From Streptomyces vilmorinianum (GTDB lineage Bacteria > Actinomycetota > Actinomycetes > Streptomycetales > Streptomycetaceae): a DNA stretch of 64,000 nt. Below the pieces are notes generated by a model. That model was not told the origin of the DNA. It did not search any database and saw only the letters and a program-made list of their open reading frames with translations. Numbering within the stretch: the stretch's first letter is position 1; each line of letters begins with the position of its first letter. Below, piece by piece: positions 1 through 64,000 of the stretch. Both the position numbers and the translations under genes were made by a program. The stretch is from positions 3,180,001 through 3,244,000 of the forward strand of contig NZ_CP040244.1 of assembly GCF_005517195.1 (NCBI RefSeq), given 5' to 3'.

Positions 1-1
1 C

Positions 2-751
2 ACCGTCGACATCCTGGGCATCGAGCTGCCCGAGGACATCGCCACCCTGGTCGGGGACCAGACTCGCTGCGAGCAGGCGTTCGTGCTCTGGGACATGGTC
101 CACGACCGCGCCCACAGCCACGGCGACCTGCCCTTCGACCCCTTCATGATCAAGCAGCGCCAGCCGTTCTGGATGTACGGCCTTGAGGAGCTGCGCTGCG
201 ACCTCACCGCCTTCAAGGAGGCCGTGAAGCTCGAGGCCGAGGGCAACGTCCACGGCCGGGACGTGCAGTACGCCGTCCTCTTCGACCGGATGTTCCGCTT
301 CCCCGTCTCCGGCGACCGCAACCGCAACTACGACGGTCTGGGCGGCCAGCTCCTCTTCGCGTACCTCCACAAGCACGACGTGGTGCGCTGGACGGACAAC
401 ACGCTCAGGATCGACTGGAAGCGTGCCCCGGAGGTCACCAACCAGCTCTGCGCCGAGATCGAGACGCTGTACCGCGAGGGCATCGACCGCCCGAAGCTGG
501 TCCACTGGTTCAAGGCGTACGAGCTCGTCTCCACCTACCTCGCCCCGCACCCCGGCTCCCGCTGGGCCAAGGGTCCCGACGCCCTCGACCTGACGCTGCC
601 GCCGCGCAAGCTCGTCGACGACGTGCTTCCGGACGAGTTTCCGCTCAGCATGTTCTATGAGGCCCTGTCCAAGAAGCTGAAGGACGTGATCGCCTCCACC
701 AAGGGCATCACCGCCGCGAACGCTTCGCGGACCGGGCAGGCTGCCGCGTGA
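2..751 (+). CDS. DUF6421-like protein, C-terminal part
   Basis: The reading frame is open from the left edge (codons begin at base 2), so the true start lies outside the window; 249 codons are visible. The acidic and aromatic soluble sequence shows no signal peptide or membrane segment. It resembles, from memory, the C-terminal part of the actinobacterial DUF6421 family, whose function is unknown. I recognise no catalytic motif. It ends 29 bases before the SDR start chosen here and is probably in one operon with the SDR and the aldolase-like gene that follow. The family name is recall only; the coding call itself is firm. Confidence 0.8.
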   Translation, partial: TVDILGIELPEDIATLVGDQTRCEQAFVLWDMVHDRAHSHGDLPFDPFMIKQRQPFWMYGLEELRCDLTAFKEAVKLEAEGNVHGRDVQYAVLFDRMFRFPVSGDRNRNYDGLGGQLLFAYLHKHDVVRWTDNTLRIDWKRAPEVTNQLCAEIETLYREGIDRPKLVHWFKAYELVSTYLAPHPGSRWAKGPDALDLTLPPRKLVDDVLPDEFPLSMFYEALSKKLKDVIASTKGITAANASRTGQAAA

Positions 752-780
752 ACTCAGTCACGGAGGAGGAGGGGACGACC

Positions 781-1539
781 ATGAACGGCAACGGAAACGG
801 CGGGCCGCTTGAGGGCGCCGTCATCGCGGTCGCGGGAGCGGCCGGTCCGGCGGGCCGGGCCACACTGATGCGTCTCGCCGACGCCGGCGCCATCGTCGTC
901 GCCTCGGACGCCGACCCGGCGCGCCTGGCCGAGGCCGTCGACGCCGCCCGGTACGCGCACGGCGGTGCCACGGTCATCGGTGACACGGTCGATCTGCTCG
1001 ACCTCGCCGCGACCAAGGACTGGGCGGCGAAGACCGAGAAGGAGTTCGGCCGGGTCGACGGGCTGGTCCATCTGGTCGGCGGCTGGCGCGGCAGCGCCTC
1101 CTTCACCGAGACCGACCTCAAGGACTGGGACTTCCTGGAGCGGCTCCTCATCCGCACCGTCCAGCACACCTCGATCGCCTTCCACGACGGGCTGCTGCGC
1201 AGCGGCCGCGGCCGCTTCGTCCTGGTCAGCCAGGCCGGCGCGCACAAGCCGGTGGCCACCAACGCGGCGTACAACGCGGGCAAGGCCGCGGCCGAGGCCT
1301 GGACCCTCGCCATGGCGGACTCGTTCCGCAAGGCGGGGGGCGAGGAGGCCCCGGACGCGGCGGCTGCCATCCTGGTGATCAAGGCACTGGTGCACGACGC
1401 CATGCGCGAAGAGCGCCCGAATGCGAAGTTCGCGGGCTTCACCGACGTCAAGGATCTGGCCGACGAGATCGCCGCCGTCTGGGACCGGCCCGCACAGGAA
1501 GTGAATGGACAGCGTCTGTGGCTGACCCCCAAGCCGTGA
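781..1539 (+). CDS. SDR family NAD(P)-dependent oxidoreductase
   Basis: A 252-residue classical-size short-chain dehydrogenase. The dinucleotide-binding glycine motif appears as AGAAGPAG near residues 18-25, a catalytic-type Ser lies in LVSQAGA, and the active-site Tyr-x3-Lys pair is in YNAGK (Tyr163, Lys167). The ATG at 781 follows a purine-rich GGAGGAGGAGGGG ribosome site; an in-frame GTG at 748 overlapping the previous stop has no such site. Its 3' end overlaps the next gene by 22 bases, indicating co-transcription with the PLP enzyme. The substrate is unknown; the family is clear. Confidence 0.9.
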   Translation: MNGNGNGGPLEGAVIAVAGAAGPAGRATLMRLADAGAIVVASDADPARLAEAVDAARYAHGGATVIGDTVDLLDLAATKDWAAKTEKEFGRVDGLVHLVGGWRGSASFTETDLKDWDFLERLLIRTVQHTSIAFHDGLLRSGRGRFVLVSQAGAHKPVATNAAYNAGKAAAEAWTLAMADSFRKAGGEEAPDAAAAILVIKALVHDAMREERPNAKFAGFTDVKDLADEIAAVWDRPAQEVNGQRLWLTPKP

Positions 1540-2615
1540 ACCCGGCCCTGCCCTCGAAGACCGACGCGCGTCGTCACCACGACCCGTCGGTCCGGGGCTT
1601 CGCCAGCGACAACTACGCCGGCGTCCACCCGGAGGTGCTCGCGGCCATCGCCCTCGCCAACGGCGGTCATCAGATCGCCTACGGCGAGGACGAGTACACC
1701 GAGCACCTCCAGCGGATCATGCACAGCCACTTCGGGCCGAGCGCCGAGGCCTTCCCGGTCTTCAACGGCACCGGCGCGAACGTCACCGCCCTGCAGGCGC
1801 TGACCGACCGCTGGGGCGCGGTCGTCTGCGCCGAGTCCGCGCACATCAACGTGGACGAGGGCGGCGCGCCGGAGCGGATGGGCGGCCTCAAGCTGCTCAC
1901 CGTGCCGACGCCGGACGGCAAGCTCACGCCCGAGCTCATCGACCGCCAGGCCTGGGGCTGGGAGGACGAGCACCGCGCCATGCCGCAGGTCGTCTCGATC
2001 ACCCAGAACACCGAGCTGGGCACGGTCTACACCGTGGACGAGATCCGGGCCATCGTGGAGCACGCCCACGCCAAGGGCATGAAGGTGCACCTCGACGGCG
2101 CCCGGATAGCCAACGCCGCCGCCTCCCTGAACGTGCCGATGAGGGCGTTCACCAACGCGGTCGGTGTGGACGTCATCTCCTACGGCGGCACCAAGAACGG
2201 CATGATGTTCGGCGAGGCCGTCGTCGTGCTCAACCCCGACGCCGTCAGCCACATGAAGCATCTGCGCAAGATGTCGATGCAGCTCGCGTCCAAGATGCGG
2301 TTCGTGTCGGTGCAGCTGGAGGCGCTGCTCGCCAAGGACCTGTGGCTGCGCAACGCCCAGCACGCCAACGCGATGGCGCAGCGCCTCGCGGCCGGCGTAC
2401 GGGCCGTGGACGGGGTGGAGATCCTCTACCCGGTGCAGGCCAACGCGGTCTTCGCGCGGCTGCCGCACGAGGTGAGCACCCGCCTCCAGAAGCGCTTCCG
2501 CTTCTACTTCTGGGACGAGGCCGCCGGCGACGTGCGCTGGATGTGCTCCTACGACACCACGGAGGACGACGTCGACGCCTTCCTCCAGGCGCTGAAGGAG
2601 GAGATGGCGCGATAG
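1518..2615 (+). CDS. Threonine aldolase-like PLP enzyme
   Basis: A 365-residue fold-type I PLP enzyme of the beta-eliminating lyase/threonine aldolase group, which cleaves threonine-type beta-hydroxy amino acids to glycine and an aldehyde. The early FASDNYAGVHPEV segment is family-typical, HLDGARIANAA carries the cofactor-binding Asp, and the Schiff-base lysine is Lys226 in YGGTKNGMM. The GTG at 1518 lies inside the SDR gene; an in-frame GTG at 1536 is an alternative. A strong terminator follows at 2653. Substrate and cluster role are not evident; whether it acts on L- or D-series substrates cannot be read from the sequence. Confidence 0.88.
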   Translation: MADPQAVNPALPSKTDARRHHDPSVRGFASDNYAGVHPEVLAAIALANGGHQIAYGEDEYTEHLQRIMHSHFGPSAEAFPVFNGTGANVTALQALTDRWGAVVCAESAHINVDEGGAPERMGGLKLLTVPTPDGKLTPELIDRQAWGWEDEHRAMPQVVSITQNTELGTVYTVDEIRAIVEHAHAKGMKVHLDGARIANAAASLNVPMRAFTNAVGVDVISYGGTKNGMMFGEAVVVLNPDAVSHMKHLRKMSMQLASKMRFVSVQLEALLAKDLWLRNAQHANAMAQRLAAGVRAVDGVEILYPVQANAVFARLPHEVSTRLQKRFRFYFWDEAAGDVRWMCSYDTTEDDVDAFLQALKEEMAR

Positions 2616-2652
2616 CGCCTCTCGCCCGACCCCATGTGATCGCATAGGTATG

Positions 2653-2687
2653 CGGCCGACCGGAAATTGATTGACTCCGGTCGGCCG
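2653..2687. terminator. Perfect 12-bp stem-loop
   Basis: CGGCCGACCGGA and TCCGGTCGGCCG are exact reverse complements separated by 11 bases. The hairpin sits 38 bases after the aldolase-like stop and has no long T run, as is usual in Streptomyces. Its loop and right arm contain the -35 element of the next gene, so terminator and promoter are superimposed. Confidence 0.75.
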
Positions 2688-2699
2688 TCTCCTTAGGCT
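2671..2699 (+). promoter_or_regulatory. Vegetative-type promoter for a leaderless mRNA
   Basis: TTGACT (2671-2676) and TAGGCT (2694-2699) are 17 bp apart, matching the principal sigma factor consensus. The -10 ends eight bases before the ATG at 2708, so transcription should begin at or next to the start codon. No Shine-Dalgarno sequence is present. Confidence 0.75.
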
Positions 2700-2707
2700 C
2701 GGCGGAC

Positions 2708-3286
2708 ATGGAGCTGATCCAGCAGACCCCCGACCTCTCCGCCTACCTCGCCGCGGACGACGTCATCGACCACGGGCACCCCCTCGTGCGCGAGACGGCC
2801 GCCGCGCTGCGCTCCCGGCACCGCGATGTCCACGCGTACGCCCAGGCGGCCTTCGAGTTCGTACGGGACTCCATCCCGCACTCCAGCGACACCGGCGACG
2901 AGCGCGTCACCTGGCGCGCCTCCGACGTCCTCGCCCAGCGCACCGGCATCTGTCACGCCAAGGCCCACGCACTCGTCGCGCTGCTGCGTGCCCAGTCGAT
3001 CCCGACCGCCCTCTGCTACCAGAAGTTCGAGGTCCTGCACGGCCTCGTCGCGATCCGGATGCCCGGCCAGGAGGCCTGGCACCGCCAGGATCCGCGCGGT
3101 GGCGAGCCGGGCAAGGAAGCCCAATTCTCTCTGGCGCAGGAGCGGTTGGCCTTCCTGCCCGACCCGGAGTTCAATGAACTGGACTTCCCGGTGCTGTACG
3201 CTGTACCGCATCCGGGAGTTCTGAGCGCCCTGCAGTCGGCGCGGGACAGCGTGGAGCTCCTGCGGATCCTTCCGACCGACCTCTGA
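2708..3286 (+). CDS. Transglutaminase-like domain protein
   Basis: A 192-residue protein of the bacterial transglutaminase/protease-like fold. The catalytic-type Cys82 lies in the core signature RTGICHAKAHAL; a downstream histidine in EAWHRQDPRG and following Asp could complete a Cys-His-Asp triad. There is no signal peptide or membrane helix, so it should be cytoplasmic. Members of this fold act as cysteine proteases, amidases or transglutaminases; the substrate here is unknown. The start follows a near-consensus promoter and is probably leaderless. The gene lies 13 bases before the B3/B4 gene, suggesting one transcript. Confidence 0.85.
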   Translation: MELIQQTPDLSAYLAADDVIDHGHPLVRETAAALRSRHRDVHAYAQAAFEFVRDSIPHSSDTGDERVTWRASDVLAQRTGICHAKAHALVALLRAQSIPTALCYQKFEVLHGLVAIRMPGQEAWHRQDPRGGEPGKEAQFSLAQERLAFLPDPEFNELDFPVLYAVPHPGVLSALQSARDSVELLRILPTDL

Positions 3287-3299
3287 CGCAAGGACGACG

Positions 3300-3992
3300 A
3301 TGCCCCTCACCCTGACGGTGTCCGACGAGGTGCGTGCCCTCGTGCCCGGCTTCACCCATCTCGCCATCGAGGCCCACGGACTGGTCAACGGGCCCAGCGA
3401 CGAGGCCAGTTCGGCCCTCCTGGACGACGCCGCCCGACGCCTCGCCGAGCGGCTCGACGGACAGGCGCCGGACAAGGACCCGCACATCGCCGCCTGGCGC
3501 GCCGCGTACACCGCGTTCGGCGCCAAGCCGTCCCGTACCCGCAACTCCGCCGAGGCGCTGGCCAAGCGCGCCCTCGCGGACGGTGGACTGCCCCGGATCA
3601 ACCGGCTCGTCGACGCCTACAACGCGATCAGCGTCGCGCACCTCATCCCGGTCGGCGGCGAGGACCTGGACCGCATCCAGGGCGAGATGCGGCTCGTGCG
3701 CGCGACCGGCGACGAGCCGTTCGTGACCATGGCCGGCGGCGAGGAGACCGTGGAGCACCCGGAGCCGGGCGAGATCGTCTGGCGCGACGAGGCGGGCGTC
3801 ACCTGCCGTCGCTGGAACTGGCGCCAGGGGCCGCGCACCCGGATCGACGACGACACCGTCAACGCGATCTTCCTGCTGGAGTCGCTGGCGCCCATGACGC
3901 TCGACGAACTCCAGGCGGCCGGCGCCGAGCTCGCCGAGTCGCTGGAGAAGCTGAGCCCCGGGGCACGGATCACCGTCCGTACCCCGGTGTGA
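3300..3992 (+). CDS. B3/B4 tRNA-binding domain protein
   Basis: A 230-residue stand-alone B3/B4 domain, the fold found in the editing region of phenylalanyl-tRNA synthetase beta chains. Typical features are GAKPSRTRNSAEAL, the INRLVDAYNAISVAHLIPVGG core and a late NAIFLLESL strand. Free-standing copies are common in bacteria and are suspected of handling misacylated tRNA or free amino acids, but the exact role is unsettled. The ATG at 3300 follows AAGGACGACG. It is probably co-transcribed with the transglutaminase-like gene and faces the acyltransferase gene, with only 24 bases between stops. Confidence 0.88.
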   Translation: MPLTLTVSDEVRALVPGFTHLAIEAHGLVNGPSDEASSALLDDAARRLAERLDGQAPDKDPHIAAWRAAYTAFGAKPSRTRNSAEALAKRALADGGLPRINRLVDAYNAISVAHLIPVGGEDLDRIQGEMRLVRATGDEPFVTMAGGEETVEHPEPGEIVWRDEAGVTCRRWNWRQGPRTRIDDDTVNAIFLLESLAPMTLDELQAAGAELAESLEKLSPGARITVRTPV

Positions 3993-4016
3993 CGTTTCGG
4001 CGCGGGGGGCGCCCCG

Positions 4017-4739
4017 TCAGCCGGCGTCCTTGACCTCGGCCGGGGTCGGAGCCGTACCCCCGAGGTGCGCGGGCACCCACCACGTGTCGCTCGCGTCCTT
4101 GGGGCGTACGGGATAGGCGCGCTGCGCGGCCTCCAGGAGCTCCTGGACGCGCTCGCGCAGCCGCCGGGTGATCGCCCCCGCGTACTGGTCCGCCGGCGCC
4201 TCCATCGGCTCGCCCACCCGGATCGTCACCGGGATGTGGCTGCGCTTGAAGTTCCGCGGCCGGCCCTTGGTCCAGATGCGCTGCGTCCCCCAGAGGGCCA
4301 TCGGGATCAGCGGAACCCCGGCCTCCTGCGCGAGCCGCGCCGCGCCCGACTTGAAGCTCTTGAGCGTGAACGACTGCGAGATGGTCGCCTCGGGGAAGAC
4401 GCCGATGATCTCCCCGGCCTTCAGCGACTCCAGCGCGTGCTTGTACGCGTGCTCGCCCTGCGCGCGGTCCACCGGGATGTGCTTCATGCCGCGCATCAGC
4501 GGACCCGACACCTTGTGCCGGAACACCGAGTCCTTGGCCATGAAGCGCACCAGACGCTTCTGCGGCAGCGCGGCCAGGCCCGTGAAGATGAAGTCCAGAT
4601 AGCTGATGTGGTTGCTCACGAGCACAGCCCCGCCCGTGCGCGGAATGTGCTCCGAACCCTGGGTGTCGATCTTCAGGTCGAGCGCCTTGAACATGGTCAG
4701 TGCGGCGCCGATGACCGGCCGATAGACGAGTTCTGCCAT
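4017..4739 (-). CDS. 1-acyl-glycerol-phosphate acyltransferase family protein
   Basis: A 240-residue PlsC-type acyltransferase that would transfer fatty acyl groups to lysophospholipid-like acceptors at the inner membrane face. The HX4D catalytic motif is NHISYLD (His44, Asp49). The acceptor-binding block reads FPEATIS, with Ala where the family usually has Gly (FPEGT). The ATG at 4739 is preceded by GAAGAAGGGG on the coding strand. The N-terminus contains only a weak hydrophobic stretch. Streptomyces genomes carry several paralogues, so the acceptor is uncertain. Confidence 0.9.
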   Translation of the reverse strand: MAELVYRPVIGAALTMFKALDLKIDTQGSEHIPRTGGAVLVSNHISYLDFIFTGLAALPQKRLVRFMAKDSVFRHKVSGPLMRGMKHIPVDRAQGEHAYKHALESLKAGEIIGVFPEATISQSFTLKSFKSGAARLAQEAGVPLIPMALWGTQRIWTKGRPRNFKRSHIPVTIRVGEPMEAPADQYAGAITRRLRERVQELLEAAQRAYPVRPKDASDTWWVPAHLGGTAPTPAEVKDAG

Positions 4740-4938
4740 CTGAGAGGAACCCCTTCTTCTGTGCCTGGGGAGGGTTCTCCCGGCGGAAGTTACGCAGCCG
4801 TAGGTTTTCGGCTTTGGGCAGATCGTGCCCCATGTGGGCCCTCGTGACCAGTCCTGACGGCTTCGTAGGGGGAGATTCTCGTCACGCCGGGTGGTCATGG
4901 CGGGAATCGAACGGTGACATGGGACGCTGCACAGGGGA

Positions 4939-5274
4939 GTGGAGAGCGTGGAGAAGGACATGACGCAAGAGCTGCTGGACGCGGACCGGCTCGGGGTCGA
5001 GCTGGGGGAGAAGGCCACCCTGGTGCAGTTCTCCACGGCCTTCTGCCAGCCCTGCCGCGCCACCCGCAGAACGCTGGCCGAGGTCGCCGGGATGATCGAG
5101 GGCGTGGGCCACGTGGAGATAGACGCCGAGGAGCGCCTCGATCTCGTACGGGAGTACGGCATCGTCCGCACCCCCACCGTGCTCGTCCTCGACGGCGCCG
5201 GGCGGATCGTCGTCCGCGCGGCCGGCCAGCCCCGCAGGGCGGACGTCATCGCCGCCCTGGGGCGCGCGGTCTGA
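4939..5274 (+). CDS. Thioredoxin-fold protein with CQPC site
   Basis: About 111 residues with a thioredoxin fold: the redox motif FCQPC (Cys36, Cys39) after an LVQFSTAF strand, and the cis-proline loop VRTPTVLVL. The standard WCGPC is replaced by FCQPC, so redox potential and partner may differ from housekeeping thioredoxin. No signal peptide, hence cytoplasmic. Start choice is uncertain among GTG 4939, GTG 4948 and ATG 4960; GGAG at 4935-4938 best suits 4948. It is followed by the leader peptide and flavin reductase, all redox or possibly sulfur related. Confidence 0.87.
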   Translation: MESVEKDMTQELLDADRLGVELGEKATLVQFSTAFCQPCRATRRTLAEVAGMIEGVGHVEIDAEERLDLVREYGIVRTPTVLVLDGAGRIVVRAAGQPRRADVIAALGRAV

Positions 5275-5308
5275 CGCCGTGACACATCTCCCACATCGCG
5301 GGACGCGC

Positions 5309-5338
5309 TTGACTGCGCCCGCCACCGATCGTCAGGCT
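5309..5338 (+). promoter_or_regulatory. Promoter of the leader peptide
   Basis: TTGACT (5309-5314), an 18-bp spacer and CAGGCT (5333-5338) precede the leader GTG at 5345 by six bases. The geometry predicts that the mRNA starts at the leader start codon, so ribosomes load directly on the leader. Confidence 0.6.
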
Positions 5339-5344
5339 GGCCGG

Positions 5345-5425
5345 GTGCCCTCAGAACTCCTTCTCTACGGGCGGGCCCACGTGGACCTGGCCCGCAACGC
5401 GAGTGCGCGCTGTCCGGGTCACTGA
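5345..5425 (+). CDS. Putative Cys-containing leader peptide
   Basis: A 26-codon frame starting at GTG translates as VPSELLLYGRAHVDLARN followed by ASARCPGH and a TGA stop. The block (R/A)HVDLxRxxSAxC near the C-terminus is the hallmark of a family of short actinobacterial leader peptides found before sulfur and flavin-reductase genes. A Cys codon close to the end is the usual feature of such leaders, and ribosome stalling when cysteine is scarce is the commonly proposed mechanism. Only 46 bases separate its stop from the flavin reductase ATG. The peptide pattern is seen directly; the regulatory role is inferred. Confidence 0.72.
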   Translation: MPSELLLYGRAHVDLARNASARCPGH

Positions 5426-5471
5426 GAACCCACGGACCCCGCTCGCCACGCCCCCGCAGAAGGACAATTCC

Positions 5472-5987
5472 ATGACGGTTTCGCCCGAGCTCCGCTCCAT
5501 CGGCGCCCCTCGGCAGGCCTCTCCCGATCTCCTCCGTTCCGTCTTCCGGCAGCACGCGGCCGGTGTCGCGGTCGTCACCGCCCACGGGGACCGCCCCGTC
5601 GGCTTCACCGCCACCTCCCTCACCTCCGTCGCCGCGGAACCTCCCCTGATCTCCTTCGGCGTGGGCACCGCCTCCTCCAGCTGGCCCGTGGTCTCCGAGG
5701 CCGAGCACATAGGCGTCCACATACTCGGCGAGCACCAGCGCGAGCTGGCCGGCACGTTCGCCCGGAGCGGCGCCGACCGGTTCGGCCCCGCGACACGCTG
5801 GAGCGTGGGCCCCGAGGGTGTCCCGATCCTGGACGGCGTACTCGCCTGGCTGGTCTGCCGGGTGGTGGCCCGCGTGCCGGCCGGGGATCATCGGATCGTG
5901 ATCGCCGAGGCGGTGGCCGGAGACCCCGACGGGGTGGGCCGGCCGCTCCTCTACCACCAGGGGCGCTTCAACGCCCTGCGCGACTGA
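5472..5987 (+). CDS. Flavin reductase family protein (FMN-binding split barrel)
   Basis: A 171-residue flavin-reductase-like protein. Family landmarks are FRQHAAGVAVVT near residue 25, the GFTATSLTSVAAEPPLISF flavin-binding strand and SSWPV, with a late LLYHQGRF end. Such enzymes reduce FMN or FAD with NAD(P)H for a partner monooxygenase, for example in sulfonate use. The ATG at 5472 follows AGAAGGACAATTCC. The upstream Cys-containing leader suggests control by sulfur supply. No monooxygenase gene is adjacent, so the partner is unknown. Confidence 0.9.
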   Translation: MTVSPELRSIGAPRQASPDLLRSVFRQHAAGVAVVTAHGDRPVGFTATSLTSVAAEPPLISFGVGTASSSWPVVSEAEHIGVHILGEHQRELAGTFARSGADRFGPATRWSVGPEGVPILDGVLAWLVCRVVARVPAGDHRIVIAEAVAGDPDGVGRPLLYHQGRFNALRD

Positions 5988-6035
5988 GGGTTCCCTTCCT
6001 CGGGCGTTGGCAAGGTCACATGCCTGAGCGCTTGC

Positions 6036-6097
6036 TTACCGGTAACGGACTGGGTGTACTGACGAGTAATATTTCGCTCGGGGCGTCGGACGCCCCG
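6036..6097. promoter_or_regulatory. Two palindromes upstream of etfB
   Basis: TTACCGGTAA (6036-6045) is an exact 10-bp palindrome. CGGGGCGTC-G-GACGCCCCG (6079-6097) is an exact 9-bp inverted repeat that could be a hairpin ending the flavin reductase transcript. The first may be an operator for the ETF genes; no regulator can be assigned. Confidence 0.45.
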
Positions 6098-6176
6098 ACC
6101 GGAAACCCGCCCTTCAGGCGCCTATGCTGCGAGCAACAAGGCAGCCCAGTTATGACGATGCAGTAGGAGAGCCGGC

Positions 6177-6962
6177 GTGAGCTTGAGGATCGTTGTCTGT
6201 GTGAAGTACGTGCCCGACGCCACCGGCGACCGGCACTTCGCCGATGACCTGACCGTCGACCGCGACGACGTCGACGGCCTGCTGTCGGAGCTCGACGAGT
6301 ACGCGGTCGAGCAGGCCCTGCAGATCGCCGAAGAGGCGGACGAGGCCGAGGTCACCGTTCTCACGGTCGGTCCCGAGGACGCCAAGGACGCCCTGCGCAA
6401 GGCGCTGTCCATGGGCGCCGACAAGGCCGTCCACGTCGAGGACGACGATCTGCACGGCTCCGACGTCATGGCCACGTCGCTGGTGCTCGCCAAGGCGATC
6501 GAGAAGACCGGCTACGACGTCGTCATCGCCGGTATGGCCTCCACCGACGGCACCATGGGTGTCCTGCCGGCGATCCTCGCCGAGCGCCTGGGCGTCCCGC
6601 AGGTCACGCTGCTCTCCGAGGTCAAGGTCGAGGACGGCAAGGTGACGGGCCGCCGTGACGGCGACACCGCTTCGGAGCAGCTGGAGGCCTCGCTTCCGGC
6701 CGTCGTGTCGGTGACGGACCAGTCGGGTGAGGCCCGCTACCCGTCCTTCAAGGGCATCATGGCCGCCAAGAAGAAGCCGGTGGAGTCCCTGGACCTCTCG
6801 GACCTCGACATCGAGGCCGAGGAGGTCGGCCTGGAGGGCTCCTGGACCGCGGTCGACTCCGCGGCCGAGCGTCCCGCGCGCACCGCGGGCACGATCGTCA
6901 AGGACGAGGGCGAGGGCGGCAAGCAGCTGGCCGAGTTCCTCGCGAGCCAGAAGTTCATCTAA
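6177..6962 (+). CDS. etfB: Electron transfer flavoprotein subunit beta
   Basis: A 261-residue ETF beta subunit. It starts MSLRIVVCVKYVPDATGD and holds the AMP-binding region VVIAGMASTDGTMGVLPAIL around residues 119-138. With the alpha subunit it carries electrons from acyl-CoA and other dehydrogenases to the respiratory chain. The GTG start at 6177 follows AGGAGA seven bases upstream. The gene is 58 bases before etfA and they form one operon closed by a strong hairpin. No acyl-CoA dehydrogenase or ETF:quinone oxidoreductase gene is next to it. Confidence 0.95.
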   Translation: MSLRIVVCVKYVPDATGDRHFADDLTVDRDDVDGLLSELDEYAVEQALQIAEEADEAEVTVLTVGPEDAKDALRKALSMGADKAVHVEDDDLHGSDVMATSLVLAKAIEKTGYDVVIAGMASTDGTMGVLPAILAERLGVPQVTLLSEVKVEDGKVTGRRDGDTASEQLEASLPAVVSVTDQSGEARYPSFKGIMAAKKKPVESLDLSDLDIEAEEVGLEGSWTAVDSAAERPARTAGTIVKDEGEGGKQLAEFLASQKFI

Positions 6963-7020
6963 GGGCTCGCGCGAGCCGCTGAAGTCCGCCCCCTTTTCGT
7001 TCGCAGGAGATTGAATCCCC

Positions 7021-7983
7021 ATGGCTGAGATTCTCGTCTACGTCGACCACGTCGACGGAGCCGTCCGCAAGCCCACCCTGGAGCTGCTGACGCTGGCCCG
7101 CCGCCTCGGCGAGCCCGTCGCCGTCGCGCTCGGCAACGGTGCCGCCGACGCCGCCCCGGCCCTCGCCGAGCACGGCGCGGTGAAGGTCCTCACCGCCGAC
7201 GCCCCCGAGTTCGCCGAGTACCTCGTCGTCCCGAAGGTGGAGGCCCTGCAGGCCGCGTACGAGGCCGTCTCCCCGGCCGCCGTGCTCGTCCCCTCCTCCG
7301 CCGAGGGCAAGGAGATCGCCGCCCGCCTCGCGGTGCGCATCGGCTCCGGCATCATCACCGACGCCATCGACCTGGAGGCCGGTGACGAGGGCCCGGTCGC
7401 GACGCAGTCCGCGTTCGCCGCCTCCTTCACGACCAAGTCCCGTGTCTCCAAGGGCACCCCGGTCATCACGGTCAAGCCGAACTCGGCCCCCGTCGAGGCC
7501 GCCCCGGCCGCCGGCGCCGTCGAGGCGCTCGCCGTCTCCTTCTCGGAGAAGGCCCACGGCACCAAGGTCGTCTCCCGCACCCCGCGCGAGTCGACGGGCC
7601 GCCCGGAGCTGACCGAGGCCGCGATCGTGGTCTCCGGCGGCCGCGGCGTCAACGGCGCCGAGAACTTCGGACTCATCGAGGCGCTCGCCGACTCGCTCGG
7701 TGCGGCCGTCGGTGCCTCGCGCGCCGCCGTCGACGCCGGCTGGTACCCGCACTCCAACCAGGTCGGCCAGACCGGCAAGTCGGTCTCGCCGCAGCTGTAC
7801 ATCGCCTCCGGCATCTCCGGTGCGATCCAGCACCGCGCGGGTATGCAGACCTCGAAGACCATCGTGGCCATCAACAAGGACGCCGAGGCCCCGATCTTCG
7901 ACCTCGTCGACTACGGCGTGGTCGGCGACCTCTTCGACGTCGTCCCGCAGCTGACCGAGGAGGTCAAGTCCCGTAAGGGCTGA
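7021..7983 (+). CDS. etfA: Electron transfer flavoprotein subunit alpha
   Basis: A 320-residue ETF alpha subunit with the FAD-binding C-terminal domain: VVSGGRGVNGAENF, then HSNQVGQTGKSVSPQLYIA and SGAIQHRAGMQTSKTIVAIN, the classic signature. Full family length. It pairs with EtfB to bind one FAD and one AMP and shuttles electrons from dehydrogenases. The ATG at 7021 follows CAGGAGATTG. A large perfect hairpin at 8002 ends the transcript. Confidence 0.96.
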   Translation: MAEILVYVDHVDGAVRKPTLELLTLARRLGEPVAVALGNGAADAAPALAEHGAVKVLTADAPEFAEYLVVPKVEALQAAYEAVSPAAVLVPSSAEGKEIAARLAVRIGSGIITDAIDLEAGDEGPVATQSAFAASFTTKSRVSKGTPVITVKPNSAPVEAAPAAGAVEALAVSFSEKAHGTKVVSRTPRESTGRPELTEAAIVVSGGRGVNGAENFGLIEALADSLGAAVGASRAAVDAGWYPHSNQVGQTGKSVSPQLYIASGISGAIQHRAGMQTSKTIVAINKDAEAPIFDLVDYGVVGDLFDVVPQLTEEVKSRKG

Positions 7984-8001
7984 CCTGCGGTTCTGTACGG
8001 T

Positions 8002-8040
8002 CCGGGGGCCGCGTGGTGATCATCACCGCGCGGCCCCCGG
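8002..8040. terminator. Strong hairpin after etfA
   Basis: CCGGGGGCCGCG pairs exactly with CGCGGCCCCCGG, and the space between contains a second palindrome GGTGATCATCACC. The stem begins 19 bases after the etfA stop. Factor-independent termination of the etfBA operon is likely. Confidence 0.85.
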
Positions 8041-8104
8041 CCGTTTCGGACACCCATTGACGCAGGTCCTGGCCGACTATTAACTTCGCTATACGGATTG
8101 TTGA

Positions 8105-8119
8105 TTCCGTGAAGCGGAA
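8105..8119. promoter_or_regulatory. TTCCG-n5-CGGAA operator candidate
   Basis: TTCCGTGAAGCGGAA has 5-bp arms and sits 16 bases before the aldolase ATG. A second arm arrangement ACGGA..TCCGT overlaps just upstream. The form resembles IclR-type sites of Streptomyces purine/glyoxylate genes, but assignment to a regulator is only a guess. Confidence 0.4.
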
Positions 8120-8135
8120 AACAGGAGGATGTGGG

Positions 8136-9425
8136 ATGGGTCAGCAGGAGAAGGTGTCGACGAGCCTCGCCGGAGCGGTCAGCGAGGGCATCAGCGCCTC
8201 CCTCGCAGCGGTGGACGCCGAGCTCGACCGGCGCTACCCGGGCGACCCGGGCACCCGCCAGCCCGTCCACACCGTCTACGTCCCCGGCAACGTCTTCGAC
8301 GCCGGAACCATCCGGTCCTGGGGCGACCAGGCACTCGCCGCCCTCGACGAGCACGCTCCCGACGCCGCCTCCTTCGCCGCCGTCCTGGGCCTCGCCGACG
8401 ACCTCGCCGAGGACGTCTACGGCCGCGTACGGGCCAAGCTGGAGCGCGAGCCGATCGAGGACCTCCGGGTCGACTTCGAGGACGGCTACGCCGGCCAGGA
8501 CGAGGATCAGGACGCCGCCCGCGCCGCCCGCCTGATCTCGGAGGCGTACCGGAACGGCACCGCCGCCCCGTACATGGGCATCCGGATGAAGTGCATGGAG
8601 TCCGCCGTACGCGACCGCGGCATCCGCACCACCGACATCTTCCTCACCGGCCTGATCGAGAACGGCGGCCTCCCCGACGGCCTCGTCCTCACCCTCCCCA
8701 AGGTGACCTACCCCGAGCAGGTCTCCGCCTTCGTACGCCTCCTGGAGGCCTTCGAGAAGGCCCACGGCCTGGACGCGGGCCGCCTCGGCTTCGAGATCCA
8801 GATCGAGACCAGCCAGTCCATCCTCGCCACCGACGGCACCGCCGCCGTCGCCCGCATGATCGGCGCCGCCGAGGGCCGCGCCACCGGACTGCACTACGGC
8901 ACCTTCGACTACAGCGCCTGCCTCGGCGTCTCCGCCGCCTACCAGGCCAGCGACCACCCGGCCGCCGACCACGCCAAGGCGATCATGCAGGTCGCCGCCG
9001 CCGGCACCGGCGTACGGGTCTCCGACGGCTCCACCAACGTCCTCCCGGTCGGCTCCACCGAGCACGTCCACGAGGCCTGGCGCCTGCACTACGGCCTCAC
9101 CCGCCGCGCCCTGGCCCGCGCCTACTACCAGGGCTGGGACATGCACCCGGGCCACATCCCCACCCGGTACGCCGCCGTCTTCGCCTTCTATCGCGAGGGC
9201 TTCGAGGCCGCGGCCAAGCGCCTCTCCGCCTACGCCAACCACGCGGGCGGCGACGTCATGGACGAGCCCGCCACCGCCAAGGCGCTCAGCTCCTACCTCC
9301 TGCGCGGCATCGACTGCGGCGCCCTCGACACCGCCGAGGTCGACGCCCTCACCGGCATGACCCGCGCCGACCTCGACCGCTTCGCCGCCCCGCGCCGCGG
9401 CGACCTGACGGCCACGGCCCAGTAA
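8136..9425 (+). CDS. HpcH/HpaI aldolase/citrate-lyase-like protein (DUF6986 type)
   Basis: A 429-residue TIM-barrel protein related to citrate lyase beta, HpcH/HpaI aldolases and malate synthases. Seen: the acidic block LRVDFEDGYAG (metal-binding type), PYMGIRMKC, TLPKVTYPEQ, and GFEIQIETSQ with a conserved Glu. Members condense or cleave acyl-CoA or oxo-acid substrates using a divalent metal. From memory this long form is the DUF6986 family of actinobacteria, possibly tied to purine or glyoxylate metabolism. The ATG at 8136 follows a perfect AGGAGG. Monocistronic by context. Confidence 0.85.
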   Translation: MGQQEKVSTSLAGAVSEGISASLAAVDAELDRRYPGDPGTRQPVHTVYVPGNVFDAGTIRSWGDQALAALDEHAPDAASFAAVLGLADDLAEDVYGRVRAKLEREPIEDLRVDFEDGYAGQDEDQDAARAARLISEAYRNGTAAPYMGIRMKCMESAVRDRGIRTTDIFLTGLIENGGLPDGLVLTLPKVTYPEQVSAFVRLLEAFEKAHGLDAGRLGFEIQIETSQSILATDGTAAVARMIGAAEGRATGLHYGTFDYSACLGVSAAYQASDHPAADHAKAIMQVAAAGTGVRVSDGSTNVLPVGSTEHVHEAWRLHYGLTRRALARAYYQGWDMHPGHIPTRYAAVFAFYREGFEAAAKRLSAYANHAGGDVMDEPATAKALSSYLLRGIDCGALDTAEVDALTGMTRADLDRFAAPRRGDLTATAQ

Positions 9426-9461
9426 CGGCCGGAACCACCCGGACGGAGGCGTCCACCCCTG

Positions 9462-9505
9462 CCCCGTACTCTGTACGCGTTCAACGCAGCCGACAGAGAA
9501 CGGGG
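9462..9505. promoter_or_regulatory. 13-bp imperfect inverted repeat before the kinase
   Basis: CCCCGTACTCTGT and ACAGAGAACGGGG match at 12 of 13 positions, 18 bases apart. The left arm contains TACTCT, a possible -10, and the right arm contains the only ribosome-site-like purines before GTG 9511. It could be an operator or a structure covering the ribosome site. Confidence 0.5.
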
Positions 9506-9510
9506 CATCG

Positions 9511-11577
9511 GTGTCTTCGGGGGAGAACGAGCGGCTGGCCGGCCGCTACCGGGTCGTGCGCCAACTGGGCCGGGGCGGCATGGGCGTCGTCTGGCGCGCC
9601 GTCGACGAGGTCCTCGGCCGCGAGGTGGCCGTCAAGGAACTGCGGACGTACAACGACTCGTCCGGGCCGGAACTGGCCGATCTGCACCTGCGGATGCAGC
9701 GCGAGGCGCGGGCCGCGGCCCGCGTACGCCACCCCGGGGTGATCGCCGTCCACGACGTGACCGAGCATCAGGGCCGCCCCGTCATCGTCATGGAGCTCAT
9801 CGACGGGCCCTCGCTCGACGACATGCTGAGCGAACACGGCGTGCTGGACCCGCGCGAGGCCGCCCGGATCGGAGCCGCGGTCCTGGAGGCGCTCGCCGCC
9901 GCGCACGACGTCGGTGTGCTCCACCGCGACGTGAAGCCCGGCAACGTCCTCCTCGACCGGGGAGGGCGGGTCGTCCTCACCGACTTCGGGATCGCCACGA
10001 TGGACGATCCCGGCGACGGCTCGACCACGCACCTCACCCGCAGCGGCGAGATCGTCGGCTCGCTGGACTACCTGGCGCCCGAACGGGCCCAGGGGCACCA
10101 GCCCGGACCCGCCTCGGACGTCTGGGCGCTCGGTGCCACCCTGTACGCGGCCGTGGAGGGCTCCTCGCCGTTCCGGCGCACGTCGACCTGGTCGACCCTG
10201 AACGCGATCGTCGTGGAACCGCTGCCGGAGCCGCGCAGATCCGGGGCGCTCGGCCCCGTGCTCCAGCAGCTGCTGCAGAAGGACCCGACCCAGCGCCCCG
10301 ACGCCCGTACGGCGGCCCGCCTCCTGTCCGCCGTGGCCCAGGACGCCCCTCCGCCCCACCTGCACGCCCCGACCGAACCGAACGCGGCCCCGCACCACCC
10401 GGAAGGCTTCGGCCCGGCAACGGCGCACGGGCCGGGTGCCTTCGGTCCGGGAGGCGCGGGCCACGCGGCTGGGTCCGGGGTTGCGGGAGGCGAGCGTCCC
10501 GCGGAGGGCTTCGGTCCGGCCGAGCCGCACGGGCCCGGGGCCTTCGGACCCGGGGACGCGGACCACGCGGCTGGGCCCGGGGTTGCGGGAGGCGAGCGTC
10601 CCGCCGAGGGCTTCGGTCCGGCCGAGCCGCACGGGCCGGGTGCCTTCGGTCCGGGAGGCACGGCACACGCGGGCCACGCGGACAGCTCCGGCGGCCCGGG
10701 AGGCGACCGTCCCGCCGGGGCCTTCGGTCCGGCCGGTGCGCCCGGGGCGGACGGCTACCGGTCGCCCGCCGCGGCGTCGATGTCGTCGCCCTACGGGCCG
10801 CCCGCCGGGCACGGGCACCCGGCATCGAGCACCCCCGCCCCCACGGCCCCGCAGGCGCCCCGGAAGACGCGTTCCACGGCGCTGGTCGCCGCCGCGGTCG
10901 CCGCCGTTCTGCTCGCCGGCGGCGGCGTGACCTACGCGCTGGTCGACCGCGACCGCGACCGTGGCGTGGAGCAGGAGCGGCTGGCCGACGGCCCGACGCC
11001 GACGACGCCCGGCACCAGCCCCGGCCGGGTCCTCGACCCGGGCGACCCGGCGGCGACGGCGAGCGCGACGGCGACGGGGTCCGCGTCCGCCTCCGCGACG
11101 CCCTCGAAGACCGGCACGACGAAGCCCGCGTCCCCCACCCCGTCGACGGCGTCGAAGGCGCCCGTGCCGGGAACCGGCGGCGGAGGCACGACCGGCGGAG
11201 GCACCAGCGGCGGTACGACGACGACCGGAGGCGGCGGAAGTACGAGCGGCGGATCGACCACGACGACCGGCGGCGGCTCCCCGGCCGAGCCCGAGCCCGT
11301 CTGTCACTCCATCGGCGGCGGCAAGTACAACTGCCAGGTGTGGCGCACCGAGAAGACGTACAGCCACTCGGGCGCCGAGATGGGGATCCTCAACGCCGGC
11401 ACCAACTACTTCTACTGCCAGGTCAACCTGGGCCGGCGGGTGACGTACGGCCAGTGGACGAACGTCTGGTGGGCCAGGACGGACGACGACAGCGGCAACA
11501 CCAACGTGTACTTCAGCGTCGTGTACATCCAGGGCGGCGACAACGACCAGCCGGTGCCGGGACTCCCGGTCTGCTGA
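9511..11577 (+). CDS. Transmembrane serine/threonine protein kinase (Pkn type)
   Basis: A 688-residue PknB-type kinase with a cytoplasmic catalytic domain (about residues 13-270). Visible motifs: GRGGMGVVW P-loop, Lys42 in VAVKELR, HRDVKPGN with Asp140, DFGIA, and DYLAPERAQG. A 34-residue Gly/Pro-rich repeat region follows (about 298-402), then one membrane helix near 456-478, a Ser/Thr/Gly-rich stalk and a small extracellular C-terminal domain with four Cys (PVCHSIGG, YNCQVW, YFYCQV and the final Cys). There are no PASTA repeats, so its external signal differs from PknB. Start is GTG 9511. Confidence 0.93.
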   Translation: MSSGENERLAGRYRVVRQLGRGGMGVVWRAVDEVLGREVAVKELRTYNDSSGPELADLHLRMQREARAAARVRHPGVIAVHDVTEHQGRPVIVMELIDGPSLDDMLSEHGVLDPREAARIGAAVLEALAAAHDVGVLHRDVKPGNVLLDRGGRVVLTDFGIATMDDPGDGSTTHLTRSGEIVGSLDYLAPERAQGHQPGPASDVWALGATLYAAVEGSSPFRRTSTWSTLNAIVVEPLPEPRRSGALGPVLQQLLQKDPTQRPDARTAARLLSAVAQDAPPPHLHAPTEPNAAPHHPEGFGPATAHGPGAFGPGGAGHAAGSGVAGGERPAEGFGPAEPHGPGAFGPGDADHAAGPGVAGGERPAEGFGPAEPHGPGAFGPGGTAHAGHADSSGGPGGDRPAGAFGPAGAPGADGYRSPAAASMSSPYGPPAGHGHPASSTPAPTAPQAPRKTRSTALVAAAVAAVLLAGGGVTYALVDRDRDRGVEQERLADGPTPTTPGTSPGRVLDPGDPAATASATATGSASASATPSKTGTTKPASPTPSTASKAPVPGTGGGGTTGGGTSGGTTTTGGGGSTSGGSTTTTGGGSPAEPEPVCHSIGGGKYNCQVWRTEKTYSHSGAEMGILNAGTNYFYCQVNLGRRVTYGQWTNVWWARTDDDSGNTNVYFSVVYIQGGDNDQPVPGLPVC
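10402..10716 (+). repeat. Three tandem 102-111 bp coding repeats in the kinase linker
   Basis: Units start at 10402, 10504 and 10606. Each encodes EGFGPAxxHGPGAFGPG followed by a His/Ala-rich part and a GGERPA or GGDRPA end. Units 1 and 2 are exactly 34 codons; unit 3 has 37. High similarity implies recent duplication and probable length variation between strains. Confidence 0.85.
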
Positions 11578-11594
11578 CAGCGGGAGTCAAGGGC

Positions 11595-12629
11595 TTACGC
11601 GGGCACCGGCGGGATCTCGCCCGATCCGCGCGCGATCAGCCGGGTCCCCAGGACCACCCGGGCGGTCGGCTCGTCGACACCGTCCAGGCGGCGGAAGAGG
11701 CGTTCCGCCGCCGTGCGGCCCAGCGCCGCCGCGTCCTGGGCGATCACGGTGATCCCGAGCAGGTCGGCCAGCTCGATGTCGTCGAACCCGACGAGGGCGA
11801 CCGGGTGTTCGCGCCCGGCGAGCGCGCGGACCGCCGTGACCGTCACCCGGTTGTTGCCCGCGAAGAGCGCGGTGACCGGCTCCGGACCCGAGACCATCGC
11901 CGTGACGGCCGCCCGGACCCGCTCCGGGTCCGTCGGTCCCAGCGAGACCCACGCGTCGTCGACGGCCAGGCCCGCGTCCTCCATCGCCGCGCGATAGCCG
12001 CGCAGACGCTCCGTCGCGGTGTGGATGCGGGGCTGGTCGCCGACGAAACCGATCCTGCGGTGTCCGTGGGCGATCAGATGGGCCACCCCGGCGCGCGAGC
12101 CGCCGAAGCTGTCCGAGAGGACGACGTCGGCGTCGATGCGGCCCGGCGGGCGGTCCACGAAGACCGTGGCGACGCCCGCCTTGATCTCCGGCTCCAGGTA
12201 ACGGTGGTCCGTACCGGCCGGGATGACGATCAGTCCGTCCACCCGGCGCGCGCACAGCGCGAGCGCCAGCTCCTGCTCGCGGTCCGGGTCCTCCGCGCTG
12301 GAGCCGTTGATCAGCAGCGCGCCGTGGGCCCGGGCGACCTCCTCGACGGCGCGGCTGAGGGGACCGTAGAACGGGTCGGCGAGGTCCTCGAGGACCAGGC
12401 CCACGGAGGCGGTGCGGCCCTTGCGCAGCACGCGCGCGCTGTCGTTGCGGCGGAAGCCGAGCGAGTCGATGGCCTCCTGCACCCGGCGCTCGGTGTCGGG
12501 CGTGACGCCCGGCTCGCCGTTGACGACCCGGGAGACCGTCTTGAGCCCGACCCCGGCCCGGGCCGCGACATCCTTCATCGTCGGCCGGTTGCCGTAACGG
12601 TGCTCGGGGCGGCGGGCGGTCTCGGCCAC
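11595..12629 (-). CDS. LacI family transcriptional regulator
   Basis: A 344-residue LacI/GalR repressor. The helix-turn-helix is MKDVAARAGVGLKTVSRVV at residues 18-36, with VNGEPGVTPDTERRV after it, followed by a periplasmic-binding-protein-like sensor domain (SVGLVLEDLADPFYGPL, VALVGFDDIELADL). Start chosen at GTG 12629, which follows GAGGAGATGCGCGC on its strand. It is divergent from a ROK sugar kinase, and a perfect LacI-type palindrome lies between them, so it most likely represses the ROK gene and perhaps itself in response to a sugar. Confidence 0.92.
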   Translation of the reverse strand: MAETARRPEHRYGNRPTMKDVAARAGVGLKTVSRVVNGEPGVTPDTERRVQEAIDSLGFRRNDSARVLRKGRTASVGLVLEDLADPFYGPLSRAVEEVARAHGALLINGSSAEDPDREQELALALCARRVDGLIVIPAGTDHRYLEPEIKAGVATVFVDRPPGRIDADVVLSDSFGGSRAGVAHLIAHGHRRIGFVGDQPRIHTATERLRGYRAAMEDAGLAVDDAWVSLGPTDPERVRAAVTAMVSGPEPVTALFAGNNRVTVTAVRALAGREHPVALVGFDDIELADLLGITVIAQDAAALGRTAAERLFRRLDGVDEPTARVVLGTRLIARGSGEIPPVPA

Positions 12630-12647
12630 GGTGCGCGCATCTCCTCG

Positions 12648-12677
12648 GTATCGGTATCGGCATCGGTATCGGTGGAC
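12648..12677. repeat. Hexamer GGTATC/GGCATC tandem repeat
   Basis: The stretch upstream of the LacI gene is built from a six-base unit (TCGGTA with one TCGGCA variant) repeated about five times. It lies in the LacI leader region, between its start and the shared operator. It could vary in number between strains. Confidence 0.6.
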
Positions 12678-12731
12678 GCGGTCTGTCGTGGTCGCGTCGG
12701 ACGATGATGATGTTGTCGAGCATAGGCCCTG

Positions 12732-12743
12732 GACAACGTTGTC
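12732..12743. promoter_or_regulatory. LacI-type operator
   Basis: GACAACGTTGTC is a perfect palindrome with the central CG typical of LacI-family operators. A further half-site GTTGTC occurs at 12712-12717. It lies 68 bases before the ROK ATG and 103 bases before the LacI start, in the divergent promoter region. Confidence 0.72.
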
Positions 12744-12810
12744 AGAGCGGGGGAGACTGTACGTCCCACCTTTCATCGCCCTCGGCCGCCCTTCTGGAGA
12801 CTCCGCGCCC

Positions 12811-13764
12811 ATGCATACCGACCTCGCCGCCGGTCTCGTCGTCGCCCTGGACATCGGTGGGACCAAGATCGCCGGTGCGCTGGTGGACGGCGACGGCGGC
12901 CTTCTCGTACGGGCGCAGCGGCCCACTCCCGCGCGGGAGGACGGCGAGACGGTGATGCGGACGGTCGAGGCGGTGCTCGCGGACCTGGCGGCCTCTGCGC
13001 TGTGGGAGTCGGCGCACGCGGTCGGCATCGGAAGCGCGGGACCGGTGGACGCCTCCGCGGGCACGGTCAGCCCGGTCAACGTGCCCGGATGGCGCGACTT
13101 CCCGCTGGTCGAGCGGGTCCACCGGGTGACCGGCGGACGGCCGGTCACCCTGGTCGGGGACGGTGTCGCCATGACGGCCGCCGAACACTGGCAGGGCGCG
13201 GCGCGCGGCCACGACAACGCGCTGTGCCTGGTCGTCTCCACCGGCGTGGGCGGAGGCCTGGTGCTCGACGGGCGGGTGCACCCCGGTCCCACCGGCAACG
13301 CCGGGCACATCGGCCACATCAGCGTGGACCTGGACGGCGAGCTGTGCGCCTGCGGCGGGCGCGGCTGTGTCGAGCGCATCGCCAGCGGCCCCCACATCGC
13401 CCGCCGCGCCCTGGAGAACGGCTGGCGGCCGGGCCCCGACGGCGACACGTCGGCCGCGGCGGTCGCCGCGGCGGCCCGCGCGGGGGACCCGGTCGCCGTG
13501 GCCTCCTTCGAGCGCGCCGCGCAGGCGCTCGCGGCCGGCATCGCCGCCACCGCGACCCTGGTCGAGATCGACATCGCCGTCGTGGGCGGGGGCGTGGCGG
13601 GCGCGGGAGACGTGCTGTTCGAACCGCTCCGGCGCAGCCTGGGCGCGTACGCCACGCTGTCGTTCGTCCGTGACCTCGTCGTCGTACCGGCACTGACCGG
13701 CACGGATGCCGGCCTCCTCGGCGCGGCGGCGGCCGCGGCCACGGCCTCGCGCACCCGGGACTGA
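12811..13764 (+). CDS. ROK family sugar kinase
   Basis: A 317-residue ROK protein. The phosphate-binding loop is DIGGTKIAGALVDGDGG near the N-terminus, and the ROK zinc/sugar motif reads CACGGRGCVE with the preceding GHIGH. There is no N-terminal DNA-binding domain, so it is a kinase rather than a regulator; glucose or another hexose/aminosugar is likely. The ATG at 12811 follows CTGGAGACTCCGCGCCC. An in-frame upstream extension exists but runs through the operator and is not favoured. Predicted to be controlled by the adjacent LacI repressor. Confidence 0.9.
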   Translation: MHTDLAAGLVVALDIGGTKIAGALVDGDGGLLVRAQRPTPAREDGETVMRTVEAVLADLAASALWESAHAVGIGSAGPVDASAGTVSPVNVPGWRDFPLVERVHRVTGGRPVTLVGDGVAMTAAEHWQGAARGHDNALCLVVSTGVGGGLVLDGRVHPGPTGNAGHIGHISVDLDGELCACGGRGCVERIASGPHIARRALENGWRPGPDGDTSAAAVAAAARAGDPVAVASFERAAQALAAGIAATATLVEIDIAVVGGGVAGAGDVLFEPLRRSLGAYATLSFVRDLVVVPALTGTDAGLLGAAAAAATASRTRD

Positions 13765-13787
13765 CGGCCCGTCACCCTCCCGCGCGG

Positions 13788-13967
13788 TCAGCCTCCGACC
13801 GGCTCCGGTGTCCGCTGCTGCACGATCACCAGGAACGCGTCGGAGTCCAGGTCCATGACCACCTCCGCCGGGAGTCCCTCGTCCCGGCGGGCACGCGCGA
13901 ACTCCTCGGCGGGCCAGCTGCCCCGTGGGCCTCCCGCGGGAAACCTCTCCAATACCGTACGGCTCAT
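13788..13967 (-). CDS. Small conserved hypothetical protein
   Basis: A 59-residue protein, MSRTVLERFPAGGPRGSW..., with charged middle (EEFARARRDEG) and a C-terminal strand VVMDLDSDAFLVIV. The ATG at 13967 is preceded by AAGGGGGTGCGGAG. No membrane segment or known motif. The sequence style is that of a real Streptomyces small protein rather than a shadow frame, but I cannot name its family. It faces the ROK gene, stops 23 bases apart. Confidence 0.6.
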   Translation of the reverse strand: MSRTVLERFPAGGPRGSWPAEEFARARRDEGLPAEVVMDLDSDAFLVIVQQRTPEPVGG

Positions 13968-14047
13968 CTCCGCACCCCCTTGCCTCGCCGGTCCAACGAC
14001 GGTCCGTCCCGAAGTGTTACGCACCGGTCCGCACGCCCGTTCGTGGA

Positions 14048-14061
14048 GTGAGGCGTCTCAC
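14048..14061. promoter_or_regulatory. GTGAG-n4-CTCAC inverted repeat
   Basis: A perfect 5-4-5 inverted repeat in the 207-bp space between the small hypothetical gene and the kinase-Nudix gene. It is a possible operator for either divergent gene; no regulator can be named. Confidence 0.4.
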
Positions 14062-14174
14062 AATCGTCCACCCGCCCTCTCCCACGCCCGCCCGGACCTC
14101 TCCGGTTCCCCCCGGGGGTTTCCGTGGCAGGGTGTTGCGGGCAAGCCACTGAGGGCTACCGAAGAGGGGGAATC

Positions 14175-15215
14175 GTGATCGTCTGGGTCAACGGTGCGTT
14201 CGGCGCGGGGAAGTCCATCACCGCGCGCGAGCTGGTCGACCTGATCCCGAACAGCACGCTGTACGACCCCGAGATCATCGGCGGCGCGATGAACTGGCTG
14301 CTGCCGCAGAAGCGGCTCGACGAGGTCGACGACTACCAGGATCTGCCGATCTGGCGCCGACTGGTCGTGGACGCCGCCGCCGCGCTGCTCGCCGAGGTCG
14401 GCGGCGTGCTCGTGGTCCCCATGACCCTGCTGCGGCAGGAGTACCGGGACGAGATCTTCGGGGCACTCGCCGCCCGGCGCATTCAAGTGCGGCACGTGCT
14501 GCTCGCCCCGGATGAAACGATCCTGCGCGCGCGGATCCGGGGCCGTACACCCGACGACTCGGACCCCGAGGCACTGGAGCGCGTCCGCCAGTGGTCGCTC
14601 GACCACATCGAGCCCTACCGCGCCGCCCTGCACGACTGGCTGACCGCCGACGCCCACATCGTCGACACCTCCGCACTCACCCCCGCCCAGGCCGCCGCGG
14701 CCGTCGCCGAGGCGGTCGCCTCCGGCACGGCCGCCCCCTGCGGCATCGTCCAGACCCCCGAGCCCACCGGCGAGACGCTCGCGGCCGGCGTCCTGCTCTT
14801 CGACGAGCAGGACCGTTTCCTCCTCGTCGACCCCACCTACAAGCCCGGCTGGGAGTTCCCGGGTGGTGTCGTCGAACCCGGCGAGCCGCCCGCCCGCGCC
14901 GGGATGCGCGAGGTCGCCGAGGAGATAGGGCTCGAACTCGACTCCGTACCACGCCTGTTGCTCGTCGACTGGGAAAGCCCGCAGCCGCCGGGCTACGGCG
15001 GCCTGCGCCTCCTCTTCGACGGGGGCCGGCTGCCGGCCGCCGACGCGGACCGGCTTCTCCTGCCCGGCGCCGAACTCCGCGGCTGGCGCTTCGTCACCGA
15101 GGAGGAGGCCGCCGAACTGCTGCCCCCGGTCCGCTACCGCCGCCTCCGCTGGGCCCTGCGCGCCCGGGAACGCGGCACCGTGCTCAACCTGGAGGCCGGC
15201 GTGCCGGTCGGCTGA
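14175..15215 (+). CDS. P-loop kinase / Nudix hydrolase fusion
   Basis: A 346-residue two-domain protein. The N-terminal half has a Walker A GAFGAGKS (about residues 7-14) and the look of a small P-loop kinase of the chloramphenicol-phosphotransferase/AAA type (VVVPMTLLRQEY, HVLLAPDETILRARIRGR). The C-terminal half (about 200-330) is a Nudix domain with the box GVVEPGE..REVAEEIGL and the lead-in FPG. The GTG start at 14175 follows GAAGAGGGGG. The pairing suggests linked phosphorylation and nucleoside-diphosphate cleavage of one metabolite; the substrate is unknown. Its stop is one base from the convergent MBL gene. Confidence 0.88.
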   Translation: MIVWVNGAFGAGKSITARELVDLIPNSTLYDPEIIGGAMNWLLPQKRLDEVDDYQDLPIWRRLVVDAAAALLAEVGGVLVVPMTLLRQEYRDEIFGALAARRIQVRHVLLAPDETILRARIRGRTPDDSDPEALERVRQWSLDHIEPYRAALHDWLTADAHIVDTSALTPAQAAAAVAEAVASGTAAPCGIVQTPEPTGETLAAGVLLFDEQDRFLLVDPTYKPGWEFPGGVVEPGEPPARAGMREVAEEIGLELDSVPRLLLVDWESPQPPGYGGLRLLFDGGRLPAADADRLLLPGAELRGWRFVTEEEAAELLPPVRYRRLRWALRARERGTVLNLEAGVPVG

Positions 15216-15216
15216 A

Positions 15217-15897
15217 TCAGCCCACCGCTTCCGCCAGTTGCCGTGCCGTGTCCGCCGTCACCGGGGCCCCGTGCCCGCAGCACAGGACCGACGGCTTCAA
15301 CGCCGCCAGGCGCCGCATCGACTCCAGGGCGCGCTCGCGGTCCACATGGAACACGCCGAAGGTCACCCCCTGCACCGTCGCCACCGTGTCGCCGGTGAAC
15401 AGGACGCCGTGCCCGGGGAGATGGACGGCGAGGGAGCCGGGGGTGTGTCCCGGGGTGTGCACCGCCACCGCCCCGTCCCCGAAGCCCAGCGCGTCCCCGT
15501 CCTCCACCTCCAGGTCGACGCGGGTCGGCGGCGCTTCGGGCACGGTCAGACCGTGCTCGTACAGGGGGATCTCCCAGTCGAGCAGGACGGGTTCGGGGAC
15601 CGGGGCCTCGCCCCGGATCACCGGGGCGTCGAGGCGATGGGCCAGGATCTGGGCGCCGAACCGGTCGGCGAGCTCCTGGGCCGAGCCGACATGGTCGCGG
15701 TGGCAGTGGGTGAGCACGATACGGCGCAGGGCCCGGGGGTCCAGGCCCGCTCCCCGTATCGCCGTCTCGATCTCGTCCGCCGCGCCCACCCAGCCGGCGT
15801 CGATCAGGGTCAACTCCTCGTCGTCCCGCCACAGATATGCCTGGCCGACGGAGAAACGCAGCATGTGCAGTCGCGGCGCGATCCGAGTGAGTTCCAT
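15217..15897 (-). CDS. MBL fold metallo-hydrolase
   Basis: A 226-residue metallo-beta-lactamase-fold enzyme. The zinc motif is THCHRDHVG, with further ligands in TPGHTPGSLAVH (His), LFTGDTV (Asp) and CGHGAPV (His). It resembles the glyoxalase II/lactonase-like branch, so it probably hydrolyses a thioester or lactone. No signal peptide. It is convergent with the kinase-Nudix gene, and 69 bases separate its start from the M20 peptidase stop behind it on the same strand. Confidence 0.92.
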   Translation of the reverse strand: MELTRIAPRLHMLRFSVGQAYLWRDDEELTLIDAGWVGAADEIETAIRGAGLDPRALRRIVLTHCHRDHVGSAQELADRFGAQILAHRLDAPVIRGEAPVPEPVLLDWEIPLYEHGLTVPEAPPTRVDLEVEDGDALGFGDGAVAVHTPGHTPGSLAVHLPGHGVLFTGDTVATVQGVTFGVFHVDRERALESMRRLAALKPSVLCCGHGAPVTADTARQLAEAVG

Positions 15898-15966
15898 ACG
15901 GCGAACCTACGCATCCGCCCAGGTCCGCCGTATGGTTCTACGCTCTCGGCGAGCTTCGCCGAACGC

Positions 15967-17331
15967 TCAACCCTGCTTCGAGCGGGCGTAGTTGAGCAGG
16001 AAGTGCGCCTCGGCCACCGCCAGGCGCTCCAGCTCCTCCGGCGAGACCGACTCGTTCACCGCGTGGATCTGGGCCTCCGGCTCGCTCAGCCCGATCAGCA
16101 GGATCTCCGCCTCCGGGTAGAGCGCGGCGAGCGTGTTGCACAGCGGGATCGAGCCGCCCATGCCCGAGCTCTGCATCTCCTGGCCCGGGTACGCGATCCG
16201 CATCGCCTCCGCCATCGAGGTGTACGCCGGGCTGGACACGTCCGCGCTGAACGCCTGGCCCTGGCCGACCTGTTCGAAGGAGACCCGCGCGTTCCACGGC
16301 GTGTGCTTCTCGATGTGCGCGTACAGCAGCTTCGTCGCCTCGGTCGCGTCCTGGCCCGGCGGCACCCGCAGGCTGATCTGCGCGCGGGCCGTCGACGGGA
16401 TCGACGGGGTCGCGCCGGCCACGGGGTGGCAGTCGATGCCGATGACGGTCACGGCCGGACGGGCCCAGATACGGTCGGCCACCGTGCCGTTGCCCGGCAG
16501 GCCGACGCCGTCCAGGACCTTCGCGTCCTGACGGAAGTCCTCCTCCGGGTACTGAAGGCCCTCCCACACCGCGTCCGCCGGCAGACCGTCGATGACCGTC
16601 GAACCGTCCGCCGCGCGCAGCGAGTCCAGGACCCGGATCAGGGCGGCCAGCGCGTCCGGCGCGGCGCCGCCGAACATGCCGGAGTGCAGATTGCCTTCGA
16701 GGGTGTCGATCTGGACGCGGATCATCGTCATCCCGCGCAGGGTGGCGGTGACGGTCGGCAGCCCGAGGCGGAAGTTGCCGGTGTCGCCGATCACGATCGC
16801 GTCGGCGGTGAGCAGCTCGGGGTGGGCCTCGGCGTACCGCTCCAGGCCGCCCGTGCCCTGCTCCTCGGAACCCTCCACGATCATCTTGACCGTGACGGGC
16901 ACTCCGCCGTTCGCCTTCAGGGCGCGCAGCGCGAGCAGGTGCATGATGAAGCCGCCCTTGCAGTCGGCCGCACCGCGCCCGTACCAGCGCCCGTCCCGCT
17001 CCGTCAGCTCGAACGGCGGGGTGACCCACGCCGACTCGTCCAGCTTCGGCTGCACGTCGTAGTGGGCGTAGAGCAGAACGGTCGGCGCGCCGGCCGGACC
17101 GGGCAGCACGCCGTACACCGACTGCGAACCGTCCGGGGTGTCGAGCAGCGCCACCTCCTGGAAGCCCTCGGATCGCAGCGCGTCGGCCACCCAGTTCGCG
17201 GCCCCCTCGCACTCGCTCCGCGGGGCCACGGCCTCGTCCGCCACCGACTCGAAGGCCACGAGCTCCGTGAGCTCCGCCTTGGCGCGGGGCATCAGGCCGG
17301 CGACGGTCTCGGCGATCGGATTGGCGGTCAT
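15967..17331 (-). CDS. M20 family metallodipeptidase
   Basis: A 454-residue M20 dipeptidase. Metal-binding landmarks are LLYAHYDVQPK (His/Asp), RGAADCKGG (bridging Asp) and EGSEEQGTGG (catalytic Glu), with the dimerisation domain between. Such enzymes cleave dipeptides, including Cys-Gly or beta-Ala-His types, in the cytoplasm. ATG 17331 is preferred over GTG 17337 because AGGAG is seven bases before the ATG. A TAGGAT -10 on its strand (17404-17409) predicts a leader of about 65-70 bases. Confidence 0.93.
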   Translation of the reverse strand: MTANPIAETVAGLMPRAKAELTELVAFESVADEAVAPRSECEGAANWVADALRSEGFQEVALLDTPDGSQSVYGVLPGPAGAPTVLLYAHYDVQPKLDESAWVTPPFELTERDGRWYGRGAADCKGGFIMHLLALRALKANGGVPVTVKMIVEGSEEQGTGGLERYAEAHPELLTADAIVIGDTGNFRLGLPTVTATLRGMTMIRVQIDTLEGNLHSGMFGGAAPDALAALIRVLDSLRAADGSTVIDGLPADAVWEGLQYPEEDFRQDAKVLDGVGLPGNGTVADRIWARPAVTVIGIDCHPVAGATPSIPSTARAQISLRVPPGQDATEATKLLYAHIEKHTPWNARVSFEQVGQGQAFSADVSSPAYTSMAEAMRIAYPGQEMQSSGMGGSIPLCNTLAALYPEAEILLIGLSEPEAQIHAVNESVSPEELERLAVAEAHFLLNYARSKQG

Positions 17332-17403
17332 GGGCACGCTCCTGGTGGGTGCGACGTTGTAAGGACGTTGCCGTATGTCGGTTGTACGGCGAACGTATTG
17401 CCG

Positions 17404-17442
17404 ATCCTACGGCGGGGAGCCCCACGAGCCGCGCCGTAGGAT
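17404..17442. promoter_or_regulatory. Symmetric divergent promoter pair
   Basis: ATCCTACGGC and GCCGTAGGAT are perfect 10-bp inverted repeats. Because each arm contains TAGGAT on its own strand, the repeat supplies the -10 of both divergent genes (peptidase and reductase) and may also bind a dimeric regulator. Confidence 0.5.
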
Positions 17443-17489
17443 GCCCGAAGAGCTTGGACCATCGGTCGGATCAGGAGCAGAAGCACATC

Positions 17490-18869
17490 GTGAGCAGCGA
17501 GAACGCAGACGCCGAAGAGGTACGCGCGGGAGAGACGCAGGACGCCGCGACCGTCTGGGACGTGGTCGTGGTCGGGGCAGGCCCGGCGGGTGCGTCGGCG
17601 GCGTACGCGGCCGCGGTCGCGGGCCGCCGGGTGCTGCTCCTGGAGAAGGCCGAACTGCCCCGGTACAAGACCTGTGGCGGCGGCATCATCGGCCCCTCGC
17701 GGGACGCGCTGCCGCCCGGCTTCGAACTGCCGTTGCAGGACCGGGTGCACGCCGTCACCTTCTCCCTGAACGGCCGCTTCGCCCGTACGCGCCGTTCGCG
17801 CCGGATGCTCTTCGGGCTCATCAACCGGCCCGAGTTCGACGCCGGTCTCGTCGAGCAGGCGCAGAAGGCGGGCGCCGAGCTCCGCACCGGCGTCACCGTC
17901 TCCCGGGTCGAGCAGCACGGCCCGGCCGTGCCGGACCGGCGCACCGTCGCCGTCGTCCTGGCGGACGGCGAGACGGTCCTGGCCAGGGCGGTCGTCGGAG
18001 CCGACGGCAGCGCGGGCCGGATAGGAGCCCATGTCGGGGTGAAGCTCGACCAGGTGGACCTCGGCCTCGAAGCGGAGATCCCGGTTCCGCCGTCGGTGGC
18101 CGAGGACTGGAAGGGCCGGGTCCTGATCGACTGGGGCCCGATGCCCGGCAGCTACGGCTGGGTCTTCCCCAAGGGCGACACGCTCACGGTCGGCGTCATC
18201 TCGGCGCGCGGCGAGGGCGCGGCCACCAAGCGCTATCTGGAGGACTTCGTCGCCCGCCTCGGGCTCGCGGGCTTCGAGCCGGCGGTCTCGTCCGGGCACC
18301 TGACGCGCTGTCGGAGCGACGACTCGCCGCTGTCGCGCGGCCGCGTGCTGGTGTGCGGCGACGCGGCGGGGCTCCTGGAGCCCTGGACCCGGGAGGGCAT
18401 CTCCTTCGCCCTGCGGTCGGGCCGGCTTGCGGGGGAGTGGGCGGTACGGATCGCCGAGGCGAACGACGCCGTCGACGCGCGCCGTCAGGCGCTGAACTAC
18501 GCCTTCGCCATCAAGGCGGGCCTGGGTGTGGAGATGGCGGTCGGGCGCCGGATGCTCGCGCTGTTCGAGCGCCGTCCGGGGCTGCTGCACGCGACGATCA
18601 CCGGTCTGCGTCCGGCCTGGAACGCGTTCACGGACATCACCCGGGGCTCGACCACGCTGGCGGGCCTGGTCCGTTCGAGTGGGGTGGCGCGGCGGGCGCT
18701 CGACGTCCTGGACCGCCGGATGCAGGCGACCGGCGGCACGGCGCGCCGGGGCGTCACGGAGTCGGCCGGCTCGGCTTCCTCGTCCGCCGCGTCCGCCTCG
18801 ACCTCCTCGTCCGGACCGGGCGAGGCCGGGACCGAGCCTTCCGCCGGGGCTGCCGCCGAGGCCTCGTGA
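17490..18869 (+). CDS. Geranylgeranyl reductase family flavoprotein
   Basis: A 459-residue FAD-dependent oxidoreductase of the geranylgeranyl reductase group. Seen: the Rossmann motif VVVGAGPAGASAAY near residue 28, LLEKAELPRYKTCGGG, and the second FAD block CGDAAGLLEPWTREGI. Related enzymes saturate isoprenoid chains such as menaquinone side chains at the membrane. The C-terminal ~45 residues are Ser/Ala/Gly-rich and probably disordered. Start is GTG 17490, with AGGAG 12 bases upstream. Convergent with the F420-type reductase. Confidence 0.9.
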   Translation: MSSENADAEEVRAGETQDAATVWDVVVVGAGPAGASAAYAAAVAGRRVLLLEKAELPRYKTCGGGIIGPSRDALPPGFELPLQDRVHAVTFSLNGRFARTRRSRRMLFGLINRPEFDAGLVEQAQKAGAELRTGVTVSRVEQHGPAVPDRRTVAVVLADGETVLARAVVGADGSAGRIGAHVGVKLDQVDLGLEAEIPVPPSVAEDWKGRVLIDWGPMPGSYGWVFPKGDTLTVGVISARGEGAATKRYLEDFVARLGLAGFEPAVSSGHLTRCRSDDSPLSRGRVLVCGDAAGLLEPWTREGISFALRSGRLAGEWAVRIAEANDAVDARRQALNYAFAIKAGLGVEMAVGRRMLALFERRPGLLHATITGLRPAWNAFTDITRGSTTLAGLVRSSGVARRALDVLDRRMQATGGTARRGVTESAGSASSSAASASTSSSGPGEAGTEPSAGAAAEAS

Positions 18870-18926
18870 CGCGGCGCGGGCGGGCTCAGGGGCCGGCTTC
18901 GGGGCCGGCTTCGGGCCCGCCCGGCG

Positions 18927-19388
18927 TCACCCGGTGATGGTGATCCGGAAGACGGGGTGCTTGGGGGCGATCGCCCGCAGTTCGGCGTCCGAGGAGTCGG
19001 GGCCCACCCCACCGAAGAACACGCCGACCTCCGCCTTCCATCGCTTGAGGTAGGCGCGCAGCAGGGCGGGCTTCTCGTCGTCGGACAGTTCGACGGCGGT
19101 GAACGTCTCCACGTGCTTGCCGAGATGCAGCTCGCCGCCGCCGGCCGCGCGCATGTTGTGGGTCCACTGGACATGGCCGCGCGGGGCCACCAGGTACTGG
19201 GCGCCGTCCACCGTCATCAGGTTGACGGGGGTGCGGCGCCATTCGCCGCTCTTGCGGCCGCGGACCGCGAGTACGCGGGAGCCCCAGACGCTGATGCCAC
19301 GGCGGGTCATCCACGCGACGGCCCGGTTCAGCACGTTGACCGTGAACCAGCCGGGCTTCATGACGTGGGCTGCGGGCTGAGCGGACAT
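18927..19388 (-). CDS. F420-dependent nitroreductase-family protein
   Basis: A 153-residue protein of the deazaflavin-dependent nitroreductase (DUF385) family: small split barrel with RGRKSGEWRRTPVNLM and RGHVQWTHNMRAAGGGELHL. These actinobacterial enzymes use coenzyme F420H2 to reduce quinones or xenobiotics. The ATG at 19388 is chosen over a longer frame because it follows CTGGAGG on its strand. It is divergent from a TetR regulator with two operator copies between, so it is very likely that repressor's target. Confidence 0.88.
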   Translation of the reverse strand: MSAQPAAHVMKPGWFTVNVLNRAVAWMTRRGISVWGSRVLAVRGRKSGEWRRTPVNLMTVDGAQYLVAPRGHVQWTHNMRAAGGGELHLGKHVETFTAVELSDDEKPALLRAYLKRWKAEVGVFFGGVGPDSSDAELRAIAPKHPVFRITITG

Positions 19389-19410
19389 CGCATCCTCCAG
19401 AAAGTGTGAG

Positions 19411-19511
19411 CACTGCTCTCGCTTGAGAACAGTGTGCACGGATCGGTGCGCCAAAGCAAGAGCGGTGCTCTCGTTTCAGTGCAGTGCTCCGAAACATGGC
19501 AGACTGCTCTC
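19411..19511. promoter_or_regulatory. Duplicated TetR operators
   Basis: Copy 1 (19411-19434) is CACTGCTCTC-GCTT-GAGAACAGTG, arms matching at 9 of 10. Copy 2 (19463-19486) is CGGTGCTCTC-GTTT-CAGTGCAGTG, a degenerate version exactly 52 bp downstream, about five helical turns. A further left half-site GACTGCTCTC abuts the TetR start at 19502-19511. Confidence 0.75.
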
Positions 19512-19512
19512 C

Positions 19513-20211
19513 ATGACCAGCGTTCAGGGAGCCCGGGCCCGCGCCCGCATCGAGATCACCGCCGCCATCAAGGACGAGGCCCGTAGACAGCTCGCCGCCG
19601 AAGGGGCCGCCAAGCTCTCCCTGCGCGCCGTCGCCCGCGAGGTCGGCATGGTCTCCTCCGCGCTCTACCGCTACTTCCCCAGCCGTGACGAGCTCCTCAC
19701 CGCGCTCATCGTCGACGCGTACGACGCCGTCGGGGCCGCGGCCGAGCAGGCCCTCGCCGCTGCCGCCGGAACCCCGGACCACCTCGCCCGCTGGACCGCC
19801 GTCTGCCGCGCCGTCCGCTCCTGGGCCGTCGCGCACCCCCACGAGTACGCCCTGATCTACGGCTCCCCGGTCCCCGGCTACTCCGCCCCGCAGGACACCG
19901 TCGGCCCGGCCTCCCGCGTCGGACTTGTGCTCATCGGCATCGCCCGTGACGCCTTCACCACCGACGGCATCGCCCCGCCACCGCTCCCCGCGGAGCTGCG
20001 CCCCGAAGCCGAGCGCATGGCCGCCGACTTCGCCCCCGACCTGCCGCCCGCACTCGCCGCCGCCCTGGTCGCGGCCTGGGCACAGCTCTTCGGGCTCGTC
20101 TCCTTCGAGGTGTTCGGCCAGTTCAACCGGATCGTGGAGGAACGCGAAGCGTTCTTCACCGCGGCCGCCGCCCGACTGGGCCAGGAGGTCGGCCTGTTGT
20201 CCCGCGCGTAG
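19513..20211 (+). CDS. TetR/AcrR family transcriptional regulator
   Basis: A 232-residue TetR regulator. The N-terminal DNA-binding helices read LSLRAVAREVGMVSSALYRYF, followed by PSRDELLTALIVDAYDA; the C-terminal ligand domain has the WAVAHPHEYALIYGSPVPGY block typical of the WHG-type TetR subgroup. The ATG at 19513 has no ribosome site and is likely leaderless. It is divergent from the F420-type reductase and should autoregulate through the operators between them. Confidence 0.92.
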   Translation: MTSVQGARARARIEITAAIKDEARRQLAAEGAAKLSLRAVAREVGMVSSALYRYFPSRDELLTALIVDAYDAVGAAAEQALAAAAGTPDHLARWTAVCRAVRSWAVAHPHEYALIYGSPVPGYSAPQDTVGPASRVGLVLIGIARDAFTTDGIAPPPLPAELRPEAERMAADFAPDLPPALAAALVAAWAQLFGLVSFEVFGQFNRIVEEREAFFTAAAARLGQEVGLLSRA

Positions 20212-20315
20212 CCCCGGCCTGCGCAGGCGCCGGACCGTGTACTCCAGCGGGAGTACACGTGATCACCACGTCCGGCTGACGCCCGCCGGACCGGTCTGCG
20301 TCTAGCGTGGCGGGC

Positions 20316-21608
20316 ATGGACGAACAGCGCGGACACGGTCACGGCGCTCCGCCCTGGGCGCGCGGCGCGCAGGGCGGACCGCCCTGGCTGCGGCAGTGGG
20401 CCGACCGCGAGCCCGATGCCGGACTGCCCTGGCGATCCACCCTCCTCCTCGCCGTCTTCGTGATGGTGGGCTCCGGTTTCGCGGCGAGGAACCAGCAGGA
20501 CCGGGAGTCGCTGGACGCGCTCGGCCGCTCGCTGCTGCTCCTCGGCTCCGCGCTGCTCCTGCTGCGCCACCGCCACCCGGTCCCCGTGGTCTTCGCCACC
20601 GCGGCCGTCACCCTGGCCTACTTCGGCGCCGGTTACCCGTACGGCCCGGTCTTCCTCATCGTCGCCGTCGCCTGTTACGCGGCGATCGTGCACGGCCACC
20701 GGCGATCCGCCTGGTGGGCGCTCGGGCTGCTCTGGGCCGGCCATCTGCTGTTCGCCCACTGGCTCTACCCCCACCTGCCCCCGGACGGCGACTCCGCCGC
20801 CCCCTGGGGGCAGGAGATCCCCGTCGCCACCTTCGTCGTCGCGATCCTCGCCGCCTCCGAACTGGTGCGGGTACGCCGCGAGCAGTGGGCGCAGCAGCGC
20901 GCCGAACGCGCCGCTGCCGAGCGACGCAGGGCCGACGAGGAGCGGCTGCGGATCGCCCGCGAGCTGCACGACGTCCTCGCCCACTCGATCTCCGTCATCA
21001 ACGTCCAGGCAGGGGTCGGTCTCGCCCTGCTCGACACCGACCCGGAACAGGCCCGCACCGCGCTGACCACCATCAAGGCGGCGAGCAAGGAGGCGTTGGG
21101 AGAGGTCCGCCAGGTGCTCGACACCCTGCGCCCACCCGTCTCCCGCCACCACCCTTCCAGCGATGCGCTCCGCGCAGACCCTTCCTTTTTGGGCGAGGCC
21201 CCCCGCGCCCCGGCGCCCGGACTCGACCGGCTCCCGGAGCTGGTCGACCAGGCGGCGTCCGCGGGGCTGACCGTACACACCTCGACCGAGGGGGAGCGCG
21301 TGGCGCTGCCGCCCGGCACCGACCTCGCAGCCTTCCGGATCGTCCAGGAGGCGCTGACCAACGTGGTGCGCCACTCCGGGTCCCGCACCGCGCGGGTCGT
21401 GGTCGCGTACCGGCCCGGCAGCGTGGAGCTCCGTATCGACGACGAGGGACCCGCGACCGGCGGCGACGCGGGCGGCAGCGGCAACGGACTCGCCGGAATG
21501 CGGGAGCGGGCCGCCGCCCTCGGTGGCACGATCGAGGCGGGCCCCCGCCCGGACGGCGGCTTCCGGGTGCGTGCCGTCCTCCCCGTCCGCCCGAAGGAGA
21601 CTCCGTGA
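20316..21608 (+). CDS. Sensor histidine kinase (NarL-type partner)
   Basis: A 430-residue sensor kinase. Several membrane helices occupy about residues 40-190 (LLLAVFVMVGSGFAA, LLLLGSALLLL, VFLIVAVACYAAIV, ATFVVAILAASEL). The HisKA_3 phosphoacceptor is His218 in ELHDVLAHSISVI, and the ATPase domain has RIVQEALTNVVRHSG and NGLAGMRERAAALGG. The ATG at 20316 is preceded at eight to thirteen bases by TAGCGT, predicting a leaderless mRNA. It overlaps the response regulator by four bases. The stimulus is unknown. Confidence 0.93.
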   Translation: MDEQRGHGHGAPPWARGAQGGPPWLRQWADREPDAGLPWRSTLLLAVFVMVGSGFAARNQQDRESLDALGRSLLLLGSALLLLRHRHPVPVVFATAAVTLAYFGAGYPYGPVFLIVAVACYAAIVHGHRRSAWWALGLLWAGHLLFAHWLYPHLPPDGDSAAPWGQEIPVATFVVAILAASELVRVRREQWAQQRAERAAAERRRADEERLRIARELHDVLAHSISVINVQAGVGLALLDTDPEQARTALTTIKAASKEALGEVRQVLDTLRPPVSRHHPSSDALRADPSFLGEAPRAPAPGLDRLPELVDQAASAGLTVHTSTEGERVALPPGTDLAAFRIVQEALTNVVRHSGSRTARVVVAYRPGSVELRIDDEGPATGGDAGGSGNGLAGMRERAAALGGTIEAGPRPDGGFRVRAVLPVRPKETP

Positions 21609-22270
21609 TCCGTGTCCTGCTCGCCGACGACCAGTCACTGGTACGGGCCGGCTTCCGCGCACTCCTGGACGCCCAGCCGGACATCGAGGTGGCGGGGGAG
21701 GCCGCCGACGGCGAGGAGGCGGCGGCGAAGGCGCGCGAACTGCGCCCGGACGTCGTCCTGATGGACATCCGGATGCCTCTCCTCGACGGCCTCGCCGCCA
21801 CCCGCAGGATCACCGGGGACCCGGAGCTCGACGGGGTGAAGGTGGTCATGCTGACCACGTTCGAGCTCGACGAGTACGTCTTCGAGGCGATCCGCTCCGG
21901 CGCCTCCGGCTTCCTCGTCAAGGACACCGAACCCGAGGAACTGCTGAGGGCCGTGCGCGCCGTCGTCCACGGCGACGCGCTGCTCTCGCCCGGGGTGACG
22001 CGGCGGCTCATCGAGGAGTTCGCGGCCCGGTCGAAGCCCCCGGCCGCCGTGTCCGGTCTCGACGAACTCACCGAGCGGGAGCGGGAGGTGATGGCCCTGG
22101 TCGGCATCGGCCTGTCGAACGAGGAGATCGCCCGGCGCCTGGTCGTCAGCCCGTTGACCGCCAAGACCCATGTGAGCCGCACGATGGTGAAGCTGGGCGC
22201 CCGGGACCGCGCCCAACTGGTCGTGCTCGCCTACGAGTCGGGCCTGGTGCGCCCGGGCTGGCTGGGCTGA
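21605..22270 (+). CDS. NarL/FixJ family response regulator
   Basis: A 221-residue response regulator. The receiver domain has phosphoacceptor Asp54 in VVLMDIRMP and the conserved Thr/Lys region (MLTTFELDEYV, GFLVKD). The C-terminal LuxR-type DNA-binding domain reads LTEREREVMALVGIGLSNEEI..LVVSPLTAKTHVSR. The GTG start overlaps the kinase stop (GTGA), a translational-coupling arrangement, so the pair forms a two-component system. Targets are not evident; a strong bidirectional terminator follows. Confidence 0.94.
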   Translation: MIRVLLADDQSLVRAGFRALLDAQPDIEVAGEAADGEEAAAKARELRPDVVLMDIRMPLLDGLAATRRITGDPELDGVKVVMLTTFELDEYVFEAIRSGASGFLVKDTEPEELLRAVRAVVHGDALLSPGVTRRLIEEFAARSKPPAAVSGLDELTEREREVMALVGIGLSNEEIARRLVVSPLTAKTHVSRTMVKLGARDRAQLVVLAYESGLVRPGWLG

Positions 22271-22273
22271 CGA

Positions 22274-22357
22274 CGCGTACGGGCGTACGGGCGTATGGGC
22301 GTATGGCGTACGGGTCCGGGTGCGGCCGCTCTCCGGTCGCACCCGGACCCGTACGCC
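22274..22357. terminator. 20-bp perfect stem with flanking heptamer repeats
   Basis: Arms 22305-22324 and 22338-22357 are perfect 20-bp reverse complements (core GTACGGGTCCGGGTGCG) around a 13-base loop. Before it, 22274-22306 is a run of GGGCGTA(C/T) heptamers, echoed by CGTATC-type repeats after it. It lies between convergent genes and should terminate both. Confidence 0.85.
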
Positions 22358-22387
22358 CGTATCTCCGTATCGGCGTATCTCCGTGTC

Positions 22388-23878
22388 TCAGTCGCGGACG
22401 GCGACGCGATCCGGAGCGGGCGTCCCCTCGACGGAGGTGGCGGAGCCGGCCACCACCAGGGATCCCCGCTGCCGGCGGGCGCGGAGCCCGGGAAGTGTGA
22501 TCAGGAGACCCGCCAGGGCGATGACCGTGACGACCGTCAGGCCCGGCCGGAAGCCGTCCAGGACCTCCTGCGGGGAGCCGCCCTCGCCTCCGCCGGCCGT
22601 GATGACCGCCGTGACCACGGCGAGGAAGACGGCGCCGCCCACCTGGATCGAGGTGTTGAGGAGCCCCGAGACCATGCCCTGCTCGTGGTCGTCCACGCCG
22701 TTGGTGGCCTGGATGTTGAGCGAGGGGAAGACCAGGGCGCACGCGGCGCCGAGCAGCAGCATCGAGGGCAGGATGACGGCCGCGTACTGCGGGACGAGCG
22801 AGATCCGCAGGAAGAGCGCGTAGGCGACGACGAGGAGCGTGAAGCCGGTCGCGATAACGCGCGGTGTTCCGTAGCGGTCCACGACCGCGCCGATCCTGGT
22901 GGAGGAGAGCGCCACGAGCACACCGGCCGGCAGGAACGCCAGCGCCGTCTGCAGGGCCGACCAGCCGAGCAGTGACTGCATGTACTGGGTCACGATGAAC
23001 TGGAAGGCGACGTACGAGCCGAAGAACGCGGCCGCGCCGAGCTGTGCCCGCACCTGGGAGCCGGAACGCAGCACCCCGAGCCGTACGAGCGGGCTCGCGC
23101 TGCGCCGTTCGATCCCCACGAAGGCGGCCAGGAGCGCGGCGGTGGCCAGGAAGGACAGCAGCGTACGGGCGGAGGCCCAGCCGGCCTCGGGGGCCTGGAC
23201 GACGGTGAAGACGAGCAGCAGCATCGCGGCCGTGCCGGTCACGGCACCCGGCAGGTCGTAGCCGCCCGCCGTCTTCTCGCGGGCGCTGTGCGGGATCAGC
23301 CGGAGCGCGAAGACCAGGGCGATGAGGGCGACGGGCGCGGGCAGCAGCATGGTCCAGCGCCAGCTCAGCTCGGTGAGCAGACCGGAGAGGACCAGGCCCA
23401 TGGAGAATCCGGTCGCGGCGCAGGTGGTGTAGATGGACAGGGCCCGGTTGCGCTGCGGGCCCTCCTTGAAGGTCGTCGTGATGATCGACAGACCGGCGGG
23501 GGCGGTGAACGCGGCGCTGAGGCCCTTGACGAAGCGGCTCGCGATGAGCAGGGGGCCCGAGTCGACGAGCCCGCCGAGCAGCGAGGCGAGGGCGAAGACG
23601 GCGAGGGCGATCAGGAAGACCCGGCGGCGGCCGAGGAGGTCGGCCGCGCGGCCGCCGAGGAGCAGCAGCCCGCCGTAGCCCAGGATGTAGCCGCTGACGA
23701 TCCACTGGAGCGTGGCGGTGGACAGGCCGAGGTCGGTGGCGATCGACGGCAGGGCGACGCCGACCATGGAGACGTCGAGCGCGTCGAGGAACATCGCGGC
23801 GCAGAGGACCAGCAGCGTGCCCCAGAGGCGGGGGCTCCAGCGTTCCTGTGCCGGGGAAGCGGTGAGCGGAGAGGTCAT
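22388..23878 (-). CDS. MFS drug transporter, DHA2-like (14 TM)
   Basis: A 496-residue major facilitator with about 14 hydrophobic helices. Motifs: LDALDVSMVGVALPSI in helix 1, the motif-A loop GGRAADLLGRRRVF, and an antiporter-type motif C region (STTCAATGFSMGLVLSGLL style). This points to proton-coupled drug export of the EmrB/QacA branch. It is divergent from a MarR regulator with repeated operators between, the standard arrangement for a regulated efflux pump. The ATG at 23878 was chosen from the normal N-terminus. Confidence 0.93.
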   Translation of the reverse strand: MTSPLTASPAQERWSPRLWGTLLVLCAAMFLDALDVSMVGVALPSIATDLGLSTATLQWIVSGYILGYGGLLLLGGRAADLLGRRRVFLIALAVFALASLLGGLVDSGPLLIASRFVKGLSAAFTAPAGLSIITTTFKEGPQRNRALSIYTTCAATGFSMGLVLSGLLTELSWRWTMLLPAPVALIALVFALRLIPHSAREKTAGGYDLPGAVTGTAAMLLLVFTVVQAPEAGWASARTLLSFLATAALLAAFVGIERRSASPLVRLGVLRSGSQVRAQLGAAAFFGSYVAFQFIVTQYMQSLLGWSALQTALAFLPAGVLVALSSTRIGAVVDRYGTPRVIATGFTLLVVAYALFLRISLVPQYAAVILPSMLLLGAACALVFPSLNIQATNGVDDHEQGMVSGLLNTSIQVGGAVFLAVVTAVITAGGGEGGSPQEVLDGFRPGLTVVTVIALAGLLITLPGLRARRQRGSLVVAGSATSVEGTPAPDRVAVRD

Positions 23879-23899
23879 GCGCAGCACAGTACATGCACA

Positions 23900-23959
23900 T
23901 GCATTGGATGCAAGAGCATTTAATTCCGATGCAACAAAGTGGGAGTTCTCTGCTAACGT
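23900..23959. promoter_or_regulatory. MarR operators and leaderless promoter
   Basis: TGCAT-TGG-ATGCA (23900-23912) is a perfect inverted repeat, and GATGCAA occurs at 23907 and again at 23928, exactly two helical turns apart. TAACGT (23954-23959) lies six bases before the MarR ATG, predicting a leaderless transcript. The region is unusually AT-rich for this genome. Confidence 0.65.
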
Positions 23960-23965
23960 GCGGTC

Positions 23966-24391
23966 ATGGCAGGGTCTGCGAACAAGTCCGAACGTGCGCT
24001 CGTACAGGAGTGGCGGGACGTCCTCGCGTTGCACGCCCGCACGGTGTGCGAGCTCGACCGGGAGCTGCATCCGCACGGACTCGGCGCCAGCGACTTCGAG
24101 GTGCTCGACGTCCTCGCCGAGGGGACGCCGGCGGACGGCGGGAAGTCCTACCGCGTCCAGGAGCTGGCCGGCCGCGTGCATCTGAGCCAGAGCGCGCTGT
24201 CCCGGCTCATCGCCCGCCTGGAGAAGGAGGGCCTCGTCGCGCGCGGCATGTGTCCGGAGGACCGGCGGGGCGTACGGGTCGAGCTCACCGACGAGGGTCG
24301 CGCGCGGTACGCGGAGGTGCTGCCCATCCAGCGCGCGGTGCTGACCCGCATGCTGGCGGAGGACGCGCCGGGTCCGGCTACGACCAGGTGA
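23966..24391 (+). CDS. MarR family transcriptional regulator
   Basis: A 141-residue MarR regulator with the winged helix VQELAGRVHLSQSALSRLIARLEKEGLV and the wing CPEDRRGVRVELTDEGR (longer runs split here by the usual turn). It is divergent from an MFS efflux pump and probably represses it until a toxic ligand binds. The ATG at 23966 follows a TAACGT -10 closely. Its 3' end overlaps the convergent MDMPI gene by 14 bases. Confidence 0.92.
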   Translation: MAGSANKSERALVQEWRDVLALHARTVCELDRELHPHGLGASDFEVLDVLAEGTPADGGKSYRVQELAGRVHLSQSALSRLIARLEKEGLVARGMCPEDRRGVRVELTDEGRARYAEVLPIQRAVLTRMLAEDAPGPATTR

Positions 24392-25151
24392 TCGCCGACT
24401 TCTCCCGCCACAGCCGGGCGAGCGACGCGTCACCCGTCACGGAGACCGCGCCTTCGGGCAGCCGGTTCCAGAGCGTCAGATAGAGCTGATCGGCAGGGCC
24501 GCTCAGTTCGCAGTCCGCCGCACCCGCCGCACCCGCCGCACCCGCGTCGCCGCGCTCCGTGCGCGGCGCCTCCTGTGACAGCCGTACGGTCCATACGTCA
24601 CCGGTGTCCGTCGCCCGTACGCGCAGGGTCCGCGGCTCCGGCGTGCGCACCCGGCTGCGATCGCGGCTGTGGAAGGCGCGCAACAGCTCCTCGATCCCGT
24701 CCACGGCGACCGCGGGGGCCACCGGGCCGGGGCGTCCCGACGCGAGGGCGGACTCGGCGTCCGCGCGATGCACTGTCGTCTCGTGCGCCTGCCGGCGCGC
24801 CCAGAAGGCACGCGGGGAGGGGGCGGGCAGGAACGTCCAGCACTCCAGGGACTCGGGCGCCGCGCGCAGGGCGGCGACGAGCGCGGCGTGCCCCTCGCGG
24901 AAGTGGGCGAGAAGCTCCTCGCCGTCGAGATCCGGCTCGCCGCCGTCGGGGTGGGGGGAGGTGTATCCCTCAGCGACGAAGGCCGTCGCCCAGCGGTGGA
25001 CCATCGTCGTGTGCCGCAGCAGATCCCGCACCCGCCAGCCCGGGCAGGTCGCCACCTCGGCGTCCGTGCCCGCCGCGGCCGCGGCCTCGAACAGGCCGCG
25101 CCCGGCGCTCTCGAGGGCCTCGATGTGCTCGTCCACCTTCATGATCCCCAT
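24378..25151 (-). CDS. Mycothiol-dependent maleylpyruvate isomerase-family protein
   Basis: A 257-residue MDMPI/DinB-type protein. The N-terminal four-helix bundle carries metal-ligand histidines in LLRHTTMVHRW and RRQAHETTVHRADAE, and the C-terminal part is the MDMPI C domain (VWTVRLSQEAP, LYLTLWNRLP). Family members use mycothiol for isomerisation or transfer; many have unknown substrates. An Ala/Gly triplet repeat (AGAAGAAGAA) interrupts the C-terminal domain. Start ATG 25151, with ATG 25142 as an alternative. Confidence 0.88.
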   Translation of the reverse strand: MGIMKVDEHIEALESAGRGLFEAAAAAGTDAEVATCPGWRVRDLLRHTTMVHRWATAFVAEGYTSPHPDGGEPDLDGEELLAHFREGHAALVAALRAAPESLECWTFLPAPSPRAFWARRQAHETTVHRADAESALASGRPGPVAPAVAVDGIEELLRAFHSRDRSRVRTPEPRTLRVRATDTGDVWTVRLSQEAPRTERGDAGAAGAAGAADCELSGPADQLYLTLWNRLPEGAVSVTGDASLARLWREKSAITWS

Positions 25152-25266
25152 GCGGTGGATTCTGCCAGGGGCGGGCGCGGGGCGGGGCGAATTCAGGTCT
25201 GCGGAGGGATCGGCCGGCCGAGCTCAGTCGCCGAGCGGCCGGGCAGGCCGCCTGCGTACGGGCTGC

Positions 25267-26484
25267 TCAGCCCGCCCTGGAGACCTGGGCGTTGCGGGCC
25301 GCGTACCCGATCACGGCGGCGCCCGCGGCGAGGACGGCGACGGTGGTCAGGGCGACGGGCAGCGAGAACCAGTCGGCGAGGAACCCGATGGACGGCGGGC
25401 CGAGCAGCATGCCGCCGTAGCCGAGCGTGGAGGCGGCGGCGACCCCGCTGGGTCCGGCGAGCGCGCCCGCGCGGGCCACCGCGACGGGGAAGATGTTGGC
25501 CAGGCCGAGACCGGTCACCGCGAAGCCGAGCAGCGCGGCCCAGACGCTCGGGGCGAGCGCACCGAGCAGCATGCCGGCGGCCGCCGTCGTCCCGCCCGCC
25601 ACGAGGGTGCGGGTCTGGCCGAGCCGTTCGAGCAGCGCGGTGCCGGAGAGCCGGCCCGCCGTCATCGTGAGCGCGAAGAGAGAGTAGCCGGCGGCGGCGA
25701 CGCCCGGGTGCGCGTGCAGATCCTGCTCCAGGTGCAGCGCGCCCCAGTCGGCCAGGGCGCCCTCACCGTACGCGGTGCAGAGGGCGATCACCCCGAAGAC
25801 GACGACGAGCCCGCGTGAACCGGCCCTGCCCCGGGGGCGGTCGGCGACGGGGACCGCCTCCGGCAGGGCGGGGGAGGGCTGCCGGAGCAGTACGGGACCG
25901 GCGGCGGCCGTCAGGAGCAGCCCGGCGACCGTCAGACCCAGGAGATGCGTCGCGGGGGACAGACTGCCGGCGACGAGACCGCCGACTCCCGCGCCGAGCA
26001 TCCCGCCGAGGCTGAACGCGGCGTGGAAGGAGGGCATCACGGGGCGGCGCAGCGCGGCGACGAGGTCGACGGCGGCGCTGTTCATGGCCACGTTGATGCC
26101 GCCGTACGCGGCGCCGAAGAGGAGCAGCACGAGGCCGAGGGAGAGCGGGGAGTGGGTGAGGGCGGGCAGGGCGACGGAGAGCGAGAGCAGGACGGCGGTG
26201 ACAGCGGTGACGGCGTGGCTGCCGTAGCGCCGGCAGAGGCGCCCGGTCAGGGTCATGGTCACCACGGCGCCGGCCGACACGCCGAGCAGCGCGAGCCCGA
26301 GGTCGCTGGCGGAGGCCCCGGTCTGCTGCTTGACGGCGGGGATCCGGACGACCCAGCCGGCGAAGAGGAAACCGTCGAGAGCGAAGAAGAGGGTCAGGGC
26401 GGAGCGGAGGCGGGACAGGGAGGGGGCGGTGTCTCCGCCTGGGCCCCCCGGAACGGCCGTCCGTACTTTGTTTAGTAGCGGCAC
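25267..26484 (-). CDS. MFS transporter, sugar/unknown substrate
   Basis: A 405-residue 12-helix major facilitator (LTLFFALDGFLFAGWVVRIP at helix 1, LTGRLCRRYGSHAV loop, GGINVAMNSAAVDL). It resembles the FucP/YbjJ-like inner-membrane MFS branch. The GTG start at 26484 reads VPLLNKVRT. It is divergent from a ROK regulator, which suggests sugar-responsive control, with a candidate operator overlapping the start. It has no neighbouring catabolic genes that would name its substrate. Confidence 0.9.
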   Translation of the reverse strand: MPLLNKVRTAVPGGPGGDTAPSLSRLRSALTLFFALDGFLFAGWVVRIPAVKQQTGASASDLGLALLGVSAGAVVTMTLTGRLCRRYGSHAVTAVTAVLLSLSVALPALTHSPLSLGLVLLLFGAAYGGINVAMNSAAVDLVAALRRPVMPSFHAAFSLGGMLGAGVGGLVAGSLSPATHLLGLTVAGLLLTAAAGPVLLRQPSPALPEAVPVADRPRGRAGSRGLVVVFGVIALCTAYGEGALADWGALHLEQDLHAHPGVAAAGYSLFALTMTAGRLSGTALLERLGQTRTLVAGGTTAAAGMLLGALAPSVWAALLGFAVTGLGLANIFPVAVARAGALAGPSGVAAASTLGYGGMLLGPPSIGFLADWFSLPVALTTVAVLAAGAAVIGYAARNAQVSRAG

Positions 26485-26489
26485 AAACT
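26465..26489. promoter_or_regulatory. Candidate ROK operator
   Basis: ACTTTGT and ACAAACT form an inverted repeat (6 of 7 matches, 11-base spacer) spanning the MFS start codon. AT-rich half-sites of this type suit NagC/XylR-like ROK regulators, and the divergent gene encodes one. Weak evidence. Confidence 0.35.
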
Positions 26490-26618
26490 CAGGATAGGGG
26501 CGTCACGGCACGGTTTTCAACCTGACCGCCGGGCGGGGGTCGCTCTTCGCGCTGTCCGGTACGCGCGCAGGCACCCGCGCACACCGCGCGGTCGCCCGAT
26601 CATGGGAGACTCGGCCCC

Positions 26619-27845
26619 ATGAACGGCAAGGCGACGACGACCAAGACACGGCTGGACAGGGGGCGCGGCGCGCTCGGGCCCGCGCTCGAACTGGTGCACA
26701 CGGGCCGCGCGCCGACCCGTGCCGTGCTCACCGCCGAACTCGGCGTCACCCGCGCCACCGCCGGAGCCGTCGCCGCCGAACTGGAGGCGCTCGGCCTCAT
26801 TCGGGTCGACTCCAACCCCGGCGCCGCCGCCGGCTCCCAGGGCCGCCCCTCGCACCGCCTCGCCGTCGACGAGAAGGGCCCCGTGGCCCTCGCCGCCCAG
26901 GTCCACGCCGACGGCTTCCGCGCCGCGCTCGTCGCCCTCGGCGGCACCATCGTGGCCACCGCGCCCGGCTGCGTCACCGTCTCCGCCGACCCCGCCCAGG
27001 TCCTCGGCGCCGTCGTCGACGCCGGCGCCGCCCTGCTGGAGGAGAGCGGACGCCGCTGCGTGGGGGCGGGGCTCGCGGCGCCGTCCGCCGTCGCCGAACC
27101 CGAGGGCACCGCCCTCAACCCGCTCCACCTCGCCTGGCCGGCCGGCGCGCCGGTACGGGAGATCTTCGCCGAACGCGTCCGCGCGGCGGGCATCGAGGGC
27201 CCCGCCTTCACCGGCAACGACGTCAACCTCGCCGCGCTCGCCGAGCACCGGCACGGCGCCGGCCGCGGCGCGAAGGACCTGCTCTGCGTCGCCACCGGCC
27301 ACCGGGGCGTCGGCGGCGCCCTCGTCCTCGACGGCCGCCTGCACACCGGCAGTTCGGGCCTCGCCCTGGAGGTCGGGCACCTCACGGTCAACCCCGAGGG
27401 CCGCCCCTGCCACTGCGGCAGCCGCGGCTGCCTCGACGTCGAGACCGACCCGCTCGCCTTCCTCACCGTGGCGGGACGCGCCCCTGGGCCGGAGGTGTCG
27501 CTGCTGCAGCAGGCCCGCGACCTGCTGCGTACGAGCCCCGACGACCCGGGGGTGCGGGCGGCGACGGCGGAGCTGATCGACCGTCTGGGGCTGGGCCTCG
27601 CGGGTCTGGTGAACATCCTCAACCCCGACCGGATCATCCTCGGCGGCCTGCACCGCGAGCTGCTCGACGCCGACCCCGACCGGCTCCGCGCGGTCGTCGC
27701 GGACCGCAGCCTGTGGGGCCGCAGCGGCGGGGTCCCGATCCTCGCCTGCACCCTCGACCACAACAGCCTGGTCGGCGCGGCGGAGCTGGCCTGGCAGCCG
27801 GTCCTCGACGACCCGCTGGCCGCCCTCGGCCGACCGGCGATCTGA
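26619..27845 (+). CDS. ROK family transcriptional regulator
   Basis: A 408-residue ROK protein with an N-terminal winged helix (TRAVLTAELGVTRATAGAVA, about residues 30-60) fused to a ROK sugar-binding domain whose zinc motif is CHCGSRGCLD after GLALEVGHLTV. The DNA-binding extension makes it a NagC/XylR-type repressor or activator. The kinase glycine loop is altered, so catalytic activity is doubtful. It lies divergent from the MFS transporter and probably controls it. The ATG at 26619 has no clear ribosome site. Confidence 0.9.
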   Translation: MNGKATTTKTRLDRGRGALGPALELVHTGRAPTRAVLTAELGVTRATAGAVAAELEALGLIRVDSNPGAAAGSQGRPSHRLAVDEKGPVALAAQVHADGFRAALVALGGTIVATAPGCVTVSADPAQVLGAVVDAGAALLEESGRRCVGAGLAAPSAVAEPEGTALNPLHLAWPAGAPVREIFAERVRAAGIEGPAFTGNDVNLAALAEHRHGAGRGAKDLLCVATGHRGVGGALVLDGRLHTGSSGLALEVGHLTVNPEGRPCHCGSRGCLDVETDPLAFLTVAGRAPGPEVSLLQQARDLLRTSPDDPGVRAATAELIDRLGLGLAGLVNILNPDRIILGGLHRELLDADPDRLRAVVADRSLWGRSGGVPILACTLDHNSLVGAAELAWQPVLDDPLAALGRPAI

Positions 27846-28167
27846 CGGGCGCGGGCGCAACGGCCGGTCGACCGGGTGGGGCGGACGGAGTGTGTCTCCG
27901 GTCAGACCGCCAGACCGGCACGGCAGGGCACTGCGTGGCGCGGCACGACACGACATGACTCGACTCGACTCGACTCGACTCGACACGGCCAAGCCCGCGC
28001 CCAGCCGCGGTCCGTGCGCGGCGGGCCCGGTGTCATCGGACCGCCGCGGCGCGCCCGGCGCGGTGGTCCCGACCAGGCACCGCGCGCGGGCCGGCTCCTC
28101 GCGCCGCTCGCGTCATCTCGCGCAATTGGGTGGGAACGCCGACCCGATGGCACTAGCGTTCCGCCTC
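27846..28167. other. 322-bp intergenic stretch with CGACT repeats
   Basis: No gene is evident. It contains a pentamer repeat (CGACT about five times, 27955-27985) preceded by degenerate CACGACA copies. TAGCGT at 28154-28159 is the probable -10 of the methyltransferase gene. Confidence 0.5.
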
Positions 28168-28932
28168 ATGACCGATATTGATCTTCCTCCGCGCCTCAAC
28201 AGCCTCACCTTTCACGGCCCGCTCTCCGAGGCCCGCGCCACCCGCATGATCGAGCGGCTCGCCGCGTCCTCGCCCGCCACCGTGCTCGACATCGGGTGCG
28301 GATGGGGCGAGTTGCTGCTGCGCACTCTGGAGGCCGTGCCGGGGGCGACCGGTGTCGGCATCGACATCAACGCCGAGGACCTGGCCCGGGGCCGGGATCT
28401 GGCCAAGGAGCGCGGGCTCGCCGAGCGCGTCGAGTTCGTGGAGGAGTCGGCGCTCGGCACCACCCGCGGGCCGGTCGACGCGATCCTCTGCCTCGGCTCC
28501 AGCCAGGCCCTGTGCGACCCCGAGCAGCCCCACGACCCGGCCGCCGCCCTGCGCGAGCTGCGGCGCCTGGTCAAGCCGGGCGGCCGGGTCGTCCTCGGCG
28601 AGGGCTTCTGGCAGCGGACCCCGACGGACGAGGAACTCGCCGCGATGTGGCCCGGCGCGCACACCGGGGAGCACTTCCTCCTCGGAGCGCTCGTGGACCT
28701 GGCGATAGAGGCGGGCTTCCGGCCCGCCTGGATCGAGACGGCGAGCCGTGAGGAGTGGGAGGAGTTCGAGTCCGGCTACCGCCACGACACCGAGGTCTGG
28801 CTGGCCGCGAACCCCGACCACCCGCTCGCCGCCGAGACCCGGGCACGCGTCGACCGCCAGCGCTCCGGCTGGCTGAACGGCTACCGCGACGCCCTCGGCA
28901 TCACCTATCTGACCCTCGTTCCGATCGGCTGA
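28168..28932 (+). CDS. Class I SAM-dependent methyltransferase
   Basis: A 254-residue methyltransferase with the SAM motif I VLDIGCGWGELLLR (residues 40-53), acidic loop GIDINAEDL, and the later LRRLVKPGGRVVLGEGFW strand. It methylates an unknown small molecule; the FWQRTPTDEEL segment resembles the cyclopropane/ubiquinone-type branch. The ATG at 28168 lies nine bases after a TAGCGT -10, so it is likely leaderless; an ATG at 28147 is less favoured because it overlaps the -10. Its 3' end overlaps the decayed TetR gene. Confidence 0.88.
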   Translation: MTDIDLPPRLNSLTFHGPLSEARATRMIERLAASSPATVLDIGCGWGELLLRTLEAVPGATGVGIDINAEDLARGRDLAKERGLAERVEFVEESALGTTRGPVDAILCLGSSQALCDPEQPHDPAAALRELRRLVKPGGRVVLGEGFWQRTPTDEELAAMWPGAHTGEHFLLGALVDLAIEAGFRPAWIETASREEWEEFESGYRHDTEVWLAANPDHPLAAETRARVDRQRSGWLNGYRDALGITYLTLVPIG

Positions 28933-29301
28933 CCAGCGACTCCCGTTCCGGCGCGGAGGTGCAGCACCTCCCAGCGCCAGGGATCGACCGCGAGCGCGCT
29001 CGCCGCCACGCCGTCCTCACGGACCTCGCGTGCGTGGCCGGCGAGCGCCTCCGGCACCGGCAGTCTGCGGCGCGGCGCGGCGCGCTCCGCGCCGCCGCCG
29101 TGGCCGCCGGCTCGTCCGGACGCAGGGGGCCGGTCGACTCCCCGCTCTCCAGGCCCTCCTGGACGATCTCCCCGAGCCGGCCGCGCAGCCGGTCGAGGGT
29201 CTCGTCGATCCCGCTTCCCGGCGAAGTGGTGGTGCCCGGTGCCCGGTGCCCTGCCCGGCCTCGGCGGCTTGCTGGGTCCTCAGTCGTTCGGACGTCGTCA
29301 T
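28905..29301 (-). pseudogene. Decayed TetR-type regulator
   Basis: On the minus strand three frames together give a TetR-like relic. It begins MTTSERLRTQQ at 29301, continues in a second frame as IDETLDRLRGRLGEIVQEG and ESGESTGPLRPDEPAATAAA (typical TetR ligand-domain helices), then in a third frame as LPVPEALAGHAREVREDG and ASALAVDPWRW. Most of the DNA-binding domain is missing and at least two frame changes are needed. It lies before an ABC-transporter operon it may once have controlled. Assignment rests on helix style, not on a search. Confidence 0.5.
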
Positions 29302-29474
29302 ACGCGGAGTGGTCGTACCAGTAGGTACAGACGGACAGGGCGGCCGGGAGCAGCCCGGACCACCCGCCGTACTCCCCACGTCGTACGGGCGAAGCCGCTG
29401 GCCGTACGACGACCGGACCCCCCTCCGCGCGCGAGTCTCGAAGCACCGACACACGCACGAGGAGCTGAGAGACC

Positions 29475-29756
29475 ATGAACACACTCGCCCACGCGGGCCC
29501 CGGTCCGTGGGTCCTGTTCTTCCCCCTCGTCTGGGCGGCCGTGATCGTCACCGTGATCACCGTCCTGCGCCGCACCGGATGGCGCGGCCGGCGCGGCCCC
29601 GGCCCCCGCCCGGCCTACGACGAGCAGTCCCCGATCGCGCTCCTCGGCCACCGCTTCGCGGCAGGCGAGATCGACGAGGACGAGTACTGGAGGCGGCTGA
29701 CCGTCCTGGAGGAGCAGTTCGGCCGCACCGCCGGACCCAAGGGGCGTGCGGCATGA
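29475..29756 (+). CDS. SHOCT-domain small membrane protein
   Basis: A 93-residue protein with one membrane helix (VLFFPLVWAAVIVTVITVL) and a C-terminal SHOCT motif (PIALLGHRFAAGEIDEDEYW..LTVLEEQF). SHOCT domains are short oligomerisation or docking elements, often on membrane proteins. The ATG follows GAGGAGCTGAGAGACC. It overlaps the ABC ATPase gene by ATGA, so it is the first gene of the transporter operon. Confidence 0.87.
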   Translation: MNTLAHAGPGPWVLFFPLVWAAVIVTVITVLRRTGWRGRRGPGPRPAYDEQSPIALLGHRFAAGEIDEDEYWRRLTVLEEQFGRTAGPKGRAA

Positions 29757-30526
29757 ACGCCACCACCCAAGCCACGGCCGCCGCCCGCGTCGTCGACGCC
29801 GTCAAGGTCTACGGCGTCGGCGACACCCAGGTCAGAGCCCTGGACGGGGTGAGCGTCGACTTCCCGGCCGGCCGCTTCACCGCGATCATGGGCCCCTCCG
29901 GGTCCGGCAAGTCCACGCTCATGCACTGCGCCGCCGGGCTCGACACCCTCACCTCGGGATCCGCCCTCATCGGCGACACCGACCTCTCCGCCCTCGACGA
30001 CCGGCGGCTGACCCTGCTGCGCCGCGAGCGGATCGGGTTCGTCTTCCAGGCGTTCAACCTGCTGCCGACGCTCACCGTCGCCGAGAACATCACCCTGCCG
30101 CTCGACCTCGCCGGAACCGCACCGGACCCGGCCTGGCTGGACACGCTGATCGACACCGTCGGCCTGCGCGACCGGCTGCACCACCGGCCGAGCCAGCTCT
30201 CCGGCGGCCAGCAGCAACGCGTCGCCGTCGCCCGTGCCTTCGCCGGCACGCCCGACGTCGTCTTCGCCGACGAGCCCACCGGCAACCTCGACTCGCGCTC
30301 CGGCGAGGAGGTCCTGCGGCTGCTCGGCCGGACCGTCCGGCAGACCGGCCGTACGGTCGTCATGGTCACCCACGACCCGGTCGCCGCCGCACACGCGGAC
30401 GAGGTCGTCTTCCTCGCCGACGGACGGCTCGTCGACCGCATGGGGGAGCCGACCGCCGAACGCGTCCTCGACCGCATGAAGGCATTCGACGGCGGCGCCG
30501 TGCCCCGTGAGGCGGTGCCGCGATGA
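29753..30526 (+). CDS. ABC transporter ATP-binding protein (MacB/LolD type)
   Basis: A 257-residue ABC ATPase: Walker A GPSGSGKST, Q-loop FVFQAFNLLPTLT, signature LSGGQQQRVAVARAF, Walker B VVFADEPTGNLDS and the switch histidine in VTHDP. This sequence type partners FtsX-like permeases in MacB/LolD/BceA systems that act on envelope substrates or antimicrobial peptides by mechanotransmission. It overlaps both neighbours by four bases (ATGA), so the three genes are translationally coupled. Confidence 0.95.
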   Translation: MNATTQATAAARVVDAVKVYGVGDTQVRALDGVSVDFPAGRFTAIMGPSGSGKSTLMHCAAGLDTLTSGSALIGDTDLSALDDRRLTLLRRERIGFVFQAFNLLPTLTVAENITLPLDLAGTAPDPAWLDTLIDTVGLRDRLHHRPSQLSGGQQQRVAVARAFAGTPDVVFADEPTGNLDSRSGEEVLRLLGRTVRQTGRTVVMVTHDPVAAAHADEVVFLADGRLVDRMGEPTAERVLDRMKAFDGGAVPREAVPR

Positions 30527-33084
30527 GCACCACGCGCGCCTCCCTGAAGCTCAGCCTCTCCTCCCTGCGTGCCCACAAGCGGCGCTTCGCGGGCACCTTC
30601 ACCGCGATCCTGCTCGGCGTCGCCTTCCTGACCGGCACCCTCGTCATGGGCGACACCCTGCGCGCGAGCTTCGACTCGCTCTTCGGCAACGCCACCAGCG
30701 GGACGGACGCCGTCGTGCGCAGTACGAGCGTGGTCACCGTCGAGGGGGAGGGCCAGGGCACTCGCAGCCCCGTCGAGGCCTCCCTCGCCGACCGGATCGC
30801 GAAGGTGCCCGGCGTCGCCGCGGCCGTCCCCCGGATCGAGGGCGCGGGCCAGCTCGTCAGTGCCGACGGCAAGCCCGTCGGCGGCCAGGGCCCGCCCACC
30901 CTCGCCGGCAACTGGATCGAGGACGCGGAACTCAACCCGTACGCCCTGGCCGAAGGCCGCGCGCCGCAGCAGTCCGGCGAGGTCGTCGTCAACCGTGGCG
31001 CGGCGAAGACGGGCGGTCTCGCCGTCGGCGACACGACGGTCCTGCGCACCCCCGACCCGGTCAAGGTCACCGTCGTGGGCCTCGCCACCTTCGGCGGCGA
31101 GGACGGCATGGCCCAGGTCACGTACACCGGAATGACCCGCGCCGACGCCGAGAAGTACCTGACGCCGAAGCCCGGTGACGCGGCGGGCATCCTCGTGCGC
31201 GCCGGGCCCGGCACGTCTCAGCAGGAACTGGTCGACGCGCTCGCGCCCGTACTCCCCGAGGGCGTCGAGGCGATCACCGGTGAGCAGTCCGCCGCGGAGA
31301 ACACCGAGATGATCTCCGGGCAGTTCCTCACCCTCTTCACCACCTTCCTGCTGGTGTTCAGCGGGATCGCGCTGCTCGTCTCCGTCTTCTCGATCCACAA
31401 CACCTTCGCCATCGTGGTCGCCCAGCGGACCCGCGAGAACGCACTGCTGCGCGCCCTCGGAGCCTCACGCCGCCAGGTCGTCTCCTCGACGCTCGTCGAA
31501 GCCGTGGCCGTCGGCCTCGTCGCCTCCGCGGCCGGACTCCTCGGCGGCATCGGCGTGGCGGCCGGACTCCAGGCGCTCTTCCCGGTGATCGGCTTCCCGT
31601 TCCCCGAGGGCGCCCTGGTGATCAGCGGCCTGTCGATGGCACTGCCGTTCGCCGTCGGGCTCCTGGTCTGCCTCGGCTCGGCCCTGCTGCCCGCCGTGAA
31701 GGCGGGGCGTACCGCTCCGCTCGCCGCGCTGCGGGAGACCGCCGTGGACGAGTCGGGCGCTTCGCGCGTCCGCGCCCTGGCCGGGTCCGGCCTGCTGATC
31801 GCGGCCGTCGCCGTGGTGCTCACCGGAGTCCTCGCGACGCCGTCGCTGTGGCTCGCGTCCGCAGGCGCGGTGCTCGCGCTCGCCGCGTTCGTCGTCCTGG
31901 GGCCGGTCGCCTCCTCGTACGCGGTACGGATCCTCGGCGGGCCGCTGCGCGGGGCCAACCGCGGACTCGCGCGGCGCAACGCCCTGCGCAGCCCCAAGCG
32001 GACCGCCGCCACCGCCACCGCGCTGATGATCGGTGTCGCCGTCGTCTCGCTCTTCACGGTCTTCGGCGCCTCGCTGAAGGCGACGATGGACCAGACGGTC
32101 TCGCGGTCGTTTGCCGGTGACGTGGCCGTCAGCACACCGGCGTTCGGCGCGGGCGGCAGTGGGCTCAGCCCGCGGCTGGCCCCGGCGCTGGCGGCGCTGC
32201 CCGAGGTGGAGAGCGCCGTCGGCCTCGGCCAGGGCGTCGCGGAGGTCGACGGCGAGGGCCGAGCCCTCACGGTCACCGACCCGGCCGCGCTCGCCCGCTC
32301 CTTCGACCTCGGCGACGTCCGGGGAACGCTGGACGGTCTCGGCACGGACGGCATCGCCGTCTCGGCCCCGGAGGCGGACCGGTCCGGGCTCACCCCGGGC
32401 AGCACGACCGAACTCGCCTTCACCGACGGCAGCCGGCGCACCTTCACCGTCAAGGCTGTCTACGAGCAGTCCGAACTCGCGGGCGACTACGTCGTCACCC
32501 GCGAGGCATGGGCCCCGCACCGCGCCCAGGACTCCGACACGCTCGTCGCCGTGACCTTCGAGGACGGCGTCTCCGCCGACGCCGGACGGGCGGCCGTGGA
32601 GAACGTCGCCGCGCAGTACGGCAATCCGGAGGTGCAGACCCGTGAGGAGTACGCCGCGTCCTCGGCGGGCGGCATCGACATGATGCTCACGCTGGTCTAC
32701 GCGCTGCTCGCGCTCGCCGTCCTGATCGCCCTGCTCGGCATCGCCAACACGCTGACCCTCGCGGTCCACGAGCGCACCCGTGAACTCGGCCTGCTGCGTG
32801 CCGTCGGACAGACCCGGGCCCAGCTCAAGGCCATGGTCCGCTGGGAGTCCGTCCTGGTCGCGGCCTTCGGCACGGCCGGCGGGCTCGCCCTCGGCGGCTT
32901 CCTCGGCTGGGTGCTGGTCAAGGCGTCCGACGGAGCGAGCGACAGCGCGTTCGCCTTCGCCGTACCGCCGTTGCAGCTCGCGGCCGTCGCCCTGGTCGGC
33001 CTCGCGGCGGGCGCCCTGGCCGCCTGGCGTCCGGCTCGGAGGGCGGCCCGTCTGGACGTCCTGCGAGCGATCGCGACGGAGTGA
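30523..33084 (+). CDS. FtsX-like ABC transporter permease
   Basis: An 853-residue permease with a duplicated FtsX architecture: an N-terminal helix (FAGTFTAILLGVAFLTGTLV), a large extracellular domain, three helices (FLTLFTTFLLVFSGIALLVS onwards), a central pair, a second external domain and three C-terminal helices (LTLVYALLALAVLIALLGI onwards). No kinase is linked, so it is more likely an export or signalling pump than a peptide-sensing Bce module. It is encoded directly after its ATPase and ends at a repeat-rich hairpin region. Confidence 0.93.
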   Translation: MSTTRASLKLSLSSLRAHKRRFAGTFTAILLGVAFLTGTLVMGDTLRASFDSLFGNATSGTDAVVRSTSVVTVEGEGQGTRSPVEASLADRIAKVPGVAAAVPRIEGAGQLVSADGKPVGGQGPPTLAGNWIEDAELNPYALAEGRAPQQSGEVVVNRGAAKTGGLAVGDTTVLRTPDPVKVTVVGLATFGGEDGMAQVTYTGMTRADAEKYLTPKPGDAAGILVRAGPGTSQQELVDALAPVLPEGVEAITGEQSAAENTEMISGQFLTLFTTFLLVFSGIALLVSVFSIHNTFAIVVAQRTRENALLRALGASRRQVVSSTLVEAVAVGLVASAAGLLGGIGVAAGLQALFPVIGFPFPEGALVISGLSMALPFAVGLLVCLGSALLPAVKAGRTAPLAALRETAVDESGASRVRALAGSGLLIAAVAVVLTGVLATPSLWLASAGAVLALAAFVVLGPVASSYAVRILGGPLRGANRGLARRNALRSPKRTAATATALMIGVAVVSLFTVFGASLKATMDQTVSRSFAGDVAVSTPAFGAGGSGLSPRLAPALAALPEVESAVGLGQGVAEVDGEGRALTVTDPAALARSFDLGDVRGTLDGLGTDGIAVSAPEADRSGLTPGSTTELAFTDGSRRTFTVKAVYEQSELAGDYVVTREAWAPHRAQDSDTLVAVTFEDGVSADAGRAAVENVAAQYGNPEVQTREEYAASSAGGIDMMLTLVYALLALAVLIALLGIANTLTLAVHERTRELGLLRAVGQTRAQLKAMVRWESVLVAAFGTAGGLALGGFLGWVLVKASDGASDSAFAFAVPPLQLAAVALVGLAAGALAAWRPARRAARLDVLRAIATE

Positions 33085-33123
33085 CGGACGGGTCGGCAGC
33101 GTCGGCGGGGCGATCCCGGATCC

Positions 33124-33187
33124 GGGATATCGGATTGGGTATATCGGATCCAAGATCCAAGATCCAAGATCTGATATCCGATATCCC
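33124..33187. repeat. Inverted/direct repeat element after the ABC operon
   Basis: GGGATATCGGAT (33124-33135) and ATCCGATATCCC (33176-33187) are perfect inverted repeats. Between them ATATCGGAT recurs and a seven-base unit (ATCCAAG) is repeated three times. The segment is strikingly AT-rich and could act as a bidirectional terminator between convergent genes. Confidence 0.75.
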
Positions 33188-33214
33188 CCGGTCCGACGCG
33201 CGCAGCGGCCCCGC

Positions 33215-33901
33215 TCAGCCCGCCAGGGCCGAGCGCGCGACGGCCGGCGTCAGGATCGGTTCCGTCGGCGTGCCGAAGGGGACACCCTCGAGGCTCGTGC
33301 CGTGCGCGCCACCGAAGCGGGTGTGGCCGACGAACGGGCCCTCGGTGGTCGCGCCGTGGACGGCGTGCGAACGGGACGGGGCCGTCGCCGCGGGCATCGG
33401 CGCCGGAAGGGTGAACCAGACGACCTTCCCGGTCTCGCCGTGCGGGCGGATGCCCCAGCTCTCGCTGACCGCCTCGATGATGGCAAGGCCGCGGCCCGAG
33501 GTGGCGAACTCGTCGACGTCGCCGAGGTCCCTGGACCCCGGCCTGACGTCGACATCCGGTATCCGCGGGTCGTGGTCATGGACCGAGACCGTGAGACGGT
33601 CGAGGAGCAGCTCGATCTCGACGGTGCACATCTTGTCCGGCTGTGCGTGCCGGTGAACATTGGTCAGCAACTCGGTGACACCGAGCGCCGCATGGTCGAT
33701 CAACGCATCGAGGTGCCAGTAGCGCAGATGCGCCGATACGATTCTGCGGACCTGACCGATCCGCGACGGCAGGGCCTGGAGCTCCACCGTGCAGTGCCTG
33801 CTTGGCTCGCTGATCACGGCTGCGACTCCCCGAAGTAGGTCCGGAAGAAGACGAAGATTCGGATCTGTCATGCGGTACAGCAGGGCGGCGGGCTGGGTCA
33901 C
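33215..33901 (-). CDS. ATP-binding anti-sigma-type regulator (HATPase_c)
   Basis: About 228 residues with a GHKL ATPase of the RsbW/SpoIIAB-like type: N-box ELLTNVHRHAQPDKM, G-boxes DPRIPDVDV and TSGRGLAIIEAVSESWG. The C-terminal tail is His/Thr/Gly-rich. Streptomyces has many such proteins, which bind sigma or anti-anti-sigma factors. Start taken as GTG 33901 (VTQPAALLYRM); ATG 33871 or a longer form from 33967 are possible. No partner sigma factor is adjacent. Confidence 0.83.
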   Translation of the reverse strand: MTQPAALLYRMTDPNLRLLPDLLRGVAAVISEPSRHCTVELQALPSRIGQVRRIVSAHLRYWHLDALIDHAALGVTELLTNVHRHAQPDKMCTVEIELLLDRLTVSVHDHDPRIPDVDVRPGSRDLGDVDEFATSGRGLAIIEAVSESWGIRPHGETGKVVWFTLPAPMPAATAPSRSHAVHGATTEGPFVGHTRFGGAHGTSLEGVPFGTPTEPILTPAVARSALAG

Positions 33902-33931
33902 AGCGTCACCGCCGGTAAACCCTCGGTGAGG

Positions 33932-33949
33932 TGGTTCCAGCGTGAACCA
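33932..33949. promoter_or_regulatory. TGGTTC-n6-GAACCA inverted repeat
   Basis: A perfect 6-6-6 inverted repeat upstream of the anti-sigma-type gene. It is a possible operator; nothing further can be read. Confidence 0.35.
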
Positions 33950-34002
33950 GCTGTGACCGGCTCGCAACTCGCGGCGATCCGCCGCAGGTCACCGGCGTGT
34001 CA

Positions 34003-34305
34003 TCACTCCTTGGCCGCCCGCTTCAGCGCTTCGAGGAAGCGGCCGGGGCCCGACGCGCGGTCCCGGGGCCGGTCCATGGTCAGCCGGTAGCGCGTGCCGT
34101 TCACGGTCGCCACCGTCTCGTCCGGCTTGGCGAACCACGGCCGTCCCGCCCGGACCGAGCGCACGGGCGCGCTGTCGATCTCTCTGCCGTAACTGGTCAG
34201 CAGAGACAGCCGGCCGTCCTCGATCCGGACCTCGCCGGCTCGTGTCAGCGAGCGAGGCCAGCGCTCGATCCGTACGCCCGTGGCCGTGAACTCGGGCTCC
34301 GTCAT
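34003..34305 (-). CDS. Conserved hypothetical protein
   Basis: A 100-residue soluble protein: [20 protein letters not shown], then a predicted small beta-rich domain ([35 protein letters not shown]). No known catalytic motif and no membrane segment. It is divergent from the cysteine-synthase-like gene, with about 180 bp between. I do not recognise the family; frame quality and length support a real gene. Confidence 0.75.
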
Positions 34306-34481
34306 GTCGCTCCGCCCCCTTCGCGCCGGTTGCTCCGACCAGTGTGCCGGGCAGGCCGCGACTGCACCAGGGGTCCTTCTGCAAGGGACTCCTATGGACC
34401 CCCAAAGCGAATGTTTGCGCAGGTGAGGGAGTTATCGTCATCAGTGGGGGCCGATGTGGGGAAGACCGGGAAGAGGCACGC

Positions 34482-35660
34482 ATGAGCACCACGGAGAACA
34501 CCGCGGCACGCACCGTGGAAGGCGCCGCTACGGGCGCCGCGACGGGCACCGCGCCGCGGGCCGCCGTGACCGTCGACGTCGACCGCAGCGACCCGGCGTA
34601 CCGTGCGTGGCTCAAGGACGCCGTCCGTAAGGTGCAGGCCGACGCCAACCGCTCCGCCGACACCCACCTGCTGCGCTTCCCGCTCCCCGAGAAGTGGGGC
34701 ATCGACCTCTACCTCAAGGACGAGTCGACCCACCCCACCGGCAGCCTCAAGCACCGCCTCGCCCGCTCGCTCTTCCTCTACGGCCTGTGCAACGGCTGGA
34801 TCCGGCCCGGCAAGCCCGTCATCGAGGCGTCCAGCGGCTCGACGGCCGTCTCCGAGGCGTACTTCGCCAAGCTGATCGGGGTGCCCTTCATCGCCGTGAT
34901 GCCCCGCACCACCAGCCCGGAGAAGTGCCGGCTGATCGAGTTCCACGGCGGGCAGTGCCACTTCGTCGACGACTCGCGCAAGATGTACGAGGAGTCCGCG
35001 GCCCTCGCCGAGCGCACCGGCGGGCACTACATGGACCAGTTCACCTACGCGGAGCGGGCCACCGACTGGCGGGGCAACAACAACATCGCCGAATCGATGT
35101 ACCAGCAGCTGAAGTTGGAGCGCTACCCCGAGCCGACGTGGATCGTCGCCACCGCGGGGACGGGCGGCACCTCGGCGACGATCGCCCGCTATGTGCACTA
35201 CATGCAGCACGACACCCGTATCTGTGTCGCCGACCCGGAGAACTCCTGCTTCTTCGACGGCTGGACCAACAACGACCCCCTGGCGACCTCCGACTGCGGT
35301 TCGCGTATCGAGGGCATCGGCCGGCCCCGTATGGAGCCCAGTTTCGTCCCCGGCGCCATCGACCGGATGATGAAGGTCCCGGACGCCGCCAGCGTGGCCG
35401 CCGTCCGTGCGCTGGAGGCGGCGATCGGCCGCAAGGCGGGCGGTTCCACCGGTACGGGACTGTGGAGCGCGCTGAAGATCGTCGCCGAGATGGTCGGACA
35501 GGGCCGCACCGGCAGCGTCGTGACCCTCATCTGCGACCCGGGCGACCGGTACCTCGACAAGTACTACTCGGACGCCTGGCTGGCCGAACAGGGCCTGGAC
35601 ATCTCGCCCTACGCCGCCGCTATCGACCGGTTCCTGGAGACGGGAGCCTGGCCGGAGTGA
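34482..35660 (+). CDS. PLP-dependent cysteine synthase family protein
   Basis: A 392-residue fold-type II PLP enzyme. The Schiff-base Lys is in [13 protein letters not shown], the substrate loop is [12 protein letters not shown], and the phosphate loop is [15 protein letters not shown] roughly 30-residue Thr/Ala-rich leader precedes the core. Relatives make cysteine or beta-substituted alanines from O-acetylserine or cystathionine; the [20 protein letters not shown] segment is typical of the long actinobacterial branch. The ATG at 34482 follows GGAAGAGGC. Its end overlaps the convergent SRPBCC gene by 41 bases. Confidence 0.9.
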
Positions 35661-36120
35661 GCCGCCGGTCCAGTCGGCGCATCGCGTCGCGGAAGGACTT
35701 CCCGACGCCCGGGCGGGCGAGGCGCATCGCGAGGAGGCAGGGGCCGGCGCCGTCGACCGCCATCGTCCAGCGCACCCGGGTGCCCGTGCCGACGGGCGAG
35801 AGGACCCACTCCTCCAGCATGGCCCGCACCCCCGGCGCGTTGGTCTCGTCGATCCGGTACGCGTAGCGGGTGTCCGGGTCGCGGACCAGGACCGTCTCCT
35901 GGAACGCGACCCCGCCCCGCAGCCGGACCGCCCGCCCGGCGCCGTCACCGGTCGGGGTCGCGGAGGTGACGGCCGTGAACCACGCGGGCATGCTGCCCAG
36001 CTCCACCGCGAGCGAGCGGAAGACGGCGGAGGGCGGGGCCGCCATGTCGGCCGTGAACGCCAGGCGCACGGGCGCGGAGGTGACGAAGTCGAGCTCCACG
36101 GGCCTGAGTCGGTGTGCCAT
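35620..36120 (-). CDS. SRPBCC family protein (1)
   Basis: A 166-residue START/polyketide-cyclase-like helix-grip protein: [31 protein letters not shown] start, [12 protein letters not shown] strand, and a C-terminal helix [15 protein letters not shown]. Such proteins bind hydrophobic ligands; many are accessory proteins without catalysis. A palindrome lies 46 bases upstream of its start. It overlaps the convergent cysteine-synthase-like gene. Confidence 0.85.
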
Positions 36121-36165
36121 GGACGTACCTCCCGAGGCGCGGATCTGGGGTGGCGCACACCCTAG

Positions 36166-36180
36166 CTGACGTACTGTCAG
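36166..36180. promoter_or_regulatory. CTGAC-n5-GTCAG inverted repeat
   Basis: CTGACGTACTGTCAG is a perfect 5-5-5 inverted repeat in the space between the two SRPBCC genes. TGACnnnnnGTCA sites of this form are common TetR operators, but no TetR gene is adjacent. Confidence 0.4.
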
Positions 36181-36190
36181 AATCCCACCG

Positions 36191-36625
36191 TCAGATGCCC
36201 AGCAGTCGGTCCATCGCCCGTCCGAACAACCACCGCCCGGCCAGAGCCAGTACGGGATCGAGTAGGCCCGGCACCCCGCGTACCCGCAGCTCCTCCACCC
36301 ACACCGCGCGCGTGCCGCCGGACGTCTCGTACACCTCGATCAGGGCCCGGCCGAGCACCACGCGTCCCCGTTTCTCCAGCCGGCACCGCCCGGGCCGTCC
36401 CGCCGACGGGGGTTCCCAGCCCACGACCTCCATCGGATCGTCGACGGCGAGCCGCCCCACACCGGTACGGGCCACGAAACGGGTTCCCAGACCCGTGGGC
36501 CCGGGGGAGAGCACCCGGGCCCGGGTGAGCGGAACCTGCCGGCCGTGCGCGGCGAAGTCGGTGAGCCGCCGCCACACCTCCTCGACCGGCAGGGCCGAGG
36601 AGCGGTCGACACGGAAGAGGCTCAC
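36191..36625 (-). CDS. SRPBCC family protein (2)
   Basis: A 144-residue SRPBCC/helix-grip protein: MSLFRVDRSSALPVEEVWRR, the strand TRAVWVEELRV, and a C-terminal helix LALAGRWLFGRAMDRLLGI. The GTG start at 36625 overlaps the DeoR stop (GTGA), so it is translationally coupled to that regulator. The two SRPBCC proteins are not identical; the second may have a distinct ligand. Start choice depends on this overlap and is favoured over a longer upstream frame that runs through the DeoR gene. Confidence 0.82.
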   Translation of the reverse strand: MSLFRVDRSSALPVEEVWRRLTDFAAHGRQVPLTRARVLSPGPTGLGTRFVARTGVGRLAVDDPMEVVGWEPPSAGRPGRCRLEKRGRVVLGRALIEVYETSGGTRAVWVEELRVRGVPGLLDPVLALAGRWLFGRAMDRLLGI

Positions 36626-37467
36626 ACCTCGTCGCCCTCGCCCTCGTCCTCGCCCGCCACCACCAGGCCCGGAAGGTGCTCCGTCATCTCCTCCCGGATC
36701 TGCGGCGACAGCCCCGCGTCCGTCACCAGCGTGTCCACCTCGTCGAGCCGCGCGAAGGAACTCAGCCCCACCGTCCCCCACTTGGTGTGATCCGCGACCA
36801 CGACCACCCGGCGGGCCGACCGCATCAGGCGCCGGTTCGTCTCCGCCTCGGCGAGATTCGGCGTCGAGAGCCCCGCCTCCACCGAGATCCCGTGCACCCC
36901 GAGGAAGAGCACATCGAAGTGGAGCGCGCGGATCGACTGGTCGGCCACCGGCCCCACCAGCGCGTCCGAAGGCGTCCGCACCCCGCCCGTGAGCACCACG
37001 GTGGCCGCACCCGGCCGCGGCTCTCCCGAACCCCCGGGGTGCTGGGCCGTGTGGAAGACATCGGCGACCCGTACGGAATTGGTCACCACCGTCAGATCCG
37101 GCACGTCCAGCAGATGCCCGGCGAGCGCGAACGTCGTCGTACCGCCCGACAGCGCGATCGCCGAACCGGGCGCCACCATCCGCGCCGCCGTCCGGGCGAT
37201 CTCCTCCTTCGCGCCCAGCTCGAGCGCGGACTTGGCCTCGAACCCCGGCTCGTGCGAACTCGTCTCGGCCACCGGCACCGCGCCGCCGTGCACCTTCTCG
37301 ACGACACCCTGGCGGGCCAGCGCGTCCAGGTCCCGGCGGACCGTCATGTCCGAGACGTTGAGCCGCCGTGTCAGCTCATTGACCCGTACACCGCCGCGCC
37401 GCCGCACCTCGTCCAGAATGAGGGCGCGCCGCTGCTCCGCGAGGAGATTCTGATGGTCGCTCACCAC
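36622..37467 (-). CDS. DeoR/GlpR family transcriptional regulator
   Basis: A 281-residue DeoR regulator. The N-terminal helix-turn-helix is RRRGGVRVNELTRRLNVSDM with TVRRDLDAL; the C-terminal DeoR sensor domain (about 85-250) has GSAIALSGGTTTFALA and VVTNSVRVADVF and binds a phosphosugar. A DEGEGDEV acidic tail ends the protein. The GTG at 37467 follows AAGGACCGG. It overlaps an SRPBCC gene by four bases, an unusual partner for a sugar regulator. It is divergent from the membrane hydrolase. Confidence 0.91.
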   Translation of the reverse strand: MVSDHQNLLAEQRRALILDEVRRRGGVRVNELTRRLNVSDMTVRRDLDALARQGVVEKVHGGAVPVAETSSHEPGFEAKSALELGAKEEIARTAARMVAPGSAIALSGGTTTFALAGHLLDVPDLTVVTNSVRVADVFHTAQHPGGSGEPRPGAATVVLTGGVRTPSDALVGPVADQSIRALHFDVLFLGVHGISVEAGLSTPNLAEAETNRRLMRSARRVVVVADHTKWGTVGLSSFARLDEVDTLVTDAGLSPQIREEMTEHLPGLVVAGEDEGEGDEV

Positions 37468-37482
37468 CGGGGCCGGTCCTTC

Positions 37483-37501
37483 CGAAGGGAACAGGGGGAT
37501 G
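37483..37501 (+). repeat. 19-bp sequence shared with 50133-50151
   Basis: CGAAGGGAACAGGGGGATG occurs identically here and at 50133-50151, each upstream of a plus-strand membrane protein gene (hydrolase and Lnt). It contains GGAAC, the -35 core of ECF sigma promoters. It could be a shared promoter element or coincidence. Confidence 0.55.
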
Positions 37502-37599
37502 CAGGTCGGATTCCGTGAGAGACCGTGCACGGGCGCACGGCCTTCCGCGATCCTGTTGCCTGCCGTCGAATCCTCCCACCCAGAGAGCGAGACACCGAA

Positions 37600-40050
37600 G
37601 TGTCCCCTGCCACACCTGCCCCGAAGAGCGGAGGCGCGGCGCTCGAACTTCTCGTCCACGGTGTCGGCGGGGCCACGCCGCAGGACATGCTGGGCGACCC
37701 GCGGACGGTACGCGTCACGGGCGACACGACCGCCGCCGTCTACCGCCGCACCGACGACGTCGACGCGGAGGACCACCCCGAGCGCTACGCCGAACGGCCC
37801 GTCCCCGAGGCGTACTGCTGGTCCAACCTCACCTCCGGCAACGGCGCCCGCGCCCTGTGGCTGCTGCTCCTGCCCTTCATGGTCGCCAATCTCGCTCACT
37901 GGATGCGCCCGCCGGCCAAGGGGCGCCCCAGTCTGCTCCGGCTGTACGGGGTGCTCGTGCGGCTCGTGGCCCTCACGCTCACCGTGCTGCTCACCGCCGC
38001 CGCGTGCGAGGTCGCGCTCGATCTGACGGCCTGGCAGTGCGCCGGCTCGGCGGCCTGCGCCGAGGACCGCTCCTGGCTCGGCTTCCTCTCGGCCGAACGG
38101 GGCGGCTGGTGGTCCCAGCCCGGCCGCCGGCTCGCGCTCGCCGCCGTCGTCCCGGCCGCGCTCGTCGGGCTGCTGTGGTACCTCTCCAACCGGACGTGGA
38201 GCGCGTACGAGGCCCAGCGCCCGCCCACCGGGTACGACGACGCTCCCGCCGAGGCCTCCGACACCGAGAACCCCGACACCGAGGCCTCCGACACCGAGAA
38301 CCCCGACACCGAGAGCGCCGACTCCGAGGAGCTCTGCGAACCCGGCGAACCCCGCCCCGCCCTCGGCCGCCCCGGCTTCTGGTACGGCAGGCGCCTCGTC
38401 GCCCGGCTGCGCGCCGCCCACACCGCCGCGGGCTTCCTGACCGTCGCCGCGGCCGTCACCGGCGCCGCCGCCCGACACGACCGGGACGCGCCCGGCGCGC
38501 CGCCCGAAGCCTTCGGCTGGGCCCTCGAGTCCGGCTTCGTCGTGCTCGCCGCCGTCGTCCTCTGGGTCGTCTGCCGACGCGGCCGCAGCGAGAAGCGCCT
38601 CGACCTGCGGCTCGAACGGGCACTGGTCTCCTGGCTCCCGGGCGCATCCCTCGTCCTGCTCGCCCTCGCCGTCCTGCACGCCGGCTGGTCCCGCCCCGAC
38701 TGGCGCTCCACCGGCACCCTGCCCGGCGACGCCGCCTTCGGCGTCCTGACCCTGGCCCAGGGCGGCCTCGTCGTCGCGCTCGGCGCGGTCGCCCTGCTCC
38801 TGCACCGCCCCCACCGCGACCCCCGCACCGCCCTGTACGGGCTCGGCGGCCCCGCCGTCGCCATGCTCGCCTGCGCCCTGGGCGGCGTGATGTCCGGCGG
38901 TGTCGCCCAGCGCGTCGCCGACTGGCTGGACGGACCCGGCACCCCCGGCATGGGGGCGGGCTCGCCCGTCGCCCCGCCCGTGCTGCTGAGCTGGCAGGCC
39001 TCCGTCATCCCCGTCCTGCTCCTGATGCTGCTCGCGCCGGCCGTCTTCCTCGCCGTACGGACCGCCCGCGCCGCGCGCCGCCTCGGACCCGTCGTCGAGG
39101 CCGAGTACGGCACCGACGACCCGGACCCCGTTCGTACCGGAAGGATCGCCGCCGGGCGGGCCACCGCCGAACTCACCGACGCCGCCCCCGCCCTCGTCGG
39201 CATCGTCTCCGGCGCCACCCTGCTGCTCGGCGCCGGCGCCGTGGCCGGCGCCTGGCTCAGCGGCAACGTTCCCGGCCGGGCCTTCGACGGCGCCCACCCC
39301 GCGGTCGCGTCCGCCGCCGCCACCGCCCAGTCCCTGGGCTCCTGGATGATCGGCTTCGGCTTCCTGCTCTTCGTCACCTGGGGCCGCCGCGCCTACAAGG
39401 ACGCCTCCGCCCGCCGCACCATCGGCATCCTCTGGGACGTCGGCACCTTCTGGCCGCGCGCCGCGCACCCCTTCGCCCCGCCCTGCTACGCCGAACGGGC
39501 CGTCCCCGACCTCACCTGGCGGATGAGCTCCTGGACCCGGCACACCGGCGGCCGGCTCGTCATCTCCGGCCACTCCCAGGGCAGCGTGCTCGCCGCGGCC
39601 GCCGTCTGGCAGCTGCCGCCCCCGACCCGGCGCAGAGTCGCGCTGCTGACCTACGGATCCCCGCTCGAGCGGCTCTACGGGCGCTGGTTCCCCGCCTACT
39701 TCGGGCCCGGACCGCTGCGCGCCCTGTACGGCACGGTCCACTGCTGGAGCAACCTCCACCGGGCCACCGACCCGATAGGCGGGCCGGTACGGGTGCCCGC
39801 CGAGGGCGACAAGCCGGCCGTCGACCGGGCCGTCCTGCTGGACCCGCTCGTCTACGGCCGCACCCCCGCCCACCCGCTGCCCGAGCCGGTCCTGGGCCAC
39901 TCCGACTACCAGGCCGACCCGGCGTTCGCCGCCGAACGCTCCGTACTCCTGGACCGGTTGCCGCCCGCTCTGCCCCGCCAGCGCGTCGGCGCGACCGACG
40001 ACCAGGCGGATCAGGCGGATCAGGGGAGTTCGGGCAGATCCTCCGGGTAG
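37600..40050 (+). CDS. Multi-pass membrane protein with serine-hydrolase motif
   Basis: An 816-residue protein. The N-terminal part has [18 protein letters not shown], the opening strand of an alpha/beta hydrolase; many membrane helices follow ([42 protein letters not shown] and others). Near the C-terminus [18 protein letters not shown] gives the nucleophile Ser in GHSQG. So a lipase-like catalytic unit is split around a large membrane domain. GTG 37600 was chosen as start. A 30-bp duplication lies in the linker, and the end overlaps the convergent beta-helix/AAA gene by 31 bases. Confidence 0.82.
38251..38310 (+). repeat. Exact 30-bp coding duplication
   Basis: 38251-38280 and 38281-38310 are identical and encode [10 protein letters not shown] twice in a hydrophilic linker of the membrane hydrolase. 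Identity at synonymous sites indicates a recent slip duplication. Confidence 0.9.
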
Positions 40051-42455
40051 AGCAGGGTCAGGTCGTCCGTGCTCGCCTCGGCGAGCACGGCGACCCGGCC
40101 GGCGTGCCGCTCCACCATCGACTCGAACGTCTGGCGCGCGGTACGACCGTTGCCGAACGCCGGGCCCTTCGGAAGCTCGGTGAAGAACTTCCGCAGTGCC
40201 TCGTCCGTGCCCGGCGCGAGCCGGTACTCGTGCTCCTCCGCCTGCTGCTCCACGATCCGCAGCAGCTCGTCCGGCACGTAGTCGCTGAAGGTGATGGTCC
40301 GTGAGAAACGGGACGCCACACCGGGGTTGACGGTCAGGAAGCGCTGCATCTCGGCCGTGTAGCCCGCGACGATCACCACCACCGCGTCCCGGTGGTCCTC
40401 CATCAGCTTCACCAGCGTGTCGATCGCCTCGCGCCCGAAGTCCCGCCCGGAGTCCTCCGGCGACAGCGCGTACGCCTCGTCGACGAACAGCACCCCGCCG
40501 CGGGCCCGGTCGAACGCCTCCTGCGTCCGGATCGCGGTCGAGCCGATGTGCTCGCCGACCAGGTCGACGCGGGAGACCTCGACCAGATGCCCGCGCTCCA
40601 GGACGCCGAGCGAGGCGAGGATCTCGCCGTACAGCCGGGCCACGGTCGTCTTGCCCGTGCCCGGGTTGCCGGTGAAGACCAGATGGCGGCGCACCGAGGC
40701 GGCCTTGAGGCCCGCCTCCTGCCGCCTGCGGCCGACCTCGATCATGTTGGTGAGCGTGCGCACCTCGTGCTTGACGCTCTCCAGGCCCACCAGCGCGTCC
40801 AGTTCGCCGAGGACGTCCTTCGAGGAGCGTGCCGTCGGCGCCGGTTCGGGGGGCGCCACGGCCGCGGGCGCCAGGGCCATGGGCGGCGCGGCGGCGGGGG
40901 AGCGCGGCGCGGGAACCGTACCGAGCAGGCCTCCGTGCTGCGTCGCCGTCAGTACGGTCCCGGCGTCGGCGGCCGAAGCCGTCCGCACCCCGCTCTCGTC
41001 GCTCGTGCAGTCCTCCGCCACGGGTCCCTCGTCGGGGAACTCGTACCCCCCGCGCGCGCAGCGCTCCGTACGGCACGTGCGCAGGGTGGTGCGGCAGCCG
41101 TCCATCACATGGAAGCCGTAGCCGCCGCTCCCGGTCACCCGGCAGCCGTGGAACGAGCCCCGCCCCTCCGCGGAGACGTAGAACCCCGCCTCGGCGGGCG
41201 AGGTCACCGTGCACCGCTCGATCGTCGGGTCGGCGCCCTTGGTGACGATCACCCCGGTCTGCACGGCGTCGATCGTGCAGCCGCCGAGCGTCCCGCCGCT
41301 GCCGTGGTCCCGGAACCAGGCGCCCGTGGACGCCTCCCGGATCCGGCAGTCGTCGAGCTGCGCGGTCGCCCCGTCGCTCACCGACACGGCCGTGTTGCGC
41401 ACCTGCGAGAGATCGCTGTCGACGACGTCCACGCGCGAGCCGCGGTCGAGGACGAACAGCGCGTCCGGCACGTCGTGCACCCGGCACGCGTCGAGCACGG
41501 CGGTCGCCCCGTCGCTGATCCAGACCGCCGGGTAGTCGCCCGTACTGTCGTGGATCTCGCACTGGTTGGCGTCCACCCGGGTGCCGGGGTCCCACACCGA
41601 GAGCCCGTTGCGTCCGAAGCGGCGCACGGTCGAGCGGGTCAGCGTCAGCACGGAGCGCGAGCGCAGATCGATCGCGTTCTCGGGGATGTCGTGGATGTCG
41701 CAGTCGGAGAGGGTGAGGACCGCGTCCGTGTCGAGCGTGATGCCGTCGGCCGAGGTGCGGTGCACGGAGGAGTCGGTCAGATGGGCGGTGGCGCGGGACG
41801 CGATCTGCAGCCCGGCGCCCTTGATCTCGTAGATCTCGCAGCCGATGCCCTCCAGGGCGCTGCCCTCGCCGTTGACGGTGATCCCGGCGCCGGAGGCGTG
41901 ATGGACCCGGCAGCGTTCCAGACGCGGATGGGCGCCGCCGCGCACCGACACCCCGGACTGGCCCGCGGAAACGATCTCGCACTCCTCGAACACCCCGCCG
42001 GCGCCGTCGAGTACGGCGATGCCGACACCCGCCGGATTGTCGACCGTGCAGCGGCGGACGGTCGGCCTGGCCGCGCCGCGCACCTCGATCCCGGCGGCCG
42101 AACGCGTCACGATCCGCAGATCGAGCAGCTCCGGGGTGCCGTCCTCGACGAGCAGCGCGGGAGCGGCGGAGTCCTGCCCTTCCACGTGCAGGTCCTGCAC
42201 GGTCGCCGACGCCCGTACGGTCAGCGGCACGCCGTCCACCGGCGCGATCCGGACCGAACCGACACCGCCCTCGGGCCCCCGCAGGGTGACGGACCGTTGG
42301 ATGACGAGGTTCTCCCGGTAGGTGCCGGGCGCGACGGTGAGGACGTCACCGTCCCCCGCGGCCTCCAGGGCCGCGGCGAGGGAGGCGTACTCACCCGTGC
42401 GGCGCCGCCACCGCGATGTGCCGGTGTGCGTCACCTGGACCGTGCCCTGTGCCAT
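40020..42455 (-). CDS. Beta-helix repeat / AAA+ (CbxX/CfxQ-type) fusion
   Basis: An 811-residue protein. Residues about 20-480 are a right-handed parallel beta-helix, with PbH1-type repeats such as [18 protein letters not shown] and [18 protein letters not shown]; a Pro/Ala linker follows; residues about 545-790 are an AAA+ module with Walker A GNPGTGKT (near 595), Walker [12 protein letters not shown] and the sensor region [11 protein letters not shown]. CfxQ/EccA-type ATPases remodel partner proteins. No signal peptide is seen, so the helix should be cytoplasmic. Start ATG 42455; another ATG at 42479 is possible. No type VII genes are adjacent. Confidence 0.88.
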
Positions 42456-42537
42456 GGGTGTGCTCTGCCCCCGCCTCATGCGTCGCCGCTGATCCGATGC
42501 CCCACCGTAGCGCGCGCGACGCCGCGGGGTTGCCCGG

Positions 42538-43146
42538 TCAGCTGCCCGCGCCCGTACGCCCCCAGTCGGGACCGGCCTTGGCCCAGGCGCGGTCGAGGTG
42601 TTCGTACCGCCGGTGTACGAGCCGTCGTACGACCAGCCGCCTGGTCGCCTCGACGAAGACGGCCGCCAGGGACGCCGTGAAGAGCCCGACGATCATCGCG
42701 TGGGCGTGCGCCGTCTCGGGCCGCATCGGCGGGGTCACCTGGCGCCCGCCCGGATCGGTCCAGAGCGTGAAGGTGGCTCCGGGCTCGGCGAGCTCCCGCC
42801 GCATGGCCACCGTTCCCGTACGCGGCGTGCCGTCCGGCGCCGTCCAGCGTGCCACCACGGCGCGGCGGAGCTGCTGTTCGCCCCCGGACTCGGGGCTCTG
42901 GAGGCTCGGCGCCGGGGTCGCGGCGAGCCGCACCACCCGGGCCGTCGTCGGCTGCCGCTGCTCGATCTGGGTCTGGACGGCGCGCTGCAGGGAGGCGTCG
43001 GTCCGTGCGCCGGAGATCCAGCCGGCCGCCGGGACGGCGAGCGCGAGCAGCACGACGGCCGTGAGCGCGACCCATGCCTCGATCAGATCCGTGGGCCGGC
43101 GCAGGGGATTGTGGCGCCAGCGCCAGACTCCGGTGGCTGCTCGCAC
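42538..43146 (-). CDS. Rv1733c-type membrane protein
   Basis: A 202-residue protein with a short amphipathic start ([20 protein letters not shown]), a membrane helix ([18 protein letters not shown]), an extracytoplasmic domain and a second helix ([15 protein letters not shown]). The layout matches the actinobacterial Rv1733c family of unknown function. GTG 43146 is favoured because GAGGGGG precedes it at normal distance; GTG 43155 is the alternative. It is on the same strand as the beta-helix gene, 82 bases upstream of it. Confidence 0.85.
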
Positions 43147-43292
43147 GCTCCACACCCCCTCGCTGTCCGTGGTTCTCCCAACGAGTCTGCCCCGGGGGCG
43201 GGTTCCCCGCCTGTCGGCGCGGCGAAGTGTGACGCGATCGCGGACCTGTGGCGGACGTGTGGCGGAGCTGTGCGTACCGGTCGGTGAACCTG

Positions 43293-44117
43293 TCAGTCGA
43301 GGATCTTGACCTCGTCGCCGACCCGGATGGTGCCCGTGTGCTCGGGGACGAGGTTCTGGCCGAAGATCAGCCGGCTGCCGTCCTTGCGGTGCCGGGCGAG
43401 GGTGCGCAGCGGTTCCTTGCCGCGCTCGGCGGTCCCCTGGTCGGTCGTGGTCACGACGCAGCGCCCGCTGGACTTGGCGACCCGGAAGGTGACCTCGCCG
43501 ATCGCGAGCCGCGTCCAGCGGTCCTCGGCCCAGGGCGCGGTCCCGTCGACGACCACGTTCGGCCGGAAACGGTTCATCGGCAGCGGGCCCTCGTCGGCGT
43601 GATCCCCCTGGGCGATCAGCGAATTGAGGGCGTCGAGCGAGGAGGTGGTGGTCACCAGAAGCGGATAGCCGTCCGCGAAGCTCACCGTCTCACCGGGTAG
43701 TGCGTACGCCGGATCGATCGGACGCCGGTGCCCCGGCTCGTCCATGTGGACGAGCCGGACCTCCGCCCGCAGGTATTCGCTGAACCACGCGTCGGCCGCG
43801 GGATCGGCCGGGACCGCCTCCACCGGAGTCTCGAAGACCTCCACCCGGATCGTGGACGACGGCCGCGGCACCTCGATCGACAGCGCCGGGCGGCCGGACG
43901 CGGACACCCTGATGCCGCCGCCCGGCAGCGATTCGGCCGAGGCCAACGCCATCCGCGGATGACGGCGTTGGGTCACGACCTTGCCCGAAGCGTCCACGAC
44001 GGTCCAACGGCGGTCACCGGCCAGTCCCCATGGCTGGACCTCCGCCTCGGCGGGCGCGTACCCACGCATCGCCTTGACCGGGTGGACGTGCACGGAACGC
44101 AGACGAGGAATCGGCAT
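43293..44117 (-). CDS. MOSC domain-containing protein
   Basis: A 274-residue protein with an N-terminal MOSC beta-barrel domain (RLRSVHVHPVKAMRGYAPAE) and a C-terminal MOSC domain containing the conserved Cys in KSSGRCVVTTTD and the end LIFGQNLVPEH. MOSC proteins bind molybdenum cofactor or transfer sulfur to it, as in the YcbX/mARC group. The ATG at 44117 follows AGGATGG on its strand. No molybdoenzyme gene is adjacent. Confidence 0.92.
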   Translation of the reverse strand: MPIPRLRSVHVHPVKAMRGYAPAEAEVQPWGLAGDRRWTVVDASGKVVTQRRHPRMALASAESLPGGGIRVSASGRPALSIEVPRPSSTIRVEVFETPVEAVPADPAADAWFSEYLRAEVRLVHMDEPGHRRPIDPAYALPGETVSFADGYPLLVTTTSSLDALNSLIAQGDHADEGPLPMNRFRPNVVVDGTAPWAEDRWTRLAIGEVTFRVAKSSGRCVVTTTDQGTAERGKEPLRTLARHRKDGSRLIFGQNLVPEHTGTIRVGDEVKILD

Positions 44118-44154
44118 GACGCCATCCTGCCAGCCGCTCCGCGCACGGAGTAGG

Positions 44155-44625
44155 TCAGTACCCCTGGCCCTGGTACGGGCGGTTGTAGGGGTCCTGGTAC
44201 GGAGCCGGTGCCGGGGCGGGCCGTGCGGCCGCCGGGCGCATCGCCTCGTACCCGGTGGCCACCGGACGCTGGGGCTGCGGGTGCTGGACACCGGGGTAGC
44301 CGCGCGGACCCGCGGGCTGCTGCGGGATGTACGGCGCCGGAGCGTGCTGCAGCGGCACGGGGGCCATCTGCTGCGACGGCTGCGGGTAGCCGTACGAGCC
44401 GCCGCCGCTGTAGGCGGGGGCGGGGCTGGGTGCCGCCGGGAGGGCGGGCAGGGCCGCGGGCAACGCCGGCAGGTAGCTGTTGCCGGTGTCGTACGCGGAA
44501 GGCACTCGGATCGGGGCGATCTGAGGCGTGCCCCGCTCCGCGACCAGGGAGTCGTAGATCGGGGTGTCGGGGAACGACGGCGCGGTGTAGTAACCGCCTC
44601 CGTAGGTGGAACGGGGGGAGGTCAT
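44155..44625 (-). CDS. Pro/Tyr-rich hypothetical protein (possibly DUF6643)
   Basis: A 156-residue low-complexity protein, MTSPRSTYGGGYYTAPSFPD, rich in Pro, Ala, Tyr and Gln, with no membrane helix. From memory it resembles DUF6643, a short Streptomyces family; composition is the main support. It lies on the same strand as the MOSC gene and may share a promoter in the 249-bp space before the TerD gene. No function can be given. Confidence 0.72.
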   Translation of the reverse strand: MTSPRSTYGGGYYTAPSFPDTPIYDSLVAERGTPQIAPIRVPSAYDTGNSYLPALPAALPALPAAPSPAPAYSGGGSYGYPQPSQQMAPVPLQHAPAPYIPQQPAGPRGYPGVQHPQPQRPVATGYEAMRPAAARPAPAPAPYQDPYNRPYQGQGY

Positions 44626-44874
44626 GGCTCATAAGGTAAGCCCACGATGTGCTGGTTGGGGAGCCCGATTAGAGGGTTGTTTGACGGGTTCTGAGTGACC
44701 GTCGATCCACAATGCGAGCGAACGTGACAAAAACGGTCGCCCGGAGAGGCGTCGATCTTGAAAAGGCGAGCTCGGAAGGGGTTACCCACGGGTCGCCCCG
44801 GGCACGTCCGCCATGCCCGGCATTAGCTTGACGTAAAGAAATCTTGATGCACCCGAGCCGCGATGGGGGCGAGC

Positions 44875-46155
44875 ATGTCCATGCTTAAAGGAGCCAATGT
44901 TCCGGTGCCGGCGCGCAGTGTGCGCGTGGAATTGGGCTGGCGTTCAGGTGCCGGAGTCCCGGACGTGGACGCCTCGGCGCTACTCCTTGTGTCGGGGAAA
45001 GTGCGCTCCGACGCGGACTTCGTTTTCTACAACCAGCCCGCGCACGCCTCCGGAGCCGTACGGCACGAGGGGAAGGGCCGGCCCGGAGGCCCCGATGGCC
45101 TCGTGACGGACGTCCTCGTGGTGGACCTGGAGCGGGTGGAACCCGCCGTCGAGCGGATCGTCCTCGCGGCCTCGGCCGACGGCGCCGACTTCGGACGCGT
45201 CCCCGGTCTGTACGTCCGCGTGACGGACGCGGCCGGCGGGGCGGAACTCGCGCGGTACGACAGCACCGACGCGACCGTCGAGACGGCGTTCCTGCTCGGC
45301 GAGCTCTACCGGCGCCAGGGCGCCTGGAAGTTCAGGGCCGTGGGGCAGGGCTACAGCTCGGGACTCGAGGGACTGGCGACGGACTTCGGCATCACGGTGG
45401 ACGAGCCGCAGCGCCCCGCGGCGCAGGCACGTCCGGCCGCCGTGACCCCGGCGCCCGCGGCCACGGCGGCCGCCGTGGCCCCGGTGCCTCCCGCCGCGCC
45501 CGCGCCCGCCCAGCCGGTGCGGCTCACGAAGGTCACCCTGACGAAGGAGTCCCCGACGGTCTCCCTCGCCAAGCAGGGCGGCACCTCCGGCGCCATGCGC
45601 GTGAACCTCAACTGGCAGATGCGCAAGCAGTTCACCGGCTGGGCCGCCAAACTCGGCCGCGCCGTCGCCCAGCACGCCGACCTCGACCTCGATCTGTGCG
45701 CCCTGTACGAGCTGACCGACGGCCGCAAGGGCGTCGTCCAGGCGCTCGGCAACGCCTTCGGGTCGCTGCACCAGGCCCCGTACATCCATCTGGACGGCGA
45801 CGACCGCACCGGAGCCAGCGCCTCCGGCGAGAACCTCACCATCAACCTCGACCACAAGGACAAGCTCCGCCGCGTCCTCGTCTTCGTGACCATCTACGAA
45901 GGTGCCCGCAGCTTCGCCGACCTGCACGCCACCGTCACCCTCCAGCCGCAGCACGGCGCGGCCGTCGACTTCTCCCTCGACGACTGCACCGTCCCCTCCA
46001 CCGTCTGCGCGCTCGCCCTCCTCACCCGGGAGAACGGCGACCTCGTCGTCCGGCGCGAGGCCCGCTATCTCGTACCGCAGCGCGGAGTCAGCCCGCAGCG
46101 GACCGTCGACCAGGCGTACGGCTGGGGCATGAACTGGACTCCGGGCCGCAAGTGA
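44875..46155 (+). CDS. Tandem TerD-domain protein
   Basis: A 426-residue fusion of two TerD domains joined by an Ala/Pro linker (about residues 178-215). Domain 1 starts [20 protein letters not shown] and has [13 protein letters not shown]; domain 2 has RVNLNWQM and [20 protein letters not shown]. TerD domains bind calcium and act in tellurite and stress responses; Streptomyces has many paralogues. ATG 44875 is preferred to ATG 44863 because GGGGGCGAG precedes it at normal distance and MSMLKG is the usual start. Confidence 0.9.
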
Positions 46156-46156
46156 C

Positions 46157-47338
46157 TCACCGGTCGGGCGCCGCCTCGGGACGGGTGTAGGTCCGCCCCT
46201 TCCAGGCGGCGCCCCGGCCCCGGTAGTGCTGCACCGCCGAGTCCACGGTCATGAGGAGATAGAGCAGCGCGGTGAACGGGAGCGTGGGGGCGAGCCAGAG
46301 CGGCTGCCGGTAGTAGCGGAGCATCGGGAGGTACGTCCCCGCCATCACCGCCCACGCGAGCCCGCCCGCCCAGCCGGCGACCGCGTCCCCGCCGAACACC
46401 CCGGCCGCCAGCGCCACCGGGGGAGCGAGATAGACGACGGCAAGCCCCGCGACCGTCCCGGCGAGGACCAGCGGGTTGTGCCGGAGCTGGGCGTACGCGC
46501 TGCGCGACACCATCCGCCACAGATCGGCCAGACGCGGATACGGGCGGACGCTGTCCACCCGCTCGGCCAGCCCCAGCCAGATCCGCCCGCCGGCCCGGCG
46601 CACCGCCCGCGCCAGCGACACGTCGTCGATCACGGCCTGCCGGATCACCTCCGGCACCCGGGCCCGCTCGGCCGTCTCCGTCCGCAGCAGCACACAGCCC
46701 CCGGCCGCCGCCGTCGCCAAGGGCCGGCGCCGGTTGATCCAGCGGAAGGGATAGAGCTGGGCGAAGAAGTAGACGAAGGCGGGTACGACCAGCCGCTCCC
46801 AGAAGCTCGCCACCCGCAGCCGCGCCATCTGGGACACCAGATCCAGATCGGCTCCGACCGCCGCCGCCACGAGGCGGCGCAGACTGTCCGGCTCGTGCGC
46901 GATGTCCGCGTCGGTCAGCAGCAGATACTCCGGGCCACGCGTGCGTGCCAGAGCGATGCCGTGCCGCAGCGCCCACAGCTTTCCCGTCCAGCCCGGCTCC
47001 GGCTCGCCGGGAGAGGCGACCGTCAGCGGCACGCCGCCGTAGCGCACGGCCAGCTCACCGGCCAGCTTCCCCGTGCCGTCCGTGCTCCCGTCGTCGACGA
47101 GCACGATCTCCACCTCGCCCGGATAGTCCTGCGAGAGCAGCGAGGGCAGGCTCAGCGGCAGCACCTCCGCCTCGTCCCGCGCCGGTACGACGACGGCGAC
47201 CCGGGGCCAGCTCCCGGGCTCCACGCGTGCGTGCGCGGGCGGCAGCCGCTGATCGGTACGCCAGAAGAACCCCTGACCCAGCAGCAGCCACCCCCAGGCG
47301 GCCAGCGAACCCACGGCGATCCAGGCAATGGCGCTCAT
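46157..47338 (-). CDS. Membrane glycosyltransferase family 2, HpnB-like
   Basis: A 393-residue glycosyltransferase. An N-terminal helix (IAWIAVGSLAAWGWLLL) is followed by a GT-A domain: VAVVVPARDEAEVLPLSL, VLVDDGSTDGT, LLLTDADI (DxD) and CVLLRTETAERA, then three C-terminal helices and LYLLMTVDSAVQHY. It resembles HpnB-type enzymes linked to hopanoid glycosylation, but no hopanoid genes are adjacent. Its stop is one base after the convergent TerD stop. Confidence 0.88.
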   Translation of the reverse strand: MSAIAWIAVGSLAAWGWLLLGQGFFWRTDQRLPPAHARVEPGSWPRVAVVVPARDEAEVLPLSLPSLLSQDYPGEVEIVLVDDGSTDGTGKLAGELAVRYGGVPLTVASPGEPEPGWTGKLWALRHGIALARTRGPEYLLLTDADIAHEPDSLRRLVAAAVGADLDLVSQMARLRVASFWERLVVPAFVYFFAQLYPFRWINRRRPLATAAAGGCVLLRTETAERARVPEVIRQAVIDDVSLARAVRRAGGRIWLGLAERVDSVRPYPRLADLWRMVSRSAYAQLRHNPLVLAGTVAGLAVVYLAPPVALAAGVFGGDAVAGWAGGLAWAVMAGTYLPMLRYYRQPLWLAPTLPFTALLYLLMTVDSAVQHYRGRGAAWKGRTYTRPEAAPDR

Positions 47339-47396
47339 TCGCCGCAGTCTGCCCCAGATCGGCGGCCACGCAAGGGTGGTCGGCTAGGGTGACCGG

Positions 47397-48182
47397 GTGA
47401 AGATCGCGCTCATGGACTCCGGAATCGGCCTGCTCCCGGCAGCGGCCGCGGTTCGCCGACTGCGGCCCGACGCCGATCTGGTCCTCTCCAGCGACCCCGA
47501 CGGGATGCCCTGGGGCCCGCGGACCACCGAGGACCTCACCGAGCGTGCCTTGGCCGTCGCCCGGGCCGCCGCGGCGCACGAGCCCGACGCGCTGATCGTG
47601 GGCTGCAACACCGCCAGCGTGCACGCCCTGCCTGCGCTCCGGGCCGAGCTGGAGCCCCGTATCCCGGTGATCGGCACGGTTCCCGCGATCAAGCCCGCCG
47701 CGGCCGACGGCGGCAAGGTCGCCATCTGGGCGACCCCTGCCACCACCGGCAGCCCCTACCAGCGCGGGTTGATCCGCGACTTCGCCGACGGGGCCGAGGT
47801 CACCGAGGTGCCCTGCCCCGGGCTCGCCGACGCCGTGGAGCACGCGGACGCGGGCGCCGTGGAGCGTGCCGTGGCGGCCGCCGCGGCCCTCACCCCGCGC
47901 GATGTACGGGCCCTGGTGCTCGGCTGCACCCACTACGAGCTGGTCGCCGAGGAGATCCGCGCCGCGGTGCAGGCCGCCGACCTGCCGCCGGTGGTTTTCC
48001 ACGGCTCTGCCGGGGCAGTCGCCGCACAGGCGCTGCGCCGTATCGGCGCCGAGCCCGCGCCCGCCGCGACCGGTTCCGGCGGCCTGACCGTGCTGCTGAG
48101 CGGTCGGACCTCGGAGCTGCCGGCCGCCGCCCTGAGGTATGCCGAAGGGCGACTCCTCCGGGCCGTGGCCCCCGCCCGCTGA
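47397..48182 (+). CDS. Glutamate racemase-like protein
   Basis: A 261-residue Asp/Glu racemase superfamily protein with both catalytic cysteines present (IVGCNTAS and VLGCTHYEL) and the opening MDSGIGLLP. It would interconvert L- and D-glutamate for peptidoglycan or act on a related amino acid. The GTG start at 47397 lies six bases after TAGGGT, suggesting a leaderless transcript. It may be a paralogue of the housekeeping murI, which usually sits elsewhere in Streptomyces, so I give no symbol. Confidence 0.85.
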   Translation: MKIALMDSGIGLLPAAAAVRRLRPDADLVLSSDPDGMPWGPRTTEDLTERALAVARAAAAHEPDALIVGCNTASVHALPALRAELEPRIPVIGTVPAIKPAAADGGKVAIWATPATTGSPYQRGLIRDFADGAEVTEVPCPGLADAVEHADAGAVERAVAAAAALTPRDVRALVLGCTHYELVAEEIRAAVQAADLPPVVFHGSAGAVAAQALRRIGAEPAPAATGSGGLTVLLSGRTSELPAAALRYAEGRLLRAVAPAR

Positions 48183-48243
48183 CGGGTCGCCGATCGGCGT
48201 CGACGAGGCGCCGTATGAGCGGAACGTGAGTAGGCTGCTACCC

Positions 48244-48810
48244 ATGAGGGACCATCCCCGCCACCCCCGGCCCTTGGACATGGACGCACCGCTGCCCGAG
48301 GTCTGGACCGGCCGTGCCACCAACCGCCTGCAGTGGGTGGCCGCGGCCGCCGGCGCCGCCTGTATGGCCCTGGGCATCACCCTGGCGGTGGAATCACCGT
48401 GGACCTCCGGCATCGCGCCGCTCCTGATGGCCGTGATCGGCTGCGTCGCGGCCGGACTGCTGGTGCTGTTCGGCACGCTCGCCTTCGTCCATGTCGAGGT
48501 GAAGGTGGACGACCGGGCCATGGAGGTCCGCTGCGGCCACATGGGAGTGCCGCGCCGCCGCATCCTGCTCGCCCACGTGGTCGGCGCCGAGTACCTCCCG
48601 AAGGTCACCCCCCGCCAGTGGGGCGGCTGGGGATACCGCTGGCGCCCGGAGAAGGGCAAGGCGGTCATCGTGCGGAGGGGCGAGGCCCTGACCCTGAGGC
48701 TCGACGACGGCCGTTCGTTCACGGTCACGGTCGACGACGCCGAGGCGGCTGTCCGTGTCATCCGCGACCGGCTGCGCCCCCCGACCCCGACGGGGCCGAC
48801 GAGCGCCTGA
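48244..48810 (+). CDS. DUF3093 family membrane protein
   Basis: A 188-residue protein with two adjacent membrane helices (LQWVAAAAGAACMALGITLA and APLLMAVIGCVAAGLLVLFG) and a C-terminal beta-rich domain. The match to DUF3093, conserved in actinobacteria and of unknown function, is from memory. The ATG at 48244 lies seven bases after TAGGCT, again suggesting a leaderless mRNA. It is followed by a 15-bp tandem repeat. Confidence 0.83.
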   Translation: MRDHPRHPRPLDMDAPLPEVWTGRATNRLQWVAAAAGAACMALGITLAVESPWTSGIAPLLMAVIGCVAAGLLVLFGTLAFVHVEVKVDDRAMEVRCGHMGVPRRRILLAHVVGAEYLPKVTPRQWGGWGYRWRPEKGKAVIVRRGEALTLRLDDGRSFTVTVDDAEAAVRVIRDRLRPPTPTGPTSA

Positions 48811-48854
48811 GCTCCTCGCCTCCACGGCTGGGAGACTGCCGGCTCGGCGACTTC

Positions 48855-48944
48855 CTGCGGTGCGACTGCCTGCGGTGCGACTGCCTGCGGTGCGACTGCC
48901 TGCGGTGCGACTGTCGGCTGCGAGCCTCCCTGCGGTGCGACTGC
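48855..48944. repeat. Six 15-bp tandem repeats
   Basis: CTGCGGTGCGACTGC is repeated at 48855, 48870, 48885 and 48900 (last base changed), followed by a degenerate unit and a sixth near-exact copy at 48930. The array lies between convergent genes. The unit is not a multiple of typical CRISPR repeats and has no spacers. Confidence 0.9.
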
Positions 48945-48980
48945 CGGTCGTGCCTCCGTACGGCTCTGTGGCGTGCGCCG

Positions 48981-50012
48981 TCAGCCGTCGGGGAGCGAGG
49001 GGGCACGGGCCGTCGCCAGGCCCGCCAGGAGGCCGGCGCCCGCGGTCACCGGGGTGAAACTCAGCGCGTTGCCGACCGCGGCGAGGGCGGCGAGCGCGGC
49101 GAGCGTCGCGGCGGCGGTGAGGACGACCGCCGTCGTGCGGGGCGAGGACCACAGACCGCACAGCAGCCAGCCGTAGGCCGCGCCCAACAGGACCACCCCC
49201 GGCACCCCCTGCTCCGCCGCCTGCTGGAGCGGGGCCGAATGCGGCGTCCCGTCCGCGTACAGCGTCTCCCGGGCCGTCGGGCTGAGCGCGCCGAACCGGT
49301 CCGGTCCGATCCCGAGCAGCGGGTTCTCCTTGGTCAGCGCGACCGCGTCCTGCCACAGCAGCACCCGGTGGCGGGTCAGCTGGCCCTCCAGGGAGACCGT
49401 GAGCCCCTCGGGAAGCGTCTCCTCCGCCACCGCCCACGAGGCCCCGACGACCAGCCCCGTCGCCAGCGCGAGCCCCGCGAGCCCGAGGAACCGGCGCCGC
49501 ATCCGTACCGCGGCCAGCGAACAGAGCAGGACGCCGAGCGAGGCGACGAAACCGACCACGGAACCCAGCGCGAGGGCCACGCCCGCCACCACAAGGGCGA
49601 GGACCCGCAGCAGGAGCCTGCCCGGCACCGAACCGGCCGCCGAGGCCGCGCAGCAGGCCGCACCGGCGGCGAGTACGAGGAGCGCGGCGGCCGCTCCCGT
49701 GTGACCCGGCGGCAGGGAGCCGGCGGGGGAGGCACCCGGGATGCCGGGCCCGGAGGCCAGCACGAGCCCGAGGGCGGCGAGGGAGGCGACCGTGGCGGCG
49801 GCGACGGGAAGCAGCGTGCCGGAGATCCGGCCGCAGGCGTAGCCGGCGGCGAGCGCGAGCACGGCGAGAAGGATCCCCTCGGGACGCGCGTCCCGTCCGG
49901 TGGCGCTGACGAGCGACCACAGCACGCAGGCACCGAGGACCAGGACACCGGCGACATCCGGCGCCCGGCCACGCTCGCGCACGGCGGCCCCCTCAGCCGC
50001 AGGTGCAGCCAT
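48981..50012 (-). CDS. O-antigen ligase-like membrane protein
   Basis: A 343-residue multi-pass protein with about nine helices. The diagnostic loop is LTKENPLLGIGPDRFG, and HSAPLQQAAEQG lies in the large external loop near the C-terminus, as in the Wzy_C/O-antigen ligase-polymerase family. In a Gram-positive organism the acceptor would be a wall or exopolysaccharide. ATG 50012 follows a GGGGGG run. Divergent from the Lnt gene; no polysaccharide cluster is nearby. Confidence 0.82.
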   Translation of the reverse strand: MAAPAAEGAAVRERGRAPDVAGVLVLGACVLWSLVSATGRDARPEGILLAVLALAAGYACGRISGTLLPVAAATVASLAALGLVLASGPGIPGASPAGSLPPGHTGAAAALLVLAAGAACCAASAAGSVPGRLLLRVLALVVAGVALALGSVVGFVASLGVLLCSLAAVRMRRRFLGLAGLALATGLVVGASWAVAEETLPEGLTVSLEGQLTRHRVLLWQDAVALTKENPLLGIGPDRFGALSPTARETLYADGTPHSAPLQQAAEQGVPGVVLLGAAYGWLLCGLWSSPRTTAVVLTAAATLAALAALAAVGNALSFTPVTAGAGLLAGLATARAPSLPDG

Positions 50013-50201
50013 CCCCGTCGACCCCCCGATCAGTCTGGCGGACACGGTAACGGGGTGGCCGGGGTTTGTGGAGCGAAAGCGCAGGAACGTTGCGGCAGAA
50101 GGGAACACCGCGGCGGAAGTACGCGAAGGTCGCGAAGGGAACAGGGGGATGGCGCGGGCCGGGCTCCTCCCGTCCCAGGCAGGCGCCGTAGACTCCGCAA
50201 C

Positions 50202-51803
50202 GTGAGCACCACGATCGCGCCCGTCGACGCCTCCGGCCCCGCCGCCGCCTCCGAGCCCGGCCCGACCGGCCTCCGGCGCCTCGTACGACCCGGCGCGGCC
50301 GTGCTGTCCGGGGCCCTGCTCTTCCTGAGCTTCCCGCCCCGCCCGCTGTGGTGGCTCGCGCTGCCCGCCTTCGCACTGCTCGGCTGGACGCTGCGCGGCC
50401 GCCGGCTGCGCGCCGGATTCGGCCTCGGGTACCTCGCCGGTCTCGGCTTCCTGCTGCCGCTCCTGATCTGGACCGGCGCCGAGGTCGGCCGGTTCCCGTG
50501 GATCGCCCTGTCCGCCGTCGAGGCCCTGTTCATCGCCGCGGCCGGACTCGGGATCGCGGCCGTCTCCCGGCTGCCCGGCTGGCCGGTCCTCGCCGCGGCC
50601 GTGTGGATCCTCGCCGAAGCGGCACGCGCGCGTGTCCCGTTCGGCGGCTTCCCCTGGGGCAAGATCGCCTTCGGGCAGGCCGACGGATTCTTCCTCCCCC
50701 TGGCGGCCGTCGGCGGCACCCCGGTGCTCGGCTTCGCCGTCGCCCTCTGCGGCTTCGGCCTGTACGAGGTGATCCGCCAGGTCCGCGCCTACCGCGCGAC
50801 CGGCGTCGTCCCCCGCGGCCCGCTCGCCGCGGCCGCGCTCACGGTGCTCGTCCCGGTCACCGGAGCCCTCGCCGCACTGCCGCTCGTCGACGACTCCGCG
50901 GAGGACGGCACGGCGACCGTCGCGGCCGTGCAGGGCAACGTGCCGCGCCTCGGACTCGACTTCAACGAGCAGCGGCGCGCGGTCCTCGACAACCACGCCG
51001 CCCGCACCACGGAACTCGCGGAGGACGTCAAGGCGGGCAAGAAGCCGCAGCCCGACTTCGTCCTGTGGCCGGAGAACTCCTCCGACATCGATCCCTACGC
51101 CAACCCCGACGCGGCGGACGTCATCGGCAAGGCCGTCGAGAAGATCGGCGTACCGACCGTGATCGGCGCCGTCATCGCGCCGGAGACGGGCAAGCTCCGC
51201 AACACCCTCATCGAGTGGGACCCGGACAAGGGCCCCGTCGCCACCTACGACAAGCGGCACGTCCAGCCCTTCGGCGAGTACATCCCGATGCGGCCCTTCG
51301 TCCGCGTCTTCAACAGCAACGTCGACCGCGTCAGCCGCGACTTCGGGCCGGGCGACAAGATCGGCGTCTTCGACCTCGCCGGCACCAAGGTCGGCCTCGC
51401 CACCTGCTACGAGGCGGCCTTCGACTGGGCCGTACGGGACACCGTCACGCACGGCGCCCAGCTCATCTCCGTACCGAGCAACAACGCGACCTTCGGCCGC
51501 AGCGAGATGACCTACCAGCAGCTCGCGATGTCCCGGGTGCGGGCGGTCGAGCACAGCCGGTCCGTCGTCGTACCGGTCACCAGTGGCGTCAGCGCGATCA
51601 TCAGGCCCGACGGCCGGATCGTGCAGCAGACGGAGATGTTCACCCCGGACGTCCTGGTCGACAAGGTGCCGCTGCGCTCCTCGCTCACCCCGGCGACGCG
51701 GATGGGCACCCTGCCCGAGGCGCTGCTGGTGGCGGTGGCGGCGGCCGGGCTCGGCTGGTCGGCGCTGCGGTCCGTGCGGGCCCGCCGGAGCCGCGACGTC
51801 TGA
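50202..51803 (+). CDS. lnt: Apolipoprotein N-acyltransferase
   Basis: A 533-residue integral membrane enzyme that N-acylates the N-terminal cysteine of lipoproteins. Six or so N-terminal helices precede a nitrilase-type domain with the catalytic triad Glu291 (WPENSSD), Lys351 (TYDKRHVQPFGEYIP) and Cys402 (LATCYEAAF). The GTG start at 50202 lies seven bases after TAGACT, predicting a leaderless transcript. Actinobacteria do N-acylate lipoproteins, and Streptomyces often carry more than one Lnt. Confidence 0.94.
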   Translation: MSTTIAPVDASGPAAASEPGPTGLRRLVRPGAAVLSGALLFLSFPPRPLWWLALPAFALLGWTLRGRRLRAGFGLGYLAGLGFLLPLLIWTGAEVGRFPWIALSAVEALFIAAAGLGIAAVSRLPGWPVLAAAVWILAEAARARVPFGGFPWGKIAFGQADGFFLPLAAVGGTPVLGFAVALCGFGLYEVIRQVRAYRATGVVPRGPLAAAALTVLVPVTGALAALPLVDDSAEDGTATVAAVQGNVPRLGLDFNEQRRAVLDNHAARTTELAEDVKAGKKPQPDFVLWPENSSDIDPYANPDAADVIGKAVEKIGVPTVIGAVIAPETGKLRNTLIEWDPDKGPVATYDKRHVQPFGEYIPMRPFVRVFNSNVDRVSRDFGPGDKIGVFDLAGTKVGLATCYEAAFDWAVRDTVTHGAQLISVPSNNATFGRSEMTYQQLAMSRVRAVEHSRSVVVPVTSGVSAIIRPDGRIVQQTEMFTPDVLVDKVPLRSSLTPATRMGTLPEALLVAVAAAGLGWSALRSVRARRSRDV

Positions 51804-51822
51804 CGGTTCATGATCGAACTCG

Positions 51823-51852
51823 TTGGGTCCTTGATCCAAGAGAGTCTAGGGT
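51823..51852 (+). promoter_or_regulatory. Promoter of the Nudix gene
   Basis: TTGGGT (51823-51828) and TAGGGT (51847-51852) have an 18-bp spacer. The -10 lies six bases before ATG 51859 with no ribosome site, indicating a leaderless mRNA. Confidence 0.65.
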
Positions 51853-51858
51853 CGAGCC

Positions 51859-52341
51859 ATGGGTACTCCAGACTTCATCCGCGACCTGCGGGCCAGCGCC
51901 GGCCACCAGCTGCTCTTCCTGCCGGGCGTGAGCGCCGTCGTCTTCGACGACCGAGGCCGGGTGCTGCTCGGCCGACGGGCCGACAACGGCATGTGGTCGA
52001 TCATCGGCGGCATCGTCGAACCCGGCGAGCAGCCCGCGGCCTGTGCCGTCCGCGAGGTGTACGAGGAGACCGCCGTACGCTGCGAGGTCGAGCGCGTCGT
52101 GCTCGTCCAGACCCTGCGCAAGCCCGTCGTCTACCCCAACGGCGACCAGTGCCAGTTCATGGACGTCTCCTTCCGCTGCCGCGCCGTCGGCGGCGAGGCC
52201 CAGGTCAACGACGAGGAGTCGACCGACGTCGGCTGGTTCGACGTGAACGACCTGCCGCAGATGAAGCGGTTCTCGCACTTCCGGATCGAGCAGGCGCTCG
52301 CCGACGAACCCACATGGTTCGACCCCATGCCCACCAGCTGA
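51859..52341 (+). CDS. Nudix hydrolase
   Basis: A 160-residue Nudix enzyme: the box is GGIVEPGEQPAACAVREVYE followed by ETAV, with the lead-in RRADNGMWSI. Length and the C-terminal DVGWFDVNDLPQM fit the ADP-ribose/small-nucleotide diphosphatase branch. It cleaves nucleoside diphosphate-X substrates with magnesium. It differs from the kinase-fused Nudix at 14175. Its stop is 55 bases before the dehydrogenase start. Confidence 0.92.
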   Translation: MGTPDFIRDLRASAGHQLLFLPGVSAVVFDDRGRVLLGRRADNGMWSIIGGIVEPGEQPAACAVREVYEETAVRCEVERVVLVQTLRKPVVYPNGDQCQFMDVSFRCRAVGGEAQVNDEESTDVGWFDVNDLPQMKRFSHFRIEQALADEPTWFDPMPTS

Positions 52342-52396
52342 ACTATGGGTCCGGAACACATCGGTTGAGGCTGGGGCGCTTCATACAGTGCGGAGC

Positions 52397-53239
52397 ATGA
52401 GCGCCCCCACCACATCAGGTCCCCTGCCGGCCCAGGGCACGGCACCACCCGCCCCGACCCCCGCGCCCGGGTCCGTCCAGCTCGACCTCGCCGGCCGCAC
52501 CGCGCTCGTCACCGGCGCGGCCGGCGGCATCGGCCGGGCCTGCGCGCTCCGCCTCGCCGCCGCGGGAGCCCGGGTCAGAGCCGTCGACCGGGCGGCCGGC
52601 GGCCTTGAGGCACTCGCCGAAGAGGCGACCGGCCTCGCCGGCGCGGTCGAGCCGCAGACCCTGGACCTCACCGACCTGGACGCCGCCGAAGCCGCGGCCG
52701 CCGGAGCCGACATCCTCGTCAACAACGCCGGACTGCAGCTCGTCCGCCCCATCGAGGAATTCCCGCCGGACGTCTTCCACACCGTCCTCACCGTCATGCT
52801 GGAGGCGCCCTTCCGGCTCATCAGGGGCGCCCTGCCGCACATGTACGCCCAGGGCTGGGGCCGGATCGTCAACCTCTCCTCCGTCCACGGACTGCGCGCC
52901 TCCGCCTTCAAGTCCGCCTATGTGGCCGCCAAACACGGTTTGCAGGGGCTCTCCAAGACCGCCGCACTCGAAGGCGCCCCCCACGGGGTCACCTCCAACT
53001 GCGTCAACCCCGGCTATGTACGCACCCCCCTGGTCGAACGACAGATCGCCGACCAGGCCGCGGCCCACGCCATCCCCGCGGAGCGGGTCCTGACCGAGGT
53101 CCTCCTCAAGGACTCCGCGCTCAAGCGCCTCATCGAGCCGGAGGAGGTCGCCGAGGCCGTGCTCTACCTCTGCACCCCACAGGCCTCCTTCATCACCGGC
53201 ACCTCCCTGACCCTCGACGGCGGCTGGACCGCGCACTAG
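52397..53239 (+). CDS. 3-hydroxybutyrate dehydrogenase-like SDR
   Basis: A 280-residue short-chain dehydrogenase with a Pro/Ala-rich ~28-residue leader. Seen: TGAAGGIG (NAD-binding), NNAG, Ser in IVNLSSVHG, the Tyr-x3-Lys in AYVAAKHG, and a C-terminal FITGTSLTLDGGWTAH. The length and PGYVRTPLVERQIADQAAAH block match 3-hydroxybutyrate dehydrogenases of polyhydroxybutyrate and ketone metabolism. TACAGT (52384-52389) precedes ATG 52397 by seven bases. No other PHB genes are adjacent. Confidence 0.88.
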   Translation: MSAPTTSGPLPAQGTAPPAPTPAPGSVQLDLAGRTALVTGAAGGIGRACALRLAAAGARVRAVDRAAGGLEALAEEATGLAGAVEPQTLDLTDLDAAEAAAAGADILVNNAGLQLVRPIEEFPPDVFHTVLTVMLEAPFRLIRGALPHMYAQGWGRIVNLSSVHGLRASAFKSAYVAAKHGLQGLSKTAALEGAPHGVTSNCVNPGYVRTPLVERQIADQAAAHAIPAERVLTEVLLKDSALKRLIEPEEVAEAVLYLCTPQASFITGTSLTLDGGWTAH

Positions 53240-53254
53240 CGGTTTTCCACAGGG

Positions 53255-53426
53255 CCAGGGGCTGTGCGGCGGATCTCGGCCGGGGCCGCGACTTCCCCAG
53301 AGCTTCGCCTGGGGGTGCCCCCAGTACGGCACCTCGCTGCATCCCCCAGGCCCTGGGGGCCTGGGGAGACCCCATGCACCAGACGGCCGCGTCCTGTCCG
53401 GCCCTGATCCGCCGCACAGCCCCTGG
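53255..53426. repeat. 172-bp long-arm palindromic element
   Basis: Arms 53255-53275 and 53406-53426 are perfect 21-bp reverse complements. Inside are nested hairpins, CCCCAG..CTGGGG and CCCCCAGG..CCTGGGGG. It lies between the dehydrogenase and the GAF/PucR gene. This looks like a mobile palindromic repeat or a strong terminator family, widespread in Streptomyces by recollection. Confidence 0.7.
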
Positions 53427-53460
53427 TGCGACCACCCGTACGGCAGGTATCCCTGTGTCC

Positions 53461-55350
53461 ATGTCCGAAGAACAGGTCTCCTACCTGGAACTCCTCGCAC
53501 GAGGAGCCGCGACGGAGGCATACGACCGGCCCGTGCTGCTCGCCCGTGCGAGCGGCACGGGCCCCGAGGCTCTGGCCGAGCTCGAGCGGGCCAAGCAGCT
53601 CGCCCTGCGCGTCCGGGCCGAGCTGGAGGGGCGGCGGCGCCGGGAGGCGGAGCTCTCCGCGCTCTTCGAGACCGCCCACGACCTCGCGGGACTGCGCGAC
53701 CTCGACGCGGTGCTCCGCGCGATCGTCCAGCGCGCCCGCTCCCTCCTCGGCACCGAGGTCGCCTACCTCAGCCTCAACGACCCGGTCGCGGGGGACACGT
53801 ACATGCGCGTCACCGAAGGCTCGGTCTCGGCGCGCTTCCAGCAGGTCAGGCTCGGCATGGGGGAGGGCCTCGGCGGACTCGTCGCCCAGACCGCCCGCCC
53901 CTACGTCACCGAGAACTACTTCGACGACGCCCGCTTCCAGCACACCGCCACCATCGACTCCGCGGTGGGCGACGAGGGACTCGTCGCCATCCTCGGTGTG
54001 CCGCTGACCCTGGGCAGCCAGGTCATCGGCGTGCTGTACGCCGCAGACCGGCGAGCCCGCGTCTTCGAACGGGAGCAGGTCGCACTGCTCGGCTCCTTCG
54101 CCGCCCACGCCGCCGTCGCCATCGACACCGCCAACCTGCTCGCCGAGACCCGCTCGGCCCTGGCCGAGTTGGAACGGGCCAACGACATCATCCGCGAACA
54201 CAGCGGCGTCATCGAACGAGCCTCAGAGGTCCACGACCGGCTCACCGAACTCGTGCTGCGCGGCGGCGGGGTCCCGGACGTCGCCGAGGCAGTGTCCGAG
54301 GTCCTGGGCGGACGCGTCGAGTTCATCGAGGACGGACTCGACTCCGCACTCCTCGCCGACGGCCACGCCCTGCGCGAGGGCGACCGCTGGGTCGCCGCCG
54401 TCTCGGCCGGCGGCGAGACCTTCGGCGCCCTCGTCCTGCACGGTCAGCCCGAGCTCGACCCCGTCGACCAGCGCACCCTCGAGCGCGCCGCCCTCGTGAC
54501 CTCCCTGCTGCTGCTAGCCCGCCGCTCGGCCGGAGAGGCCGAACAGCGCGTACGGGGCGAACTGCTCGACGACCTCCTCGACGCCCCCGACCGCGACCGC
54601 CGCCGGCTGCGCGAACGCGCCGCCCGCCTCCGTACCGACGTCGACGCGCCCCACGTGGTGCTCGCCGCCCGGATCGACCGGGCCGGGGCCGGTGGCGGCG
54701 CCGACCCCGGCGTACGGGAGAGCGCGGACCGGCAGCGGCTGTGGTCGGCCGCCTCGCACCTGGCCGCCACCCGGCGGGGCCTGGCCTCCGCACGCGACGG
54801 CGGGACGGTCCTGATGCTCCCGCTCGGCCCGGGGGAGAACGCCGCCGAACTGGCCCGGCAGACCGCCGGACACCTCGGCGGCACGCTGCGCGAACCCGTC
54901 ACGGTGGGCGCCTCCGCCCCCGTCGAGTCCCCCCTCGCCCGGCCCTCCCAGGTCGCCACCGCGTACGAGGAGGCCCGCCGCTGCCTGGACGCGCTGCGCC
55001 TGCTGCGCCGCTCGGGGGAGGGCGCCGCCGCCGAGGACCTGGGCTTCCTCGGGCTGCTGCTCGCCGACACCAGGGACATCGAGGGCTTCGTCGAGCGCAC
55101 GATCGGCCAGGTCGTCGCGTACGACCTGCGGCGCGGCACGGATCTGGTGCGCACGATGGACGCGTACTTCGCGAGCGGGATGAGCCCCGCCCGTACGAAG
55201 GACGATCTCCACGTCCACGTGAACACCGTCGCCCAGCGCATCGAACGGATCGGCAGGCTCCTCGGCCCGGACTGGCAGTCCCCGGCCCGGGCCCTGGAGA
55301 TCCAGCTGGCCCTGCGCCTGCACGCGATGTCGGCCGCGGTCGCTCGCTGA
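53461..55350 (+). CDS. GAF-domain PucR-type transcriptional regulator
   Basis: A 629-residue regulator. An N-terminal coiled segment is followed by a GAF domain (about 70-225: FETAHDLAGLRDLDAVLRAI, GLGGLVAQTARPYV, GVLYAADRRARVF), a middle domain of the PucR/CdaR type, and a C-terminal helix-turn-helix (DDLHVHVNTVAQRIERIGRL). PucR-like proteins respond to small metabolites such as purines. Start ATG 53461 lacks a good ribosome site; GTG 53455 is possible. A strong terminator follows. Confidence 0.9.
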   Translation: MSEEQVSYLELLARGAATEAYDRPVLLARASGTGPEALAELERAKQLALRVRAELEGRRRREAELSALFETAHDLAGLRDLDAVLRAIVQRARSLLGTEVAYLSLNDPVAGDTYMRVTEGSVSARFQQVRLGMGEGLGGLVAQTARPYVTENYFDDARFQHTATIDSAVGDEGLVAILGVPLTLGSQVIGVLYAADRRARVFEREQVALLGSFAAHAAVAIDTANLLAETRSALAELERANDIIREHSGVIERASEVHDRLTELVLRGGGVPDVAEAVSEVLGGRVEFIEDGLDSALLADGHALREGDRWVAAVSAGGETFGALVLHGQPELDPVDQRTLERAALVTSLLLLARRSAGEAEQRVRGELLDDLLDAPDRDRRRLRERAARLRTDVDAPHVVLAARIDRAGAGGGADPGVRESADRQRLWSAASHLAATRRGLASARDGGTVLMLPLGPGENAAELARQTAGHLGGTLREPVTVGASAPVESPLARPSQVATAYEEARRCLDALRLLRRSGEGAAAEDLGFLGLLLADTRDIEGFVERTIGQVVAYDLRRGTDLVRTMDAYFASGMSPARTKDDLHVHVNTVAQRIERIGRLLGPDWQSPARALEIQLALRLHAMSAAVAR

Positions 55351-55351
55351 A

Positions 55352-55400
55352 CACGGCGAAGGCGCCGGTCCCCTTCCGGGGGGCCGGCGCCTTCGCCGTG
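55352..55400. terminator. 17-bp perfect stem terminator
   Basis: CACGGCGAAGGCGCCGG (55352-55368) and its reverse complement (55384-55400) enclose CCCC..GGGG, extending the stem to 21 pairs with one bulge. It lies between convergent genes (PucR-type regulator and MFS) and should terminate both. Confidence 0.88.
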
Positions 55401-55429
55401 CGTGCGGGGTGGCGCGGGGCGGTGCGGGA

Positions 55430-56800
55430 TCAGGCGTCGGCGCGCACCGCGGCCGTGGCCTGCGGGGCGTCCTCCTCGACCTCCGACAGATCGCGGTTGC
55501 GGGTCTCACGGGCGCAGGCGATGGCGACGATCGTGAGAAGCGCGGCGGCGATCACGTACAGGGCGATCGGCGTCGAGGTGCCGTAGTCGGCGAGCAGCGC
55601 GGTCGCGATCAGCGGGGCGGGGGCGCCGGCGGCGACCGAGGAGAACTGCGCGCCGATGGAGGCGCCGGAGTAGCGCATCCGGGTCGCGAACATCTCGGAG
55701 AAGAACGCGGCCTGCGGGGCGTACATCGCCCCGTGCAGGACCAGGCCGACGGTCACGGCGAGCAGCAGGGAGCCGAAGTTGCCCGCGTCGATCAGCATGA
55801 AGAACGGGAACATCCAGGCACCGACGCCTACCGCACCGATCAGATAGACCGGCCGGCGGCCGATCCGGTCCGACAGCGCGCCCCAGGCCGGGATGACGGC
55901 GAAGTGGACGGCGGAGGCGATGAGGACGGCGTTCAAGGCGGTCTGCTTGGACAGGCCCACCTGGGTCGTCGCGTAGACGAGGATGAACGCGGTGATCACG
56001 TAGTAGGAGATGTTCTCCGCCATACGGGCGCCCATCGCGATGAGTACATCGCGCCAGTGGTGCTTGAGCACGGCGACCAGCGGCATCTTCTCGACCTGGT
56101 CCGCCGCTGCCTTGCGCCGCTCGGCGGCGGCCAGGGCGGCCTTGAACACGGGGGACTCGTCGACCGAGAGCCGGATCCACAGACCGACGATCACCAGCAC
56201 ACCGGAGAGCAGGAACGGTATGCGCCAGCCCCATGACAGGAACGCGGAGTCGGAGAGCAGTGCGGTCAGCGCGGACAGCACACCGGTCGCGAGCAACTGC
56301 CCGGCGGGCGCCCCGGTCTGCGGCCACGAGGCCCAGAACCCGCGCCGCTTCGCGTCCCCGTGCTCCGAGACGAGCAGCACGGCCCCGCCCCACTCACCCC
56401 CGAGCGCGAACCCCTGCACCAGCCGAAGCGCGGTCAGCAGCACGGGAGCGGCGGCCCCGACGGTCGCGTGCGTCGGCAGCAGCCCGATCGCGAAGGTCGC
56501 CCCACCCATCAGCAGCAGACTCAGCACCAGCAGCTTCTTGCGCCCGAGCCGGTCACCGTAGTGCCCGAAGACCAGCGCACCGAGCGGCCGGGCGGCGAAC
56601 CCGACCGCGTAGGTCAGGAAGGAGAGGAGCGTGCCGACCAGCGGGTCGGACTCGGGGAAGAACAGCTTGTTGAAGACCAGCGCGGCGGCGGATCCGTAGA
56701 GGAAGAAGTCGTACCACTCGATGGTGGTGCCGATGAGGCTCGCGGCGACGATGCGCTTGAGGTTCGATTCGGCGGGTGGAGCCGCTGCGGGGGAGGCCAT
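55430..56800 (-). CDS. MHS family MFS transporter
   Basis: A 456-residue metabolite:H+ symporter of the MHS branch. Diagnostic: SLIGTTIEWYDFFLYGSAAA in helix 1, FGHYGDRLGRKK loop, LVQGFALGGEWGGAVLL, and FFSEMFATRMRYSGASIG. Substrates are organic acids or osmolytes (shikimate, citrate, proline/betaine types). ATG 56800 follows GGAAGTGG. It is convergent with the PucR-type regulator. Confidence 0.93.
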   Translation of the reverse strand: MASPAAAPPAESNLKRIVAASLIGTTIEWYDFFLYGSAAALVFNKLFFPESDPLVGTLLSFLTYAVGFAARPLGALVFGHYGDRLGRKKLLVLSLLLMGGATFAIGLLPTHATVGAAAPVLLTALRLVQGFALGGEWGGAVLLVSEHGDAKRRGFWASWPQTGAPAGQLLATGVLSALTALLSDSAFLSWGWRIPFLLSGVLVIVGLWIRLSVDESPVFKAALAAAERRKAAADQVEKMPLVAVLKHHWRDVLIAMGARMAENISYYVITAFILVYATTQVGLSKQTALNAVLIASAVHFAVIPAWGALSDRIGRRPVYLIGAVGVGAWMFPFFMLIDAGNFGSLLLAVTVGLVLHGAMYAPQAAFFSEMFATRMRYSGASIGAQFSSVAAGAPAPLIATALLADYGTSTPIALYVIAAALLTIVAIACARETRNRDLSEVEEDAPQATAAVRADA

Positions 56801-57010
56801 GTGCACCACTTCCAGGCGTTGTACGGGGACGTGTTCGTGTCGCCACACCGTAGAAACACGCTGGTCACCGGCGTATGTGGTGGGACACCATAGTTCTATC
56901 CGCCGGAGTGCGCGCGACCACCATGGGGGCGGTACCGGGGTCTCCGTGACGGCTTCGACGAGGCCGCCTGTGCCCGCCTGTGGCGTGCGCCCTTCGGTGG
57001 GGGAGGGGGG

Positions 57011-57256
57011 AACGATCTGGCCATCATCCGGCGGAGGGTGAAGAACGACCGGCTCGACCATGCGGGCTATCTGTAGGTCTTCGCGGCCCACAACGGATCA
57101 GCCGGGGCGAAGGCAGACTACCGGCGCCAACGTGACGTCCACGGAGACTGGCATGCGGCCGTGCCGTGCAACCTCTTCAACTGGATGCTCGGCCAGCTCT
57201 CTCGCTGCCTACAGGAGCACACGCCCTTCGATGAACTGGTCGCCTTCTCCGCCTCC
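57011..57256 (+). pseudogene. IS110-family transposase remnant (C-terminal)
   Basis: One frame reads NDLAIIRRRVKNDRLDHAGY, an in-frame TAG at 57074, then VFAAHNGSAGAKADYRRQRD and NLFNWMLGQLSRCLQ. The RRVKNDRL..AGY and NLFN..LLG..HCLQ blocks are IS110-family C-terminal landmarks. The stop codon, missing N-terminal DEDD domain and substitutions show decay. No ends can be defined. It flanks the DUF4240 gene and opens the mobile zone. Confidence 0.72.
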
Positions 57257-57279
57257 CGTGCCGGGAGGCGGAGAAGGCG
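57241..57279. terminator. 17-bp perfect hairpin with 5-base loop
   Basis: CGCCTTCTCCGCCTCCC and GGGAGGCGGAGAAGGCG enclose GTGCC. It lies at the end of the IS110 remnant, 62 bases before the DUF4240 ATG, and could insulate that gene from read-through. Confidence 0.7.
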
Positions 57280-57341
57280 GCGGTGTGATCTCCAACGGTC
57301 GAAACCTGTTCTGTCAGTGGCAGGTGGCATGCTCGGCCACC

Positions 57342-57878
57342 ATGAACAAGCAGCAGTTCTGGGAGCTCATCGCGGCAGCCCGCGACCAGGCGATCGTTCC
57401 ACACGAAAGCGAAGTGGTCGCTCGCGAGGCGACCTCGCTGTTGGCCGACCGGCCGGTCGAGGAGATTGTCGCCGCTGAGCACGTGCTGTGGGACCTGATG
57501 GTCGAGTCCTACAGCAATCCACTGTGGGCCGCTGCCTACATCGCCAACGGCGGGTGCTCCGACGACGGCTTCGACTACTTTCGCGGCTGGCTGATCGCTC
57601 AGGGCCGCGAGGTCTTCGAGCGCGCAGTCACTGATCCTGACGCCCTCGCGGAACTCCCCATCGTGCGAGCCGCCGCGGCCGGCCGCGTCGACCTTGAGGG
57701 GGAGGACATGCTGGGCATCGCCTGGAACGCGCACATCACGGCCACAGGTGATCAGCTTCCCGCGGGCCCACCCACCATCCGCTACTCGCAGCTGGACCCT
57801 GCCTGGGCCTTCGACTTCTCTGACTCAGACGAGATGGCTCGCCGCCTGCCGCGTCTGGCTGCTCTCTACCTGGAGTAA
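57342..57878 (+). CDS. DUF4240 family protein
   Basis: A 178-residue soluble protein with the family signature: MNKQQFWELIAAARDQAIVP, ADRPVEEIVAAEHVLWDLMV, CSDDGFDYFRGWLIAQG, and EDMLGIAWNAHI. DUF4240 proteins are common in actinobacteria and some are linked to toxin-antitoxin or immunity settings; function is unproven. Its TAA stop codon (57876-57878) is the first of four TAA triplets separating the IS units, so the IS chain inserted exactly at its stop and kept the protein intact. ATG 57342 has no strong ribosome site. Confidence 0.85.
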   Translation: MNKQQFWELIAAARDQAIVPHESEVVAREATSLLADRPVEEIVAAEHVLWDLMVESYSNPLWAAAYIANGGCSDDGFDYFRGWLIAQGREVFERAVTDPDALAELPIVRAAAAGRVDLEGEDMLGIAWNAHITATGDQLPAGPPTIRYSQLDPAWAFDFSDSDEMARRLPRLAALYLE

Positions 57879-57994
57879 GAAGCCGTATCTCAACCGAACA
57901 TGATCGCTTGGTTCCTGCTGGTCAGGCATAGTCTCGGTCGGGGTGAGGGAGACATCCGGCGTTCTGCTTCCGCTTGTTCGTCGAGGGGTGCGCG

Positions 57995-58543
57995 ATGGCG
58001 TCGATGCTGGGGTTGCTGGAAGCGCGGGAAGCGTCTGCCCGCGAGCGGGTAGAGGCCCTGCGGGAGGAGGCCGCCCGTGCGGCTGCGGCCTTGGAAGGTG
58101 GTGAGATCGAGCTGGACCGGCGGGTGATCGCACGCGAAGAGCTCGTCGACGCCCTGGCCGCATCCGCCGCCGAGACCACTGCCGCGACGGAGGCCGAAGG
58201 TGAGGGAGGAACGGTGCCCGCCCCCGTTCCCGCGCCTGCGTCCGCGTCGGTTCCGGGGGCTGTGGTGCCGCCTTGGCGGGAGGGGCTGGAGACGTCGGTG
58301 CTCTCGCCGGACAATCAGCGGATCTTGAATGTGGTGCAGGACCGGCCGGGTCTGGAACCCCTGCGGGCCAAGGACATCGCGGCCGTGATGGGCATCGACG
58401 CAGCGGTAGCAGCGAAGGTTGAGGGCGTGCGCTCGAAGGCGAAACGCCTGGCCGAGCGGGGCTGGTTGCTCCAGGAGGCGTCGGGGGCGTTCAGTGCTGG
58501 CCGGCGGCTCGTGGCCGGGCCAGGCGGCGGCCCATCCGCGTGA
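57995..58543 (+). CDS. Coiled-coil / winged-helix-like passenger protein
   Basis: A 182-residue protein: an N-terminal coiled coil (LLEAREASARERVEALREEA onward, about residues 5-65), a Pro/Ala linker, and a C-terminal domain with NQRILNVVQDRPG and RSKAKRLAERGWLLQEASG resembling a winged helix. Similar proteins, by recollection, commonly sit beside IS elements in Streptomyces. It converges on and overlaps the transposase by 53 bases, matching the pattern in IS-A and IS-B. ATG 57995 follows GAGGGGTGCGCG. Confidence 0.7.
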   Translation: MASMLGLLEAREASARERVEALREEAARAAAALEGGEIELDRRVIAREELVDALAASAAETTAATEAEGEGGTVPAPVPAPASASVPGAVVPPWREGLETSVLSPDNQRILNVVQDRPGLEPLRAKDIAAVMGIDAAVAAKVEGVRSKAKRLAERGWLLQEASGAFSAGRRLVAGPGGGPSA

Positions 58544-59186
58544 TCATCGAGAACAGGATCACCGCCTCGCTGGTCGCGGGCAACGTCTCGTAGTCACGGC
58601 ACAGACGCCGCGAGTGCATCAGCCAGCTCAGGGTGCGCTCGACCACCCACCGCCTCGGCAGCACCACGAACCCCTTCGTATCGTCGGTCCGTTTGACGAC
58701 TTCCACGGTCAGGGCGAGCTTCTCGCGGGCCCAGTCGATGAGGGCTCCGGTGTAGCCGCCGTCGGCCCAGACTAGGCAGATGTCCCGGTGCAGTTCGCGC
58801 AGCCGGGTCAGCAGGCCGGTGGCCGCTTCGCGGTCGCCCACGTTCGCGGCGGTCACGGCCACGACCAGCAGCAGGCCCAGGCAGTCGGTCACGATGTGCC
58901 GCTTCCGCCCATTGACCAGCTTCCCGCCGTCGAAGCCGCGTGAGGCGGCCGGCACCGTCGCGGCGGCCTTCACCGACTGCGCGTCGATGATCCCCGCCGT
59001 CGGTTCCGCCTCGCGCCCCTCGCGCTCCCGCAGCCAGCCGCGCAGCCGGTCATGGAACTCCGCGACCAGCCCGTTCTCGCGCCAGCGGCGGAAGAAGTCA
59101 TAGACCCGGGCCCAGCGGGGGAAGTCCGCGGGCATCGACCGCCAAGAGATCCCGCCCGCGACCAGGTAGCGGATCGCGTCCAGCAT
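58491..59186 (-). CDS. IS5-family transposase, N-terminus disrupted
   Basis: A 231-residue frame with the DDE core: first Asp in AGIIDAQSVKAA, second in VWADGGYTG, and Glu in RRWVVERTLSWL, plus GRKRHIVTDCLGLLLVV. The N-terminal helical part is displaced: upstream DNA contains LTEQYQEALLSLA in another frame before GRGGQPEGYCHRQ joins this frame, and a TGA at 59265-59267 closes it. So a frameshift near 59226-59240 has removed a normal start; ATG 59186 is internal. Probably inactive or activated only by frameshift. It overlaps the passenger gene tail-to-tail. Confidence 0.78.
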   Translation of the reverse strand: MLDAIRYLVAGGISWRSMPADFPRWARVYDFFRRWRENGLVAEFHDRLRGWLREREGREAEPTAGIIDAQSVKAAATVPAASRGFDGGKLVNGRKRHIVTDCLGLLLVVAVTAANVGDREAATGLLTRLRELHRDICLVWADGGYTGALIDWAREKLALTVEVVKRTDDTKGFVVLPRRWVVERTLSWLMHSRRLCRDYETLPATSEAVILFSMITRMGRRLARPRAAGQH

Positions 59187-59338
59187 CTGGCGGTGGCAGT
59201 AGCCCTCGGGCTGCCCGCCCCGGCCCTCCAGCCAGTGACAACAGGGCCTCCTGGTACTGCTCGGTCAGATTCGCATCCCCGAGCTACCGAGAGGCCCTGC
59301 CCTCATGCGCATACAGCCGGAAGATCACCCCATCAGGA

Positions 59339-59383
59339 ACCCTGTTCGATCAGAACCGTCCTCGTGATCGATAGGACGGCTTC
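59339..59383. repeat. Direct repeat copy 1 (IS5-type right end)
   Basis: The first 36 bases (59339-59374) are identical to 61022-61057, and both copies continue into ACGGCTTC after a 3-base length difference. Copy 2 ends at 61069. Both are right-end-like sequences of the same IS family, in the same orientation, bracketing the DUF6236 gene and the frameshifted gene. Confidence 0.85.
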
Positions 59384-59525
59384 TCAAGTCGGTCTGGCTG
59401 TCCCAGTCACGCAGGAAGACAGTCTCGGTGGAGCTCAGACGGAAGCACGTTGGAAGGCCCAGCACAGGACCTCTTCTGGCAATACTCTTGGGCTGGCCAG
59501 AGGCGGAGAGAGTACGGAGGTGCCG

Positions 59526-60704
59526 GTGTCGTCTATCGCTCTTTGCTATCCCTGGAGACACTTCCAGGATCCGGAATGGGTCAGGCTGTCCCTGCTCATG
59601 TGGGACAAGATCGCGCGTCTACGTCCCGAAGGACCGCGGGACCTCGATTCCCTGTCGGTTCGGCAAATCTGCAACGAGACCGATTTCCTTGTTGACATCG
59701 TACCCAGCGTGACCGACTTGGCGACGGTCACCGATGTCTTCTCTGAAGCTATCAGTGTGCACAGGAAGGAACTTGTGGACCGATACGGCCGACATGCACG
59801 GATCGACGACGATGAACGTTGGGCAATGGCTCCCAGCAACGTATTGGTTGTGGGGTCGGCTCGACACGATCTACACGCTGGCCCCAACGACCCACTGATT
59901 AGCTGGGAACTCGGCGAGTTGCTCGTGTCGTCAGACTTGGCTGACGACTTTCGACGAAACCAGCGTGGCGATCGCTGCTCGATTGGCGTTCGCCGCCAAC
60001 TCGGCTCTGTCTACCTTGCTGCGTTGACTGACGCGATCGCTCGCCACAACATGCTCTCGCCCGTCACCGATGACGCCCGCATGCACCGCGCTATGGGTGC
60101 GTTGGACCGCTTGCCCCAGATGCTGCTCAGCGACGAGGACCCAGCGATTGGACTCGAGAACGCTGATAGCGCCTACCTGCACGTCGCTCTGCAAGCGGTC
60201 ATTTATCCTCGGCAGTTGATGGACATTCCTCTGGCGAAGCTGATCAACTTCCGGGAACGCTATCGGGCCGAGCTTACCGCTTTCCGTCAGCACATCGCCG
60301 ATCTCTCCAGCGAACTGCAAATCATTGCCTCAGTCGAGAACTTAGTGGTTACGCAGGCTCACCTGGAGTCCCTGTACGAACGAGTCACCAAGCCGCAGCT
60401 CGAAGAACTCCGCAGGGCATTGCGAGGGATGGGTATCGAGTCGACCACTGGGGCGATGGACCTGAAGATTGACATCAACGCTGCTGCCGGCACGATTGTT
60501 GGAGGGGTGGCTGCCGCAGGAGGACAGTTTACCGTTGCCAGTGCGGCAGTGGCCATCACTGTCCTGCCGTACGTTGCCAGTAGATTCCAGATACGCCGTC
60601 AAAGCATCGCGTCCTCTCCAGTGGCCTTCCTCCTCGCCGCCAACCGCGAACTCACCCATAAGTCACTGCTTCACACACGATCAGGCCGGTGGCGTTGGTG
60701 CTAG
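59526..60704 (+). CDS. DUF6236-like protein
   Basis: A 392-residue protein opening VSSIALCYPWRHFQDPEWVR and containing LSLLMWDKIARLRPEGPRDL, which fits the DUF6236 family (function unknown). The central part is mostly helical; a Gly/Ala-rich hydrophobic stretch AGTIVGGVAAAGGQFTVASA lies near the C-terminus. GTG 59526 follows GGAGG (59516-59520). Codon third positions are visibly less GC-rich than flanking genes, suggesting recent transfer. It sits between the two direct repeats and overlaps the frameshifted gene by a shared CTAG. Confidence 0.68.
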   Translation: MSSIALCYPWRHFQDPEWVRLSLLMWDKIARLRPEGPRDLDSLSVRQICNETDFLVDIVPSVTDLATVTDVFSEAISVHRKELVDRYGRHARIDDDERWAMAPSNVLVVGSARHDLHAGPNDPLISWELGELLVSSDLADDFRRNQRGDRCSIGVRRQLGSVYLAALTDAIARHNMLSPVTDDARMHRAMGALDRLPQMLLSDEDPAIGLENADSAYLHVALQAVIYPRQLMDIPLAKLINFRERYRAELTAFRQHIADLSSELQIIASVENLVVTQAHLESLYERVTKPQLEELRRALRGMGIESTTGAMDLKIDINAAAGTIVGGVAAAGGQFTVASAAVAITVLPYVASRFQIRRQSIASSPVAFLLAANRELTHKSLLHTRSGRWRWC

Positions 60705-61023
60705 CGCCCCCGGACGTCGCTTGCCGCTTTGTGCACCCGGCGAAGCTGGTCTTCGAGGTTGGTGGCGGTGGTGGCGGCCTCACTGATGACACGGGCGACA
60801 GCGGTGGCGTCGTCGCGGGCCATCCGGTCGGTGGCGGCTGAGGTTTGCAGCAGGATCTGGGGCAGATGTTGCGCAAGGTTGTGGAGGTCGTGCAGGAGGA
60901 GGCCGCCCTGCGGGGGTCGTCGATTTCGGCCTTGCCGCTGTAAAGGTCCTCTGACAGTTGGCGCAGGGTCTTGGCCGCGTCGCGGGAGAGGGAGCTGGGG
61001 TCGTACGGCACCCGACCAGGCAC
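60701..61023 (-). pseudogene. Frameshifted small gene
   Basis: Minus-strand frame from 61023 reads MPGRVPYDPSSLSRDAAKTL..AEIDDPRRAA; after one lost base near 60909 a second frame gives LLLHDLHNLAQHLPQ..TSAATDRMARDD..LEDQLRRVHKAASDVRGR. Together they form a plausible helical protein of about 107 residues with one nucleotide deletion. The start lies directly against direct repeat copy 2. I do not recognise the family. Confidence 0.6.
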
Positions 61024-61069
61024 CCTGTTCGATCAGAACCGTCCTCGTGATCGATAGAAATACGGCTTC
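61022..61069. repeat. Direct repeat copy 2 (IS5-type right end)
   Basis: Identical over 36 bases to copy 1. It ends ATACGGCTTC at 61069, the exact complement of the unit C left end, and is followed by TAA and IS-A. Confidence 0.85.
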
Positions 61070-61112
61070 TAAGACGTCGTTTCCTTTGGTGTCCGACGGT
61101 CGTTGACGGTGC

Positions 61113-61945
61113 GTGGACCGTCTTGTTGAGCAGTTGGTTCCGGAGGATCTGTGGGAGCTGTTTCGGCGGGTGGTGCCGCCGACGGTGGTGCATCGGCCGC
61201 AGGGTGGGGGACGTCGGCGGGCCGGGGATCGTGAGGTGCTGGCCGCGATTGTGTTCGTGGCGACGTCGGGCTGCACCTGGCGGCAGCTTCCGCCGGTCTT
61301 CGGGGCTTGCTGGCAAACGGTGTACAAGCGGTTCGCGCGTTGGAGCCGCGAGCGTGTGTGGGCCCGTCTCTACCGGGTCATCCTGGACGAGCTCGGCTCA
61401 CGCGGGCAGCTCGACTGGTCCAGGTGCGCGATCGACTCGGTGAGCATCCGAGCCCTCAAAGGGGGCATCTGACGGGACCGAATCCGACCGATCGCGGCAA
61501 GAAGGGATCGAAGATCCATCTGATCTGCGACCGCACCGGCCTGCCGATCTCACTCGCGATCTCGGGCGCCAACCTGCACGACAGCCAGGCCCTGGAGCCC
61601 CTGGTTCGCGGCATCCCACTGATCCGCTCACGCCGTGGACCACGTCGACGCCGCCCCGCCAAACTGCACGGCGACAAGGGCTACGACTACGACCATCTGC
61701 GCCGATGGCTGCGCGAGCGCGGCATCGTGCCGCGGATCGCCCTCCGCGGCGTCGAGTCCTCCCAACGCCTGGGCAGCCATCGCTGGGTCGTGGAACGCAC
61801 GATGTCCTGGCTTGCCGGCTGCCGTCGCCTGCACCGGCGATACGAGCGCAAGGCCGAGCACTTCCTCGCCTTCGCGGGCATTTCCGCGGCCCTCATCTGC
61901 CACCGCCGTCTCGTCCGTGCGGACGCGCAAAACCGGTCAGCGTGA
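61113..61945 (+). CDS. IS5-family transposase, two-frame (IS-A)
   Basis: Frame 1 (61113-61472) runs VDRLVEQLVPEDLWELFRRV to CAIDSVSIRALKGG (first catalytic Asp) and stops. Frame 2, shifted -1, continues GPNPTDRGKKGSKIHLICDR..HGDKGYDYDHL (Asp) and SHRWVVERTMSW (Glu) to 61945. Joining needs a -1 shift at the run CTCAAAGGGGG (61455-61465). The DDE triad is complete across both parts, consistent with programmed frameshifting. Start GTG 61113. Confidence 0.88.
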
Positions 61946-62371
61946 GCTTGCTCCAACGCTGAACGCCCAGACCCGGAGGGGAACCACCTCCGACTCTGCC
62001 GCGCCCGCCTCACTGTCGGCCAGGAACCTCTCGATGACTGGCCCGAGGCCGTCAGAAAGTGCGTAGGCGCCGTCGAACGGCAACGCATCCGCCGGAACCG
62101 ATCCCGTCGAGCACCGAAGCTGCCCGGCCTGCTCGTCGTGCCACACGTAGAACGTCGCCACCCCGGGAAAGCCCAGCTCGCGGATACGGACCTGGATGGC
62201 TGACGCTGTCCTCTCGAAGGCGGCCACCACCGTGGAGACGGACAACGACCTCCTGTCCTCGTCCTCTGCACTCACCCACCAGGTGTTGGTCTCCCACTCC
62301 ACCCGACGGTCAGCCGGCTCCAGTACCAGAGGCTCGTACGCCACCTCGGCGATCCACGTCAACAGCACCAC
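61937..62371 (-). CDS. Antisense passenger gene of IS-A
   Basis: A 144-residue acidic protein: VVLLTWIAEVAYEPLVLEPA, TNTWWVSAEDEDRRSLSVS, IRELGFPGVATFYVWHDEQA. It appears to be an alpha/beta cytoplasmic protein with no known motif. The GTG at 62371 follows CGGGGATACTGCT, and the whole gene lies inside the terminal repeats. Its 3' end overlaps the transposase by nine bases. Function unknown; possibly an acquired host gene. Confidence 0.7.
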   Translation of the reverse strand: MVLLTWIAEVAYEPLVLEPADRRVEWETNTWWVSAEDEDRRSLSVSTVVAAFERTASAIQVRIRELGFPGVATFYVWHDEQAGQLRCSTGSVPADALPFDGAYALSDGLGPVIERFLADSEAGAAESEVVPLRVWAFSVGASSR

Positions 62372-62496
62372 AGCAGTATCCCCGCATAGCCCATGGCCCC
62401 AGAAACCGCCATAAGAAACGACGTCTAACTGATCGTTTCAGAATGAGTTGAGCTGCGGGTCTTGCACTTGCCGATCTTGGTCGGCAGGGTGTCCGG

Positions 62497-63344
62497 GTGC
62501 GTGCTGATCTTGTTCCTGACGACCTGTGGGAGCGGGTGGCCCCGCTGCTGCCGCCCGCCCCCGAACGGCGCCGCCGGCATCCCGGGCGGCTTCGCGTTCC
62601 GGACCGGGCGGCTCTCGCGGGCATCATGTACGTTCTGCGGACCGGCGTCGCCTGGCGCGACGTCCCGGCCGAGACCGTGGGCTGTTCAGGGGTGACGGCC
62701 TGGCGCCGGTTGCGGGACTGGACCGAGGCCGGCGTCTGGCCACGCCTGCACGCCGCCCTGCTGACCGAACTGCGCCGCGCCGACTTGCTGGACCTGGACG
62801 ACTGCTCCGTGGACGGATCACATGTCCGGGCCCTCAAAGGGGGGATCACGTCGGCCCCTCGCCCGTCGACCGTGCCCGCCCCGGTTCCAAGCATCACCTG
62901 ATCGTCGACCGGCACGGAACCCCGCTTGCCGTCACGCTCACCGGCGGCAACCGGCACGACGTCACCCAGCTCCTGCCGCTGCTCGACGCCGTCCCGTCGA
63001 TCCGGGGCAGGCGGGGACGTCCACGCCGCAAGCCCCGGCGCCTGTATGCCGACCGGGGCTACGACTTCGACAAGTACCGCCGCCTGCTGTGGAAGCGCGG
63101 CATCAAACCGCTGATCGCCCGACGCGGCGTCGCTCACGGCTCCGGACTGGGCAAGGTGCGCTGGGTCGTCGAGCGCACCTTCGCCTGGCTGCACCAGTTC
63201 AAACGACTCCGCACCCGCTACGAACGACGCACTGACATCCACCAGGGCCTGCTCGACCTGGCCTGCAGCCTCATATGCCTGCGCCGACTCCCACGAACGG
63301 CCAATTGCTCGGTCAGTAGCGGAGGTGGGCTTCAGCCCCATTGA
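62497..63344 (+). CDS. IS5-family transposase, two-frame (IS-B)
   Basis: Frame 1 from GTG 62497 reads VRADLVPDDLWERVAPLLPP through DCSVDGSHVRALKGG (Asp). A -1 shift at CTCAAAGGGGGG (62833-62844) leads to GDHVGPSPVDRARPGSKHH, LYADRGYDFDKY (Asp) and VRWVVERTFAWL (Glu), ending 63344. The transposase differs clearly from IS-A in sequence but uses the same shift site and RALKGG context. Confidence 0.88.
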
Positions 63345-63621
63345 TACGCACCATGCAGTCCTTGAAGAGCTGCAACGGAGTCTGCTGGCCGTCAACCGGA
63401 GCCAGTGTGAGCCCCAAATCCTGCAACGGCTTGGCCAGGGAGACGAACCTGAGCCCATCCGGGTCCGGGCCCCTGTAGGTCGCCCATGCCTCGAACAACG
63501 GCCTCACGCTCTCCCAGCCAGGTCCCGGGGTGAAGCGCGCCAGGAAGAACGGCTGATCACAGCCGTACTCACTGAGCTCACCGACCAGGACGTCTCCCTG
63601 CAAGAGCTGCCACCGCGTCAT
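63313..63621 (-). CDS. Antisense passenger gene of IS-B
   Basis: A 102-residue protein: MTRWQLLQGDVLVGELSEYG, CDQPFFLARFTPGPGWESVR, LFKDCMVRINGAEAHLRY. The compact alpha/beta pattern is that of a real protein; I recall similar uncharacterised Streptomyces proteins but no function. ATG 63621 follows GGGGGACGGGGAC and is inside the terminal repeat; a longer frame from 63732 would cross the IS end and is not favoured. It overlaps the transposase tail by 32 bases. Confidence 0.7.
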   Translation of the reverse strand: MTRWQLLQGDVLVGELSEYGCDQPFFLARFTPGPGWESVRPLFEAWATYRGPDPDGLRFVSLAKPLQDLGLTLAPVDGQQTPLQLFKDCMVRINGAEAHLRY

Positions 63622-63745
63622 CTGGTGTCCCCGTCCCCCACCGCCCAGTCGAGTTCGCATCATCGCAGCGCCTAACTCTCTGGCCAAGCGCTTCATTCTG
63701 AAACGATCAGTAAGCCGCGGCCGGAGCCACACCTATTGAGAAGCG

Positions 63746-64000
63746 CTACGGGCAATCGCTGTTCGAATACCGCAGCCAGTGCCTTGACGAGTTGGCACCA
63801 TGAGGTGTCTTCGAAAGAGGGTGAGCCTCCAGCAGTTCCTCGATCCGCTCCGCCAGTAGTTTCCGCTGGTCAAGCACGGCAGCAAGCGAAGTGGCGAGGC
63901 TCGGGACGATCGGCGCGGCTGCCTCACCCTGGACCGGTGACGGTGTGCCGGTCCAGGGGGCGCCGAAGATCTCCTCGACCAGCCCGGTATCCCGCGGTGC
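63746..64000 (-). pseudogene. IS110-family transposase fragment, runs off the right edge
   Basis: The minus-strand frame open from 64000 reads EEIFGAPWTGTPSPVQGEAA, IVPSLATSLAAVLDQRKLLA, ERIEELLEAHPLSK. The LDQR..LAERIEELLEAHPLSK block is a known IS110-type linker before the conserved SMPGVG region; here the frame then degenerates to a stop at 63746, with GIRTA-like residues in another frame. It is on the opposite strand to the remnant at 57011, so the two are not halves of one copy. Confidence 0.68.

Follow-up and report, generated by a model that had tools for sequence, protein, structure and literature searches.

Three IS5-family elements have very probably entered a single TAA triplet, the stop codon of a DUF4240 gene in Streptomyces vilmorinianum, in succession, most likely unit C first, then IS-A, then IS-B. 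One element occupies each of the three intervals between four TAA triplets within the window, the 64,000-nucleotide stretch analyzed here, and the end triplet of every unit is the start triplet of the next (Table 1). An earlier note on this DNA had placed three IS5-type units between the same four triplets, and we found these positions exactly as given there. In addition, a gene with no relation to transposition lies in every unit of the chain, a point absent from that note.

Table 1. Features of the element chain behind the DUF4240 gene, in window coordinates
Feature	Coordinates	Strand	Details
DUF4240 gene	57342..57878	+	Pfam DUF4240, 129 bits (cut-off 27); stop codon is the first TAA
TAA 1	57876..57878		DUF4240 stop; probable original target, context GTAAG
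Unit C, 3191 bp	57879..61069		IS-C type element; outer right end encloses cargo; 15/18 inverted repeats, TAA on both sides
ORF1 of IS-C	57974..58543	+	kept beside the transposase in L274 and L276 (63-65%)
IS-C transposase	58491..59186	-	NF033580, 161 bits; DDE_Tnp_1, 93 bits
Inner right end of IS-C, altered	59326..59388		direct repeat of 61009-61073, bases changed near the end
Cargo gene C, DUF6236	59520..60704	+	Pfam DUF6236, 92.6 bits (cut-off 26.2)
Outer right end of unit C	61009..61069		the end in use
TAA 2	61070..61072		common to unit C and IS-A; context CTAAG
IS-A, 1353 bp	61073..62425		15/18 inverted repeats, TAA on both sides
IS-A transposase, upstream ORF	61113..61472	+	DUF4096; NF033580, 99 bits, below cut-off
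IS-A transposase, downstream ORF frame	61307..61945	+	DDE_Tnp_1; NF033580, 136 bits; used from ~61451 onward
Cargo gene A, 144 aa, unnamed family	61937..62371	-	tail to tail with the IS-A transposase
TAA 3	62426..62428		common to IS-A and IS-B
IS-B, 1282 bp	62429..63710		18/18 inverted repeats
IS-B transposase, upstream ORF	62497..62901	+	DUF4096; NF033580, 97 bits, below cut-off
IS-B transposase, downstream ORF frame	62526..63344	+	DDE_Tnp_1; NF033580, 140 bits; used from ~62844 onward
Cargo gene B, 102 aa, unnamed family	63313..63621	-	predicted fold, pLDDT 93.5
TAA 4	63711..63713		right end of the chain
Right flank, also present behind the DUF4240 stop of IS-free L086	63772..63808		local score 43 versus a maximum of 26 in 200 shuffles

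The inverted repeats had been called perfect, which over 18 bp holds for IS-B alone; in IS-A and in unit C, 15 of the 18 positions agree, with the outer 11 bp and the outer 10 bp, respectively, being perfect. Scanning the window end and 120 related loci for TNA pairs with inverted repeats gave 84 units, compared to 7 after block shuffling; some of the 84 lack a transposase match and are probably due to chance. Chance occurrence of the TAA triplets was ruled out by this shuffled control and by a second IS-B copy in the same genome, which stands by itself in an unrelated region, flanked by TAA at either end and with its cargo included. Over about 1280 bp the two copies differ by 3 single-base gaps, and S. 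anulatus and S. griseus have IS-B elements of identical size (1282 bp), with the cargo, at separate sites. Since the second copy and the other species keep the same gene within the same ends, the passenger gene is inside the transposing unit. IS-A-type ends with TAA or TTA bound elements in other genomes, and unit-C-type ends recur at L274 and L276 (18/18 and 17/18) with TGA. In terms of the check proposed earlier, a search for each IS alone with its TAA duplication, the lone second copy of IS-B is such a case.

The DDE transposases, the inverted repeats (15 to 18 of 18), and the TAA duplications place all three elements in the IS5 family. The unit C transposase and, in IS-A and IS-B, the downstream ORF score above the cut-off (110 bits) of the NCBIfam model NF033580. 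Assignment to the IS1031 type, as the earlier note had it, fits the 3-bp TNA duplication but not IS-A and IS-B, which have two overlapping transposase ORFs (as in IS427) in place of the single ORF of IS1031. A candidate frameshift motif, CTCAAAGGGGG(G), lies in the overlap, and the IS-A ORFs overlap at this CTCAAAGGGGG run. Unit C has a single transposase ORF, unlike IS-A and IS-B, and so lacks the two-ORF arrangement of IS427. The duplication is 3 bp at every junction rather than the 2 bp of IS427, which is the length in most Paracoccus examples treated in the part of PMC3281130 on the IS427 group. With the IS427 and IS1031 groups (IS1237/ISLxx6 of Leifsonia; PMC2516522), the chain elements have in common an NF033580-type DDE transposase and short inverted repeats. 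Their IS427-like trait is the pair of ORFs that overlap at an A/G run, and the 3-bp target duplication is IS1031-like. PMC2516522 gives a similar mix for the Leifsonia elements and suggests a further group. Unlike either group, the window elements have a passenger gene inside their ends, a CTWAG context, and chains.

What did the site look like before insertion? The DUF4240 genes of 19 fetched relatives have 75 to 86% DNA identity to the window gene. In one of them (L086 of genome G020, 85% identical), the site is empty of IS, because the sequence behind the DUF4240 stop there matches positions 63772 to 63808 of the window. The empty site predicted in the earlier note was thus found in part: the right flank follows the stop and no IS intervenes, but the stop is TGA, not TAA. 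About 60 extra bases separate the last TAA from the matching flank in the window, and this flank was seen in only 1 of the 19 relatives. No relative turned up that has just one or two of the three at this TAA, and hence the order of insertion rests on target preference, which makes C-A-B the most likely order (posterior 0.74 under a flat prior). The proposal that each later element entered the TAA left by an earlier one is supported as the best reading.

Target preference was visible across the related elements. A CTWAG context surrounds 28 of the 60 transposase-bearing units, counting the three in the window, and over half of the 60 are not at an exact CTWAG. With the window left out, the counts by family are 12/31 (A), 10/15 (B), and 1/7 (C). 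Among relatives whose two triplets are equal, A or T stands in the middle in 31/31 (A), 15/15 (B), and 2/7 (C). CTWAG occurs only twice in the 57,875 non-IS bases of the window versus 38.6 expected from base composition. How would different insertion sequences come to form chains? The transposases favor CTWAG-like sites, which are rare, and the three central bases, TWA (TNA in the case of IS-C), are the ones duplicated. Insertion of an element that starts with G and ends with C at C-TWA-G would leave C-TWA-G at both new junctions, and since unit C and IS-A have such termini, the target would be multiplied rather than consumed; IS-B begins with C and ends with G, and its own junctions are not CTWAG. 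We infer that elements pile up at such junctions because these would be scarce landing sites where no gene is harmed.

Chaining is general among these elements, beyond the window. A gapless chain of three (A-C-A) is joined through TTA at L279, and a plasmid of Streptomyces sp. SAT1 (L313) has a gapless TAA-linked chain of three (3904-5186, 5190-6059, and 6063-7463). Both ends were located for 61 elements, of which 15 adjoin the terminal repeat of another element; 17 of the 122 ends abut, compared to a mean of 1.2 and a maximum of 6 in 200 shuffled-repeat controls, for related loci picked by transposase similarity, some of them from one genome, and a terminal-repeat list drawn largely from the same loci. 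Loaded and simple elements are in chains at rates that do not differ to speak of (8/26 versus 7/35).

The frequency of abutting elements raises the question of whether IS ends are actively preferred, with a transposase recognizing a resident terminal repeat and inserting beside it, beyond any preference for CTWAG. The 15 of 61 may be an excess over the roughly 6% estimated from target regeneration alone, a figure that guesses ~30 elements per genome with ~0.6 CTWAG at each end and sets these against some 74 other CTWAG sites per Mb. However, the resident copy number in this estimate is a guess, selection against insertions in genes would also enrich junctions, and many copies are at lone CTWAG sites. 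The flanking ends belong to several repeat types, so no single repeat is recognized, and we consider an active preference unlikely.

Somewhat less probable still is that the DUF4240 stop is itself a hot spot, or that DUF4240 is part of a cargo array. DUF4240 proteins do occur as IS cargo elsewhere (L246 and L249 by Pfam, L248 by likeness), and in genome G017 (L294) an IS-A-like terminal repeat directly follows the DUF4240 stop TGA with 3 of 16 mismatches, closer than any of 57,000 window positions on one strand. Yet, when the flanks of 20 DUF4240 loci were inspected by eye, such an end was present only in the window and L294/L085, and L294 has no second IS end. For L084/L293, a further candidate IS end behind the stop was rejected, its inverted partner being no better than random positions. 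Arrival of a chain assembled elsewhere in one event, by recombination or one large transposition, is very improbable: the ~60 bp right of the chain absent from L086 mean that the place may have been rearranged, but the outermost ends, GAAGCCGTAT and CTGATCGTTT, come from different elements, so that no single transposase should move the chain as a block, and a search of the genome turned up no further complete copy of unit C or IS-A, so that no source chain was found.

Returning to successive insertion, we read these elements as passenger-carrying IS5 elements that stack, with putative functions for the cargo. Of 61 elements in the IS-A and IS-B clades, 21 to 26, depending on the rule used to define ends, have a long additional segment ahead of their right end, and the remainder have almost none. 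The cargoes are diverse, including SUKH, DUF4240, DUF6896, ankyrin, GNAT, and unnamed families, with DUF2750/Imm16 in SAT1, where the gene lies within an element that has ends of its own in the three-unit chain. Immunity-type families among the relatives' cargoes are DUF2750/Imm16, SMI1_KNR4, and ankyrin; the window cargoes are DUF6236 and two unnamed families. Cargoes A and B matched no Pfam or NCBIfam family, and the best PDB match to the predicted fold of cargo B had an E value of only 0.21. Homologues of cargo A are found in 18 of 199 genomes of the genus, the source genome counted, and three cargoes that were tested are under purifying selection. As for how cargo was acquired, both an inner and an outer right end are seen in unit C and at L198, L199, L201, and L202. 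In unit C and in the DUF6896-carrying relatives of IS-B, the inner end, ahead of the cargo, is altered and the outer end, beyond the cargo, is intact, which suggests capture by a transposase that skipped to a second, outer right end. Another element may have supplied the outer end of unit C: the right ends in L279 and L285 show a 94% match to this outer end and matches of 92% and 85% to the inner one.

It is conceivable, on a tentative reading, that each element bears one interchangeable immunity-like gene and that the elements pile up head to tail into arrays of protective genes. The window row would then be DUF4240, DUF6236, cargo A, and cargo B, and the row on the SAT1 plasmid would start with DUF2750 (Imm16). 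PADLOC gave no anti-phage defense match for the four small proteins, and no toxin was recognized by eye among the ORFs around the window chain. If this reading is true, the chains would be a transposase-built counterpart of an integron or a polyimmunity locus. An IS-borne slot would let defense-like genes move between sites and replicons. Polyimmunity loci likewise have rows of small unrelated immunity genes, and the part of PMC3482391 that deals with them lists DUF2750 as Imm16 and SUKH and ankyrin as immunity types; XerC/D recombinases are suggested there as assemblers, versus, on the present reading, IS transposases here.

Transporter ISs, as described in PMC3129680, also combine IS size, their own ends, and co-moved passenger genes unrelated to transposition, but here the slot of one clade takes a wide choice of cargoes, and loaded elements occur alongside simple ones. 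Among eukaryotic transposons, those of the PIF/Harbinger type are similar in their IS5-related transposase and TTA/TAA target duplication (PMC2213677). Unlike them, the window elements are bacterial and have a cargo slot. PIF/Harbinger-type elements form multimers in plants. Among the listed matches in open-licence full-text literature, judged by title or the start of the abstract, no paper described IS5 elements with such a cargo slot or such chains in Streptomyces. A simple rule, by which insertion would remake a rare target, may account for chains of different insertion sequences; the elements themselves form a group of very small size with diverse single genes in one slot. The plasmid records examined list such cargo as free-standing hypothetical or DUF proteins next to an IS5 transposase. 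At five loci with cargo-B homologues outside ISs (L335, L337, L340, L345, and L353), no polymorphic toxin was recognized by eye nearby; the neighbors, read in the same way, include an ankyrin-like gene in L345 and a SUKH-like gene in L335.

The three IS5-family units that follow the DUF4240 stop codon in series, unit C, IS-A and IS-B, are real elements joined by TAA triplets, all four of which lie where the earlier note placed them. Each unit has its own inverted repeats at both ends; described as perfect throughout, these are so in IS-B (18/18), whereas unit C and IS-A match at 15/18 positions. Unit C encodes a 231-aa IS5 transposase on the minus strand, a DUF6236 gene, and a partner ORF that its relatives have as well. 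In both IS-A and IS-B, a pair of overlapping transposase ORFs is accompanied by a single small gene oriented towards the transposase. The reading that each later element inserted into the TAA of an earlier one stands, with a second IS-B copy flanked by TAA and the element ends recurring elsewhere. Two things are added to it here, a target rule that lets chains of elements grow and a slot for cargo genes; among the papers listed by full-text searches of open-licence PMC articles, none describes, judging by title or opening of the abstract, IS5 elements with such a slot or chains in Streptomyces.

Coordinates of elements, cargo genes and related features (window positions unless another sequence is named)
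Feature	Sequence	Position (strand)	Description
TAA triplets	window	57876, 61070, 62426, 63711	junctions
Unit C	window	57879-61069	3191 bp
Unit C inner right end	window	59326-59388	altered bases
Cargo C	window	59520-60704 (+)	DUF6236 gene
Unit C outer right end	window	61009-61073	in use
IS-A	window	61073-62425	1353 bp
Cargo A	window	61937-62371 (-)	small gene
IS-B	window	62429-63710	1282 bp
Cargo B	window	63313-63621 (-)	small gene
Right-flank match	window	63772-63808	matched in L086
Repeated sequence	window	63809-64000	
Second IS-B copy	genome	6393186-6394470	L002 1504-2782
SAT1 chain	NZ_CP016083.1	3901-7466	L313
SAT1 element 1	NZ_CP016083.1	3904-5186	ends 16/18; transposase and DUF2750 gene
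SAT1 element 2	NZ_CP016083.1	5190-6059	ends 18/18; 870 bp
SAT1 element 3	NZ_CP016083.1	6063-7463	IS-A type; further small gene
IS-B, cargo B and upstream genes	NZ_CP109253.1	1229-5283	L314, S. anulatus plasmid

The joined flanks of the chain, used as a query, matched DUF4240 homologues, and 20 loci including the window itself were fetched. The empty site expected from serial insertion was recovered in part: in 1 of 19 relatives (locus L086, genome G020) the sequence behind the DUF4240 stop matches the right flank at 63772-63808 (score 43 versus a maximum of 26 in 200 shuffles), but that stop is TGA, not TAA, and the window has ~60 more bases between its TAA and the match. Matches behind the stop in the other 18 stayed within their own shuffle scores. 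In loci L294 (genome G017) and L085, an IS-A-like terminal repeat (3/16 mismatches) directly follows a DUF4240 TGA stop; no second element end was found nearby, and the repeat perhaps marks a separate insertion event at this codon. The end of the window, 63809-64000, is part of a repeated sequence ~74 to 85% identical in very many genus genomes; it has no Pfam match and looks like the C-terminal portion of a transposase of the IS110 type.

The genome, one contig of 7.65 Mb, has the second IS-B copy between unrelated genes, with the cargo B gene inside and TAA on both sides, a lone IS with its own duplication, of the kind that the earlier note suggested searching for in related genomes. Three single bases in G/C-rich runs of the window copy are missing from it, and the transposase reading frames of the two copies differ, either by genuine mutation or by sequencing error. 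Among GTDB genomes, S. anulatus has one such 1282-bp IS-B with cargo B (triplets TTA/TTA) and S. griseus has two (TAA/TAA and TAA/TTA), all at different sites. IS-A carrying a cargo-A gene is found on plasmids of S. cadmiisoli (TTA/TTA), Streptomyces sp. NBC_00015 (TAA/TAA), and S. zaomyceticus (TAA/TGA), and unit-C-type elements of 1650 to 1659 bp with ends matching at 16 to 18 of 18 positions occur in L274, L276, L280, L283, and L284. At 93 places with A- or B-type transposases, both ends could be located for 61 elements, of which three belong to this genome. Eight of the 61 are flanked by TTA at one end but TAA at the opposite end (L194, L200, L222, L225, L253, L254, L255, and L256), possibly a product of recombination between copies.

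The favoured target context is CTWAG, whose middle TWA is duplicated; it surrounds 28 of 60 transposase-bearing units with equal triplets, including the three of the window. Outside the window, it is found for 12/31 relatives of IS-A, 10/15 of IS-B, and 1/7 of unit C, and the middle triplet base is A or T in 31/31, 15/15, and 2/7, respectively. CTWAG occurs twice in 57,875 non-IS window bases versus 38.6 expected from base composition, and 1.14 Mb of related loci contain 84 sites away from IS ends and 72 at IS ends. In the window as in related loci, its frequency is about 1/10 of the base-composition prediction or lower. Since the first base of IS-A and unit C is G and the last is C, each junction again reads C-TWA-G after an insertion at C-TWA-G, and the remade target would allow chains to grow. 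Weighing the six insertion orders by target preferences favours C, A, B (0.74), with three others at 0.08 each and the last two at <0.01.

Chains are not confined to the window. Of 121 loci scanned for adjoining units, 8 contain chains, the window being one of these, with some partner units lacking a match to the three transposases; a ninth, L279, reads IS-A, TTA, IS-C (the basic element type of unit C), TTA, IS-A. The plasmid of Streptomyces sp. SAT1 carries an independent counterpart of the window chain, three elements joined by TAA without gaps, and on an S. albidoflavus plasmid TTA links two elements. Judged by 18 terminal repeats, mostly taken from the loci tested, 15 of the 61 elements (13/59 outside the window chain) abut another element's end, a rate for loci chosen by transposase similarity and not genome-wide, and possibly an undercount for elements with two right ends because the nearest was used. 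Ends matching another terminal repeat number 17 of 122, compared with 1.2 on average and at most 6 when 200 shuffled lists were used. One listed repeat, GACCGTGTCC, came from a flank and was afterwards seen in SAT1, where it forms a genuine element end (18/18).

The stretch between the transposase match and the nearest right end is ≤60 bp in 40 of the 61 elements, 61 to 300 bp in none, and >300 bp in 21. When the right end lying furthest out and having an equal triplet is taken instead, 35 are simple and 26 are loaded with 369 to 1132 bp; triplets are equal in 22 of these 26. Weak cases among the 26 are L200 and L205 (unequal triplets, doubtful ends), L254 and L256 (TTA paired with TAA), L240, L252, and L269 (no ORF by the scoring used), and L269 and one L279 element, which also have an inner right end of the same triplet. 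The cargoes include cargo A, cargo B and, by Pfam, DUF6896 (L199), DUF4240 (L246 and L249), SMI1_KNR4 (three cases, one just over the cut-off and two under), GNAT (two cases), and ankyrin; an unnamed family recurs in L254, L256, and L258.

How cargo is caught is suggested by elements with two right ends. Unit C has two in the same direction, with the DUF6236 gene between them. In four IS-B relatives (L198, L199, L201, and L202), an altered inner right end lies 24 bp past the transposase match and an intact outer right end follows ~490 bp later; the two enclose a DUF6896-like gene (by Pfam in L199, alike by eye in the others). The triplet at the outer end is the same as that at the left end in 3/4, and the triplet at the inner end in 0/4. 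From this anatomy, a second right end, perhaps a remnant of another copy, seems to have taken over from the inner end and enclosed the cargo. No inner right end was found in the window's IS-A and IS-B.

The SAT1 DUF2750 cargo scores 58 bits against a Pfam cut-off of 27, and DUF2750 corresponds to Imm16 in PMC3482391. Several cargo families could plausibly act in immunity; for the window's own three genes such a role is hypothetical. Ratios of dN/dS are 0.24 to 0.51 for cargo-B homologues (10 comparisons), 0.20 to 0.32 for cargo A (9 comparisons, some homologues lacking a demonstrated IS location), and 0.13 to 0.27 for the DUF4240 cargo (3 comparisons), indicating that these three cargo genes are kept under selection. 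The nearest named cargo-B homologues are from Streptomyces. Of 36 cargo-B loci, with two fragments (L354 and L355) left aside, those of ≥70% identity have the IS-B right end in 13/14 and those of 50 to 64% in 1/20, a weak case; cargo B thus also exists outside ISs, and one clade of it is IS cargo. On the S. anulatus plasmid, a polymorphic toxin gene whose product has a pretoxin-HINT domain and an AHH nuclease domain lies, with one further small gene, upstream of IS-B with cargo B.
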